Below are positions 1 to 64,000 of a stretch of DNA of 64,000 nucleotides, piece by piece. A model generated the notes under the pieces. That model was given only the letters and a program-made list of their open reading frames with translations. It did no database searches and was not told the DNA's origin. The position numbers and the translations under genes are program-made. The stretch lies in NCBI GenBank assembly GCA_911728435.2, contig OU452202.1:14921135-14985134 (forward strand), in the 5' to 3' direction. Each line of letters begins with the position of its first letter. Within the stretch, counting starts at the first letter, position 1. This DNA is from Apoderus coryli (taxonomy: Eukaryota; Arthropoda; Insecta; Coleoptera; Attelabidae).

Positions 1-138
1 TTCTTCGCAAATTCGCAACACAGTAATAAAATGCATGGGATATAGCATTTTTATCTGCAAAACCACAGGTAATATCAACAAAACTTTTTCTGAGATAGAA
101 AGATATTTTTGTAAGATCATGAATACCCTGATCGATGG

Positions 139-243
139 ATTGGAAGAGGTGGCCCCGTTGTGTGGCCTGCTAGGTCCCCTGATTTAACGCCCCTCGATTT
201 CTTTTTATGGGGAAGTATTAAAGAAGTAGTTTCTTTTTTTATG
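139..243 (+). pseudogene. Mariner-like transposase, C-terminal DDE fragment
   Basis: A short reading frame carries the third-aspartate region of a mariner-type transposase: W-I-G-R-G-G-P, then WPARSPDLTPLDFFLWG, then SIKEVV. This 'SPDL.P.DFFLWG' block is diagnostic of the catalytic domain. The upstream part lies outside the window or is degraded, and the reading runs into T-rich sequence afterwards. It resembles the equivalent block of the element at 5.5-6.4 kb (WIGRGNAAPKNWPARSPDL), so the two may be related lineages. It is a dead remnant with no intact ORF. Confidence 0.75.
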
Positions 244-375
244 TTCTTGAACCATTTTCTTTTAATTTTTTATTCTTGTTTTTCTTTGGGTTTCAGGTTC
301 TGGAAAACAACATTTTTTTTTTAATTTTTAGCGAAAAATTACATTTCGCTTGTCGAACTTTATTAAATAAACAAG

Positions 376-416
376 TAACAACATTTCGGCGATGGTTTGT
401 CGCCTTCTTCAGGTCA
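376..416 (-). ncRNA. Hammerhead-ribozyme-like motif (degenerate)
   Basis: Read on the minus strand this has the hammerhead order: TGAC, then CTGAAGA, then a stem GGCGA/TCGCC with a 7-nt loop, then GAAA, then TGTT, then GTTA. TGAC can pair with GTTA (one G.U) as stem I. Stem III is reduced to a single base pair. Such minimal stem III hammerheads are known from Penelope-like elements and retrozymes; activity is not shown here. Confidence 0.4.
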
Positions 417-883
417 TTCTATTATTTTTTCCCCTTTTACATTTTGTCAAAAATTCAGAATATAACATATACATTTTAAAATCATACTTTATATAATATT
501 TTTCTTTTTTTTTTTACACTAAAAATACATATATTATACAGGACTTCACGTTTACAAACACAATACAGTTTTCTAAAGAAGTAAATCAGAATGCCCCAAC
601 TACACCGGAAAATATGATGCAACGCATTAGAAATGCTTGCAGAAATGAGACCAGAGAGAATATGATTCAGAGTCAGGAATCCTTCATAAAGCAAATTGAT
701 ATAAGTGCATTGAAGTTAGAGGTCATCATTTTGAGAATTTATTATAATAAATTTCAAGGTTTTGTCGAGACCTTTTTCTTTCGTGTAATAGCAAATAAAT
801 TTTATTATTTCAATCGGAATAAAAAAATTTTGTTAACAAAAGTTATTTGTTTTTTTCTGTAGAATACGATTCTGTAATAAAAA

Positions 884-1070
884 AAAATACGCGTGCAGCA
901 CAGTACACGTGATAGAAGTGAATACTTCTTTCACGAGAGAGGAAGGGAATACGAATGACGGTACGAAAGGGACAACCGAAGGATAGGCAACGTTAAGCCG
1001 CTATATACATAATAGTGTATGGTATAGGATATAGTCTCTCTCTCCCTCATATTTAAAAAACCAAAGTTGA
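884..1070. repeat. Diverged copy of dispersed repeat 'B'
   Basis: Shares a block beginning CGCGTGCAGCACAGTACACG with 55487-55660 and 59040-59215, including a near-perfect 28-bp hairpin (908-935) and the downstream TAATAGTGTATGGTATAGGA. Here the GA microsatellite is replaced by non-repetitive sequence, so this is an older or divergent copy. It lacks the LINE coding tail that the other two copies have. Confidence 0.8.
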
Positions 1071-1264
1071 CCTTGATATAACCTTGAAACGGTTGTTAAA
1101 TTCGCAAATAGATATCACCACTGCATTTGCCTCAATAGCAAACAACTGTTATTTGAAAAATGTGCCGTTTTTAAGATATAAGGCTGTCTCAAGATAAATG
1201 GACCACCCGGCATATCAGTCGTATAAGCAACACCAAAATTGTTAACGATTGACAACTTAATTAC

Positions 1265-1516
1265 CTTGTTGTTCGATCCGCTTTTCCTAGAACTATCAGT
1301 ACCAGAAGTAGCAGTTATATAATCGTCTGTAGTTGTACTTTCCGAGATATCAGTATTGGTTTTGCCAGAATCTGTTCTAGCAAGTAATAAATCAGGTACA
1401 ATAGCTGGTAGTGGAGATTCGGCTGGGGGTTCTGGAGATTTTCGTTTCCATAGTGGTGATATAACTTTTGGTGCAGAACGGAAATTGTTTGTTTGTGAAG
1501 GCGATAGTAAATCCAG
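1265..1516 (-). CDS. Internal exon 11 (3'-most seen) of minus-strand host gene
   Basis: A 252-bp exon, phase 0 to phase 0, 84 codons. The acceptor is ...TTTCATGGCAG and the donor AAG|GTAATT. It begins LDLLSPSQTNNF and ends TSGTDSSRKSGSNNK. The composition is rich in Ser, Thr, Pro and Asp, typical of a disordered linker, with a run SESTTTDDYITA that suggests acidic/kinase-type sites. It joins in phase to the exon at 1575-1729. No stop codon is reached, so the gene continues to the left beyond the window. Confidence 0.82.
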
Positions 1517-1574
1517 CTGCCATGAAATATAATATATTTAGAAATTGTTAAATAACAATTTATGAAATAACTAC

Positions 1575-1729
1575 TTTGGTTGAAGGTTTCTCGACGATTA
1601 TTCGTGGGTATACGTCCTGTTCGACAGTTTCTTCATCTAAAAGTTCCGTGTCAATGGAAGATCTCTGTTGATGTTGAAGCAATAGAAGGTGTCTTCTGTG
1701 TGATGCTGGAGTAAGAAGAGTTGCTGAAC
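1575..1729 (-). CDS. Internal exon 10 of minus-strand host gene
   Basis: A 155-bp exon. The acceptor TTTCTTAACAG and donor AAA|GTAGTT are readable, and the phase (first two bases complete a Gly codon) fits the exon at 7438-7553. It encodes SATLLTPASHRRHLLLLQ, then a Gln/Ser stretch, then an acidic segment LLDEETVEQDVYPRIIVEKP. The HRRHLLLLQ core is basic then hydrophobic and could be a short helical motif. Only 58 bp of intron separate it from the next exon. Confidence 0.82.
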
Positions 1730-2270
1730 CTGTTAAGAAATTACCTACTGATCAAGCAGAAAGAAAATATATGATTTTTTCATGTTATAATTTTGTGTAT
1801 AGAAATAGCAGTGTTACAGACTTGATGAGAGTGATTTGAATAGTAACTTTCGATCAGTATCATTTAACCTTATAATTTAGACCCTTACACAGCGAATACA
1901 ATGATGATTATAAAATATGTAGGTATTTCGTTTATATTTTAAATGACGTTATGTATAGCAAAAATTAGATAAACCTGATAAACTTTTATTTTCGCTTTAG
2001 TATTCTTTAGCACTTCTAACACAGCATAAAAAGTACAGCACTCCAAGTCTCCAGTTGCGAGGCGTTATGCGCATCTCGTCGCGCATGCCGCCATTATAGG
2101 AGAGAACGTGTCAATAATCGCATAGACGTAGGTAGATACTATTCACTCCTGTGTTTATTGTCGGCGTGTACAATATAAGAGATAAATAAATATTTTGTTT
2201 GTAATCTGAATATGTGGTTGTGTGTTCTGTTCAGTATAGTGTATGTGAGACTTAATTAAAAATGCTCAGG
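1730..2270. other. Intronic AT-rich sequence, no supported gene
   Basis: I find no coding frame with domain character here. A CpG-containing patch around 2050-2110 stands out against the AT-rich surroundings, but I cannot assign it. Confidence 0.5.
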
Positions 2271-2274
2271 ATGA

Positions 2275-2486
2275 CTTATTTGGAAACTTAAATAATCCGC
2301 ATGATGTCTTTTTGTTACACATATATCGAGGTCATCTTTCAAAGAAACTTCGAGGAATTTTTATTGAAACTAAATATATGTGATGATCTTGTAAATATTG
2401 GTAATACACGAAAAGATAGTCACCCGTGTTCAATATTTCCAAAGTGTTATGTATTGAAGTTATTAAAACACACAAATACACTATGA
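2275..2486 (+). pseudogene. THAP9/P-element-type transposase C-terminal remnant
   Basis: The frame carries FQRNFEEFLLKLNICDDLVN followed by HPC. The same arrangement occurs at 54370-54480 (FQNNFENCLIKLNITNNFIN ... EHPC), and I read both as the C-terminal tail of THAP9/P-type transposases. Only this end is preserved; no THAP zinc finger or catalytic domain lies nearby. The family call rests on the match between the two copies and on separate THAP-domain pieces near 53.1 and 60.7 kb. Confidence 0.55.
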
Positions 2487-2489
2487 TAC

Positions 2490-4690
2490 ATTTATTACAA
2501 TTCTCACGTCACGTACATATATACAATTAATACTTAATACAATGGAACATGGCCGATGATACATGTTCATCACTTCAAACCGCAGTACCGAATCCCCTGC
2601 TTTTAGCGTGCGCTGTCCTTACATTATGTGAAACTATGCGCATGTGCGCTAGGTAGTGCAAATACACTACACAAAGGATTTTGTTTTGCGATTATATAAT
2701 ATAAGGTTTAGGATTTAGTTCACTTTAAAATACGTTAACAGAAATTTAAAAAACAATCATAAAGTCAAATTAATTATATGGTGAAATTTGTAATGTTTAT
2801 GTTGGTTTAGTGTTCTACGCCAAAGATTCTACTCAGATTATTTATTTGAACCCAACCCAACCCTATATTTGTATAATAAAATTTTTGACAGGGCTTATAA
2901 AATTCTGCTATTTTGTATCATGTGGCAAAAATCACCCAATCACGTCAACATTTACCTGATAACACCACTCAAAGGATGTTTTCAATCACTATGACACACC
3001 ACAAATATTTGAAATTTTAAAATTAACAGCATAACATATAATGCCAGGACTTGACTTCTCTCCTAAATTGGCGGCGTCATACGTCACAGTTTGAAATCAT
3101 TTGGTTCAAAGTGCCGACGCGACGTGGACTCGGAATTCTGTTCTTTATGCTGTGCTTATAATTCTTCTTTAGTGATTGTTACTTTGTTCAACTTTTCTCA
3201 TAGTTTCTTTGATTTCTTCTATATTCAGTAGTGTGTAGAATTTTTGCATGTGTCCTTGTCTGTGTCACGTTGTTCCACCTCTTCTATCTCAGAGTCACGT
3301 TCTTTTTTTCGCTTTGTGTGATTTTATTTATTTTTGTCCGTTAGCTTTACACTGTTTTTCCTCCTGATGTTCCTATATTTTTCTAATATGACTATATAGA
3401 AGTTTCCCAAGAGTAATAGAAAATATATTATACAAAATTGCTTATAATAACTAATAAAATCACATAAGTAGGAAGAAAAAAAAATCATAAAAAACGCTGT
3501 AACAGAAATGTTTAGAGATATTTTTAAACGTCCTTTAAGAAAGAAATTTACTACCTGTCTTTCGTTTATCGTACACATATACGAGCAATGTATTCTAGTT
3601 CTTTTATTGAAGCACAATTTCCAAATGTCGTCAGAGATCTACAAGTGGAAATTTTAGAGCTGATACATAAAAAAGTCTTGAAAAATGCTATAAATTTCAC
3701 TTTGCAGGGAAGCGGAATTTATGACTGAGTTTAACTAGCGACTATATATAAATACATTTATTCATGTGTCCTGGATAAAGGACAGTTAAATCTCTATTTT
3801 ACGACAAAAACGTTGGGGATTTTCGACGTCTATATTATGTTGTTGTAAAAATGCTCCAAAGGGTATGGCAATTAGAAACATATTAAAGGGTAAATTATTT
3901 ATTTTGCTGAATATATCATAGGATCGAAGTAAATATAGACTTCTAAACATTGCCCACAGGATAATAGAAGAAATATTACAGGTAATACGAGGAATAAGTG
4001 TAATATGTCCGGTTTGATCCAGAAATGGCACCATTTGGTCTAATTTTTTGATGGTATGCGATAATCCCTGCTTAGCGTTTATAATAACTTTCCCGTCGGT
4101 TGCTTACGTGAAAATGGAAAATTCAGCATATATATACGTATAAATATAAGTACGTATATTTCAAATGAAAGGTCTAACATCACTTCAAATATAAGAAGAA
4201 ATGGATTCAACACTTTTCTTCATCATATATAGGTATTCGGTGAGTTTTGGAGTTTAAGCAAGTTCACAGAGATCACAACTGCCGAAGATTGAAAAAGTCA
4301 TGAAAATCGTGAACTACTTGGATATTCACTGAATGAATAAGAAATATTTGTGGTAGGTCAGTGCCGGGTGTGGTAACGCTAGAAAATGTGTATACACTGA
4401 ATCACTAGATCAACCGCCAATAAGACACTTTACAATCGAAATTCCAGCAAATTATCATCAAAATACTCCTTAAACTAAACGATAAACAAAACAATAGATT
4501 GGTAAACCAACTCAACCCAACCCAAGGAAGTCAAATACAATTTTACCTGCGAATGAAGTTATGGAGACTATTCTTTTGAGACGTCAAAGGAATTCATTAC
4601 ATTCAGAACTGGTCAGTACTACTTAGAGTTATTGTAACGTGTATGAATCGTTTGCGCTTGAATCACGTACCTAGGTGTCAGGCTTGAAAT
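2490..4690. other. Intronic AT-rich sequence, no supported gene
   Basis: Only short, low-complexity open frames on both strands, none with a recognisable domain. Brief AACCCAACCC runs at about 2850 and 4510 are too short to be telomeric arrays. A 78-codon minus frame near 3790-4030 has no family signature I know. Confidence 0.5.
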
Positions 4691-4694
4691 ATAT

Positions 4695-5000
4695 GTATTA
4701 GGGATTAGAGGCCTTCTTCTTCTTAGCGGCCAGTGTAAATTTACACTAATGAAAACGATTCGCCCTGAAAAACGGTCCTGCTTTAATTGCATAGTATCTT
4801 GGCTAAAATATGCGCTTGCCCATCTTACATCATGCTGAATCTCATCATCGATATTTGCGTTCGCGGCGAGAATGCTGTCCTCTTCTGTATCAGCTAGGAC
4901 AACATCCTCCCAGCTTGCAGTGTACGCCGGTTGAAGAGTCCGCCGCCATCAAATCTCTATTACCCCGGCCGGCAGTTCATTCTTAACACGTTGAATGATG
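4695..5000 (-). other. Coding-like minus stretch ending in (GAAGAAG) tail, possibly a LINE 3' end
   Basis: The minus strand is GC-richer than its surroundings and has an open stretch containing EEDSILAANANIDDEIQHDV. It ends in AAGAAGAAGAAGGCC at 4702-4718 (plus-strand reading CTTCTTCTTC). The RTE-like LINE fragments at 44953 and 63643 have the same kind of GAAGAAG tail. I could not match the protein to a known polymerase end, so the LINE assignment is tentative. Confidence 0.3.
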
Positions 5001-5559
5001 AAGTTTTTTAACACTATGGTTTACAGCAGATGTTCTCCATGGAAGGGTTGATTTTACTCCTTACATACGGGGAATAATCAGGTCAAATCTATTTTAAGAA
5101 ATTTGACGTCGATATCTTCCGCAACTAGTTTCAATTGGATCAATCGATGCCTCAAGGCTTGTCAAGATTTTTTGCACCGTTTCACATTTGTGGAAATCGG
5201 TAGGTACCCTTTTGTGAACGATATACCTAACCCATAATTTTTTAGGGCTTGGGTAAACAATTTGTGATTAGACTTAATTAACTAATGATTTTTAATCTTC
5301 AATTCTAGCCTGAGTACGATTATTTTGAAATATTTTCGAAACGAGTAAAGTTGAATTAACCAAATGTAGCATATTTATTCACCTAGTTAAATGTCGCAAA
5401 CTGACATGAAATTGAATAAATAAGGATGATCATAGGCGGGTAAACGGGGGGACCCTTGTCTTAATTATAAGCTAACTTTGTTTTCTTGTGACTTTTATTC
5501 CATTTGTGTCAAAAATGTGATAAAATAAAGTTTGCTCGACAGTTTCAATTGGCACTGTA

Positions 5560-6394
5560 TAAACTTTGTTTTTCACTTGACCCCAGACAGTAAAATCTCA
5601 AGGATTTAAGTCAGGAGACCTAGCCGGCCAATTTTTAGGAGCAGCATTTCCGCGCCCTATCCACCGTCCTTCAAAATTTTCGTTTAACCACTGACGACAC
5701 CGTCTACTATAAGAGACTATAATGTGGAGGGGCGCCATCATGCATAAACCATAAAGAGGTTCGACGAGCCAGGGGAATATATTTGAGGAATTGCAATAGA
5801 ATTTGCGACAGAAGATTAAATGACATTACTCCAGTTAGATTTCCTGGGAAAATGTGATAACCCAGAAGTTTATTTTCTAATGTTGAACATTTACTTTGAA
5901 AGAATGTTGATAATGAGTTACTTTTCTTGCATGAGGATTTTCATCAGCCCACACATGCTCATTATGCATGTTGAAAACCCCACTTCTGGTAAATGTGGCT
6001 TCGCCTGTGAATATAATATTAGAAAAAAACAATCGGTTTCGTTCTCTCATATCTAAAAGCCACTGACAAAACTCTAGACGCTGCGGAAAATCTGTTGGTA
6101 AAAGAGTTGTTGTGCTTTTGCAATCAGCCATTGAACTGAATTCGAAATTTGAGTTTGTTGCGCAAGTCGTCTTGTGCTAATGTTAGGATTTTCTTCAAAA
6201 TGATGTAAAATTTCTTCCTTATTTCGTACCTTTCCAATGGTTCTATTTCTTCCTCTATTTCTTATATTGTAGCGTTCCAGATTCTCGTAAACGCCGTTTA
6301 GTTGAAAGAAAGGTTTTGTAATTGGGCAAATGTCTTGTAGGAAACTTCTCTCAGTACCTTTTTGCTGCCGCACGAGCACTACCGATACATTCAC
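5560..6394 (-). pseudogene. Mariner-like transposase, frameshifted
   Basis: Reading leftward on the minus strand: an N-terminal helix-turn-helix region (HHFEENPNISTRRLAQQT), then PQRLEFCQWLLDM, then FTGEATFTRSGVFNMHNEHV (first-aspartate region, with GEA where DEA is usual), then FMHDGAPLHIIVSYSRRCRQ (second Asp), then NWPARSPDLNP with a stop followed by FTVWGQVKNKVY. The reading changes frame near 6100 and 5880. With a lost catalytic residue and internal stops, it is inactive. Membership in the Tc1/mariner DDE superfamily is secure; the subfamily is not. Confidence 0.82.
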
Positions 6395-6546
6395 CGAGTG
6401 TTAACAACATGTCAACATATTCGGAAGTAGTATACTGCATTTTAAATAGGTGACGCCGAATTAGGTAAAAATAAAAATATGTGAAATAAAACAAACACGC
6501 CTTTTCCACAAATTAGGTCCTTTATATGTTAAGACAAACTCAACAA

Positions 6547-6592
6547 GCGCCAGACATGTTTCGGAATCAAGCCGATTCCATCTTCAGTGGCT
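6547..6592 (-). ncRNA. Hammerhead ribozyme-like motif, type I with short stem III
   Basis: The minus strand reads GCCA, CTGAAGA, TGGAATC-ggctt-GATTCC, GAAAC, AT, GTC, TGGC. GCCA (6588-6591) pairs with TGGC (6549-6552) as stem I, GGAATC pairs with GATTCC as stem II, and AC pairs with GT as a two-base-pair stem III closed by AT. The conserved core CUGANGA/GAAA and a GUC cleavage triplet are all present. This is the best preserved of the dispersed motifs in the window. Short-stem III hammerheads are known from Penelope-like elements; no such reverse transcriptase is visible here. Confidence 0.6.
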
Positions 6593-6599
6593 ACTAAAT

Positions 6600-6910
6600 T
6601 ACAATCTTTCATTCAAAGTTGGTAATTTGAAATATTAGATGAAAACTTAACACATATAGTTACAATTGACTTATTTTCAAATGTTATTTAGGATTTTAAA
6701 TTTTGCATTAGATTTTAAATTTATACTTCAACATCTAAAACAACTGAAAGGTAATTAAACATATAACTTTCAGGATGTTGAAGTATAAATTTAAAATCTA
6801 CTGTAAAATTTAAAATTCTAAATAACATTTGGAAATAACTCAATTGTAACTATGTGTTAAGTTTTCATCTAGATATTTCAAATTACCAACTTTTAATGAA
6901 AGATTATAAT
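6600..6910. repeat. Large palindrome, ~137-bp arms
   Basis: Left arm 6600-6736 (from CAATCTTTCATTCAAAGTTGG through ATACTTCAACATC) is repeated inverted at about 6774-6910, with a roughly 37-bp spacer. Arms match closely with scattered substitutions and a small indel. It abuts the hammerhead-like motif at 6547-6592 and sits inside the right part of the mariner-like element. Confidence 0.85.
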
Positions 6911-7437
6911 AATAAAAAACTTAAGTAAATTAAATGTAAAAAATATCCAAAACAATTTAAAAGGATACCGACGAATTATATACTGAAAATTTCAAACTCG
7001 AAGTATGCCTTTTTTATATAAAAAACTGTATTTTATCACATTTTTGAAACAAATGGAATAAAAGTCACAAGAAAAAAAAGTTAGGTTATAATTAAGACAA
7101 GGGCCCCCCCCCCCGTTTATCCGCCATCTTTTTTTATTCAATTTCATGTCAGTATACGACATTTAACTAGGTAAATAAATATACTACATTTGATTAATTC
7201 ATCTTTACTTGTTTCAAAAATTTAAAAAAAAAATCGTCCTCATCTTTAACATCTTTGTAAATAAGGTCTTTTCGAAACATTACAATTTAGGTTTTTTTCA
7301 TGATTGGACGTCCCCAATTCGCTCACAAATTTTGACCACCTATTTTAGAAACACCTTGTATATATCGTGCACAATACAGTGAACAAAATGCTAATCTACG
7401 AATTGCAAGTATTTAGGCATATGCGATTGAAAATTAC

Positions 7438-7553
7438 CTGGCGAAGCCAAGGAAGTCATCTCAGAACTACTTAATGCTGTTCCGTTATCAGTCCCTGAAT
7501 CAGCTTGCAAGACAGTTACTTGAGATTCATTCCAAATACCATCAGATTGATCT
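7438..7553 (-). CDS. Internal exon 9 of minus-strand host gene
   Basis: A 116-bp exon between acceptor TTATTATTTCAG and donor CCAG|GTAATT. The first base completes an Arg codon from exon 8, and the last G starts the Gly completed in exon 10. It encodes DQSDGIWNESQVTVLQADSG, then TDNGTALSSSEMTSLASP. Segments of this kind (an acidic Trp-containing core followed by Ser/Thr runs) are compatible with a conserved binding motif inside a disordered region, but no domain is recognised. Confidence 0.84.
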
Positions 7554-7674
7554 CTGAAATAATAATAAACTTAAATGGAACGGTTAAATTTACTTTAGTC
7601 AAAGTAGAGCTCAGCAAGAAAGTTGAATATCAAAATGAATTTATTTTTATATGAGTTTTATCTGTTGTGCGTAC

Positions 7675-8080
7675 CGTGCATCGTTGGTCAAAGAGTCATT
7701 GGAAGCAAAAGGTGACAATCTTCGATCTGGCATCAGACACACCGAAGGCACTACTCCCTCATCAATAGGTGATCGATTTTTCACATCAATTTCTAGGCTC
7801 TGTTGAGGATCGATATATTTCTTATTGTAGATTAAATGCTCATGGAACTCTTCATCAATAGAATCCTGTCCATATCCACCATCAATGGATGAATAAATAT
7901 TGTCATCTAACGGTTTGCAAATACCTTCGTTTCTTATTGGAGATTTTTGAAAATATGGCGTAAAACTTCGTTGTTCTTCTTCAGAGGTAATGTTTTCGTG
8001 GCTCATTGATGTAAGTGGTTTTACCGGTACGACACTGTCATCTATTTTCTGGGGTTTTCGTGGATCGAATAGTATTGCTC
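7675..8080 (-). CDS. Internal exon 8 of minus-strand host gene (largest)
   Basis: A 406-bp exon with acceptor TTTTTCTAG and donor GCACG|GTACGC. It encodes about 135 residues starting AILFDPRKPQKIDDSVVPVK and ending SPFASNDSLTNDA. In between are acidic and aromatic patches (SSIDGGYGQDSIDEEFHEHL) and proline/serine motifs (RSPIDEG, RRLSPF). It has no transmembrane segment or cysteine cluster. The G from exon 7 completes the first Gly. The intron between it and exon 7 is only 139 bp and contains a small MITE (8109-8174). Confidence 0.86.
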
Positions 8081-8108
8081 CTAGAAAAATAATAAGTTGC
8101 ATATTATA

Positions 8109-8174
8109 CAGGGTGAGTCAAACTAGACGCGAGGGTCTACTGTGGTAAAACTACGTCTAGGTTGACTCACCCTC
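8109..8174. mobile_element. 66-bp MITE inside a short host intron
   Basis: Begins CAGGGTGAGTCAAACTAGACG and ends CGTCTAGGTTGACTCACCCT, almost perfect inverted repeats of about 20 bp, flanked by TA. This is the size and terminus of a tiny mariner-type MITE that folds into one hairpin. It makes up nearly half of the 139-bp intron between exons 7 and 8, so it must be compatible with splicing. Confidence 0.85.
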
Positions 8175-8219
8175 TATATGTTAATTAGAAGGGATTGAGT
8201 CAATAAACGTTACACTTAC

Positions 8220-8434
8220 CATCAGATACAGTTTTCGTTAAAGGTCTTCTCTCTTTTTTTGTAGGAATTTGTGGTTTGAAGTCTATAAAAATTTCCTTTT
8301 TGGACTCCGCAGATTCTTCTGATTCTTCTTGTTCATCGGAACGCGATAATGAAGAAGTATCACTGTTAGTTGTCAGAACTTCTGTTGGCATAACTACAGG
8401 TGCAGGTGGTGGCGTTGTAACCATGAATGGTGAT
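8220..8434 (-). CDS. Internal exon 7 of minus-strand host gene
   Basis: A 215-bp exon, acceptor CAAATTATCAG and donor GATG|GTAAGT (a strong donor). It encodes SPFMVTTPPPAPVVMPTEVL, an acidic serine run (SRSDEQEESEESAESKKE), then IFIDFKPQIPTKKERRPLTK and TVSDG. The tail RPLTKTVSDG closely resembles RKLTKSFSEAG in exon 6, an internal repeat of a basophilic kinase-like motif. Phase fits both neighbours. It is probably disordered, with one conserved island (FIDFKPQIP). Confidence 0.86.
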
Positions 8435-8511
8435 CTGATAATTTGATAGTTAGAAATATAATTTATTATAAATAAAACGTACAGATTTGTATTAAATAAA
8501 AGTACTTATAC

Positions 8512-8690
8512 CTTGGAGGTTCGTCAGATTGCGTTCGATGTAAAGGCTCATGGTCCATTATTGGTTCGAACTGAGAACAGTCATGTGAAGGGAGTCCAAA
8601 TTTCGTACCAGCCTCTGAGAATGATTTCGTTAATTTTCTACCATTAAGAATAATCCCATTGGTTTGGGCTCCTTGTGAAACCATTTTAAC
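8512..8690 (-). CDS. Internal exon 6 of minus-strand host gene
   Basis: A 179-bp exon, acceptor GTCTCTAG, donor CCAAG|GTATAAG, entering in phase 0. It encodes VKMVSQGAQTNGIILNGRKL, then TKSFSEAGTKFGLPSHDCSQ and FEPIMDHEPLHRTQSDEPPR. Visible motifs are RKLTKSFS and HRTQSDEPP, both basic residues upstream of Ser, of the type bound by 14-3-3 proteins when phosphorylated (inference only). It has an internal Met, but the upstream acceptor and matching phase argue that it is not the gene start. Confidence 0.86.
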
Positions 8691-9137
8691 CTAGAGACAT
8701 ATAAATTCGGTTGTAAATATTTATGGATAACTCAGAATTAAGCGTTTTCATTGGAGTTAAAGGAATAACGTTTGTTTTCGTATTTTCCAAGATTTCTTTC
8801 GTCATTACATATCATACTCATATTCCTGCAGAATTGTTGAACTTCCTCAACTACTGATGTTGATTTTGTTTACTGATGAAGCGATCTTTTCAAGAAATAC
8901 AATAAGGAATCTTCTTAATAACCATGGCATTTATGGTCTGATGCAAATGCGCATGGGACAGTTGATGATCATTTTCAACATCAGTTCTAGTTGAACGTTT
9001 GGATTGGATTTATGGGTGACTACTTAACTGAGTTGGACCCGTATTTCTACCAGGAAGACTTACCGGAGTGATATATCGACTTTCTGGAACACACACTTCC
9101 TGGATTTCTGGAAGACGTCCCATTGACAATAAGAAAT

Positions 9138-10180
9138 AATAATAATCGTCTTTATTGCTTCTTTTTTAAATATACAAAATTTACACCAATATTTGTGTGA
9201 TTTACATGAATCACAAAAATTGAACCACTTAAGGAGGCGAAGTCTAGTTTATAGCTACTCTACATAACCTCCAGAAGCAGCGCATGAACAAGTAGTAAAC
9301 AAACCAAAATATTTTCCTTAAGAATTTAAATACTTTTGTATAAATGGACATCTCATGATTATCCTAAAAAATATTATTAATCATCGGGCTTGTTTTTTAC
9401 TTACAATTATTGCAAATTTAGAAAAAATCAGAAAAGAAAACAATTACATCGCTATTGATTTTCTAAAAGGTACCTACTGTTTGTATAAAATTTAAGTTTA
9501 AATTATGTTGTTTACAGAGTGTTGATAGGATACTAAGATCTGAATTCATGAACTGTATTGCTCGTCCACGGCCGTTGTTGTCAAAGCTACAGTAGATTTG
9601 TGTGTCGTCAGCGTAGGCGTGGACATTACAATGTTCCAATGATTTCAGGATATCAGACGTGTATATAATAAATAATAAAGGTCCCCAAATTGATCCCTGG
9701 GGCACACCAGAGACAATACTAGCCTCACTAGAAAACTGACCTTTATAAGCAATTTGTTGCTTCCTAGATGACAGATAAGACTCTATAACACACGCAATGC
9801 ACATTCATCGAAACCATAAAATTTGAGTTTTGCTAGAAGCAACTTATGATTTACCGTATCAAATGCCTTAAAGAAATCTAATAGCACTAGGAAACTGTCC
9901 AAATTTCTATCACGAGCTCGAATAATATCATCAGTCACCTTAGCCAGCGCCACTGCAGTAATGTAAGTTGCTCGAGAACCATTGTGGCAATCCGGTATAA
10001 TACTCTTAGAATGCACATATTCAGAGATCTGTTTGTACAAAACTTTCTCAAATATTTTTGAAAGAGCTGGCAAAATACTAACAATTCTAAGGTCACTATA
10101 GGTCACAGGCTTCGACTTTTTAGGAAGTGGCAGTCCATACGAAATCTTCCACAAATCAGGAAAGCATCCAACCTCAAATA
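9138..10180 (-). mobile_element. Non-LTR retrotransposon (LINE 1), 5'-truncated, minus strand
   Basis: The minus strand encodes reverse-transcriptase blocks in the right order: FPDLWKISYGLPLPKKSKP, then FLVLLDFFKAFDTVNHKLLL, then [20 protein letters not shown], then HAYADDTQIYCSF (the catalytic YADD). A frameshift near 9800 separates the first half from the second, and the thumb ends early at about 9463. The 3' side continues as untranslated sequence to an (ATT)n-type tail at 9138-9155. The style is of the Jockey/CR1-like group. The 5' end meets a second LINE in the opposite orientation at about 10180. Confidence 0.88.
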
Positions 10181-10184
10181 GTCA

Positions 10185-10264
10185 ATTTTGAGTTGTTACT
10201 CGCCAAACTTAGGTACCTCGGGTTTGATGAATCGTCACTGAGCTGGTTTACAGGATACTTATAT
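10185..10264 (+). pseudogene. LINE 2 reverse transcriptase, 5' piece
   Basis: Encodes FELLLAKLRYLGFDESSLSW then FTGYLY, the fingers/palm segment just before the PQG block. It stops exactly where a DNA transposon begins at 10265 and resumes at 13139. Joining across with one copy of the 7-bp duplication keeps the frame: TGYLY followed by [15 protein letters not shown]. Confidence 0.85.
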
Positions 10265-13131
10265 CAAAGATTAATCTACACAATAGATAGTCAGCGTATA
10301 TGGGAAATAAAACAAAAATTGAAACTGTCTCGACACGAGCTACATCTATTAGAAAAACATGCAACCATGGAAATTGTAGATGGCGTTATATGTATTGTGT
10401 TGAAATAAAATAATCATATGGGCAATGTTAGACAAGGACGAGTATACTTTCCCCTATGAGGTGGGAGTTTGTTTTTATATTATAGGTATCATATATGTAC
10501 TACTGTGCAGCAGTGTTTTTTGTTTAAAATTATATGGTATACGTATACCTATCTACGCAAAGATTAATGTGTATGGACGAAAATAAAAGAAATTACTATA
10601 ATAGTATAAATATACAGGGCTGGTTTATTAAATGTTTTAGACAATAATTTTAAATGACTAAAATAATATTATTTTAGTCATTTAATTTTAAATTTCGGAT
10701 ATAAGGATGCATCAAAAAGTTATATTTAAATTAACGAAATTTGGCGTTATAGATAGGACTTCCGGTTATTACCTGATTCAGTTTTAAGGATCAAACTCAA
10801 ACAGCAGATTCAACTTGTCGTTAACATTATGAAAAAATAAATCTCAGAGGCGGGTAAATTAAAGGGGCATACAGGCGTGAAATGCTACCCTAACTTTTTT
10901 ATGCACATTTTTTGCGTGTGTTTCAATTCGGAGATGTAAAATCTAACAAATTATATACGTAATAAATGTATCCTTCTGTGATATTGATAGAAAGTCATCG
11001 TTATCGCGTAATATCGATTTTAAGAAATGTTAATATTAAAAAGGCTGTGCTTTTTACAAGTTGCTGAAGTAAATAAGGTTTGAAATTTCCAGCATGACAA
11101 TAATTATTTAAAAAAATACGGTTTCGAAATGCAGGATGTAAAAAATTAGAATTTTTAATCTGTTTTTAATGAAAATTTAAATCTATTGAGAAATATGGTT
11201 CAGGGTTTTTGTGAAATGTATTTTACTCCAAAGATTCTACTCATCGATTATAACCGAATTAATTTACTCAAAAATATCTATACTAGTAAAATAACACAAT
11301 TATCACAATTAGATTCAAATTCGGCAACGCCGAATTGAAAAAAAACTTACAGTCTCCCTAATATTGGTTTTTGTGCAATGATCATAAAACTTTAAAAAAC
11401 TAACGATTTATGTAGATTGTATTGTTAACACGTTTCGTAAAAAGCTTTAAAAACCCACCAACAGGGTGTTAAAAGTATCACGACAATAACTTTTTTCATG
11501 TTTTAACAAGTACAATCGTCTGCTTCAGATTGATCCTTAAAAACTGAATAACAGTTTCTCTATATAAAAAAATAAAACTCGTAAATATCATCCCCAAACA
11601 TTTAATTTGAATACAATTACATAACACCATATTTGAAAGTAAATAAAAAAAACAGCATTACCTAGTTTGACAGATTTGCAAATTGCAAATCAAAGTATCT
11701 GTGTATACAGGGTGTTGCATAAGTACTTGTACAAACTTTAAAGGGTGATTCTTTGACTAATTTTAAGATACAAATTTCATATGTACATGGGTCCGCTACG
11801 GCTTGGTTTTCGTGATACAGGTAGTTCAAAAAGAATATTATATTTAGGATTATATGCTTGTTCAATAGCATCGCAATTTGGTGCAATTCGGGATACAGGT
11901 GTATTGATGACACCAGAGCTGTCAAAAGAGCTAATAAAAAATACGAAAAGTAACAAAATACAAATATCATTCAAAAGACAACAATGCACATAATAGTCGG
12001 TACCAAGCCAAATAGGTAGTAGGTAAATATAGATTTATTTTGTTTCGGGCTTGGGCTTGGCACCGACTTATTGTAATCAAAACTACCCACCAAACGGATA
12101 CATTTAATTTTACGCAGATGCTCAAAATGTTAACTTTCTTTCATTAATAGAGACCTGTGAAGTGAGCTTACCTCTTACGCCCACGTATTAAGTACTAAGT
12201 TTCAGTTATCAGTTATAATTTTTTATTTTCCAAGAAAGCGAAACGAGATATTTAAAACGGCATTGCGCCGCCCTCATGTATACCTCCGGGGGCGGCATCG
12301 AAAATCGCTACACGTCACAAACTTGTAAATGCTTAGAACTACCCATATATCAAATTTCTATTTTCTATCTTTTTTGTTTCATACCCAAAGCCCTATTCCT
12401 ACCGAACTTATTATTTACCCGAAGAAACATTAAAAAGAAGTAAAATTTAAGTACCTAAACCGATAAAGTGGAACTTATACCTGATGAAGAGACAGACTAT
12501 TATAATAGGTATACCTAATATAATATAGGTAGCACTGATAATTTTTTTATTATAGGTATTATAAGATCTACAACAATCTTGTTACATCTTTGCCACATTG
12601 TCTACGTGAAATATTTAGTCAAAAGTATGTTTCGTCTAAAAGCTTTTCATTTAACGATTGTTCGCCACTGATCATGGGACTGGTCTAGTCTTGAAACATG
12701 TATGACATGGATTAAATATTATATTAAATTTAATTCATAGAGATTAGGCTTTTATTTCAATACTGTACTTGTAATAAATCACCCTGTGTGTTTCTTTTAC
12801 CGACGAATTGGCAACAGCACGACACACACCACATTCGCTTGTTTTTTTTTCTACCCTCCCTGCGTATCCCCTCCAGATTAATACAGAATTTCATCAATTT
12901 CTCTCTCTGACAATACAGCATTGCCGGTGCATATCTGTTGCAAATGATCTAAATAATTGTTATACGTTGCGTTTTGTTTTTGATATTAATAAACTACAAA
13001 ACGGTTTCTGGCTGTGACAATACTGCTCTATGCTTTACACGCTAGTCTACGCCACGTAGTGGCAGGCATACTTAGAGATGTTCTGATTTTAATGCATTGG
13101 GCTGACTATCTATTGTGTAGATTAATCTTTG
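10265..13131. mobile_element. 2.87-kb DNA transposon with 30-bp perfect TIRs and 7-bp TSD
   Basis: The left terminus CAAAGATTAATCTACACAAT AGATAGTCAG (10265-10294) is the exact reverse complement of 13102-13131. Both sides are flanked by CTTATAT (10258-10264 and 13132-13138), and the LINE frame is restored if the element and one CTTATAT are removed. A 7-bp duplication, ~30-bp inverted repeat and CA start are compatible with P-like elements but do not prove that. Inside I see no convincing transposase; short frames near 11660-11990 and 12810-13010 lack domain signatures. It is probably non-autonomous. Confidence 0.92.
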
Positions 13132-13138
13132 CTTATAT

Positions 13139-14330
13139 GGTCGAAAGCAGAGAGTAAAGTTACATCGAGAGTTCTCGGGATGGTCACAAACCAGAAGTGG
13201 TGTACCACAAGGAAGCATTCTTGGACCGCTTTTGTTCTCTCTTTACATCTTTGACATTTTAATATCATTTCAGCACTCCAATATACACATGTATGCAGAT
13301 GATATACAAGTATATTCGTCCTTTACTTCCGCTAAGGCAGCGACTGTCTTGAATATTATAATAGGGAACTAACACAGTTTTCTGGTTGGTGCGCTGATAA
13401 CGGATTGCGCTTGAATCCTAAAAAGACCGTGGCCTTGTGCATTGGTAATGCGCGTCATAGCAGTGCGATTACTCAGCAGTTTAGCGTTCGAATTGGCAGC
13501 GATATTATCTCTTGGATTCAAAAAGTTCGCGATTTAGGTGTTGTGATTGATTCTCATTTGAATTTCAACGAGCATTGCAGCAGTGTATGCAAGAATTCCC
13601 TTTTTAAATTACGCTCTATATATCATCTGACACATCTCGTGGATGAGTCTAATAAGCTCAAATTGATTAAAGCTCTAATTTACCCACAACTTGATTATTG
13701 TTCTTCTGTTTATTTTTATTTTTTGTTCGAGTATAATAGGTTGAAGTTGCAGAGAGTGCAGAACTCATGTGTTCGATTTGTGTGCACAGTTCCTTTTGCG
13801 GCACATGTCACTCCTTTTTATGAGAGATTGGGGGTACCGAAGTTGAATGCCAGATTCGAGTACCTATACACCTCATTACTACAGAAAATCTACCATTCCG
13901 GAGAGCCTCAGTATTTGTATAGTTTGTTGTGTAGACGTTCGAGTGTGCATGATGTTAATATACGGGGTAATACATTTACAATCCCTAAGCATCAGAAATC
14001 AAAATTTCAGGGTTCTTTTTCATATACGGTCTCACTGCTTTTAAATAAAGTGATTGATATAATTGACTTACCATTAAACCTATTTCAGAGAGAAGTGAAA
14101 CTAAGAATTTACCCATAGGCTCAATGTTTTGTTAATTGTGGATGGGTTCTTTTTTTTCTTTTTTTTTTTAATTGTAACATTTTTCTTTTTTTTTCTATTT
14201 TTTGTACATTTGTATCTCTTAGGTAGAGTGGAAGAGTGGCATTAGCCAAACCTCGAACCTTTTGTGTGATTGTAATTTTTTTTTTGCATTTTCACAATAA
14301 ATCATTTATTATTATTATTATATTATTATT
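13139..14330 (+). pseudogene. LINE 2 reverse transcriptase, 3' piece and tail
   Basis: Starting at the transposon boundary: [20 protein letters not shown], then [15 protein letters not shown] (catalytic YADD), a frameshift near 13360, then a 237-codon open stretch (13405-14118) covering the thumb: LNPKKTVALCIGN, GSDIISWIQKVRDLGVVIDS, LIKALIYPQLDYCSSVYFYF, RLKLQRVQNSCVRFVC. It closes with LREVKLRIYP-type sequence and TAG. The 3' UTR ends in an (ATT)n tail at 14306-14332. It is a 5'-truncated Jockey/CR1-like element of a different lineage from LINE 1. Confidence 0.9.
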
Positions 14331-14653
14331 AAATGCAATGTGGTTTATGCACGATGGTGCATCAGCGCATTTTAGTCGGGGTGTGGAATTATTCGCAAAT
14401 ATTCTTGGTATGTTGAAAAATGTTTTAAATTTTGACCTCGTAAACGAAGCAACATATGAAAAAAAAAATAGACGGATAAAAAATATCGAAATTAAATTAC
14501 AGTCAGTGGCGTACATTTATTTACAAAAAAACTTTAACACCTTGTATCTTGCAAACAATGTATTTACAGACGTACGTTTATGGAAACGTTTTTTCATGAA
14601 ATGACCTGAGAAATGACCCCCTTAAATATTTCCGCGCCTGTTTGAACCACGCT
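14331..14653 (+). pseudogene. Mariner-like element remnant
   Basis: Starts right after the LINE tail with MWFMHDGASAHFSRGVELFA, the second catalytic aspartate region of a mariner DDE transposase. The third-aspartate block is missing. The right end, CCTGTTTGAACCACGCTGTA followed by TA, looks like a mariner inverted-repeat terminus. An internal deletion is likely. Confidence 0.65.
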
Positions 14654-15045
14654 GTATATTGGTTCCTTGGAGTTTAGATCTTTGAGAACGAAAAATATGA
14701 CATGTCAATGTGAAGACCCGTATGGAATATTTTTCAAGGTCACATTCAAGGACACGATCTGAATGTTCATTTACCACCTGAATTTAGTAAAATATACAAT
14801 TCGCTTACTATAACCGCTAAGCTAATTTTCATGGTTATTTAGACATGGCAACATCCATATAGAAGCCACATCATGTTTGAGAATTATTCATAAAATATTC
14901 ATACCACAATAATGGCAATATAATAGAAAGCGTATAATATTCAATCTGTAGGTATGTAATCTATTTAAGAGCAACAAGTGTTTGTAATGTTTACTTTAGA
15001 TACACATTTGAATTATAAATGTTACAAAATGACTTCAATATCTAC

Positions 15046-15158
15046 CTTGTGGATAGTTCGTGGACTTAAATTAATATGACCCGGTGGAATAGGTTTCCTA
15101 CCAAGTGCCACTTCTGTTTGTGTGGCTTGTGTTTTCATTGGTGTCCGTTTAATTTTAT
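15046..15158 (-). CDS. Internal exon 5 of minus-strand host gene
   Basis: A 113-bp exon, acceptor TTGTTACAG, donor CACAAG|GTAGAT. It encodes [20 protein letters not shown] then [17 protein letters not shown]. The first Asp codon is split with exon 4. Density of Thr, Gln and Pro again suggests a linker, but [19 protein letters not shown] looks like a conserved motif. It ends in phase 0, which fits exon 6. Confidence 0.85.
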
Positions 15159-15335
15159 CTGTAACAAATAAGTACCTAACTTAAATGCATTTACAATAGG
15201 AAGATTTAGGGAATGTCCATATTTTAATAATTACAAGAATATTCTTTAAGAAATATAGTCCCAATTACTGTAATATATAATATACTAAACATTATAATGT
15301 CCAGCTATAAACAAAATAATTTAAGTATGATTTAC

Positions 15336-15517
15336 CTAATATTAGAATATTTTCTGATGGTTCTGGTTGTTTAGTGATAGGTTCAGTTTTCCTCACGTCT
15401 AGCAGTCGTTCCTGACTTTTTATTCTATTGAGATGGCTTGATGATGATGATAGAGACGACATGGCATCGTCAAAAGATGTTAGTGTATGAGATCTGGCAA
15501 AGCTCACATGCTTTTTG
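15336..15517 (-). CDS. Internal exon 4 of minus-strand host gene
   Basis: A 182-bp exon, acceptor AATTTTCAG, donor ATTAG|GTAAAT. It encodes KKHVSFARSHTLTSFDDAMS then SLSSSSSHLNRIKSQERLLD and TEPITKQPEPSENILIL. RSHTLTSF and RIKSQERL are basophilic-kinase-like sites. The first base completes a Gly codon begun by the GG at the end of exon 3, which is what decides the exon 3 donor. Confidence 0.85.
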
Positions 15518-16594
15518 CTGAAAATTATTGGTTTACATATTAATGTAAATGGTGACTATTACCTAGGCACTAATATTAGTTGTTATCAACATTAACACTA
15601 CTCATTTCTAAAATTTTTATCAAAGGTTGTGTGTTATAGAACCTTACTCGTCTTCTTGCCCTAACTTTTAAGGCAGATCTAGTAAGATATCGTATAGGTA
15701 TTTGATCAGTGAAGAAAAGGTTACTCAGATCCAACTCCTGGTATTATAAGAAATATACAGTAAAATCCTGGCAATCTACGATATTGTCGACACAGTTAAG
15801 ATCAATTAAACATGCAGCTGAGTGAAATCCAAAATCAATCCGTTTATGGGCTGGAGAGGCAAAGCTGCATTACTCCTAATGCAATAATAATTAACTGGAG
15901 ATAAAGTGGAAACCCAATCATAGTTCATCGATAAGATTATTCAAAGGCAGGTTTAATAAGTGATTCAGTTGCTGACGACAGGAGAAATTAAATGTAAACA
16001 ACGCAAATCTGAATTCTGCTAGTGCAATGGCAGTCAAAAGAAAGCACAATTAGATTGGCATGATTAAAATCATATGAAACAAACAGTTTTGTTCACTAAT
16101 ATTAAAGATTAAGCCGATGTGTTTCATAAACAACAACAGGAGGTATTTTGAACATTGCTGAGGAAAGTAATACCTCAACAACCGTCACAAATGTAATTTT
16201 CATGATTACGGAACGGGAACATACATTTATTCTCTTCCGACTACAAGCCGCATTCAGGACTATATTTCAAGATACTCTCTTTTAAAATACATATCAATTT
16301 AGATCCCACTCCACAAAGGCCAGATTGGGGGAAAGTCAACCAGGGTTTCCTCTAATTCAGACAACATAATTAAGTCCGATAATACTAAGGCTTTAAGAAA
16401 TCTGCTAGTAACATGACAGATACAGTCTATCATAGAGACAAGAAAAAAAAGATCAAATCTAATATTCTAAGTCAGATAAAGTAAGAATCATGCAGTAATA
16501 ATTTGATGATGTAATAGATGTAACATTATCCAACAGTACAATAATATGTGGAAGATCTTCACTTATTCTAATAGGACACCTAACTGAAGCATAC

Positions 16595-16798
16595 CCATGC
16601 GGTAAATGTGTGCTGGCCGGATTAATTGAGTGCGACTGCTCTAAAATCGATCTTGGCTTCTCCATTCTCACTGACTCATCATCCGATGGCATCCATGTAT
16701 ACCGGCTGGGGTCCGTATTGGCCTTTCGTCGAAAATAGGAGCTTTTCAACTCACGATCGTAATAGTACATTTCCGGTGTTACAGGCGCCCAAGGATTC
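16595..16798 (-). CDS. Internal exon 3 of minus-strand host gene
   Basis: A 204-bp exon, acceptor AATGTTTCAG. The donor is CATGG|GTATGC, chosen over a weaker AG|GTGTCC further on because only it keeps phase with exon 4. It encodes [20 protein letters not shown] then [40 protein letters not shown] and ASTHLPH. The aromatic-rich first half ([14 protein letters not shown]) looks conserved and may be structured; the rest is Ser/Pro-rich. Confidence 0.86.
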
Positions 16799-17059
16799 CT
16801 GAAACATTTATTATTTCCCATGAAGACAGGATATGTGTTCGATAACCTTTCCAATATTTTTTTGTCAACGGGATATTTTTCATGTGTTCATCCAGGCGCC
16901 GTTACTATAAAGTGGGTGAAAGTGTGGAAGAAAAAAGTGTGCAAGAAAATATATATGACACTAGATTAAATTGATGTATTTATTTTTATGTGCTTTTTGT
17001 TGCTCAAATAAGATGAGTTTTTATAAATGAAATAAATATTATTCGGTACATTATTACAA

Positions 17060-17720
17060 AATTGGGTCGACGAGGGATTCTAGATAAATTTTGCGATTAA
17101 CAAGTGTCAACAAATATTTGTTATCGATGATTAATTAATCAGATCATTGCACTTTGCATTACTTTTGATGCAGTTTACCAAGCCGAATGAGGTAATTCTA
17201 AACAATCGCTTCTTCAGGCATAGAAAATCGTTGTCGACGTAATTTATTTTTGATATGTGAGTACAAAAAGAGGCTATTGAGAGTTAAATCAGAGCTGTCG
17301 TACGGATGCCCTTCAAATCTATGTTTTGAGCGTTAAAACGTCATTTGAGTGATTCTTTTTTGACGATCCCTTTTCCCCATATCTCGGAATACTTCATACA
17401 ACAAATTCTTGTCTACCTAAAATTGACTGTTTTATTGGCACGGTAAGAAGTCTCTTCAAGCACAGCTATTGAATGTTTCCAACATTTGCTTTGACCAATG
17501 ACCCGAGCTTCTTTGAGCAATTGCCACACTAAGGTCGCTATCTTAGATGACGATCTTTCAGTATCAGGTCAGTCACACGATCTATATTTTCTGTAACAAC
17601 AGCTGATTTTAGCTGTCCTTCACCGTTCATGATTGAATTTAGAAAGCCAGCGAAACACGGCGAAAATTGTAATAAATCCCACACTGTAGTCAGGTTTTTG
17701 TCTATTGATGACCACTTTTC
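17060..17720 (-). pseudogene. Mariner-like transposase remnant
   Basis: On the minus strand a helix-turn-helix-like part (VVTENIDRVTDLILKDRHLR) is followed, after an internal deletion, by RFEGHPYDSSDLTLNSLFLY and SHIKNKLRRQRFSMPEEAI. The latter is the 'HPPYSPDL.P.DFFLFP.IK..LRGQRF' block of DD34D mariners in decayed form. Stops and frameshifts interrupt it throughout. No terminal inverted repeats were identified with confidence. Confidence 0.7.
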
Positions 17721-18289
17721 AGAGAGATTAATAGACTATAGATTACTCCTTGATACGTGTAATGATGATTCCCAGAAATCCCATAGGGTTTTAATGATCA
17801 ATTATTTATGTTTAAAATTAAATAAGTTTTCTAATTGATTGCCGCCACGTAGTGGAGTACTGTATACACAAATAATGGTCTTAATTTAGAACAAAATTAC
17901 ACTCTTTTAATCCTTCCCTGTGACTGCGCCATTACTCTATTACTTTACTATTTTTAATATTCATACATTTATCACAGTTTAGGTATGTTAGTTACTATCA
18001 AACGATAGTTACGAATCCAAGTTTCTCTCAATAAGATTTCCATTCCATTAAATCGCCCATAAATAAATAGACGCCACATTGCTCGCTCACACATATCATT
18101 CTAATTCACCATAAAGTCTATTACTAACTAACTTTATTCTCTAGTATAAAGTTTCGAACTTTCAATTTAATTTGATATTGAGGGCTTTCTATATGTGAAT
18201 TTGGTTATACGCAACTAAGCAAATATAGAGCAGGGTCCCTGGAGAATTTTGGGGTCATATATCATAGTTTCTGGACAAGTTTTATAATA

Positions 18290-18435
18290 GGTAGTCGACT
18301 TTATTCACAAAAAAGTTCACTAAGACAGGAAGTATTATAAAAATAGATGCACCAAGGGGAAGTCTAGTCAAGGCTACTCTTACTTAACCTAGTATACCTA
18401 CAACATTTAGAAAATTGACAGGTACAACGATTAAA
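18290..18435 (-). repeat. Possible LINE 3' UTR fragment
   Basis: The order GACTTTATTCAC ... GAAGTCTAGTC-AAGGCTACTCT-ACTTAACCT parallels GTCTTTATTGC ... GAAGTCTAGTTTATAGCTACTCTACATAACCT at 9145-9270, the 3' end of LINE 1. This suggests a solo 3' end of a related LINE. Confidence 0.5.
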
Positions 18436-18587
18436 AAACAGTCAATAGATAGCAGTTATAACTAATAATAGTATCTTGGCGAAGTCGTTGGATATAGGGA
18501 ACAGTTTTTGTAGTTTTTATTCAACCCCTGTGGCGGTGAGACTGATAACACATTTTGGTAATGGTCTTTCGGTTGATTGTACTACAG

Positions 18588-18808
18588 GCACAGTTTAATA
18601 TCCAGTTACTTCACTTCGTGTCGGAACGTTTTATCTCTCTGTCTTCAAAGCAATTCGCCGCTACTATAGTTATAGTATAGTATCTTATAGTATATATAGA
18701 TATAGTATAACATAGTAGTGGGCCCGAATGTGGCTGGGATTGCGACGAGTCGATGCCGTTTTTAGCGTCTACTGACCCTTCTTATCTATAGTTATTATTC
18801 TATGCTAC
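18588..18808 (-). mobile_element. MITE-like repeat with central palindrome, copy 1
   Basis: About 220 bp, nearly identical to the reverse complement of 60773-60988. The centre is an AT palindrome bounded by CGCCGCTACTATAG and its complement, with TATAGTATA repeats between. The outer parts are not inverted repeats of each other, so it is a dispersed hairpin-bearing repeat rather than a classic TIR MITE. Confidence 0.85.
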
Positions 18809-19010
18809 AGGTATAGTCTATTCAAAGTCAATGTAAAATATGTAAATTTATCGATTCTACCGGGGCTATCCGTTCCCATGCCTCTTTACATTAGAGAAGG
18901 GCATCGAATGCAGCGTTTTTTGATACATTTCTCCCTCGTATATAAGACGTATCATCAATCATGCCTGCCATGGGGATATAAAAGGATACCGACAGTAATA
19001 AAGATAACTA

Positions 19011-20960
19011 CAGTGCCTGGAAAAAGTATTGGGTTAATGATTAATCGAAAAAAAAAGGATCAGAGTTTGCAAATAAATACCGGGTCTCCCACCGGCAAGG
19101 CATTCGATCGATTATGGAGAAACTACACTGTGGAACAATCTGAAAATCAGGTGTTGTCCGTAGGTCGGCGGGACCAATTCGGCTAAAATGTTTTCAAGAA
19201 TCTAGTACTTCCGGTTATACTGGAAATGGGTGTCAACTTCCTTATTTTAAATACGACGCTATATAAATTATACATTTTTTGGATTCTTCTTGTAATTCTA
19301 AACATATTTCATGCATAATATGTTATACCAATCTCCAGCCGTTTTAGAAATATTTGAAATTTTATGTCAAAAATGACGTCAGAATAAAAAATAATAACAA
19401 TTTTTCTTATATGGAGGCTTTATTAATCTAATTTGTTATACCTAATATCCTAGGAGATATAGACCTACTTTAGGCGCCTTCGTATATTATTTTAGTAAAT
19501 ATTAATACAGGGTATTTGAAAAAAAGGGTAAAAAATCAAATTGAAAAAAGTGTCAAAATTCATAATTTTTAAATGGCAACCACACATTTTATATTTTTTT
19601 TATTTTTTTACATCAAAAATAAGGGCAAGTTTATTAAAGGATGTGTATCCCAAAAACTGATAGTTTTCAAAATATTGACAATTTTACATTTTTCTATTAC
19701 AATAGTGATAAGACTTTGAGTAATAAACTGTTGCCCTCAGGGACCCATATAGCTGACAAGCAATGCGTTTATAATTTATGTAGAGTCGTATTTAAAAAGA
19801 TAAATAAAATAAAATAAATATGATGTGAAAAGTATTTAGAAGATCAAGGTTAAAATTTTGAACATTTGTTAAAGTAATTTTTTTTATGAGTTGACCTTAG
19901 ATAAGCTTTGTTTCATACGGTCACGTATTAGATAATCAAATTCTTCACAGACTCGAAACTTTCGAATTTATGTATTATTATTAGTCTAACAACTTTTGAT
20001 GGTGGTTTGTGTATTTCTGGGTATTTGGCCACATGTTCTTGTTATCACTCTGTCACATTCTCCATAAATAATACACAAATTTAGATAGTATTCGTTAGTA
20101 TATTTTATAAGCACGCCATGATTATTACTACTAATTAATATCTTCAATTTGTCATAAGTGTTGATTATTTTTGTTATCTAAAGCCATCATCGCCAACTAA
20201 AATCAATTAAATTTCAAATTCATATCACTATTATAATAGAAAAATGTAAAATTGTCAATATTTTGAAAACTATCAGTTTTTGGGATAGACATCCTTTCAT
20301 AAACTTGCCTTTATTTTTGATGCAAAAAAATAAAAAAAATACAAAATGGGGGGTTGCCGTTTAAAAATTTTGAATTTTGACACTTTTTTCAATTTGATTT
20401 TTTACCCTCTTTTTCAAATACCCTGTATTAATATTTATTAAAAAAATATACGTAGGGGCCTAAAGTTGATCGATATCTCCTAGGATATTCTAACAAATTA
20501 AATTATGAGAGCTTTCATATACAACAAAAAATTGTTATTATTCTTTATTCTGAAAAAATCATTTTTGACATAAAATTTCAAACATTTCGAAAACGGCTGG
20601 CGATAGGTATAACATATTATGCATGAAATATGTTTGGAATTACAAGGAGAATCCAAAAAAAAAAATAATTTATATACGGTCGTATTTGAAATAAGGAAGT
20701 TGACATCCATTTCCGGTATAACCGGAAGTACTAGATTCTTGAAAATATTTTAGCCGAATTGGTCCGGTCGACCTACGGACTACACCTGATTTTCAGATTG
20801 TTCCACAGTGTAGTTTCTCCATAATCGATCGAATCCCTTCCCGGTGGGACACCCGGTATATGAATGAAACAAATTTTTTTTTAGATTAATAAAATGAAAG
20901 AAGATCTATCAAATTACATAATAATTTGTAATAAATCCATGAAACTTTTTGCAGTCACTG
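19011..20960. mobile_element. Tc1-like element shell, host of a foldback insertion
   Basis: The left end TACAGTGCCTGGAAAAAGTA and right end AACTTTTTGCAGTCACTGTA are Tc1-type inverted termini (CAGTG...CACTG) with TA on both sides. Only about 65 bp on the left and 100 bp on the right belong to it; the rest is the foldback element 19080-20856. No transposase remains, so it was probably a MITE or deleted Tc1 before the insertion. Confidence 0.65.
19080..20856. mobile_element. Foldback element 'F', ~640-bp inverted arms
   Basis: Begins CCGGGTCTCCCACCGG and ends CCGGTGGGACACCCGG, flanked by TA. Left arm 19080-19715 is repeated inverted at about 20220-20856, sharing CGATCGATTATGGAG, CTAGTACTTCCGGTTATAC and AAACTGATAGTTTTCAAAAT. 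A unique spacer of ~500 bp at the centre has no coding frame. The termini and TA target suggest mobilisation by a mariner-family transposase. Partial arms of the same family occur at 32090, 33880 and 59942. Confidence 0.88.
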
Positions 20961-21155
20961 TATCAGACACGGCCGGTATACAACACGGTATACGACACGA
21001 GCGGAACACGTTGGGAGTTTAAGCATCAAGATGTACATGAGCAAAGCCAGCGTCTTCTTTTAAATATTTATCATCAGTTAAGGTCTGAAAATAATGAAGT
21101 GACGAATACACATATAAAAATTTTACGTTCTATAGAAAATGTCACTGACTAAGTG
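20961..21155 (+). other. Unrecognised coding-like stretch
   Basis: An open frame directly right of the Tc1 end reads RPVYNTVYDTSGTRWEFKHQ then DVHEQSQRLLLNIYHQLRSE and NNEVTNTHIKILRSIENVTD before a stop. It has normal residue composition and would be helical, so it may be the C-terminal part of a gene or transposon ORF. An apparent splice acceptor TTTTTGCAG at 20945-20953 lies inside the Tc1 terminus and is not trusted. I do not recognise the protein. Confidence 0.35.
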
Positions 21156-21317
21156 AGTAAAATTTGTTGTTAGTTTATAATATCAGAAGCACATTATTAT
21201 AAATGTACCTACAAACAAAAACAGTCTTTTTCAACGTAAGTTTATATGTTGCAGCGGCAAGGAAAAATACAGTATATTAAAGAAGTAATCCATTGGATGC
21301 AGTAGAGTGTAATATAA

Positions 21318-21534
21318 TTACAATAAAAAAAACATACATCGTCTCCACTAATAATTTTTTTTTATTATTAAGATTACTTTATAAAAGGGGACATGTTTCG
21401 GAGTCCCGCTCCATCAACAGTCTTAAATTTAAATCTTAAGTATTAAAAAAACAACAAACATACGGGCAACGCCCTTGACAGACTAAAAAAAAAAAAAAAT
21501 ATTAGTGGAGACGATGTATGTTTTTTTATTGTAA
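21318..21534. mobile_element. 217-bp TIR element containing a hammerhead-like core
   Basis: TTACAATAAAAAAAACATAC plus ATCGTCTCCACTAATA (21318-21352) is repeated inverted at 21499-21534. The middle carries, on the minus strand (21390-21420), CTGTTGA, stem GGAG/CTCC, GAAAC, AT, GTC, i.e. the hammerhead core with a two-base-pair stem III. Sequences that should form stem I do not pair well, so the ribozyme is probably decayed. Confidence 0.65.
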
Positions 21535-23239
21535 ATACAGTATAGTTTTATACAAATGAACATACAATAATTATTGTTAATACATAAACGATTTTTAAAA
21601 TATCGTAGGGCATGTATTGTTATGCAAAGTTAAAAGGGAGCGCCTATGAACGGCTGCGGTCGGTATTGACATTACAAAGGGATATCAAGTTGTGATTTTT
21701 TATATAATTTTAAACTTAGATTAGACTTATAGCTACCATCAACTCGACGCCTTGTTTTTTATTCCAGGCGCGACTGGTAGTAATAGACGTATTGTCAGTT
21801 ATAAAGGGCTTAAAAAACAAAATCGTAAAAATAACTAAGTACAATACGGATCCAAGGTTTAAATAAATTAGATATAATAAAAGTTTCTATAACATGTTCG
21901 TTTAAGTCAACAATTATTGCCAAAGATAAAACGAAACATCAACAAAATTGAGAGAAAAGAAACATAAAAACGGGAAACCACTACATATCCAGTGAAAAAA
22001 TGGGGACTTTGGGAGAAGCATCATATAAAAGGATTTCCTGAATGAGGTTTTAAGATAAACTCTGCAGCCAAGGGAAAAATGGTAGAAAGTGTAAAGATGC
22101 CTTTTTCATGGGCTTTTTTTCCTTTTCGTTTTTCTGGGCCAACATTACCTTATATATGTGTGTAATATGATCCGTGAAGGGTTTCCTTGAATAATGAAAT
22201 TTTCTTGCTGAAAAATACGATGAACATGTACGAGATTTAGAAATGCCTACATATATATGAGTTTAGTTTTATTTAGTTTTTTAGGAATATTACGAGGCGT
22301 ATAAAGTTAATGGAAAATACAGGGTTATTCACGCCAAACGACACGGAATAGTATGGCTAAACTATTTAATTTCCAAAAAGTTTTATTCATGGGTTCGATA
22401 AAAATGATTTATGGCTACATTTTAAAAATATTGTGAATCTATATAGGGTGTTCCAAATATAAGAAATGAACCATAGTTGTGTTTTTTTAAACGGAATGCC
22501 CTGTATATGAATATATTTTTAGATTCCCCATTCAAAATAAACCTAACTTTCATAGAAGTACATCTCACCTAAACCTGACAGTTTTTCAAATATTTTAATT
22601 TTTATAAAAATATAGACATCATTTGAATGAAAAAATTCACACCTATTCGTTTGTTCTTTTTAAGCCGGTCTGGGCTGATAAATATACCCACTCATCACTT
22701 GTTACGCCAAATATAAAAAACGCCCAATACTAAATACAGGGTGTCCAATAATATAAGTTATATTGACGTAAAGTTTAATTCTAAATAACTTGTTTATTTC
22801 AAATGGAACACCTGGTATATGAGGTCAAAATTAGATGCACAAAGTAATTATACTTTCCTATTGATAACTCTTGACGTTTTCGTGAAAAATGTACATATTC
22901 ATCATATTAGGCGAATTTTTAATTGAACCTGTTAATTTCATGTAGACCACCCTATATTTGATGATGATGAAATTAATTATCTATTAGTCACTATAGGGTT
23001 TTCCTATAGATATGTATATTTTTAATTTTGCATGGAAAAATCACATATTGGTAGTAATAGGAAGAATTTTTCAAAATTATAATATTTGACAAGTCAGCCA
23101 TGAGAATTTGACAAACCATATATATTAAAACAATAACATAATAAATAAATACATTTTTAACTTAAATTAAATATCATGATATACATAAATACTGATAAAT
23201 TTTATAATAAATGTTCAAAATGATTGGACTCTAGGCACA

Positions 23240-23620
23240 TTTTGAATCCTTTTCTAAAATTCCTTCAACAACTTTAACCATAACGCGTCTAAACGCTTCG
23301 TTTATTTGCTCCTTCATCTCCTCTATTAAAAAAGTTTTCATTTTCAATGAGTTTGTTCCTGCCCATGTACAAAATTCAACACCATTTAAAATCAGTATTG
23401 AAAAGTTCTGGATGTAGTTGCTCTGTGTTTGGGTGGTATCTTTCGTTAAACTGCCTTAACAGTCTCTCGAAGACCGCTTTTTTGGGATGTTTTTGCGCCA
23501 GGAACCTTTGAGCGTAAACTCGCGTTTTTGGACCATTCTCCCAGAATAAAAATCATGTCCATTCTTCTTTTGATTAATTGAATTAAATCAAATGTCACAG
23601 ATAAAAAACTGTTGTATGAA
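23240..23620 (-). pseudogene. Transposase N-terminus (DUF4817-type helix-turn-helix) remnant in A copy 1
   Basis: The minus strand is a degenerate version of the frame at 34582-34809: TYSKRERI.MIFILGEWSKN then RVYAQRF, KK.VF.RLLRQFNERYHPN. This is the N-terminal helix-turn-helix type that precedes the DDE domain in one large group of insect mariner-like transposases. The catalytic domain is absent from this copy, so it could be mobilised only in trans. Confidence 0.6.
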
Positions 23621-24036
23621 AAATTTCCAACTCTGGTAAGGATTTTTAACAGACTTTGACAGTAAATATCAAATTAAAAAAAATGTATTCTGTCTTCTCC
23701 AATTCTCATGGCTGACTTGATAAATATGATAATTTTGAAAATTCGTCCTCATATTATTACCAATATGTGTGCCTCTTCCATGTAAAATTAAAGATATACA
23801 TATCTATGTATAAAAAAAACTTTACTTTAACTTTAATTTTTACATCATCAAATACAGGATGGTCTACCTTCAATTAAAAATTCGCCTAATATTACGAATA
23901 TGTGCATTTTCCACGAACACGTCAAGAGTTATCCATAGGAAAGTATTATAGTATTTGACAGATAATTTCTTTGTGCATCTAATTTTCACCTTATATATCG
24001 GGTGTTCCATTTGAAATAAACAAGTTATTTAGAATT

Positions 24037-25255
24037 TATTTATTTATTGTAGTTCGAAATAAACTTACATTCTAAGTAGGAAATAATTCACGAAACAACA
24101 ATAATAACACTAATAATAAAAGAACTACAAACAGACCTAAGAAAACAATTTGGGAAAGATCAAGTCCTAAGCCTGGCAGAAATACTTATACATATAATTT
24201 ATATATACCTAATACATTATAAATTTTAATAATAAACAAATAGTACATCAAAATTAAATAGTATTAATTAAGTTAATTAGGTGCGAATGAAATTCCCTTA
24301 CTGTCTCTCACATGAATCTATCAACACAGAAGAATCACTCAGTTTTATAGGGGGGTTATTCCGAAGTAAGAAGTTTTTGTATTCTTTTCTGAATTTAATT
24401 GGACGAAATGATTTGAGGTAGTCAGGAAGTTGATTTAAATGCCAGTAAACGTTATATGTAAATCCTCGACGAAAAAGTGTAGTGTGATGAGCTGGTGGAG
24501 AAATTAAGCCCTTGTGTCTCAGATTCAAGGCATGTACATCTGTACGAAAACGTATTTTATTATATAAATACGGAGGGCATTGGTTAATAATAACTTTGTG
24601 GCAAAAGGTAACAAAATGAAATATATAATAATATATAATAAAATCTTCGTCTAGTCTCCATGTTCAGCCAGGTAGCCTCAGCAAGCTTATATGAAATTCT
24701 TTCGTATTTACTGATGTTATAAATGAACCTTAAGCATGGTTTTTGTACCCTTTCGATACGGTTGGAATCAATTTTGTCAAGACATGGGCCATAAACAACA
24801 TCAGCGAAATTAATTAAAATGATTTAAAACCAATATATCAGTCAACTGAATTTTAAGTTTTTCGGATATAATATATCGATGTGGATACAAAATTTGTAAG
24901 CCAGCATATGCTTTTTGGAGACACTTAGTAACAGGATCTTTAAAACGAAGATTATTGTCTATAAGCAGACCCAAATTTTTGGCTTTGGTTACTGCGTGCA
25001 AATGAGAACTGCCCAAGACGAGATTAAGAGAATCCTTGACAGTATCACGATGTTTACCAAAAACAATTAATGTAGATTTGCTAGGATTTATGTGTAGAGT
25101 GTGTTTAACTGAGTACCGCTTCCAAGTCCGAATTAATCACTCGCGCAGCCTGTGCACACATTTTCGTCGAAAAAGAATGGTAAAGCTATGTATCATCGGC
25201 ATATAGGTGTGTTTTAACATGCTTTACAGAATCTAGGATATTAGAGGTATATATT
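24037..25255 (-). mobile_element. LINE 3' end inserted in foldback copy 1
   Basis: The minus strand encodes RT thumb sequence: VTKAKNLGLLIDNNLRF, then LQILYPHRYIISEKLKIQLT, and near the 3' end RRGFTYNVYWHLNQLPDYLK, RPIKFRKEYKNFLL. The element ends in an (AAAT)n tail (24037-24052 on the plus strand as ATTTATTTATTG). GAATT flanks both sides, and foldback copy 2 at 35380-35395 shows the uninterrupted site TTTAGAATTAAACTT. It is 5'-truncated with several frame breaks, and inactive. Confidence 0.85.
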
Positions 25256-25809
25256 GAATTAAACTTTACGTTCATATAACTTATATTATTGGATACCCTG
25301 TATTTAGCATTGGCGGTTTTTCATATTTGACGTAACAAGTGATGAGTGGGTATATTTATCATCCGAGACTGGCTTAGAAAGAACAAACGAATAGGTTTCA
25401 TTCAAATTATGTCTATATTTTTATAAAAATTAAAATATTTAAAAACTGACAGGTTTAGGTGAGATGTACTTTAATAAAAGTTAGGTTTATTTTGAACGGG
25501 GAATCTAAAAATATATTCATATACACGGAAATCCATTTAAAAAACACAACTATGGTCATTTCTTATATTTGGGACACCCTGTATAGATTCAAAATATTTT
25601 TAAAATGTAGCCATAAATCATTTTTATCGAACCCATGAATAAAACTTTTAGGAAATTAAATAGTTTAGCCACACTATTTCGTGTGGTATGGCGTGAATAA
25701 CCCTGTATATGTCCAAAAGCTAAAATATCTGTCTGTAGTGGGTGTATGGGAAATAGAATGTGGTACATTTCGCAAATATATTTAGTTTGGTTACATGATT
25801 ATATTTTAC

Positions 25810-26039
25810 CTGTTTTTCCTGGGATAAGGGGCATACTCCGACGGATGCCTCTTATACAACTCATACAAATTCTCATCCGACGGTACCTTCTGTCTAACGC
25901 ATGCCGTTAGGAAACTACTTTTTGGTGAACACGGTGAGCCATGGTGCGTCGATAAACATCCAAAAAGACTGTGTTGTCCGTCACTGTTTTCTAAAGCACC
26001 TAGTCCTCGATCAGATATGCAATATTGTTCCCTGATGTC
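25810..26039 (-). CDS. Internal exon 2 of minus-strand host gene
   Basis: A 230-bp exon, acceptor TTTCCCTTAAAG, donor AAACAG|GTAAAA. It encodes DIREQYCISDRGLGALENSD, then GQHSLFGCLSTHHGSPCSPK, then SSFLTACVRQKVPSDENLYE and LYKRHPSEYAPYPRKN. The C-terminal third (DENLYELYKRHPSEYAPYP) is dense in Tyr and charged residues and looks like a conserved helix or binding motif. Four Cys residues are scattered without a zinc-finger pattern. Phase 0 in, phase 2 out, fitting exons 1 and 3. Confidence 0.86.
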
Positions 26040-26564
26040 CTTTAAGGGAAATGATATAAAGCTTACTATAACATTACGTCGTCGTGCAGCTTAATTATAC
26101 AAGAAGCAAAACTAAAGTTGAAAGTTTTGTAGAGTTTATGGAAGTTTGCGTTAATGATTACGTTATAAAACTATAGGTGTTTAAAACATTAGTTTTGTGT
26201 TTAATTAAAGTGCTTTGAGGTAATCTGGTAACATATAAGGGTGAAACTTTTCGGGTTAGCTTATTCATTTTCAATCCACACTTCTTCGTATGGAGTCTTT
26301 GTAGAGTATAGAATTAAAATTATTCGAAAACTTTGTAGTAACTAACATTAATCAAATTATTTTACTTGATGATATACCTACACTTTGTCTTACATTGGCC
26401 TGGTATTTTAATTTAAATGAAGAATTAACTTCATTTAATATATTGTTTTTCAATTCAATTAATAAAAAGTCAAAAGGAAACTGTTCAACCATCCAAAAAT
26501 AATAAATTAAACTTATTTTTATAAAAACATTTTCTCTTTAAATATATTTCGGATGTTATTTGTA

Positions 26565-27050
26565 CAGGGTGTCCCAAATTCGATGGTTTTGCAAAATTTT
26601 ATTAATGCTGTGTACTAAGGACCAGTTTTGTCCTAAAATTCTCAAACTCGAATTTCTCCAAAACCTTTAAGTTTTTCGAGAAAAAACAAGTATACCTTTT
26701 TTATGTAGAAAACTTTATTTTATCACATTTTTGACACAAAATGAATAAAAGTCACAAAAAAAAAGTTAGGTTATAATTAAGGCAAAGGTCCCCCACGTTT
26801 ACCCGCCTATGGTCATCCTTTTTTATTCAATTTCATGTCAGTTTAAGACATTTAACTAGGTGAATAAATACGGTACATTTGATTAATTCATCTTTACTCG
26901 TTTTGAAAATATTTCAAAAAAAACGTCCTCAGGCAGTCATCTTTAACACCCTGTATCTTTGAAAATAAGGAATTACAGTTTATGTTTTTTTCATGATTAG
27001 ACGTCCCCAATTCGCTTACCAATTTTGACCACCGTTTTTAGAAACACCTT
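26565..27050. mobile_element. Internally deleted relative of the 5.3-7.4 kb mariner-like element
   Basis: Starts CAGGGTGTCCCAAATT and ends TAGAAACACCTTATA beside TA. It shares long blocks with the right arm of the 5250-7361 element (CACATTTTTGACACAAA, GGCGGGTAAACG..., TTTCATGTCAGTTTAAGAC, GACGTCCCCAATTCGC). About 486 bp with no coding capacity. It shows what both complete termini of that family look like. Confidence 0.82.
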
Positions 27051-27944
27051 ATATAATTATTATATATGAAACGGATTTTTATATAAAACAATCTCGACGA
27101 TGTTCTGATTGTTAGCGCTTTTGATGTAAATGAAAAATAAAGATGCGTATTGTCGCAGAAAAATGGTAATAAGGTATGCAATATAAAAAATTATCTGACA
27201 AAAAAGGAGTGTAAAAAAATAAATATTCAATCTCAAGAGTAATAATCTTTACTTTCCATTATTAAAAATGATTTCGTGGAGAAAAATAATTCCAACATAG
27301 ATTTTTATCTCATTTAATTAAAAGATGAAAAATAACTAGCTTTCATTTCCACACAGTTGAAACTTTCATCGTTGAAAAGTAAATTTTCCTTCTGACTGCG
27401 AAAGTTTCTGGTATTTACTTTGTAAAGTGCAGACCATTAGTGAAGTTTGAACAAAGTCAAACTTTGTTGTTTTTAGTTATCAAATTATCTTTACCTGTTT
27501 GCTGTAGTGTGCAGCTTTTGCTTTTTTATCTTTGTTACCATATAAACGACCCATTATCTCATCCTCAGACTCGTATGTTAGTGCGGTGTGTTGAATGTCG
27601 GCCTAGAATGATGAAAATGCCATTCAAGTTTACTACAAATATTCTTAAATTGTTAAGAAGTGTAAGTATAGCTTCATATGGAGAGTAATAATCAGTTAGA
27701 GATGTCTAAGTACTATTTTTAAACAAATTTCAAAGCAACTCTTAAAATCATGACTGGTTTTGTACGACCAAGAAATATGTGTGTACTTATTTTGATATCA
27801 AGATAATAATTTTGAATATACATAAATCTCTGCTAAAACAGTTTCCTAAGTGATTAAGTAAGAGTTTAAAATTTCACCAGTTAGGCAGTTGTAACCTATA
27901 ACTCTTATTAGAATATAATAAAGTAATTTGATAAAGGCTTTATG

Positions 27945-28012
27945 GAGTCATTGATAGAGCGTGCGCTTCGCATGCGGAAGGTTATGGGTTCGAATCCCAG
28001 CTCTGGAAATAT
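27945..28012 (+). pseudogene. tRNA-Ala(CGC)-like pseudogene or tRNA-derived SINE head
   Basis: Contains ATAGAGCG, an anticodon-arm-like TGCGC-TTCGCAT-GCGGA with anticodon CGC, and the T-arm (B box) GGTTCGAATCCC. The D-stem and acceptor stem do not pair, so it is not a functional tRNA gene. The part from CGAATCCCAGCTCTGG onward is repeated at 46190-46290 and continues into the same AT-rich repeat, which suggests a SINE or a transposon that repeatedly abuts tRNA-like sequence. Confidence 0.6.
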
Positions 28013-28014
28013 TT

Positions 28015-28190
28015 TTTTTTTTAATTTTTGAATAAAGTAGTTAGTTTGTTACGTTAATTTATTGCAAATAATGGAAATAATACAATAACAATAATTATTC
28101 AAATTCTGTTTCGTTACGCAGATCATATAATATTTTTAATTATATTATATCTTGTCGACAAAGTTTTGGGGCGACAAAACAGATTTTTTT
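28015..28190 (+). repeat. Solo copy of pogo-like element 'C' terminus
   Basis: GAATAAAGTAGTTAGTTTGT, TTTCGTTACGCAGATCATAT and ATCTTGTCGACAAAGTTTTG match 46214-46316 plus 47442-47475, and inverted 48553-48660. This copy lacks the mariner insertion found at 46317-47439, so it supplies a paralogous empty site. Confidence 0.8.
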
Positions 28191-28639
28191 ATGGTTAATG
28201 AACATAATGTTGAAAAAATAATCCATGATTGTAGATGAGCGTGATATCAAATATTATCAAAATGGTAGTCAATAGTCCACAAAATAACGATGTCTTTTTT
28301 ATAATATTAGCCCGACATGTTATTTACGGCATAATATGTCATGATTTGTAATTAGATCATTTTGTGGAAGAAAATTAAATTTTGATATTTAACACTTATG
28401 GTATTAATATTAACTTGTAATTACAACAAAATGTGATGCTAAGATATTAATAAATATAATACAAGTTTAAAACTTTTCACTTATTTATTTTTTTGTATAT
28501 ATTTCTTGGAGCTTTATTATATGTATTAATGTTTTAGCACACAGTAGTACTAGTACATATTATTTGTTCATCGCAGTCTTTTTTAGACTAAGATCTTTTG
28601 GTAAATGAAAAATTGCCCATTTAGTTCAATAAATATAAA

Positions 28640-29275
28640 GATTTTGAAATTTTTATACCGTTCACCTACGCCCTAAAAGTCTCTATTTTATCTCGGATAT
28701 TATTAGAGCCAAATTCTATACAGGAATGTATTGACATTTTTCTTTAATTATATATACATATACATCTTTTTTAGAAATTAAATTCGCAAGCCCTGTTTAT
28801 ATAAATTCTAGGCTAAAATCTAAAATTACGTCATTTTTCCATTTGGTTTAGTAAATATATTTTTTTTTCAAGTTTTCACCTTTTTTATACCCCTTAACAA
28901 CGCCTTTTGAGTCCCAAAATCTAATCAATTCCTCATCATAGCTAATAGTATTTTTGTACCAAATTTGGTTAAATTTTGTTAAGTCGTTTTCTAGTTATCG
29001 TGTTTACAGACTGACAGATCGAAAGAATGACAGAAATTTTTTAAAACAACACTTATTTACATCTAAAATAACCCAAAACATGTATATCCGGACTCTCCCT
29101 AACTCATATCGTTGGAAGAATGCATACAGACACACAACAGACAGACTTCCATCTGGAAATGGTCTTAATCGTCTCAGGGAACTTCAAAATGGTTATATCC
29201 GATATATCAATTTTTTTAGCGCGTTTACAATACTTTCACTGGTGCGGGAATGTAATATTAGGTGACCCCGTAATT
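28640..29275 (-). repeat. Dispersed repeat 'D', copy 1
   Basis: The block GACTTCCATCTGGAAATGGT CTTAATCGTCTCAGGGAACT and the end GCGCGTTTACAATAC...GCGGGAA match, in inverted orientation, 45840-45965. Other copies are 30325-30486 and 45838-46182. Open frames across it are fortuitous. Confidence 0.75.
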
Positions 29276-30229
29276 TTCCGTATTGAAAATGGACTTTAAG
29301 AGCTTTAAATTTTAATAAGCTGCAGGTAATTGGTCTAACTTCTATAGACTTCTTCGGGTTTAAAGTCCGTTTTATGTTTTATTTTGATTTGTAATGGTTC
29401 TATGCTTTGTTTGTATGATATTTTGGTTCGTTTTCTTTGATCAAATTCCGTCATACTGCAGAGAAAATTCATTTAACAGACAAAATGCAGCTGCGGTCAG
29501 GTTCTCCCTAAATGGAGTGAAATTGAGCAAAGGCACTTTTTTTGTTATATCATGATTATTTTGTCTGTGCAATTTTAATGTAGCTTAAACCCACAATATA
29601 CCTACTTGCATACATAAAAATGTTGCAAAATTTAAAATACTGGACTTGATTTTTATAGGTCGAAGTCACCCTATTTTACGATAGGTGATTCATTGAAAAT
29701 ACTCATTCATCACGTTATTTTGTGGTGCTATGATTGGTAAAGTTAGCTAGTTAGCAGATAAACAAACTCTCTCTATTCTACAAATATGAAATCAATATTA
29801 CTATCGGTTGATATGCTGGTTGTACATCATGATGATCATGGAAGCTCGTTAGTTTAAATTTGTTACACGTTTTCCAATTACAAACTGTAATTAGATTTTC
29901 GGTTTTTGTTTTTTTTCTTCTCGCACGTTGCTTGAGGCTAAATAATTTTGTGTTCATTGTCGAACCCAACAAACAACGGCAACATTTTCAGCAGATAGTT
30001 TACCCTTGACAAGGCAAATACATTGTAACATTTGTAACTGGTTGTAAAATGGAGATAATTAGCTAGAGTAGAGACAAATATTTGCTATAATTTTGCACTA
30101 GAGGGTATCCAGTTGCAGGAAAGAAGAAATATTACGAGAAGTCAAACAACAATTTGTTTTAGTTGACGTTTTGTTTTGTCGTTGGTATGTATTTAATACG
30201 AATTCGTTATTTGACACTGAATTTTGTGA

Positions 30230-30486
30230 CTAAACTGTGGAATGTAACGTGTGTCCAAAACGTGCGGTATTTATAAGTTCAATAAAAAATTTAAAAAAAT
30301 TTGAAATCATTACAAAATTTGACGCTAAATATCAAAAGTGGCCCATCACTGTAAAGCAGAAAAAATGCTTTAAAATGATGTATCACTCGGTCTTAATCGT
30401 CTCAAGGAACTTCAATGTGGTTATATCCATTTTTTTTAGCGCGTTCACAATACTGTGCCTGTGCGGGAAAGTAAAAGGCTGATTGT
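30230..30486 (-). repeat. Dispersed repeat 'D', copy 2 (internal deletion)
   Basis: AATGCTTTAAAATGATGTAT CACTCG is followed directly by TCTTAATCGTCTCAAGGAAC, whereas at 45838-46182 (inverse) about 180 bp separate these. It ends in the shared GCGCGTTCACAATACTGTGC and GCGGGAAAGT. Confidence 0.75.
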
Positions 30487-31042
30487 CTCGCATACTCGAT
30501 TTGGTTTGAAGCTAATTGTCCCAATCAAAAAATAAATACGTCGTTGGATATAGCACGAAATTCTCTTCTTATTTAAAAGACACTGTAAGAGTTTGTTACA
30601 CCTCTCGATCGGGATTGATCGATATCAAAAAAAACTGCGTTTCGGAATTAAAAATTAAGTATTTCACGGTTCTTTTACGAGTACGAGGGGGCGTTTTTAA
30701 TTCCGCGGAATGGTGGGGATAGAAGTTAGTGGTGGGGATATTTTTAATCATGACAGGTTCTATGACTCATCATTAGTGTAAATACCAAGTTTGATATGAT
30801 ATTCGGGTAATTAATTTTTCAACTATCGTTGATCGGGAAGAAAAGTAAAGAACATATCTATAAAAAAATTCTTCTTCTTATAGTGCCGTATTCGTTTAAC
30901 GAATGTTGGCGATCATGTTGACAATTTTCACCTTGTTGACAGCCGCTCTGAACAGTCCTGATGTTGATTGGCCAAAATTTAAAAAATAATGGTTTAAATA
31001 ATGAAGATGTTTTTGCGCAATTATATAGAAATATATTAAGTA

Positions 31043-31625
31043 CAGGGTGAGCAAAACTCGATGTCCCAGCTCTGTTATGAGAAAATGAAAAGTGATAGAA
31101 AAATTCTGAAAAGAGATTCTTAAATGGGATTAAGGAAGCTCTATTTTAACCCACATTTGATTTTGTTTACAAACTTGGAAACTAAAGTAAATGACGTAAA
31201 ATCAACGTGTCATTAGTTGATTCAACGTGTACGTTTAAAAAATAACCGTCTTATTTTGGTACAAAATAACATGAAGTAAGGGGGGAGCCTACTTGTTTAA
31301 AAGTTGTGACGATTGTGAATTTTTTGATATTAGGTTTTTCTACAAATTTGCTTATAATATTTTAACAAATGAAGATAGCACATTTTTTTCTTTACAAAAG
31401 TTGCTTAGAACAATTAGGTCTTTTGAACTATGTAAAAATATAGGTATGTTTCTGGAAAAAAAAGTTGATGACGTCATTTCCTTCAGTTTCCAAACTTCGA
31501 AACAAAATCAAATGTGGGTTAAAATGGAGCTTACTTAATCCCATTGAAGAACTTCTTTTCAGAATTTTTCTATCGCTTTTCATTTTCTCATAACAGAGCT
31601 GGGACATGGAGTTTTGCTCACCCTA
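31043..31625. mobile_element. MITE with ~150-bp inverted repeats
   Basis: CAGGGTGAGCAAAACTCGAT ... AGCTCTGTTATGAGAAAATG at the left reappears inverted at the right (CATTTTCTCATAACAGAGCT ... GAGTTTTGCTCACCCTA), with TA flanks. Inner blocks TTTAACCCACATTTGATTTT are also shared. 583 bp, no transposase. Confidence 0.88.
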
Positions 31626-32089
31626 TATATAGAAATATAGATGAACCCATTTAATTAGTTGTTCAAACAGGTGAATAATACCTACATCAAAAAATAAAAT
31701 TGATGCCTGAATAAACTTAAATTGAAATGCAAATGTGCCCTACTCACACATGTACCTTTTGGCCACAGCTAAAAAGCTATAGTCTCTCCTCCTCTACGTA
31801 GCCCAAACAACGAGCTTTATGATAATAGGACAACGCATTAACTGCACATAGGCCCCAAAAATGAAGAGTGGTCGGAGATAGCAATATACGCTGACACACA
31901 AGGCAAATTTAAAATTAACTGTTAAGATTACGTAAACCCGGTATTGGCTAGTCCCAATGGCAAGACAATATTTGTGTACCAAATATTATATGAATCCATT
32001 ATTAAATATTAGAATTTTGTTAAAACATTCAGCTACAAAATCAAATTTTGACATCCAATATGATCAGCTACTTCTTACATTATCTCTAG

Positions 32090-32228
32090 ATCGACGGCGC
32101 CAATTCGGCAAACATATTTTCAAGAATCTAGTACTTCCGGTTATACTGGAAGTGGGTGTAAACTTTCTTATTTTAAATACCAAGAGTCAGCTATATGGGG
32201 CCCTGAGGGCAACAGTTTATTACTTTTT
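32090..32228 (+). repeat. Fragment of foldback element F arm
   Basis: CAAGAATCTAGTACTTCCGG and GTAAACTTTCTTATTTTAAA match 19190-19255, then GGGGCCCTGAGGGCAACAGT matches 19725-19765 in reverse. The arm is scrambled and truncated. Confidence 0.75.
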
Positions 32229-32375
32229 TTATTTCTAATTTTTGCATAAAGTAATTGGGTCAGTTATAATAATAATATAAATTTTTTTAGTATTTGGATA
32301 TCGTTATTGGGTTTTAGGTTCGTATTAACAACAAAAATTAAAAGTTTTTTTTTATTTCTTGTCATACTTCTTTTT

Positions 32376-32417
32376 TTTTTCTCGACGTTTCGACAACAAT
32401 TTTTGTCTTCTTCAGGT
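32376..32417 (-). ncRNA. Degenerate hammerhead-like motif
   Basis: Minus strand: CCTGAAGA, stem GACAA/TTGTC, GAAAC, GTC, GAG. Core and stem II are present, but stem III has no room for a loop and stem I is reduced to about one pair. Grouped with the other motifs because of the shared layout; not expected to be active. Confidence 0.3.
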
Positions 32418-32604
32418 TTTTTTTGTTAGTCGTCCAGTGTTCTTTTTTCCCCTTCTCTCTCTCCATTATTGGCTTTGTAATATTTGGTAAGAGAATTGAA
32501 TTGAATGAATATAATAATTCTAAAGATATAGTTTTTTTTTTGTGTATTTGGCTTCAGAAACTAGTCTATTAGCCACAGATTTATTGAAATGCTTGGATTT
32601 CTTT

Positions 32605-33082
32605 TTAGATGTCCCATTTGCATGTTTTAAGGAAGTCAATCATTAAATCGTAGACTGTTTTTTTATTGCTGACAATCAGTTCAACTAAATTTATGGGTAA
32701 TTGAAATCCTTCGTCTATAATATGTTTAAGGAAATTATTAATAACGTCTTTGTTTTTGTCGCAGGAGAAAAAAATCTGATTAAGATCACCCTCTCTATTA
32801 CAATCGCAATAAGGATCGGTTTTAATTCCTATTTTATGTAAATGTGCTGGAAAACACCCATGATTTAACTTTAATCTTGTAATTGTTGACGAGTAGTTTC
32901 TACTGATATTAAAGCCGAAAATATGTGGTATTTCTTTTTTGTTCGGTAAATTGGCATGTATTTTAAAATAGTGGTTATTGGAAGACGCAACGTAGTCACT
33001 CCAACTTTTTTTCCAACATTCAAAAATATTTCTCTTAAAGAAATGCATTAAATCATTGTACACAAAAACCCTGGAAATAATA
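32605..33082 (-). pseudogene. Non-LTR retrotransposon C-terminal region with zinc-finger-like motif
   Basis: The minus-strand frame reads VFVYNDLMHFFKRNIFECWK, WSDYVASSNNHYFKIHANLP, then STITRLKLNHGCFPAHLHKI, GIKTDPYCDCNREGDLNQIF and FSCDKN. Spacing of Leu/His and Cys (C.C.........FF.C) is that of the region after the RT/RNase H domain in I/R1/Jockey-type LINEs. The open frame runs about 160 codons to TAA. Its upstream side is cut by a mariner terminus at 33083. It is a remnant, not a host gene. Confidence 0.75.
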
Positions 33083-33745
33083 CGAGGGTTGCCTTTTAGA
33101 TTTCGGGATTTGGCAACCCTGATGTTGCAATCTGGCAACTGACAGCTCTATGGTAAAGTTGGACATTTTTGAGGTTATACGTACTCAGAACGTTTTAACA
33201 TACGAGCGCTATTTGTGTTGTTTACAGTAACTTAAGAGATTCATCTCGGCCCAAAAATGGAATTAAATCGTAAACATTTTCGTGCGATTATTTTTTACAA
33301 CTTTCGACGTGGATTAACTCAGCAACAGTGCATGGATAAACTTAATTCAATTTTTTGCGATGAAGCTGCATCAAGGACCAGTGTTTATCGATGGTATGGT
33401 AAATTCAATCGTGGTCGTAGTTCACTCCAAGACGAATTTCGTGAAGGTCATCCAAAATCAATTGTTGTTCCGAAAACCATTGATGCTGTGCGCGAACTGA
33501 TATTGCAAGATCGTCATGTGACCTATCAAGAGATTGAGACAACCTTAGGCATTAGTGGGACCAGCATACATTCAATATTGCATAAACATTTGACTGTCAA
33601 AAAAATTTGTTCGCGTTGGGTCCCACACAATTTGTCAATCGCTCAAAAAACGGATCGTGTCGATTGGCAGAAAGAAATGCTCAAAAAATATCTAGCGGTG
33701 ATAGATATGCAATTTAAATGTTACAATTTAGTTGATTTCTGTTAA
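33083..33745 (+). pseudogene. Mariner element, 5' half, with intact N-terminal domain
   Basis: A long frame from ATG at 33257 encodes MELNRKHFRAIIFYNFRRGL, RTSVYRWYGKFNRGRSSLQD, then VRELILQDRHVTYQEIETTL and SIHSILHKHLTVKKICSRWV. These are the two helix-turn-helix motifs of a DD34D mariner transposase, followed by WVPHNLSIAQKTDRVDWQKE. It stops at about residue 150, before any catalytic aspartate, so it is 3'-truncated. The 5' region starts ACGAGGGTTGCC next to TA, inside the preceding LINE fragment. The open N-terminus suggests a fairly recent arrival. Confidence 0.85.
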
Positions 33746-33879
33746 TCATTGTTTTAGTTAAATATTAATAATTTCTGCCAAATTATAATTAAAAGTATAC
33801 TAAAGTTGGTATAATAGAATACCTACGCATACATGTAATTTCAACATTTAATTTAATTTATCCAACAATTAATTAAATT

Positions 33880-34165
33880 TCAAAGTCTTATCACTATTGT
33901 AATAGAAAAATCTAAAATTTTCAATATTTTGACAAATATGAATTTTTGGAATAGACATCCGTTCATAAACTTGCCTTTATTTTCGATGCAACAAAATAAA
34001 AATACATAAAATTTTAGCGTTGCCATTTAAAAATTTTGAAATTTGCCACTTGTAGAATTTGATTTTATACCTTTTTTTTTCAAATACCCTGTATTAATAT
34101 TTGTTAAAAAAATATACATAGGTGCCTAAAGTAGGTCTATCTATAACTACTAGGAAAACAATGGT
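33880..34165 (-). repeat. Fragment of foldback element F arm
   Basis: TATCACTATTGTAATAGAAA, GACATCCGTTCATAAACTTG and AAATACCCTGTATTAATATT match 20225-20470. This may be the other half of the piece at 32090-32228, separated by the LINE and mariner fragments. Confidence 0.75.
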
Positions 34166-34439
34166 GGTTGCATTGTAGCTTCATTTCAACCGATTGCAAA
34201 TGGATTCGTTTAATTCTCAGAATTATTGATTAAATTCTTAAATACAGGGTGAAAAGCAGTATTATACTAATGAACTAACACCGAATTTTCTGAATAGCTA
34301 TAGTGAGGAAAAATGGTCGACCTCTTACCAGAGACTATTACTACATTTATTTATCAAGGAAAAACTTGGTTCATATTATCAACCATTATGCTTGTGAAAG
34401 TCGTGTTATGGCACCGCTGCCAATTTGTGTTGACTTTCT

Positions 34440-35849
34440 CAATTCAATAAGGTCCTTACATTTTTTTTTAATTTGATATTTACTGTCAAGTAGTCTGTTG
34501 AAAATTCTTACCTAAGAGTTGGGAATTTTTCATAAAACAGTTTTTTATTTGTGACATATGATTTAATTCAATTAATCAAAAATGCGAACCTATTCCAAAA
34601 GAGAAAGAATATATATGATTTTTATTCTGGGAGAATGGTCCAAAAACGCTTTACTGGCATCGCGAGTTTACGCTCAAAGATTCCCGGCGCAAAATCATCC
34701 CAAAAAATCGGTGTTCAAGAGACTGTTAAGACAGCTTAACGAAAGATACCACCCAAACACAGTGCAACTGCATCAAGAACTTTTCAATATTGATTTTAAA
34801 CCGTGTTGAATTTTGTAGATGGGCAGGAACAAAATGATCGAAAATGAAAACTTTTTTAATAGTGGAGATGAAGGAGCAAATAAATGAAGCGTTTAGAAGC
34901 GTTACAGTTGAAGGATTTAAGAAAAGGATTTAAATGTGCCTAGAGTCCAATCATTTTCAACATTTACTATAAAATTTATCAGTATTTATGTATATATTGG
35001 TATTTAATTTAAGTTAAAAATGTATTTATTTATTATGTTATTGTTTAAATATATGGTTTGTCAAATTTTCATGGCTGACTTGACAAATATTATAATTTTG
35101 AAAATTCTTCCTATTACTACCAATATGTGCTTTTTCCATGCAAAATTAAGAATATACATATCTATAGGAAAACTCTATAGTGATTAATAGATAATTAATT
35201 TCATCATCATCAAATACAGGGTGGTCTACATAAAATTAACAGGTTCAATTAAAAATTCGCCTAATATTATGAATATGTGCATTTTCCACGACAAAGTATT
35301 ATAATATTTGACAGATAATTACTTTCTGCATCTAATTTTGATCTCATATACCGGGTGTTCCATTTGAAATAAACAAGTTATTTAGAATTAAACTTTACGT
35401 TCATATAACTTATATTATTGGACACCCTGTATTTAGTATTGGGGGTTTTTATATTTGGCGAAACAAGTGATGAGTGGGTATATTTATCAGCCCAGATTGG
35501 CTTAAAAAGAACAAATGAGTAGGTATGAATTTTTTCATTCAAATTATGTCTATATTTTTATAAAAATTAAAATAATTAAAAAACTGTCAGGTTTAGGAGA
35601 GATGTACGTACTTTAACGAAAGTTAGGTTTATCTTGAACGGGGAATCTAAAAATATGTTCATATACAGGGCATTCCATTTAAAAAAACACAACTATGGTT
35701 CATTTCTTATATTTGGGACACCCTTTATAGATTCACAATATTTTTAAAATGTAGCCATAAATCATTTTTATCGAACACATGAATAAAACTTTTAGGAAAT
35801 TAAATAGTTTAGCCACACTATTCCGTATCGTATGGCGTGAATATCCCTG
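34440..35849 (+). mobile_element. Mariner-type foldback element 'A', copy 2 (left arm lost)
   Basis: Contains the central transposase N-terminus (34582-34809) and a complete right arm ending GGCGTGAATATCCCTG at 35849 next to TA. Right-arm modules with internal mariner-like borders are visible at 35208, 35349-35435 and 35664-35731. It starts abruptly in the central region, so the left arm is deleted. Confidence 0.85.
34582..34809 (+). pseudogene. DUF4817-type transposase N-terminus
   Basis: Encodes MRTYSKRERIYMIFILGEWS, KNALLASRVYAQRFPAQNHP and KKSVFKRLLRQLNERYHPNT. This is the 'R-Y-S-..E...M....G....A...Y...FP....P....F..+...+' helix-turn-helix that opens many insect mariner-like transposases. 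It ends at a stop after FNIDFKPC, followed directly by the element's arm. This is the best preserved of three copies (others near 23240-23620 and 42190-42470). Confidence 0.72.
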
Positions 35850-35859
35850 TATATTGAAC

Positions 35860-36935
35860 CTTACATGGCCAGCTAAATTGTGCTCGATGCGGAGCGAGCG
35901 CTATGGATATTTTTAAAAGATTTTTTGCAACGGGAATTTTCGTGAAAACATTTCATTTTCGCTTTTGTTATTTGGATATAATAGATCTGGAAATGGTAGG
36001 TAGAGACTATGGAGCGAGATACGGTTTTTGATTCTTAGATAATAGCCCGACTGAAAAAGCTATATATTAAATTTACGAAGCCGAAGAATTTGTATTTATG
36101 CTTTTATAGCTGCTTTTAGTAATATGTTATTGAAGAATTGATATTTATGAAGATAGATTCGAAGCGTATATATTGCTATGTTTCCAACTCAAAACTATTG
36201 TATTGTGCCGGATTGTTAATCGGAATGTGATCGTAAAATGGGCTATACAGTAGAACATAGTAAAGATGTATACTAGATCTAGTTATTTACGCATGGAAGG
36301 ACTCAAAACACGTATTTATTTATTACGTACATAGCTTACTTTTGCATCGAAAGATTGATTTTAGTTTAGTGTTTTTTTTGTTTAACTAAATGTACCTTTT
36401 ATATACCGGGGAAAATATTCACTTAAATTGAGTCAACTATGTACAATTATATAGAAAATTCCCACCTGAAGCGAATGTTTTTTCCAACTCACAGACGTTC
36501 GTTTTCTTCATTGGATTTTCTGTACCTTTTATGTTGTGAAGTGTTTTATTTTTGGATCTTTTGTTGGCAAATAAGTGTTCTAAAACATTAACTCTTTTAA
36601 ATCAATGAAAAAGTGTTCCCTGGAAATGTCTTTGACGGCTAAACAACCAGCAATATTAGTTTAGTAGTAGTTTAGTCCATGTTAGGTTGGTTAGGTGTGG
36701 AGCCATTTGTACTTGATAAGCGTTTTTAAGAAATTTATTAATTTGACCTCTGCGCGGACCTTGCAGATTGAAATAGAAATAGCATAGCCCTCTAGCGGTG
36801 GACCACTAAAACAAATTGCTGCATCTGCAAGCAACGTTGTCTGCATGAAACAGCAGGGTCAACTTCCGCGCTTTAGGTGTAAAATAAAATTGAACAAAAT
36901 TTTACAAATCCTTTTAACACCAGACTAACTAAACA
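35860..36935. other. No supported gene
   Basis: AT-rich intronic sequence with no domain-bearing frame and no terminal repeat I can pair within the window. Confidence 0.5.
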
Positions 36936-36936
36936 T

Positions 36937-39190
36937 TATCCAGTTAGTGAAACTCTATATGGTGAAAAACTCTTTACAGTGCAATTTTTTCAAGACCTAG
37001 AATATTTTAATGAAATTTAATGTAAAAAACCCTGCATATAGTGAATCTTTAAAATGAATAGGACTCTATATAATAAAAATTTACCGGACCATTATGTATA
37101 CATTTTTATGCATTTATTGAGATTTTAACCCTTTCGGGTTTCTCATTTATATTTTTATATTGCATTCTTTTGAAAATGTTCTTAACGCGTTCATAACGGC
37201 TAATGGTAGACAATAAAGTAGTAGATTTCTGTGAGACACCTGGGGAATTCCTAATCCATTTTATAGTCGAGGTCTAGTAATTCGCAAATTTAGGTTCAGT
37301 TGGTGTTTGTTTAAGAATCAAGTAAGATGTCCAAGAGTGTGTGTTTAAGCTTAGCTCAGAAAATTGAAGTTTTGGAGGAAGTTGATAAAGGCTGCAAAAA
37401 ATTGATGTTGCTGCAAAATTCGGTGTTTCCCCAAGTTGTGTAATTCTGATAGTAAAAACTCGCGAAACTAACATCAAGAAAACTAATGTAATATCGGGAA
37501 ATTTAATAAAGCAAAACGCTCTACAATTTGCTAAAGTATTTAACTGCGTTAATTTTCAAGCTAGTGAAGGGTGGTTGAGTGCCTGGAAGACTCGCAATGC
37601 ATTTGTTTTCAAAACTGTGTCTGGCGAGAGTGCAAACGTTAGTCAGGAGAACTGTGACATCTGGACTGAAACTGTTTTAAAAAATGTATTGAAAAAGTAC
37701 GAGCCAAAAAACGTTTTCTATTGTTATGAAACCCGTTTGTTTTTTAAATGTTTGCCTAATAAAACTTTCGCTTTTAAAAGTGATTAATATTTTGGTGTTA
37801 AAACAAGTTATTCCTATTTCGATAGAGGGTGATAGGGAATTATGGAAAAACCCTCAGAAAAATCTTACAAAAAATAAGATTTCGGAGGTAATGAATAGAA
37901 TTATCCCTCATCGTAACCCAGTAGTAACTTTTAAGGCCTGATTTCCTTGGAAGGTTCTTTCTCGAATAATATCTCGTCATCAATGGTAGACAATAATAAT
38001 TATTAGTATTAATCTAAAGTACAGTAAGTTAGTTTCATATATGTGAAATCATTTAATCAGGCCAATTCTAATTGATGAAGCTCTGAAAGCTCCTAATAGT
38101 GGCCAAGGTCTTGGATCTACTAAGTGATATGAAAGATTTGTGCTCTGGAAATTAGTTTAGTTCTCTTGAATAGAGGGTTCTAAGAACTGAGAATACATAT
38201 GATTGAAGTACGGAAACAGCTGTTTCTAGAATTAGCAGAAGAATTTGAATAATAATAAGTATAGGAATTAAGGTTGTTACTATTGCAGGCCCCGTGTTCC
38301 CTAGAAGTGTCATTAAAAGATGTTCTGTAATTAAAATTGCTGATAGTCGAATAGCTAAAGTTCCTGGTCGAATTAACTTACTAATGGTTTCAATAATAAC
38401 TATAAAGGGTATTAAAATATTAGGAGTTTCTTGATGAACTAAATGTAAAAATATATGCGAGGTGTTTATTATTCACCCATATATCATGAAGGTAATTCAT
38501 AGGGGTAATCTTAGTGTTAAGGGTAACACTTATGGTTGGAGCAAACATGGATGGCTCAGAAAAACTGAAATTACTACTCGTAGGTAAAAGCAAAACTCCC
38601 CGTTGTTTAAAAAGAGTTAAATCTCTGGAGTTAAATTACGCCAATACTAATTTCTCGAATAATTTCGAAAGGTGGGTTAAAAAACTGGACACGAAAATTA
38701 AAAGCCCAAAAGCGAAAGATTGTGATGTTTATAGATAATTATTGTCCTGCACATCCAGTTAGTGTAAGCAAAAATTACCGAATATTGAATTGACTTTTTT
38801 CCACCAAACATGACCTCCAAATTGCAACCTATGGACCAGGGTATTATAAAAAACATAAAACATCATTACTGAAACAGAATTGTTCACAAAATTGTTAACG
38901 CTATTGATAACAACCTACCAGTCCAATAATTGATTACCCTTAAAGACTGTATAACTGAAGTCGTTAAAGTATGTTTCTCAGAAATCTATCAAAAACTGGT
39001 TTTCTGAAGCAGGTTTTACAGAGAAAAATCACTAATGGAAGGATGAACACGAAATCGATATCGCTACCTTGGAAAACAATGGTGTATAGCTTGGCAAACG
39101 AATCTGTGACAACGAAAGGAATGCGGACAAAAAAATATTATATTGCCAAATTTAACTACAAAATATCACTAGTTCTCGAAAAGAAGTAGT
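36937..39190 (+). mobile_element. Tigger/pogo-type DNA transposon, split by a NUMT
   Basis: The left end CCAGTTAGTGAAACTCTATA TGGTGAAAAACTC is a pogo/Tigger-like terminus; a solo inverted copy is at 50741-50826. The transposase runs from ATG at 37327 (MSKSVCLSLAQKIEVLEEVD) through a frameshift to the CENP-B-type DNA-binding part (FGVSPSCV...ETNIKK, NFQASEGWLSAWKTRNAFVF, SGESANVSQEN) and the DDE start (YEPKNVFYCYETRLFFK). It resumes after the NUMT with VTLMVGANMDGSEKLKLLLV, then NIELTFFPPNMTSKLQPMDQ. Stops and frameshifts are numerous. The right terminus was not found. Confidence 0.85.
37790..38521 (-). other. NUMT: nuclear copy of mitochondrial atp6 (3' part) and cox3 (5' part)
   Basis: On the minus strand, read in the invertebrate mitochondrial code, 38521 to about 38125 gives ATP synthase subunit 6 from the LPLWITFMMYGWM region through [33 protein letters not shown], to the usual end STLYSSELN and TAA. 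It is followed without a gap by cytochrome oxidase subunit III: HLVDPSPWPLLGAF, YHWWRDIIRESTFQGNQALK, TGLRWGMILFITSEILFFVS and FHNSLSPSIEIGM. TGA is used for Trp and AGA for Ser, and no true mitochondrial stop interrupts either gene. It lies inside the Tigger transposase ORF, with about 30 bp of transposon lost at the join. Confidence 0.93.
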
Positions 39191-39199
39191 ATTAACTTG

Positions 39200-40830
39200 A
39201 AAATCGATTTTTTACAATTACAAATAATAATAATGAAAAAAGATCAGCATTTTTAAGTGGTTGTTTGTTTTATTTTTATTTAATAACGAAAATTTTTACC
39301 ACTGAATATTAAAATAGGGAAAAGAAATTACGATCTTCTGTAAAATCGGCAATAACAGGCGAAATAGGTGGTTAGACGCCGCCTGAATGATTCTAATTGG
39401 TGCGTGGACCCTCACACGTTTTGTCGCCATGCGGGTGTTCAAGTCGCAATTGGTGGAAACTGAGTTCTTCCCCGCAATTCTTGCCGCCCCTCGTAGTAAT
39501 ATTGAATCAACCAGTGGCGTTATTATTTATACTTTTGTTGTCGTGTATGAGTTGCAATATTATCAAATATTATATCAAATTATTATTGTATATTTACAGT
39601 TCTGTTACTTTAGTGTTTTAGGTTCAAAACTATTTTTTTTTTGTTCTTGTAGAAATATAAGCTTACACATTGTTTGTTGTTTATTAAGGCATCAACACTG
39701 AAAATTTTTATTGAATCTACTCAGAATTTTGGTATTTTAAAGATTAACAACATAATCGTGACAGAAGGTAACACTATATCAAAATTACAGAGTGGCCAAA
39801 AATCCTCGGAACAATAAATTTTTCAATACCGTTCTCGATTTTTGATATTTCTAAAACTAAAACTATTAAGTCTCGTATATCATTTAAAAGGACCAAAAAT
39901 ATGCAATTTTAATGGCTAAAAAAATCAGCGTAGTTGGATTTAAAAAAACATCTCTCAGAACGCCTCCGTATATGTGCGAGTTAAACCCAATACAGTTAAC
40001 TTACGCAAAACTTAAATTAAATATATAAGAACCCGCAATACAACCGGAAATTTCACCCTAACTACATTAAAAGCAGTTTTTAATATCCAGTAATGATTGG
40101 AATAGTTTTTGCCGACATGTTAAGGAGTTCGAAGAAAAACTTTGGAGGAAATTGAGCGCCTTGTTATAACTTTAGGACAAGATGACGACAGCGAGACTGA
40201 TGATAATGATGATGCTCAAGTTGACGAAATCTAACATTGCCACCTTCTATAAAGTAATACTAATTATGATCGTTATATTTAATCGAAATATTTAAAACAG
40301 TTAATTATAGTTTCTAAACGTGACTTAAAGCAACAAAAAGATCCAAGATAATTTAATTAATTTCGCTAAGTTGTTTTAGATTTTTTTTGTTTAAATCAAG
40401 CAATATTACCAAAGAATTTAATTTATTGTTTTAGAATGTTTTTGTTTGTTTTTTATAAGAACGGTTTATTTTCATTTTTGGTATGCAAACTTTAGTACAT
40501 ATTTGAAATAAAATAAATAATTAAATAAATAAATAAAATACTTCTTGGGTGTTATAGCTTAATAGCAGTATGTGCTTTTACCAAACACCTGAAGAACTTT
40601 TCATTAATTTCAATTGTTTAGTAATACATAAATGTTTATTAATTATTACTAAACTTTTACAACGCACGCCGCTGGAAATTTTATGTTTTATTACAACTGC
40701 ATTCCCCTTACCGACACCGCGCTATTACAGATCAATTTGCCAAACTATATAATTAATGAAATATCTGCTAAAAAGAAGCCTACCCTAACTTAACCCTGTT
40801 TTCGTTGAAGATGTGAATGTGAATCAAAAA
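39200..40830. other. No clear gene; possible acidic transposase tail
   Basis: Around 40150-40233 a plus frame reads EEIERLVITLGQDDDSETDD then NDDAQVDEI and a stop, an acidic tail of the kind that ends Tigger-type transposases. It is 950 bp from the main remnant, so linkage is unproven. A GC-richer patch at 39355-39500 gives open frames on both strands but no recognisable protein. Confidence 0.4.
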
Positions 40831-40839
40831 CTGACTTAC

Positions 40840-40892
40840 CTGTGTGGAGACATCAAAATGGTTGACGATAACTCTAGATGTACCGAGATAAG
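40840..40892 (-). CDS. Internal exon 1 (5'-most seen) of minus-strand host gene
   Basis: A 53-bp micro-sized exon between acceptor TCTTTTGCGCAG and strong donor CACAG|GTAAGT. It encodes YLGTSRVIVNHFDVSTQ after a split codon ending in CT, and leaves phase 0, matching exon 2 across a 14.8-kb intron. Evidence is the pair of good splice sites, open frame and phase; the short length makes it the least certain of the eleven. Confidence 0.7.
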
Positions 40893-42832
40893 CTGCGCAA
40901 AAGAAAACAACTTTAGTAATATTGTTTTTTAATCTAAATACCTAAGTCAACAAATTTTACAGATAAATTACAGACTTGCACATGTTAAATTACTATGCTG
41001 AGAATGGTGTTACATATATTAAACTTTTAATTAATTAATTAGCAGACATGTCCGCATTAATTAAACCAATATTTGAACTCAACATATTAACTAGCATTTT
41101 TAGGTGACATACAAATACTTCAAAATATTACTTAAGTCTGTAATATATCTATAATGAAACGAATAATACCAACTACTACAGTGCCTACGTTCTCAATGAT
41201 TACACTTAGGTGACAAACAACAATGATATTATGCAAAAGGACGACTTATTAAAACACAGTAAGGCGTCTGTTTATAACTTTTATGTACATTTACGGAAAG
41301 GTGAGGTCAAAAATGAGTGCTAACGTATTCTTTTTGATCTACACCGGTATATACAATATGGTTCTACACGAGATGATTTTTTGTACCTGTATGCTGTGGT
41401 TCCATGCTGTGTTCCTGTTTACGCAAAAGATTTTTCATTCTAATAAGAATTATGCCTGAAACCAATGGGAAAAAGGATTTTTTATTAATTTTATAAAACC
41501 CAATTTTTTTAAATAAAACAATACTTTAGAACTACTTCATTGCTGTTTCAATCATATATATAGGTACCTACGGTTTCTCAGAATTTTTAAAGGTTTCTAG
41601 CCTTATAAATGGGACGATGGGTATAACAAAATTATAAATGAAAATATACCGTAATTATTCTGTAATTCGATTAATTGTATATATACAGGGTTATTCACGC
41701 CATACGACACGGAATAGTGTGGCTAAACTATTTAATTTCATAAAACCCCCAATACTAAATACAGGGTGTCCAATAATATAAGTTATATGAACGTAAAGTG
41801 TAATTCTAAATACCTTGTTTATTCCAAATGGAACCCCCGGTATATGAAGTCAAAATTAGATGCACAAAGTAATTATCTGTCAAATATTATAATACTTTCC
41901 TATAGATAACTCTTGACGTTTTCGTGGAAAATGCACATATTCATAATATTAGGCGAATTTTGAATTAAATCTCTTAGTTTCATGTAGACCACCCTGTATT
42001 GGATGATGATGAAAAGTTTTCCTTTAGATATGTATATCTTTAATTTTGCATAAAAGAGGCACACATATTGGTAATAATAGGAAGATTTTTCAAAATTATA
42101 ATATTTATCAAGTCAGGCATGAGAATTTGAGAAGACAGAATATATTTTTTTTAATTTGATATTTACTGTCAAATAGTCTGTTGAAAATTCTTACCAAAGA
42201 GTTGGGAATTTTTCATAAAACAGTTATTTATCTGTGACATTTGATTTAATTCAATTAATCAAAACTGCGAACCTATTCCAAAGGAAAAAGAATCAACATG
42301 ATTTTTCTGGCAGAACGGTCCAAAAACGCTCGTGAGTTTACGCTCAAAGGTTCCCGGCGCAAAATCATCCCAAAAAAGCGGTCTTCGAGAGACTGTTAAG
42401 GCAGTTTAACGAAAGATACCACCCAAACACAGTGCAACAAATAAATAAATACTGATTTTAAATCGTGTTGAATTTTGTACATAGGCAGGAACAAAATCAT
42501 CGTAAATGTAAACTTTTTTAATAGAGGAGATGAAGAAGCAAATACACGAAGCATTTAGAAGCGTTACACCAGGTTAAAGTTGTTGAAGGATTTAAGAAAA
42601 TCATTTTGAACATTTATTATAGTCTTGTTGCTTTATGTAACAAGCAATTCTTAAATAAAGCCTCCCTGCTAGGGGACGGAGTTGTTACTTCTTGTCCGGC
42701 CATCGTTTGTGAACTGTGTTTCACCCGGCATATTGCCTGTTCACGCTAGATGTCGCCAAATACATCTATCTCTCAATCAATTCTCGTGCTAGTATAAGCT
42801 CTTTGGAAATTTGCGTCACACTGCCTGCCGAT

Positions 42833-42874
42833 CACCACTGATGAGTCGTGGATCGAGGAAATGGCCGTCTGGTG
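42833..42874 (+). ncRNA. Type I hammerhead ribozyme, unit 1
   Basis: CACCA, CTGATGA, GTCG-tggat-CGAG, GAAA, TGG/CCG, TC, TGGTG. Stem I CACCA (42833-42837) pairs with TGGTG (42870-42874). Stem II has one mismatch (G.G) and stem III has one G.U with no loop. The cleavage triplet is GTC, with cleavage expected after 42869. The stem II mismatch may weaken it. Confidence 0.85.
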
Positions 42875-43168
42875 GAAGCATGGTAGTGTGAAACAAATTT
42901 CCAACATAACTAGTCTTGTTGCTTTATGTAACAAGCAATTCTTAAATAAAGCCTCCCTGCTAGGGGATTCGGGCGCATCTAGTGTTGGCAATAGGATATA
43001 ATGGAGTTGTTACTTCTTGTCCGGCCATCGTTTGTGAACTGTGTTTCACCCGGCATATTGCCTGTTCACGCTAGATGTCGCCAAATACATCTCTCTCTCT
43101 CAATCAATTCTCGTGCTAGTATAAGCTCTTTGTAAATGTTGGAAATTTGCGTCACACTGCCTGCCGAT

Positions 43169-43210
43169 CACCACTGATGAGTCGTGGATCGACGAAACGG
43201 CCGTTTGGTG
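43169..43210 (+). ncRNA. Type I hammerhead ribozyme, unit 2
   Basis: CACCA (43169-43173), CTGATGA (43174-43180), GTCG-tggat-CGAC (43181-43193), GAAA, CGG/CCG, triplet GTT (43203-43205), TGGTG (43206-43210). Stems I (5 bp) and II (4 bp) are perfect. Stem III is the self-complementary ACGGCCGT without a loop, which in such elements is taken to favour dimeric cleavage. All core nucleotides are intact. The GTT triplet is permitted but is usually slower than GTC. Confidence 0.9.
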
Positions 43211-43666
43211 GAAGCATGGTAGTGTGAAACAAATTTCCAACATAACTTAAAGTGTTGTTGCTTTATGTAACAAGCAATTCTTATTTATTATAAAATTTAT
43301 CAGTAAGTTATTTAATTTAAGTTAAAAATGTATTTATTTATTATGTTATTGTTTAAATGGTTTGTCAAATTCTCATGGCTGAGTTGACAAATATTATAAT
43401 TTTGAAAAATTCTTCCTATTACTACCAATATGTGCTTTATCCATGCAAAATTAAAATAGTATATTGTGCAACGAACATGAAATGACACATATTTCCTACG
43501 AGTATGATCTTTTGCAGCATGAGCCGCAGGCGAGTGCTGCAAATCATACGAGTAGGAAATGGTCATTTCATGTGAGTTTCACACTATACTTTTTCTATGA
43601 CTGTTTTAATGCTTTTGAATAAATTAAACATAATTTTTAGCAAAATATTTGTTTTTCGAAACTTAC

Positions 43667-43741
43667 CCCTAAATACGATAAGTTAGAAGTATTAAACTTA
43701 CTAGGTGGTGTTAAACTATATTCACTATCACTATTTTCCAT
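43667..43741 (-). CDS. Possible 5' exon of an unidentified transposon gene
   Basis: ATG at 43741 opens MENSDSEYSLTPPSKFNTSN LSYLG (25 codons), ending at donor GGG|GTAAGT, a strong splice site. The rest of the gene is not present in this element. The acidic, Ser-rich start is typical of transposon-encoded proteins but not diagnostic. Confidence 0.4.
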
Positions 43742-43907
43742 TATATAAATAGCTTTGAAACCTTCGTATTTAGTGAGATAATTATAATTATTATTAATTA
43801 TAAATAAACTGTCAATTTGGTGTTTGTATTGTCGGCGATGCTATGATGATTTTTCATGCCCGACGCTACTTTTGTCATTACCAGGAAATTTACCCGTGGA
43901 CAATAGA

Positions 43908-43944
43908 TATTTCCCACTAGTTGCTAGGCAACTAGTGGGAAATA
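43908..43944. promoter_or_regulatory. Perfect 17-bp hairpin containing an X-box-like sequence
   Basis: TATTTCCCACTAGTTGC-TAG-GCAACTAGTGGGAAATA. The centre GTTGC-TAG-GCAAC fits the general RFX X-box layout of GTNRCC and RGYAAC half-sites with a short spacer. It lies about 170 bp upstream of the possible exon start at 43741. Regulatory function is inferred only. Confidence 0.4.
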
Positions 43945-44952
43945 TTGAATTGAATATTGAAATGAAAAACAACATTACAATGTACTACATTTTCAAATCA
44001 TGATTGAACATATAATAAAGGCATTTAAAGACAGTCGTAGAAAAATATACATATATATATAGTGATTAATAAATAATTAATTTCATCATCATCAAATACA
44101 GGGTGGTCTACATGAAAGTAACAGGTTAAATTAAAAATTCGCCTAATAGGTATTATGAATATGTGCATTTTGCACGAAAACGAGTAAAGAGTATTATAGT
44201 ATTTGACAGATAATTACTTTGTGCATCTAAATTTTACCTCATATACCGAGTGTTTTATTTGAAATAAACAAAGAATTAAACTTTACGTTCATATATAACT
44301 TATATTCTTGGACACCCTGTATTTAGTATTGGGGGTTTTTATATTTGGCGTAACAAGTGATGAGTATATTTATCAGCCCAGACCGGCTTAAAAAGAATAA
44401 ACGAGTAGGTGTGAATTTTTTCATTCAAATTATGGCTATATTTTTATAAAAATTAAAATATTTGAAAAACTGTCAGGTTTAAATGAGATGTACTTCTATG
44501 AAAGTTAGGTTTATTTTGAATGGGGAATCTAAAAATATATTCACATACAGGGCATTCCATTTAAAAACACAACTATGTTTAATTTCTTATATTTGGGACA
44601 CCCTGAATAGATTCACAATATTTTTAAAATGTAGCCATAAATCATTTTTATCGAATACATGAATAAAACTTTTAGGAAATTAAATAAGTTTAGCCATACT
44701 ATTCCGTGTCGTAAGGCGTGAATAACCCTGTATATTGAGCATATTATATTATATAACTATTAATGGGGTAACCCTCGAAATATGTCTCATATACTGTATT
44801 ATTTATAAATAAAGACTGTGTGGAGGTGACGTATTTTGATTGTTGCATTCACATTATTAATTAAAGAAATTGATTAAATCTAGTCTAAATATAGGTGAAG
44901 ATTCTTGTTATATTGTATGATAGCCAGTTAGTGTCATTATATTTATCTAGGC

Positions 44953-45356
44953 TTAGTACTTCTCTACGGGATGGAAGGTTGGACCCTTAAAGTCAACAAC
45001 ATTAACAAATTGGAAGCGTTCGAGATGTGGCTTTACCGCAGAATGCTCAAGATACCGTGGACTGCAAGAATAACAAACGTAGAAGTTCTGTCCAACATCA
45101 ACAAAGAACGTGAACTGTTAACCACCATAAAAAAGAGAAAGGCTTCATATCTGGGGCACGTCATGAGGAACAAGAAGTATGAGTATTTACAGTTGTTGAT
45201 CGAGGGTAAGATAAAGGGCCGGAGAGGGATAGGAAGGAAGAAATTGTCCTAGTTACGGAACATAAGACAGTGGACAGGAATAAATGACATACAGACCCTA
45301 ATTCACACCGCAAGAGATAGAGAGGAGATGGAAAATGTGATCGCAAACATCCATTA
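44953..45356 (+). pseudogene. RTE-like LINE polymerase C-terminus
   Basis: The frame reads GMEGWTLKVNNINKLEAFEM, WLYRRMLKIPWTARITNVEV, LTTIKKRKASYLGHVMRN and LLIEGKIKGRRGIGRKK, then a stop (45250), then LRNIRQWTGINDIQTLIHTA, RDREEMENVIANIH and the true stop. This is the characteristic tail of endonuclease-reverse-transcriptase LINEs ('EMW..RRMLKI.WT.....VL'). A GAAGAAG tail follows at 45370. One internal stop, otherwise open, so a moderately young 5'-truncated copy. Confidence 0.85.
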
Positions 45357-45837
45357 GTGGATAGCATCCAAAGAAGAAGGTTTAGTGACATTTGTGTGTG
45401 GTTTCTTATATAAAATTTTGTAGAATAAACTAGCTTAGCTTGCTTGTTATAAATCATTCAAAAAATAATTTCCTAAATTTCAAAGAGTATTTTTATGTTC
45501 TTCATTAAAAAATATGTGTCCACAAGAGACCGTGATTGTATCACATACAAACAAGTTTTCTGTTAAAAACTTTTTCAATTACATAGCGAAAACTTTGGCA
45601 TTGCATCCACACCACATCATACTAATAATAAATTCTAAACTGACAAAAAAATCTTTATAAAATAATAGGACCGGAACGAGACTTTTAGAATTTAAACCAG
45701 GTTTTCTCACAAATTCGTTTTGGTTGTTTGAATTTAGCGAACCAACCATATTTATTTATAATTTTGTATGCAATAAATCGATACATGCTGAGTTATAAGA
45801 TTACCAAATAGGTCTTGCTACTATTAAAAATATATTT

Positions 45838-46182
45838 ATTTTACTTTCCCGCACAGGGTATTGTGAACGCGAAAAAAAATTGAGATAAAGACGGATATAA
45901 CCATTGTGAAGTCCCTTGAGACGATTAAGACCATTTCCAGATGGAAGTCTGTCTGTCTGTGTGCTTCAACCAATTGATCCAAATTTTGGTATATGAGTTT
46001 GGGGGAGTCCTAGGCTGAACCCATTAGTTTTAGCCGCTTTAGCCCTGTGATAGGGGTGGACACAGCCACCAAATTTTCAAATAGCAGTAGGGGTCGAGTG
46101 ATACATCATTTTAAAGCATTTTTTATCTGTTTTACAGCGATAGGTTACTTTTGAAATTTGCCCCCATAATTAAAGGATTTTG
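45838..46182 (+). repeat. Dispersed repeat 'D', copy 3 (longest)
   Basis: TTTCCCGCACAGGGTATTGT GAACGCG, then GAGACGATTAAGACCATTTC CAGATGGAAGTCTGTCTG, TGATACATCATTTTAAAGCA. Inverse copies at 28640-29275 and 30230-30486. The proline-free open frames inside are not conserved between copies. Confidence 0.8.
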
Positions 46183-46316
46183 GCGAATCCCAGCTCTGGC
46201 AATATTGTGTTTTGAATAAAGTAGTTAGTTTGTTACGTTAGTTTATTGGAAATAATAATTATTAAAATTCTGCTTCGTTACGCCGGCGCAGGTCATATAT
46301 TTTTGATTATATTATA

Positions 46317-47439
46317 CAGGGTGTCCCAAAAAACATTCCCCACCCTTTGGGGGTAAAATCTACGACCCAACATAAGACGAAAATCACTTATGTCAAAATT
46401 TCGAAAAATGTCTCATTATGAAATTATGACCATTTTGAATATTGAAATTAGACAAATCTTTCACTTGGAATTAACAATTTAAATCGGGTCACCCTTGATA
46501 AAAACAGATTCATGCAAAGAGAAAATCTGCATCCTCATCATATAAAGCCGATTCAAGAATTGCATCCTGGGGATACTGAGTTGCGCTTATGATTTTGTAG
46601 ATTTTTTTTAAATTGCCTGGACGCAAATGAAGACATTTTTAAACAAGTACTGTAGAGTGACGAAGCCCATTTTAACCAGCAAGGAGTGTTCAATCAGCAC
46701 AACTTGCATTGTTGGAATTACGAAAATCAGCACCAAATTAGAGAATCACATAAGCAAGCACGCTGGAGCTTAAATGTGTGGCTTTGTCTGTTGGGAAATA
46801 GGATAATAGAACCACAGTTTCTACCTAGGATACCAAACGCCGAAAGCTATGCAAATTTCTGCGATAACAGATTACCAACTCTTCTGGAAGAAGTTCCTTT
46901 ACTACAGCGGCCAAATATTGTATTTCAACATGATGGTGCACCTGCCCGTTATGCTCGAAATATTTGAGATATATTAAATCGACGTTTTCTCAACAAATGG
47001 ATCGATTGTGGAGAACCTATTTCTTGGCTTCCTAGGTCCCCGGATCTCAACCAAATAGACTTTTGGCTTTGGGGTTATCTGGAAAATACGGTTTACCATG
47101 TCCTACCCAACAGTTATTGTTCGCATTTATGGAGCTTTAACACAAATTACAAACGAAGCAATAGGCCGTGTAGAAAACAATTATTGAATAAAATAGTGAG
47201 GATTTCGAACACTTGCCTTTGTAAATTGAAATGTTTTTGTTTTATTATGTGTTTAGTTAATAAATAATTTGAATTTGAACATTTGATTTTATTTTCGAAA
47301 ATTACTTCATTTGAATATTCAAAATGGTCACAATTTCATAAGGAGACATTTTTCGAAATTTTGACATAAATGATTTGTGTCTTATTTTTGGTCATAGATT
47401 CAACCCTCAAAAGGTGGGGAATTTTTTTGGGACACCTTG
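46317..47439 (+). mobile_element. Complete 1.12-kb mariner-like element with ~120-bp TIRs
   Basis: CAGGGTGTCCCAAAAAACAT ... ATTTCGAAAAATGTCTC at the left returns inverted at 47318-47439 (...GAGACATTTTTCGAAATTTT ... GGGACACCTTG), with TA at both ends. The flanking sequence matches the uninterrupted paralogues at 28140-28165 and 48575-48600, confirming both borders. Confidence 0.92.
46590..47215 (+). pseudogene. Mariner-like transposase of the 46.3-kb element
   Basis: Readable blocks: QVL-stop-SDEAHFNQQGVFNQHNLHCW (first Asp), ARWSLNVWLCLLGNRIIEPQ, PNAESYANFCDNRLPTLLEE, NIVFQHDGAPARYARNI (second Asp), then after a stop ISWLPRSPDLNQIDFWLWGY and LENTVYHVLP (third Asp). The upstream helix-turn-helix is reduced. 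The three catalytic residues D, D, D are recognisable, but stops at 46662 and 46965 and a frame change downstream make it inactive. Confidence 0.85.
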
Positions 47440-48054
47440 TATATCTTGTCGGGAAAGTTTTGGGGTGACACAATTTTTTTCAAGTGATACATAAATACTA
47501 TTAGAGAATCACCGAGAACATTATTATCGTATGTAACCAACCATGTGGTGGACAAAAAATATATGTAAATATTTCACAAAAAAATCACATTGAAATTGTT
47601 ACAGTTAGACAGTTTTTTTCTTGCTTATTAAGCTTGCAATAGCAATAGAACTAGGGTTGCTGTGTGAAATATTCAACACCTGAAAGAACTCCATTTCTAA
47701 GATAGAAAAAGAATTAACGGTAAGGGTAATATAATTTTTAACTACTATCAATTAACATTTTAAATTTGTTCAATGATATATTGTTTTAGTGTTGTAGCCT
47801 GATGAAGCGAAACGTTGTCTTAATCTTCCTCCAAACCGACATGCGTTAAAATTAAACTTGCTTATAATATAGGAGAGACTAATTTGGTCAGGCAAACGTC
47901 GAAACTCAATTTCATGAAATCAACTTTTTAATTCTTTGCTGTTTATGTCAATCCATCGCTCCTCGCGGTGGTAAAATCGGCCAGCGTTATCGACATTAGC
48001 CGCCTGTGATAGATTTTACTCTGATTACCTCTAGACGTCAAGTTTTTCAGTTAA

Positions 48055-48345
48055 TTGAAGACAACATATAGCAAAGAATGCGACCTTTATACTCGTATGA
48101 AGTCCCATCATTATAATAAAATTGATATGACTGACATTGCCGAGCTCTTTGCTAAGACGTACAATCCCATTACTTCCAAAGAAAAAGTTCTTAACGGATT
48201 TAAAAATATGGAAACGTATTTGGGGAAGAAGAGTTTACTGAAATCTTAAAAGAACCAAATTTCATTATCCAGGCAGAAGCCAGCGAACTGGGCAAGCCTC
48301 CCGAAGAAACAATTTATTTAGATCCGAAGCCCGGAACTAGTAGAG
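48055..48345 (+). pseudogene. Pogo/jerky-type transposase C-terminus
   Basis: Reads MTDIAELFAKTYNPITSKEK, VLNGFKNM, then one frame over GEEEFTEILKEPNFIIQAEA and PPEETIYLDPKPGTSRD. The 'A.LF..AY....T...A..GFK..GI.P' pattern closes CENP-B/jerky-like transposases, followed by a Pro-rich tail. The frameshift near 48215 and the absence of the DDE core mark it as a remnant. Confidence 0.7.
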
Positions 48346-49040
48346 ATCTTGTGTGTGTGTGTAGCAAACTGAAGCCATAATGAATTAAATATGCGTCAAG
48401 GTACACCGCCACGAGAACCCTGTAACAAGGAGCCACGTGTTCAGTCGAAGAGAAAGAAGCGTCAACGAAGAACAGATTCCAATGGTAGTTCGTCATCAGC
48501 AATAACAGAAGGCTTCGATAACGCAACCGATGATAAAGACAATACAAAATCGGTTGTGTCGCACCAAAACTTTCCCGACAAGGTATGATATAATCAAAAA
48601 TATATGACCTGCGTAACGGAGAAGAATTTTAAGAATTATTATTTCCAAGAAATAAAATAAAGAATTTTAATAATTGACGCAAAAGTTGGAAAATCGCTAT
48701 ACTCGCTGTATTGCCCTCTAAGGCAAATATGTTGAATTTTAAAATCGAGTTTTGTCAAAATTTTGTTATTTTCTTACTTATCTCTTAAGTGATGGATATT
48801 CGACAATTAGATTGTTTTGCGATTTATGTACCAGTTAATTTGAAAAATGGTAGTTCCTTGTGTTGTTTATTTTAGTTTGTTTTTGGTTTATAATGTGAAA
48901 TTTATGTCCATGTCCTTCAAAGCTTAATCTATTTTAGTTTCTTGTGTACTCATTTTCGGGTTAAAATCGTACAATAATTTAAATTCAAATCTAAATAAAA
49001 CAAGTCTACTCCACAAACTGAGTCATATAGTTTCACTATA

Positions 49041-49083
49041 CATCAGACAGGTTTCGAGATAATAAAAATCACATCATCAGTGG
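49041..49083 (-). ncRNA. Hammerhead-like motif
   Basis: Minus strand: CCA, CTGATGA, GTGAT-rich stem II with mismatch, GAAAC, CT, GTC, TGATG. Core boxes, two-base-pair stem III and GTC triplet are intact. Stem I has only two contiguous pairs (CA/TG). Partially decayed member of the dispersed group. Confidence 0.45.
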
Positions 49084-49743
49084 TCAAACAAAAATAGGCA
49101 AGTCTAAGTTGATAAGTAAATCACAAATAGAGTAATAAAATTACACAACTCTGCAAGTAAATAATAATAAAGAAGGATATTTGCAACCATGGATTGCTGT
49201 AACAATATGATTAGTTTTTTGTTTGGTTGAATGGGTGTAAACGTAAATGAGCTGGTGTGACCTAAAGAAGTTTCCCAAATCTCCAGCTAGCTTATACATA
49301 TTTTTGTACTACAGTTACAAAAGTAACACAGTACAATACCCTCCTATATAAATTTAAATTAAATTATTCACATTGTAAAGGAGAAATCCTGTTTCGTGAA
49401 GTAATTTGTTTTGTCTGCCTTTATAATTTATTAGAGTTAGTATACGATCTTTTTCATTGGAGATTGGAGACACTCAAAAGGACGTGAACTTTTTATGACG
49501 ATTTCAGTCTTTGTTTTCTCAGTAAAATGGGGAATAAAAATGTTATCTTGTATCAAGTGCTGTTCTAATAATATGGTTTCAGGAAATTAATTTGTACAGA
49601 GAATTAGATTATAAAGGCTTTATGTGGGTATTATGTATTATGCTCTCTGTAGTTTATGCGAATCTACCACACAGGTCCATACAATAGTTGTTAATTATTA
49701 ATCAATAATAGCTTAAACCTTGCATCCTATTCCGATTCTTATT

Positions 49744-49880
49744 CTGATAATTATAATAATAATAATATTTATTGTCTAACAGGCTTGCGCTCAATTATTA
49801 CAAGACAATTTTACAGGAGCCTAAATTAATAATATACAATTATTTTATTTTAAGTTTGGCATCATATACCTAGCAATAAT
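49744..49880 (-). repeat. Probable LINE 3' end fragment
   Basis: An (ATA)n run followed by TTTATTGTCTAACAGGC and AT-rich sequence, the layout seen at the 3' ends of the minus-strand LINEs at 9138 and 24037. No coding part remains. Confidence 0.4.
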
Positions 49881-50740
49881 AACTATATGGTCGTCATCAG
49901 TCCGCCATTGGCAATTGTATTGATTTTTTATTATGGAAATTTATAATGATTTACTTAATATATTATTATAGTACACCCGTAGTAAAGTTAATATAATTAT
50001 TATTTATCTTGTATCTTAAAGATTTAAAATACCGATTCGTTAGTGCGTTGTAAATTGTAAAAGAAATCACGCGAAAGGTGTGTTAGTTGTGTGTGTTTTT
50101 CTATTCCCGAAATCTGATAATTCACGACAGAAATTGTGTATCTAATGCTTCTAGTGTAGTCTGTAAAATTTTGAAACATAAACAACTTACTAGTTTCGAA
50201 AGCTTAGAAGCATTTTCTAATTCGTTTAAAACATTTAAAGCAGGTTTAGCCAAAGAACAAGCATAACAATTTGTTTAGTGTATAACTATAATCACAATCA
50301 CAACTAGTTAAAATACACCTAGGAATCAGCGATATTACTATTCCTTAATTATTATATTTAGGGCACGACTGGCATAGAGTCACATCGTCTTATGTCTTTT
50401 TCTGCAATAATTAATGACGACACCTAAAATGCGCAGGAAACTGGAATTTCTCGCTAATGCCCTTCCCCGAAAAATAAATTATTCCCTATAGTTGGTGATA
50501 TATGGGACACCTTCAACTCCTTTGCGATACATTTTAGAGAAAATCCGAGCAATTTGTACTTTAGATACTGTAGATTATGTAGTAGGGAGGAGAGCCAGTT
50601 AAAAATTCTAATTAGTCATTTTTAATATGCATTGTAAACCTTGTTGACTTCAAAAAGTATAATTTTCTAAACGTCAGTCAAAAGTTATTTGTGTTGCTTT
50701 AGATTCAAAACAACTAATATAAGACTCTGGAAATTGGATA
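49881..50740. other. No supported gene
   Basis: AT-rich sequence; I see no domain-bearing frame or pairable terminal repeat. Confidence 0.45.
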
Positions 50741-50826
50741 TTTACATTAAATTTCATTAAAATGTTCTAGGTCTTGAAAAAATTGCATTGTAAAGAGTTT
50801 TTCACTATATAGAGTTTCACTATAAA
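50741..50826 (-). repeat. Solo Tigger/pogo terminus
   Basis: Reverse complement of 36940-37024 over about 85 bp (AGTGAAACTCTATATAGTGA AAAACTCTTTAC, TTTCAAGACCTAGAACATTT). No other Tigger sequence adjoins it. Confidence 0.85.
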
Positions 50827-51599
50827 CTGTATTATCCCTTGACGAGCATAAAACTAACGTTAGCCATCATTTCATTTCACTTCAAATTGGGTGTCTCTAT
50901 TGTTCAAATATATGTACACTACAAAAAATTACTGAATGGATTGAATTACAACTAAAGACGACGTTTAGTTTCGGACTAATGGTATATATAAGTATCATTA
51001 ATCCCCTTTCATAATCTTAGTTTTCCAACATTTCTTCGACATGAGTCTTTCAGTGAACGATTCTCACATTATACGCTATCGAATGCAAACAAATCTTTCT
51101 CATAACCAAAACTGCATCTGATATTAATTGTATTGGAGTGGGATTATTGCCAAAATGCGCTTCTATCTGTGACATGACGATCATTTAATATTCGATACCG
51201 CCTGCCATAGACGTAACCAGGGGATGCGTTTCAGACGTTAGAACCCCTTCCCCCCATTACCAGAAAATAATGAAAAAAACATGCTAGTTTTTTAAAAAAT
51301 CAATAAAAACTGACTATAATTTTGATTAGGTACCTAGTATTTAAAAAGTAGTTTTAATAGATTATCTCGAGCCCCCACCATATGTAACGTCAGCAATCTG
51401 AGATTGATGGATGTGTTTTAGACTATTCTATCGTTGTTTAAAGAATATAATTCAAATCCATAAATCAAATACTATGCACAACAATTACAAAGATCTTGCT
51501 TTAACGAGAGTAGAGTCTACAAGCAGTGAAATCAAGCACTAAATCGAACATTAACTTATTTTAACTGTGACTAAAGCACTTTATAGACTGTTGACTGTT

Positions 51600-51885
51600 T
51601 GGTGTGCCTTTTGGTCTGGAGCCGTATTGGCCCATTTTTTTTCGAGGATCATGCGGAAAATGCTATTACCGTTAATGCGGTTCGCTAGGGGAACATGATA
51701 ACAGAGTTACTACAAGGTACTACTATAAACCAAGCGCTATTGCAGAGCTTAAACAGGAGATCAGACGCGAAATAGCCGGCATAGAACCAGATATGTGTCG
51801 CAGAGTAGTCGAAAATTTTGAAAAACGGATTACGACATGCTATTTGAACCGCGGCGGCCATTTAGCAGATTTCATCTTTCATACC
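51600..51885 (+). pseudogene. Mariner-like transposase remnant (C-terminal)
   Basis: First GLEPYWPIFFEDHAENAITV NAVR and ITELLQ (the region after the first Asp), then, after a deletion that removes the central catalytic blocks, PSAIAELKQEIRREIAGIEP, DMCRRVVENFEKRITTCYLN, RGGHLADFIFHT and a stop. The last block is the standard C-terminus of the DUF4817-type insect mariner-like transposases, so this may derive from an autonomous relative of foldback family A. Confidence 0.8.
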
Positions 51886-52684
51886 TAATTGTAATGACGT
51901 ATACTCAAAAGGGCAAATACAATTTTTGACATTGCTTCTAATTTTCCGTGTTGTATTTACTACTTTCATGGGGAAACCCAAATTGAATCCCTGTTAGTTA
52001 TCCATATGTAATAGCGAAACTTTTGAGATTAGTAATCTGATTTGATAATAACATTACACTGTTGCACCCAAATTAACCACCACAAAAAGTTATCGCATCC
52101 TGGTATATCCTGCAGTACGTAGCCAATGCCAAAACCAATGTTGCTTTGTACAGCACTGGATTAAATATCACATTAAAGCCCAAAAGTTATATAAACGTGT
52201 ACACTAGTTCATCAAGTCTACGGCACATATACCTATGTATATCTAGCTGAAACCACCCCTTTAAATACGTGAAAATAATGGTCGGTAATTACAAACGAAA
52301 CCATAATAATGTAGCATTCAACATCACACATCTCTTCTCTCTTTCTTTCTTTCATGCTTTATGTTATTCCCTCGCTCACTCACTCACGCTTTTGCAACTT
52401 ATAAATTCTAATAATAATTGTATTATTGCAGTTGGCGGTGCGATGATTGCCAATGGCATTCACAGCTGAAACACAGAGACCAAAAGCAAAACAATAAACA
52501 TTGTACAATGAAAAACGTCAACAATTTATTTTGTAGCAATGGAAAAGTTACGAAAGAAAAATAAGACTTGGAGGTTAATTAGAGTTTTAATTCAATCAAA
52601 CAGTTATTTACATTCAATATTCCCATTTCAATTTTGTCTTTGAAACCGTATCATCTTCCAAAATCGGTCTACTGTAACAAACAA

Positions 52685-52826
52685 AAGCACTGAGAATGCT
52701 GGGTTTTATATTCAGATCCACAACAAATTTTTTCCCCACCAAGTGTCTCTTGACTCTTTACAACTCCATGGTGGGCTGTAGGCTTGAGTATGCTTGTTTA
52801 GTCTGGTCATCATCATTGAATAAATA
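52685..52826 (+). pseudogene. LINE reverse-transcriptase fragment
   Basis: Reads LRMLGFIFRSTTNFFPTKCL, LTLYNSMVGCRLEYACLVWS, SSLNK. 'LGFI.R......L..LY.S.V...LEYA..VWS' is the thumb region of Jockey/CR1-like elements. It ends exactly where the P-like element begins at 52829. Confidence 0.8.
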
Positions 52827-53070
52827 GACAGAGAATGTGATCTTGCTGGTGGGGGAAGAGACTGCGCATACTATTGCGCACTCAAAATCGCCATGTTTTC
52901 TTATTAACTCATTGTCGTCGGGATATTTTATTTGTGCTTTGCCATTTCAAGTGATTTGTTTTCCAGTGCCGTAGTATTCTGTGTGTTATAGAGTTATATT
53001 GTGTGTTTTTGTTTTATAAACTTTTGAGAGTGATATTGTTTATTTTGAAATGCTACAAAGCAGAGACGGA

Positions 53071-53137
53071 ATGGTTTGTGCTGCGAAAAATTGCAGAAAT
53101 TCCATTCTTTGGTTTCCCGATGGATAGTAAAAGGTAA
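53071..53137 (+). pseudogene. THAP domain, first exon, with one-base frameshift
   Basis: MVCAAKNCRNS then, one frame over, FFGFPMDSKR, ending at donor AAAAG|GTAACA. This is the start of a THAP zinc finger: C-x4-C followed by the F-x-FP motif. THAP domains are the DNA-binding part of P-element transposases. A single-base shift at about 53104 breaks the frame. The matching second exon is not directly downstream, but a THAP second half occurs at 60619. Confidence 0.75.
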
Positions 53138-54211
53138 CATATTTATGTAGTATTTGAATTAAATGCATATCAAATTAGATTAAAATAATATCACATAGGT
53201 ACATTAAATCAAATTACCAATTGTTATTTTGAAAAACAAATATTTCTAAACAAACTGTTTAAAAGATTGAGCTTACTTGCCTAAAAAAATCACACAAATT
53301 TTTTAAAAAACATGAATAACTTCGATTTATTTCGCAGCACAGTGGCCCTTATCTTTTATAACTTGGTTTAGTCTATTTGCCCATAAAAGTCCAATACATC
53401 TTAAGCATTCTAAAAAGAGAGCTTAAAAATCTTACTAGATGAGTGCAGTGTTTATTAAATTTGAGTTACATATTTTAACTATTATAGATATTAACAGGTA
53501 GTAAATTCTCGTCTCAGGTTTTATTGCCCTTTTAGTCGGAGTGATTTTAGCATTGTTTTATAGGTATATGTTACTGCACAGTTTCGCTCACTATGTCAAT
53601 GTATTTAAAATGATTGCTTTCGTTAATGACGTGATTCATTTCCGTAAATCTTGTTATTTTTTACTTATTGGTTATACATTTGAACATGCCCTCGTACGTA
53701 AAATTACAGCAATAAAATTCCTCGTTTCTTAATTATTGTTTCTTCAAATTAAAATATATACTGGAAGTTTGTTGCTGTATTTTGTATCCTATCGGGAAGA
53801 GGGCATGCGCATTGGAACGGCGTACGAAAAAAGGATAAGTCGGTCACGGAACGTCGTACAGTACAGATCGTGGAAAGTGAAAGTGCATATTAATCGTTTT
53901 CCCAAATTTCACACTTTTCTCTTGCATTGTGCAACCATTTCATACCAGTGAACCGGTATCGGTGGAAAGCAGTCTCAACGCCTATCAAGTTAGGAATTAT
54001 TTCAGCTTTTTCCAGTACCTAAGTTTACAAAAATATTTAGTCGAATCACAACAAAAACAGTATATAATGGGAAAATTGTTTTTCTGAAGGCCATAAACAG
54101 GGAAAATATAATGACATTCTCAATTACACTTAAGGAATTGAAAATCGGTAGACCTATTGTATATATTAGAACAATTTTATTTTACTCTATCTAAAATTAA
54201 TAATTTTATAT

Positions 54212-54508
54212 TTGCCCGTCATCAATTACACTTTTTTCTCAATCAATCATCATCATCAATCATTAGATGAGTCTTCGCTATTTTGCTACTTCAAAGCATA
54301 CGAAAATACAAATTTGTATGGTAATTTAATGATGACACATGACAAATTTGTACAATACATTTCCAAATTAGAAAATATATTTCAAAATAATTTTGAAAAT
54401 TGTTTAATTAAGTTAAATATTACTAATAATTTTATTAATTTAAGCCAAAATGTAACGTTTGAACATCCATGTGTTTCCAAAAAAATATGTTACCAAATTA
54501 TATTTTAG
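54212..54508 (+). pseudogene. THAP9/P-type transposase C-terminal exon
   Basis: A 98-codon open frame with MMTHDKFVQYISKLENIFQN, NFENCLIKLNITNNFINLSQ and FEHPC. Homologous to the remnant at 2275-2486. It contains no catalytic residues. Open for its whole length, which suggests it is younger than the 2.3-kb copy. Confidence 0.6.
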
Positions 54509-54785
54509 GTTAAGGTTATTTTATACATTGAAATTAATCAATAGAAATTTTAAAAATATAAATAAAAATAAAATTATTATATGGAAACATGAATAAAAGT
54601 AAAAAAGTATTTGTTTGTTTTTATAATAATTAATAATGATGTAATTCTATTACTCCCCTGTTCTTTACCTATCCTGCAATTTCAATATGACGTATATACG
54701 GATCTGTGGCTAATATTAAAAAATGGCTGCCACCTGCCTCGCACAGGACAATAGAAAGTGGTGGGAGTGAATATTCTCTGTTTAT

Positions 54786-55315
54786 TTATTCTATGTCATC
54801 ATTATATAATTTCTTGCATTTAGGATTGATAGTTATTTTATTATTATTGAAAAGAAGAGGTGTTAAATTTTGACATATATTATTTATGCATCGTTGAAAA
54901 CAGTGTTTTCCTGAAATTTCCACACAATTTGAATTAACAATATCTATACATATAATGGTCTCTTCCAATTTTTGCTTTTCTGGGATTTGAGAGAGAATAA
55001 GCATTCAGTCAAAAACATACAATTTATGACCATTTCTGAAGATACTTGATAGCACTTTTAACAAAAATCGCACTTCTATTTCGAATGCTATTAAATGCTT
55101 AATTTCTGCTGATGACTCTTTCTTCAATTTTGAGAACTCCAATTTTGTTTGAATGCCTATAAAGTTAGCTGATTTCTTCCAATCAAAGACTTTTGTGTGT
55201 CGAGTAACAACTTTTTAACTAGATATTTTCTCGAAAAGCCGCGAATGTAAAAACATAAATAAATTTAACTTATCGGATTGCCAAAAATATCGGCAATAAC
55301 TTTAGGTTACTTTTC
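54786..55315 (-). other. Unrecognised coding-like segment, upstream copy of duplication A
   Basis: Two minus frames in succession: TKVFDWKKSANFIGIQTKLE, KKESSAEIKHLIAFEIEVRF and NGHKLYVFD, a stop, then IPEKQKLEETIICIDIVNSN, CVEISGKHCFQRCINNICQN and KCKKLYNDDIE. Sequence 54910-55367 is repeated at 55798-56253. I do not recognise the protein; the composition is normal for a coding exon. Confidence 0.45.
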
Positions 55316-55519
55316 TTCGTCAATAAAAAATCTTTCAGTCCATCGTTTAACTGCTGGCAATAAGGATAAGGTAGATGAACAAAAATAAATGTCACAGCAC
55401 TTAATTTGAAAGATAAATGCTGCTTTTTTATAATGTAGAGAAAAATACTCATTTTAAACACTGTTCCCTCTAAAAAATTCGCGTGCAGCACAGTACACGT
55501 GATAGAAGTGCATACTTCT

Positions 55520-55557
<38 letters not shown>

Positions 55558-56253
55558 GCCGCTATATACGTAATAGTGTATGGTATAGGATATAGTGTGT
55601 AGCATGCACCACAATTATCTCTGTCTCTCTCTCTCCCATATATTTGAAAAATCACTCTCATGCGGCCAAAGTTGCCACGGAGAACAAGGCAAGAAGGATG
55701 GCAGTGGGTGCACCCTGGTTTGTGTCAAACGCACAGATCCGAAGGGACGTCATGAGGTTGAGAGCTCAGAAGGTCTTTGCAATGGCAGAGAGCAAACCTG
55801 AAATTTCCACACAATTTGAATTAACAATATCTATACATATAATGGTCTCTTCCAATTTTTGCTTTTCTGGGATTTGAGAGAGAATAAGCATTCAGTCAAA
55901 AACATACAATTTATGACCATTTCTGAAGATACTTGATAGCACTTTTAAAAAAAATCGCACTTCTATTTCGAATGCTATTAAATGCTTAATTTCTGCTGAT
56001 GACTCTTTCTTCAATTTTGAGAACTCCAATTTTGTTTGAATGCCTATAAAGTTAGCTGATTTCTTCCAATCAAAGACTTTTGTGTGTCGAGTAGCAACTT
56101 TTTACTAGATATTTTCTCAAAAAGCAGCGAATGTAAAAACATAAATAAATTTAACTTATCGGATTGCCAAAAATATCGGCAATAACTTTAGGTGACTTTT
56201 CTTCGGCAATAAAAAATCTTTCAGTCCATCGTTTAACTGCTGGCAATAAGGAT
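54910..56253. repeat. Direct duplication A / A' (~457 bp) around insert B
   Basis: 54910-55367 and 55798-56253 are almost identical direct repeats (a few substitutions and a small indel). They bracket 55370-55797, which is itself nearly identical to 58931-59347. The layout X-A-B-A'-Y is what one gets from inserting a copied segment with a very long target duplication. Confidence 0.9.
55370..55797 (+). repeat. Repeat 'B', copy inserted between A and A'
   Basis: Matches 58931-59347 except for a longer GA microsatellite (55529-55555). It includes a 28-bp hairpin (55498-55525) and the LINE polymerase tail ARRMAVGAPWFVSNAQIRRD, cut at AGCAAACC where A' begins. The cut end has no poly(A), so it is not a normal LINE insertion. 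Confidence 0.88.
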
Positions 56254-56354
56254 ATCTCGCTCTTGAACATGCCAAGATTATTATACGAAAAATCCACATA
56301 ATCTCGAAACAGTCTCTTTTGTTCTACATAATATGGAAAAATTGCTTTCAGCAA
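56151..56354 (-). other. Unrecognised open frame overlapping A'
   Basis: Reads MLKAIFPYYVEQKRLFRDYV, DFSYNNLGMFKSEISLLPAV, KRWTERFFIAEEKSPKVIAD, IFGNPIS. The part from FFIAEEK on lies in the duplicated A' segment; the rest is the uninterrupted flank, so this side shows the original upstream context. It could be an exon or a transposon ORF; no family recognised. Confidence 0.4.
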
Positions 56355-57850
56355 ACTATTTTGTCAAAATTACAAATTAATTAAATGCAAGGTACTTTAT
56401 ATTAATTACAACTTCGTCTAAATATCGCAACTACACTTGAGCACAAACTATTAATCACAACAGCTTCCCCGTCAGCTTCTAACGATTTTTCTTATTCTCT
56501 CGGACGAATCCAATGAAATTTTGAACAAATCAGAAACAGAAGACGCTGGAACATATAGCTATACACAGACGCCGTGTACGGTGGAAATAAGTGCCGGAAA
56601 ATGTTTCAAAGTATTCGTGGAAAACTACTCCGGAAACATCCTCTACACTTGACCGCTAATGCGCTAAAGTATCTCGTATATTTCGAAGTTAAAGCTCTCG
56701 TTCTGCTTTGCTCACTCTAAAGAATGGAAAAGTTAGCTATACTATAAAAAACACACACACGGATTGCTATTGCTCTGTTTAAAGTAAGCACGTCATTGAG
56801 GTACAAAAGAAATTGTCGGAAGACTATAATAAAGAATTTATAGAAATGTCTTAACATTTAAAAAAACTGTAACGCATATGATCATCCCCAAAAATTCTAA
56901 AATATATAATGGTTTTAGTCTCCAACAATCTAGTTACTCTAACTAGAATGAGAGGTGAAACCATATCGGGTTCACACAGTTCCCCAATGGTGAAGTTCAA
57001 CACGCTAAAACTTCAATCAATACATTATCGGGTCAGAACAGATTCCTGATAATTCCTAAATAGAGGATTTTATTTAAATTTAATAAATAATTTGTTTAAA
57101 ATAAAAAGTGTCCATTAAAGGCGCGTTCTCATTAGTCAACTTCATTGATCAATATTGTTGAATCTATGCAACTTAACATAGAATGGAGTTTTGAAAATTG
57201 CTGCAAAGAAGCAAATTGCGCGTTTTGGAGTTTGTACCTATTGTGTATGAATAGTTAAAAAACATAATCAGAAATAGGAAGAAAATGAAACCACGTCATT
57301 GGTGGGTTAAACCATCGATCTTAAGGCCATGATATGAAGGTGCATCAGTAAAACTGTCAGTAGAATTGGCGAGAGTTGACTTCGATACATATAAAAACCA
57401 TTTACGAATTTGAAGAACTTTCACTTTTGATATTCCATATGCACTCTCTTTCGTCTCTAATTCCAGAAACTGTGAGTTATCATTATATTATCTCCACTTA
57501 AAATTCGACACGTTTCAAACAAATAGGTATATCCAAAAAGCTTGGTTATATTCTCCAAATCAATGCGCTTGACACCATGTTCCACAGGCAAGCACTGTTC
57601 AATTTACTTGAATCAATATCGTTGATGAACCAAGAGTAGAAATGCATTTCACTTTGATTGAAATTCAATTTTATTGAACAATATGGTGGAATGAATGTTC
57701 CTATTACTCTATTGCCATTCAATGTCATTGTGAGCTTACCTGACCTGAGAAAAATGTGAACAACTAACTCGGCTGAGGAAAAGTATCAGGATCATGATTT
57801 AAAAAGAAAGCTAGAAAGTGCCACATTCAATAACAATTCTAGGGACACAA
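56355..57850. other. No supported gene
   Basis: AT-rich sequence with short frames only. No repeat shared with the rest of the window was noticed. Confidence 0.45.
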
Positions 57851-57860
57851 CTGGAGAACT

Positions 57861-58400
57861 TAATCGGTTTGGAACTTAACTGGGCAGTGCATTTAAACCC
57901 TATAATTCCATGGGAATAGAAGGCATTTATTCAAAAATACTTAAAGGTAGAGGTGACTATGGGATACCACGAAAATAGCGCAGATGAGGGTATCATTTAC
58001 ATACAAATTTCAGCAATCAGGATAGGCAAAGACTGGTGACAGAGTCTTTACCTGTCCTGAGACTGTGTGACCAATAATTTTTTCATATTGAAGACTGGTG
58101 AAGAAATTATAGATACATATGTTAGTGGTTGGAAAAATGCCTCGAGATCAGCATTCATATAATGCAGCGGTGTATCATAACATCCTCTGGAAACCAGGGG
58201 AGGGATTTCTTGGGAACCTTCCGGGATATTGAAGACAGTTTTAAAGTGTATGCTGGATAAACTATGTGTAGAATGGTACGTATTTATGGGGAATACGAAA
58301 GGCTGTGAGAGGATACCCGCAGGGAGGAGTTTTATGACGCCTAATGTAAACCTTGTCATAGGTGATATGCTATGATCCATGGATAGGGAAGGCTAGAAAC
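57861..58400 (+). pseudogene. Heavily decayed LINE reverse transcriptase
   Basis: Two landmark blocks survive in different frames: AFKPYNSMGIEGIYSKILK, like the '..K.PG.DGI.P..L' start of R1-type RT domains, and about 400 bp later GIRKAVRGYPQGGVL followed by PNVNLVIGDML, like 'GCPQGGVLSPLLWNLVVD.LL'. The YADD box is not readable. Assignment to an R1/Jockey-like LINE is by these two motifs only. Confidence 0.6.
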
Positions 58401-58930
58401 AAAAGGTAGTCTAACCTATATTCTTTTGATGGACAATAACAGAACAGCAATTTACATTGATTGAGCTAGGCAAAGAATAAACACTTTCCTGCTTAGACAT
58501 TATAGCAGCATTGCTGGATCTCCCACCCTTCCATATGATAATAATGCAGATGGGCCAGGCAATCATTAGACTCTGACCGTCGTTGGAAAAATAAGACGCA
58601 TATTTATATACAATAAATTTTTATACGACTGACATTTAAATTTATTCATATTGTGCTCCAATGCAACAAGAACAACATCCGCTTTAAAAATATCCTCATC
58701 ATTACAATATACGAAGGAAAATATTCACGATATCCAATATAACACGATATTTCCTTTTTGCATGAAAATGACAAATTGGGCAAGAAAATCCAAAAAGCTT
58801 TGCATCATTGTGAGAAATTTTCAGCCATGAAATATTACATAGTGAAATCGATTATAGTTCATCATTCACTAGCTAGTGTATACGTAGGTAGCTCTTGTGA
58901 GCGAGAGCGTTTTGAGAAAATAGAGAATGA

Positions 58931-59730
58931 GGTAGATGAACAAAAATAAATGTCACAGCACTTAATTTGAAAGATAAATGCTGCTTTTTTATAATGTAGA
59001 GAAAAATACTCATTTTAAACACTGTTCCCTCTAAAAAATTCGCGTGCAGCACAGTACACGTGATAGAAGTGCATACTTCTTTCACGAGAGAGAGAGAGAG
59101 AGAGAGACGCCGCTATATACGTAATAGTGTATGGTATAGGATATAGTGTGTAGCATGCACCACAATTATCTCTGTCTCTCTCTCTCCCATATATTTGAAA
59201 AATCACTCTCATGCGGCCAAAGTTGCCACGGAGAACAAGGCAAGAAGGATGGCAGTGGGTGCACCCTGGTTTGTGTCAAACGCACAGATCCGAAGGGACG
59301 TCATGAGGTTGAGAGCTCAGAAGGTCTTTGCAATGGCAGAGAGCAAACCCACTGATTCGCGAAGCAGTGAACTACAACGTAGAAGACGGTGCCAGGCGGT
59401 ACCGGAGACCGAGGAGTCAACTCTGACGAAGGAATCCACAGGATTAGGACACCATTAATATTGTTTCTTTCAGGTCAGGTATACTAATCTAAAGGTATGT
59501 TTCAGAGTATTTCTAGGCACCACCAACAGAGGACAACAGCAACAGACGACAATCAACATCAGAAGACATCAGCAACAGAGGACATGGAAAAAGGAGGGTT
59601 CCCGAGCCATACTACAAAGATAAGGCAGAGTTTTAGTTTGGGTTAGAGTCCCACACTACCTATGGAAGTGGTAAGGAACTCCCTAGGTGTCATGATGATT
59701 TCTCTGCCTTGGCCTAATCAAAAAAAAAAA
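58931..59730 (+). mobile_element. LINE 3' end with poly(A), including repeat 'B'
   Basis: The coding tail ENKARRMAVGAPWFVSNAQI and RRDVMRLRAQKV (the 'R.A.GAPWYVRN..+.RDL' region of Jockey-like polymerases) continues to a stop near 59458. A 3' UTR runs to a poly(A) at 59719-59730. The upstream part (58931-59180) is non-coding, with a 28-bp hairpin and a GA repeat. This is the likely source of insert B at 55370-55797. Confidence 0.78.
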
Positions 59731-59941
59731 GCGGCCAAAGAAGTATTCACTTCAAAAGTGAATGCATACAGGGTGGTCCAGTTTCGAAAGCGAAAAATTT
59801 AGAGGCAGACAGAGAACCATAAAATAATATGAGATTGTATTTTAAACTCTATTCGAAAAATGCTACTTTAGATATTTAAATGAAATTTGTTACGTTTGGA
59901 CAGATAATTTAGATACATCTTTTTACGCAAAAATTATTATT

Positions 59942-60553
59942 TTACTTGTCCCAATGTTGTAATAGAAAAATGTAAAATTGTCGACATTTTGAAAACTATC
60001 ACATTTTGGGATATACATCCTTTCATTAGCTTGCATTTATGTTTGATGTAAAAAAATAAAAAATGGGTGGTTGCCATTTAACAATTTTGAATTTTGACAC
60101 TTTTTCAATTTGATTTTTTACCCTGTTTTTCAAATACCCTGTATTAATATTTACTAAAAAAATATACGGAGGTCTATATCTCCAAGGATATTCTAAGAAA
60201 TTAGATTATTGAAACTTCCATATAATAAAAAATTGTTATTCGTTATTCTGAAAACGTCATTTTTGACATAAAATTTCAAATATTTCGAAAACGGCTGGCG
60301 ATAGGTATATCCTATTTTGCATGAAATATCTTCAGAATTACAAGGACAATGCAAAAAATATATAATTTATATAGGGTCGTATTTGAAATAAGGAAACTGA
60401 CACCAATTTCCGGTATAACCGGAAGTACTAGATTCTTGAAAACATTTTAGCCAAATTGGTCCCATCGACCTACGGACTACACCTGATTTTCAGATTGCTC
60501 CACAGTGTAGTTTCTCCGTAATCGATCGAATTCCTTCCCGGTGGGACACCCGG
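59942..60553 (-). repeat. Solo arm of foldback element F
   Basis: Matches the right arm 20230-20856 from AATAGAAAAATGTAAAATTG to CCGGTGGGACACCCGG at the terminus, with TA following. The other arm is missing. A mariner-like terminus TACAGGGTGGTCC at 59767 may mark the left edge of this truncated copy. Confidence 0.82.
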
Positions 60554-60618
60554 TATATCAAAATACACAAATATTGTGACCGTCATTATATTAAAAAAAA
60601 AATTATGTCAAATTTTTA

Positions 60619-60777
60619 GAGCACGAATTGGCGGCGTGTAATCGAGGAGATTTTATGGATAAGTTAGACAAAATCCACAATAATACTTCTTATAAACTAT
60701 GTGGAGTGCATTTTGAAAACAGCATGTTTACAAATAATTTATGCAACGGGTTAGATAAAGAAGCAGTACCACCATAG
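60619..60777 (+). pseudogene. THAP domain, second exon
   Basis: After an acceptor-like TTTTTAG the frame reads HELAACNRGDFMDKLDKIHN, NTSYKLCGVHFENSMFTNNL and LDKEAVPP, then TAG. This is the second half of a THAP zinc finger: the C-x-x-H pair as LCGVHF, then the F...+L...AVP ending. It would join naturally to a first exon ending DSKR, as at 53137. It stops early, immediately at the start of a MITE (60773). Confidence 0.78.
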
Positions 60778-60988
60778 AATAATAACTATAGATAAGAAGG
60801 GTCAGTAGACGCTAAAAACGGCATCGACTCGTCGCAATCCCAGCCACATTCGGGGCCGCTACTATGTTATACTATATCTATATATACTATAAGATACTAT
60901 ACTATAACTATAGTAGCGGCGAATTGCTTTGAAGACAGATAAATAAAACGTTCCGACACGAAGTGAAGTAACTGTATATTAAACTGTG
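60773..60988 (+). mobile_element. MITE-like repeat with central palindrome, copy 2
   Basis: Nearly identical to the reverse complement of 18588-18808. The central palindrome is bounded by GCCGCTACTAT and ATAGTAGCGGC. It begins at CATAGAATAATAACTATAG, overlapping the end of the THAP frame. Confidence 0.85.
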
Positions 60989-60989
60989 G

Positions 60990-61780
60990 TACCACGTACC
61001 ACGCATATTTCCTGCCCTAGCAGCGTCATTTTCGCATGCCATTTCCCATCCCTGTAAAAAATTTCGACATCAATTTGTTAAATTATACGCCAGAATTAGG
61101 ATATATTAATTGTTTAGTGTGTAAATATGATTAGAATATTTAGATTTACAATATGCTTATTTATTTAATATCAGTCTTTTACTACTTACTAGACGTCTCC
61201 AACAAAAATTGTTTTACTCTAGAATTTATAAATAAAATTTCTTATTTTACCGCTTATCTGTATTCGATTATTTATATTCCACATTGTATGTAACATGACA
61301 TTGCAGCATATCAATGCTGGTTGTTCTTTTGGTTGGAAAACTGGAGTTGTTTTTACTGTTAATATTTTATTAACCATATCATATAGATTCAATCTACCGG
61401 TGTATGTAAGGGATTTGAGAAACTGTCTAAAACACGAAGTAACATCATAAGTGACATTTTATCTTGTTAACTTTATGTTATATTCTGTACGAATGGAATA
61501 TAAGAAAGACTAAAGAAAATTGTGTGGCTTCTAAATATAGTAGATATTTGGGTGCCATAGCATTTTGAGTTTCAGAATTTTACATTCGAATGTTCTATAA
61601 CAACTATAAATAATAGATTAGTTTAGTCAGCGTTTTTATTTTGATAAGGAATGGAGGATATTCAGTGCAGGTTGGGAAATATGAGGAAAATGCATTTGGT
61701 TGGATATGTGGAAAATGTGACCAATAATAAGCAGGCAGGTATTAAATTAATTACTACTTGTAAATAATGATTCGGGACAA
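60990..61780. other. No supported gene
   Basis: AT-rich sequence; no domain-bearing frame. A short frame near 61650 (MEDIQCRLGNMRKMHLVGYV) is not recognised. Confidence 0.45.
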
Positions 61781-61789
61781 GCGTCAACT

Positions 61790-62200
61790 TGAAATCAAGC
61801 AAGTACGAGTCTGTTCCATAAATAGGCCTGAGTTTCAGCGATTACTGCGTCATTGGACTTAAATTTCACTCCAGCAAGCATTCTCTTTAGACCTGAAAAC
61901 AGGAAAAGTCGCTGGGGGCTAAATCTGGAGAATGCGGTGGGTGGGTAAAGAATTCGAAGCTTAATTAATTCAATTTTGCCATAGTTCTCATCAATTTGTG
62001 GTTGTCTTGGTGAAATAACACTTTTTTCTTTAGCAACTGTAGCTGTTTCTTTGCGATTTCAGCCTTCAATCGATCCAAAAGTTCACATTAATAGTCGCTG
62101 TTGATGGTGGTTCCTTTTTTGGAGGTAGTCGAGGAATATTATTCAATTCGCATTCCAAAATACCCCCGCCATCTATGTATTGAATGACCTAATAAGTCCG
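61790..62200 (-). pseudogene. DD34D mariner transposase, C-terminal half
   Basis: Across three minus frames: PKKGTTINSDY, ELLDRLKAEIAKKQLQLLKK, KSVISPRQPQIDENYGKI, ILYPPTAFSRFSPQRLFLFS and GLKRMLAGVKFKSNDAVIAE. These follow the standard mariner order from the second catalytic block ('LFHQDNAPAH', degraded) to the third ('PPYSPDLAPSDYFLF', degraded) and the 'L..LAG.KF' tail. All catalytic residues are lost or obscured. Confidence 0.75.
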
Positions 62201-62239
62201 CTCTGGTATTTAGTTTAACTACCTGCTATCCTTCGAAGT

Positions 62240-62640
62240 AAGCCCCATTTGACTAAACAGTACGCTCACATTGATGTTTCAACATTGTAAAACATTTGCC
62301 GAAGTCAGTTTTCGGAATGGCCTATGTCATTCAAGCTGTGGCCGTTCAGCCTTGCAAACAGCGAAATGTCGCTGGGAGCTACGTCGGGACTGTACGAAGG
62401 CTAGCGAAGTTGAGTAATTTTCTGTTTTGGGAAAACGATTTCACAATGTACCTACACAAGCCTGTCACCGCTTGCCCAAAAATAGGGACGTTTTCTTACA
62501 CACAATTTTTTGAGAACTTCAAAATCAAATGTATTAATCGTCTAGGGTCTTGGAGTGTATTAATGATGCAAAACACCTTGATAATCGAAGAAAATAATCA
62601 AGAAACGTGGACTTAACATTGCTGCATCCTTAACGCGCAT
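62240..62640 (-). pseudogene. Second mariner-like transposase fragment
   Basis: The minus strand shows PSYSPDVAPSDISLFARLNG HSLNDIGHSENRLRQMF, again the third-aspartate block and tail of a mariner, but distinct from 61790-62200. Frames upstream are broken. The two fragments lie back to back in the same orientation. Confidence 0.65.
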
Positions 62641-62975
62641 TTTTCAGCTGTGGCTCCGATGGAAACTTCCAATGTGAGGACTTACCCTGCAAGTCATACC
62701 CAAATTCTCGGTTAGAGTTCTCAAAACACAAGTTTTCAGAATTTCAAGGTCACTTTATACACACACCGGCAAATTTAAAGGAACTAAGATAAATTGTATG
62801 AAATTAAAGATATTAATGTTATTTATTTCTTGTGGTGCCTAGGTCTAGACAGCCATGAACGATTTTTGTATATTTTATCCATTTTTACCAAGTTAGCTAA
62901 AGTCAAACCCTATGTGTAAACATTAAAATTAAAAATTTGAAACACGTATTTTGTTTGTTATTTCTTCATAAGTAA

Positions 62976-63637
62976 TTGTTTGCATTTGGTTTGTTTTTGT
63001 TCGTCATCGTGATTGTGAAACAGTTCATAATGGGCGATTTAGCATCGACTGATGTCGCTAGAGCTGTAACAGTGATCGAAAATGGTCGATCTTACAGTGA
63101 TGTTCCTGAAATGTTTGGTAAAACAAAATCAACAATCCATCGTAATGTTACACGTTAGAGACAAACTGTGAGAAGACGAGGTCAAGGCAGAAAACGTTCA
63201 ACCACGGCTGTAGATGATCGATTTATAACTTTGAACATTCTACGAAATAGGCGTCTAACAGCGGTTCAAACAAGAAATCAACTGGAAGTTAGAAGAAGAC
63301 TCAAAGAAGTTGGTATCAAGTCCTATAGGCCAAAAAAAGCCCCAAAACTTCAGTGACGAGTAGAGCGACTCGCCTTTGCTCGAGAGAAGAGATGAGAGCC
63401 GTTTCGGCATACATTCGATTGATGGTAGGGAAAGATTGTATCGACGTCCAGGAGAACAAAATGAACAATTTAATTTTACTCCTACTGTCTCTTTCGGTGG
63501 AGGCTCAATTATGGTGTGGGGTGGCATATGTTTAGGGGCACGCACAGAGTTAGTGGTTATTGATGGCGGTGCTTTAACTGCAGATAGGTACATAAGGGAT
63601 GTTCTGCAAAACCATGTGGTACATTTCGCCCCACATC
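62976..63637 (+). pseudogene. Tc1-like transposase, cut by a LINE
   Basis: From ATG at 63030: MGDLASTDVARAVTVIENGR, SYSDVPEMFGKTKSTIHRNV (paired-like helix-turn-helix), a stop, GQGRKRSTTAVDDRFITLNI, then VRRRLKEVGIKSYRPKKAPK, and in other frames REEMRAV, GRERLYRRPGEQNEQFN, FGGGSIMVWGGICLGARTEL and ADRYIRDVLQNHVV. 'GS.MVWGGI' is the block between the first and second catalytic Asp in Tc1. The sequence is cut at 63637 by the next LINE, before the 'Q.DNAP' block. Confidence 0.85.
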
Positions 63638-63642
63638 TTCTT

Positions 63643-64000
63643 CTTCTTGGTCGGGAGCTCGACTGCGAGCATCGTGATCATGGGCTATCTTTTGTAATGG
63701 CTTTCCATTGTTGTCGATCTTCGGCCAATTTGAATGGTTATGTTAAGTTTTCCTCTGTAATATTCGTTATGAGGTCTGTATATCTTGTTGGGGATCTTCC
63801 TCGGGATCTTTTGCCATTTACCCAACCCTCCAAAGTGAGTCTTTCTAATCCTTTCCTCCTCACTACATGGCCAAAAAATTTGGCAATTTTTTCTACTACT
63901 ATTGTGCGTAGTCTCTTCCTTATTTTTAGTTGATCCAGAATTGATTGATTGGTCCTCTTTTCGGTCCACGACACTCTCAGCATTCTACGCCAACAGAACA
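63643..64000 (-). pseudogene. RTE-like LINE polymerase C-terminus, entering from the right
   Basis: The minus strand reads WRRMLRVSWTEKRTNQSILD, QLKIRKRLRTIVVEKIAKFF, GHVVRRKGLERLTLEGWVNG and KRSRGRSPTRYTDLI, then after a frameshift FKLAEDRQQWKAITKDSP. It ends in a GAAGAAGAAG tail at 63643-63655, the insertion point in the Tc1 gene. Same class as 44953-45356 but a different subfamily. The 5' part lies beyond the window. Confidence 0.85.

Follow-up and report, generated by a model that had tools for sequence, protein, structure and literature searches.

The tandem array at 42621–43282 of the window, the whole 64,000-nucleotide stretch of Apoderus coryli DNA that was analysed, raises two questions: what kind of element it is, and how it came to be inserted there. 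It is a real retrozyme, a non-coding dimeric insertion of a known kind, that of the animal non-LTR retrozymes. More fully, it is probably a dimeric retrozyme with RNA predicted to self-cleave into likely circular units of ~336 nt, and it was likely inserted by a Penelope-type reverse transcriptase/endonuclease from two internal sites of fixed position, A and B. What is new is the rule of insertion, together with its match to the rule of the Penelope-like elements in the same genome.

Structure of the window locus

A first-pass annotation had described two tandem units plus a partial third, each full unit with a hammerhead core, and direct reading, repeat finding and a core search all bear this out. 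Unit 1 (42621–42910, + strand) is ~290 nt long, and is without ~36 and ~11 nt that are present in unit 2 (42911–43249, +; ~338 nt). The 33-nt partial third unit (43250–43282, +) has its 3′ end exactly at site A (CAATTCTT at 43275–43282), so that the copy is one-ended, starting at unit position 42 and ending at A. The core, CTGATGAGTCGTGGATCGA(G/C)GAAA, is intact in both full units and begins at 42838 and 43174, within hammerheads at 42832–42875 (unit 1) and 43168–43211 (unit 2), both on the + strand. Stems I and II of the core are perfect in unit 2, as had been claimed; in unit 1 one stem II pair is broken. Cleavage is predicted from the sequence between 42869 and 42870 (GTC) and between 43205 and 43206 (GTT), in agreement with the earlier spacing of 336 nt, and the predicted 336-nt RNA unit lies between these sites (42870–43205, +). 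The window unit has a GC content of 0.44. The element contains no frame of 150 aa, the longest one listed being 78 aa, and the earlier proposal of an ORF-less element mobilised in trans fits all tests.

A search with Rfam hammerhead models, which the first-pass annotation had suggested, recognises both units but at low scores. In a Hammerhead_1 (RF00163) scan of 1.1 kb both hammerheads are matched as type I, with 25.0 bits (E 0.0018) for unit 1 and 28.4 bits (E 1.4e-4) for unit 2. As both values lie below the gathering score of 34, a default Rfam scan of the window lists no hammerhead. The hammerhead of F2, a second retrozyme family of this genome (the window copy belongs to F1), reaches 33.8 bits, also below the gathering score. 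A long extended stem I (43136–43243, +), found by folding and as an inverted repeat, encloses the unit 2 hammerhead, and 43134–43245 has a predicted fold of −55 kcal/mol (z −8.73 versus shuffles). When circularised, the window unit is predicted to fold at −108.7 kcal/mol versus −79.5 for shuffles (sd 4.8), and an F2 unit at −119.5 versus −83.8 (sd 5.6); no shuffled control reached the predicted stability of either the hammerhead arms or the complete circularised unit. Of the 105 pairs in a structure predicted from F1 only, 14 are compensated in F2, 9 are kept after a one-sided change, 56 are unchanged, 18 are broken and 8 are gapped. Changed pairs still pair in 23 of 41 cases (shuffled mean 17.2, p 0.037), and control pairs slid by 1–3 columns give 0–3 compensated. 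This covariation modestly supports the predicted structure, without proving it.

The array is flanked by ATTTATTAT on the left (42612–42620) and, by direct reading, on the right (43283–43291). The 9-bp target duplication described earlier is upheld, and becomes 10 bp if the next A (A42621 on the left), common to both flanks, is included. The retrozyme lies inside one of three window copies of a foldback (inverted-repeat) DNA element (42025–43458; 23020–23806, −; 34462–35154, +), which show ~85–87% identity to each other. The other two are uninterrupted at the insertion point, giving two empty sites where a single one had been named; one of them has one mismatch in the 9-mer. The possibility that the 9-mer is part of a common motif had been raised as an objection, and the window does contain 14 occurrences over its two strands, the two flanking copies counted. 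Because of this frequency, the proof of duplication comes not from the 9-mer alone but from the empty sites and from duplications across the genome, and with these the duplication stands.

Copies in the host genome and their ends

The host assembly (428,062,225 bases, 129 contigs) contains 3,704 matches to the core with at most 2 mismatches, and a reversed-pattern control gives 0; a lack of other tandem copies, named beforehand as grounds for rejecting the element, is not observed. There are at least 167 unit matches (best 40 of 1,505 candidates scored). Among the 100 cores listed, neighbours less than 1 kb apart are oriented −+ in 15 cases, −− in 8, ++ in 8 and +− in none. The genome holds at least two retrozyme families. 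Units of F1 (333–345 nt) are 95.0–97.9% identical to the window unit, and those of F2 (333 nt; loci L047, L049, L053, L054, L057–L059, L062, L063, L067–L070, L073, L075, L076, L080, L082 and L083) are 58.3% identical to F1, sharing with it the hammerhead and one further block.

Insertions were mapped in 79 stretches, a sample biased toward young, well-preserved copies: 38 loci chosen as the best matches to the unit, 40 of the 41 core clusters that come first on contig C1 (the 41st, L042, being already among the loci), and the window. A path-finding script assigned each base to either strand of the unit circle. Pieces below 25 nt and clusters below 120 nt were left out of the insertion calls, hence L079 contributes no insertion, and L001–L008 were dropped from the counts as repeats of other fetched places or the window itself. 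This gives 84 insertions, 43 head-to-head and 41 in a single orientation (pieces of at least 25 nt), with the window copy among the 41.

The 3′ ends are far from evenly distributed: of 127, 67 fall at A and 44 at B, together 111 versus 15.1 expected by chance, and the remaining 16 lie elsewhere. Copies that end at A do so directly after CAATTCTT in F1 and CCCATTTC in F2, with a hairpin upstream that has pair probabilities of at least 0.93 in the three of four folded units that retain the motif. In unit 2 of the window this region (42915–42943, +) consists of the hairpin CTTGTT..AACAAG (42915–42935; pair probabilities 0.93–0.98) and CAATTCTT, with the putative initiation point after 42943. Site B is a CT run in F1, preceded by a block GATGTCGCCAAA-ACATC that is also present in F2; in unit 2 of the window it comprises the block AGATGTCGCCAAATACATC and then the CT run (43072–43101, +), with the putative initiation point, judged from the junction letters, after 43101. 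The two sites are ~158 nt apart. The hairpin GATGT..ACATC just upstream of B was considered as a twin of the A hairpin and rejected, having a pair probability of 0.0 in both motif-bearing units of the four folded. A template ending at the hammerhead cut was likewise rejected, as 3′ ends lie within 8 nt of it in 1 of 127 cases, and 5′ ends in 2 of 41 versus 2.0 expected. In F1, the flank opens with A or T at 45 of 46 A ends, while for B ends the opening letter is A in 28 of 29 cases; the end motif was not found at 7 of the F1 ends assigned to A or B. The first flank bases often match the next RNA bases (AAAT, AAT), which reflects either pairing of the primer with the RNA over a few bases or an ambiguous border.

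The two sites are also combined in a regular way. Among the 43 head-to-head copies, 32 have A at one end and B at the other (22 in F1, 10 in F2), the combinations A/A and B/B are absent, and in 11 one end or both lie elsewhere. Every one of the 32 copies whose two ends fall at these sites is therefore mixed, with a probability of 2e-10 if the ends were independent, and F2 obeys the rule as F1 does. With short pieces included there are 49 two-ended insertions, 36 of them A plus B, 7 B plus other, 2 A plus other, 2 other plus other and 2 A/A, the two possible A/A cases resting on pieces of 8 and 12 nt. Loci L051 and L052 have one junction in common, and may represent a single event.

Target duplications of at least 9 bp are found at 38 of the 83 insertions tested (one of the 84 being too close to the end of its locus), and of at least 12 bp at 30 of 83, while mismatched flanks give 5 and 1, respectively, among 712 pairs. 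Where found, they are mostly 12–14 bp long, the window copy having 9–10 bp; at 45 of 83 insertions no duplication of at least 9 bp was found.

Penelope-like elements and other known systems

A search of the genome for GIY-YIG domains gave 1,260 candidates, of which the best 150 were scored. Among these scored matches, neighbouring pairs less than 8 kb apart are head-to-head in 19 of 19 cases. Two fetched copies have a single frame with RVT_1 and GIY-YIG, and a hammerhead-like motif lies downstream of the frame (RF00163, 18.3 bits, E 0.077). Setting aside generic or misassigned names, the named relatives among the 120 of 685 listed for this frame are hexapods, the closest being beetles, and a PDB sequence search with the frame returned 0 matches. 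In five of five head-to-head copies, all of one family and drawn from the 19 pairs, one end is tailless, finishing with GTCAGTTT, and the other has a tail of ~34 nt, so that in this family as well there are two ends, ~34 nt apart. Their target duplications are 12, 14, 12, 13 and 14 bp, and none of 20 mismatched pairs exceeds 7 bp. One of the palindromes (L098:809–5646) extends over 4.8 kb, with arms 99.6% identical and open frames of 751 and 734 aa, and is a recent insertion. Retrozyme units show no blastn similarity (E 0.01) to the 12 GIY-YIG loci compared, so no particular Penelope family is singled out as partner. A 7-mer, CGCCAAA, is found upstream of B in F1 and F2 (window ~43079–43086) and in the Penelope tails of L098, L100, L102, L104 and L106; it is suggestive only, as either a common binding motif or a chance match.

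Penelope-like elements were already regarded as strong candidate movers of metazoan retrozymes (Cervera and de la Pena 2020, PMC7229834), because the two occur together, both carry hammerheads and both form tandem copies. In that paper, metazoan non-LTR retrozymes resemble the present element in their type I hammerhead, tandem units of ~150–450 bp, low GC (<50%), lack of an ORF, duplications of more than 4 bp and highly self-paired predicted RNA. What sets the present element apart is that it has sequence families of its own and that its head-to-head copies end at two fixed points; the main text of PMC7229834 uses none of the terms inverted, head-to-head and opposite orientation. Plant LTR retrozymes, in the portions of PMC4918200 that describe them, are also non-coding, with hammerheads in a dimeric arrangement, but have a type III hammerhead, LTRs and 4-bp duplications, compared with type I and mostly 12–14 bp here.

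The closest parallels for the ends are in Penelope-like elements. According to PMC11167929, the purified enzyme of a lizard element (Anolis PAc) acts on both DNA strands, cutting and extending each with a preference for AT-rich sites, and has two internal start sites on its RNA, which define a tail. Rotifer Penelope elements have inverted pLTRs, duplications of 8–10 bp and a tail on one inverted end, as described in part of PMC3846280. The likenesses are head-to-head copies, a tail on one inverted end only, duplications (8–10 bp in rotifers, 12–14 bp here), AT-rich targets, two internal start sites and a hammerhead motif. The differences are that for the lizard enzyme PMC11167929 saw the strands start alike, whereas each A-plus-B insertion here uses both sites; that the spacing of the sites is ~158 nt in the retrozyme and ~30–40 nt in Penelope-like elements; and that the latter encode a reverse transcriptase and a GIY-YIG endonuclease. 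Being without an ORF, the retrozyme is Penelope-like at its ends but is not a Penelope. The two-end rule common to both provides structural evidence for a link between retrozymes and Penelope elements, with the exact start sites named. A literature search, with subscription papers and preprints outside its scope, found no earlier statement of such a rule for retrozymes.

Templates, mechanism and alternatives

More than half of the arms (48 of 86) are longer than one unit, the longest being 3.5 kb. Locus L041 has, at 760–4260 (−), an unbroken tandem arm of ~10 units in a single orientation. Units of the same array diverge by a mean of 0.6% (43 pairs), and those of different arrays by 2.8% (698 pairs). 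These arm lengths, the similarity of units within arrays and the position of ends away from the cleavage site fit circular or multimeric templates, the circles themselves being deduced. Arms of the same locus have a median divergence of 1.4% (24 pairs) versus 3.0% for different loci, and 10 of the 24 pairs fall under the 5th percentile of between-locus divergence. Another 5 (L016, L041, L055, L078, L081) reach the between-locus median, and a strict one-RNA model is rejected because these pairs are as divergent as separate loci. At L016 and L078 the head-to-head arms differ at 12 of 336 and 11 of 336 positions, like unrelated copies, yet their ends are A and B.

As the copies are often back to back, with ends at two fixed points as in the Penelope elements of the same genome, Penelope enzymes likely insert the probably circular retrozyme RNA at the two ends of a DNA break. 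In the proposed sequence of events, the tandem transcript would be cut by its own hammerheads and the pieces joined into circles. A Penelope-type enzyme would make a staggered cut of ~9–14 bp across both strands of AT-rich DNA, after which one 3′-OH would prime copying at A and its counterpart would do so at B, and either of the cDNAs might go beyond one lap. Joining of the two cDNAs would give a head-to-head insertion with a target duplication; survival of the A-primed cDNA alone would give a one-ended tandem, like the one in the window. The head-to-head arrangement typical of Penelope elements would then have a simple account, in that each end of the target acts as a primer, at an RNA site of its own. 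A more specific model, offered tentatively and with some doubt, is that the Penelope-type enzyme works as a dimer of unlike subunits, one of which starts only at A and the other only at B, that the two 3′ overhangs of a single staggered break are extended at the same time as the ribozyme-made circles are reverse-transcribed in rolling-circle fashion, and that this machine is common to autonomous and non-coding elements. In favour of this model, A plus B is kept at L016 and L078 although their arms come from clearly different RNA variants, which points to the protein and not to a shared RNA molecule as the origin of the asymmetry.

Other enzymes and other origins of the inverted copies have to be considered. 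A LINE-type enzyme could move the retrozyme and produce head-to-head copies by ordinary twin priming, with the second primer at an arbitrary internal position of the RNA. In the twin priming of L1, both target ends prime on the RNA to give inverted copies, the main priming being in the poly(A) tail and the second point arbitrary. Here, by contrast, both priming points are fixed internal sites, and the consistently mixed ends of the 32 A-plus-B copies do not agree with an arbitrary second end. The window does hold a LINE reverse-transcriptase fragment (RVT_1, 9786–10181), and LINEs make long duplications, the 15-bp duplications of Nematostella repeats being likened to those of LINEs in a section of PMC4918200; but the two-end rule recurs in the Penelope-like elements of this genome, the only elements that the comparison covered, and a LINE-type mover is judged unlikely. 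Very unlikely as the general source is folding back, in which a cDNA or antisense template primes itself, as part of PMC3846280 puts forward for rotifer Penelope. Among the 43 head-to-head retrozyme copies, 9 have inner ends no more than 15 nt apart, versus 4.0 expected, so that a minority of them may be fold-backs; the Penelope-like arms of L097 and L098 are >99% identical, which would also suit folding back. In the other 34 of 43 retrozyme copies the inner ends do not coincide, and folding back would give identical outer ends on both sides, whereas A/A and B/B are absent among pieces of at least 25 nt; as a general cause it was rejected.

The hammerhead array could also be satellite DNA reshuffled by recombination, with A/A palindromes missing because they are unstable or badly assembled. 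Hammerhead satellites are reportedly known from cave crickets, and long palindromes are generally hard to maintain and to assemble. This origin is nevertheless extremely improbable, given the target duplications and empty sites at dispersed loci and the presence in the assembly of the nearly identical 4.8-kb Penelope-like palindrome; moreover, an A/A copy with one short arm would be stable, and none is seen with arms of at least 25 nt. Priming by a Penelope-type enzyme at A and B is the preferred reading. A scan of IMG/VR with the retrozyme pattern gave 0 matches.

Other features of the window include a mariner-type transposase fragment (HTH_48, Mos1) at 33236–33742 (+) and a repeat with near-identical translations at 55596–55874 and 59147–59455 (both +); the reverse-transcriptase fragment mentioned above lies on the − strand.
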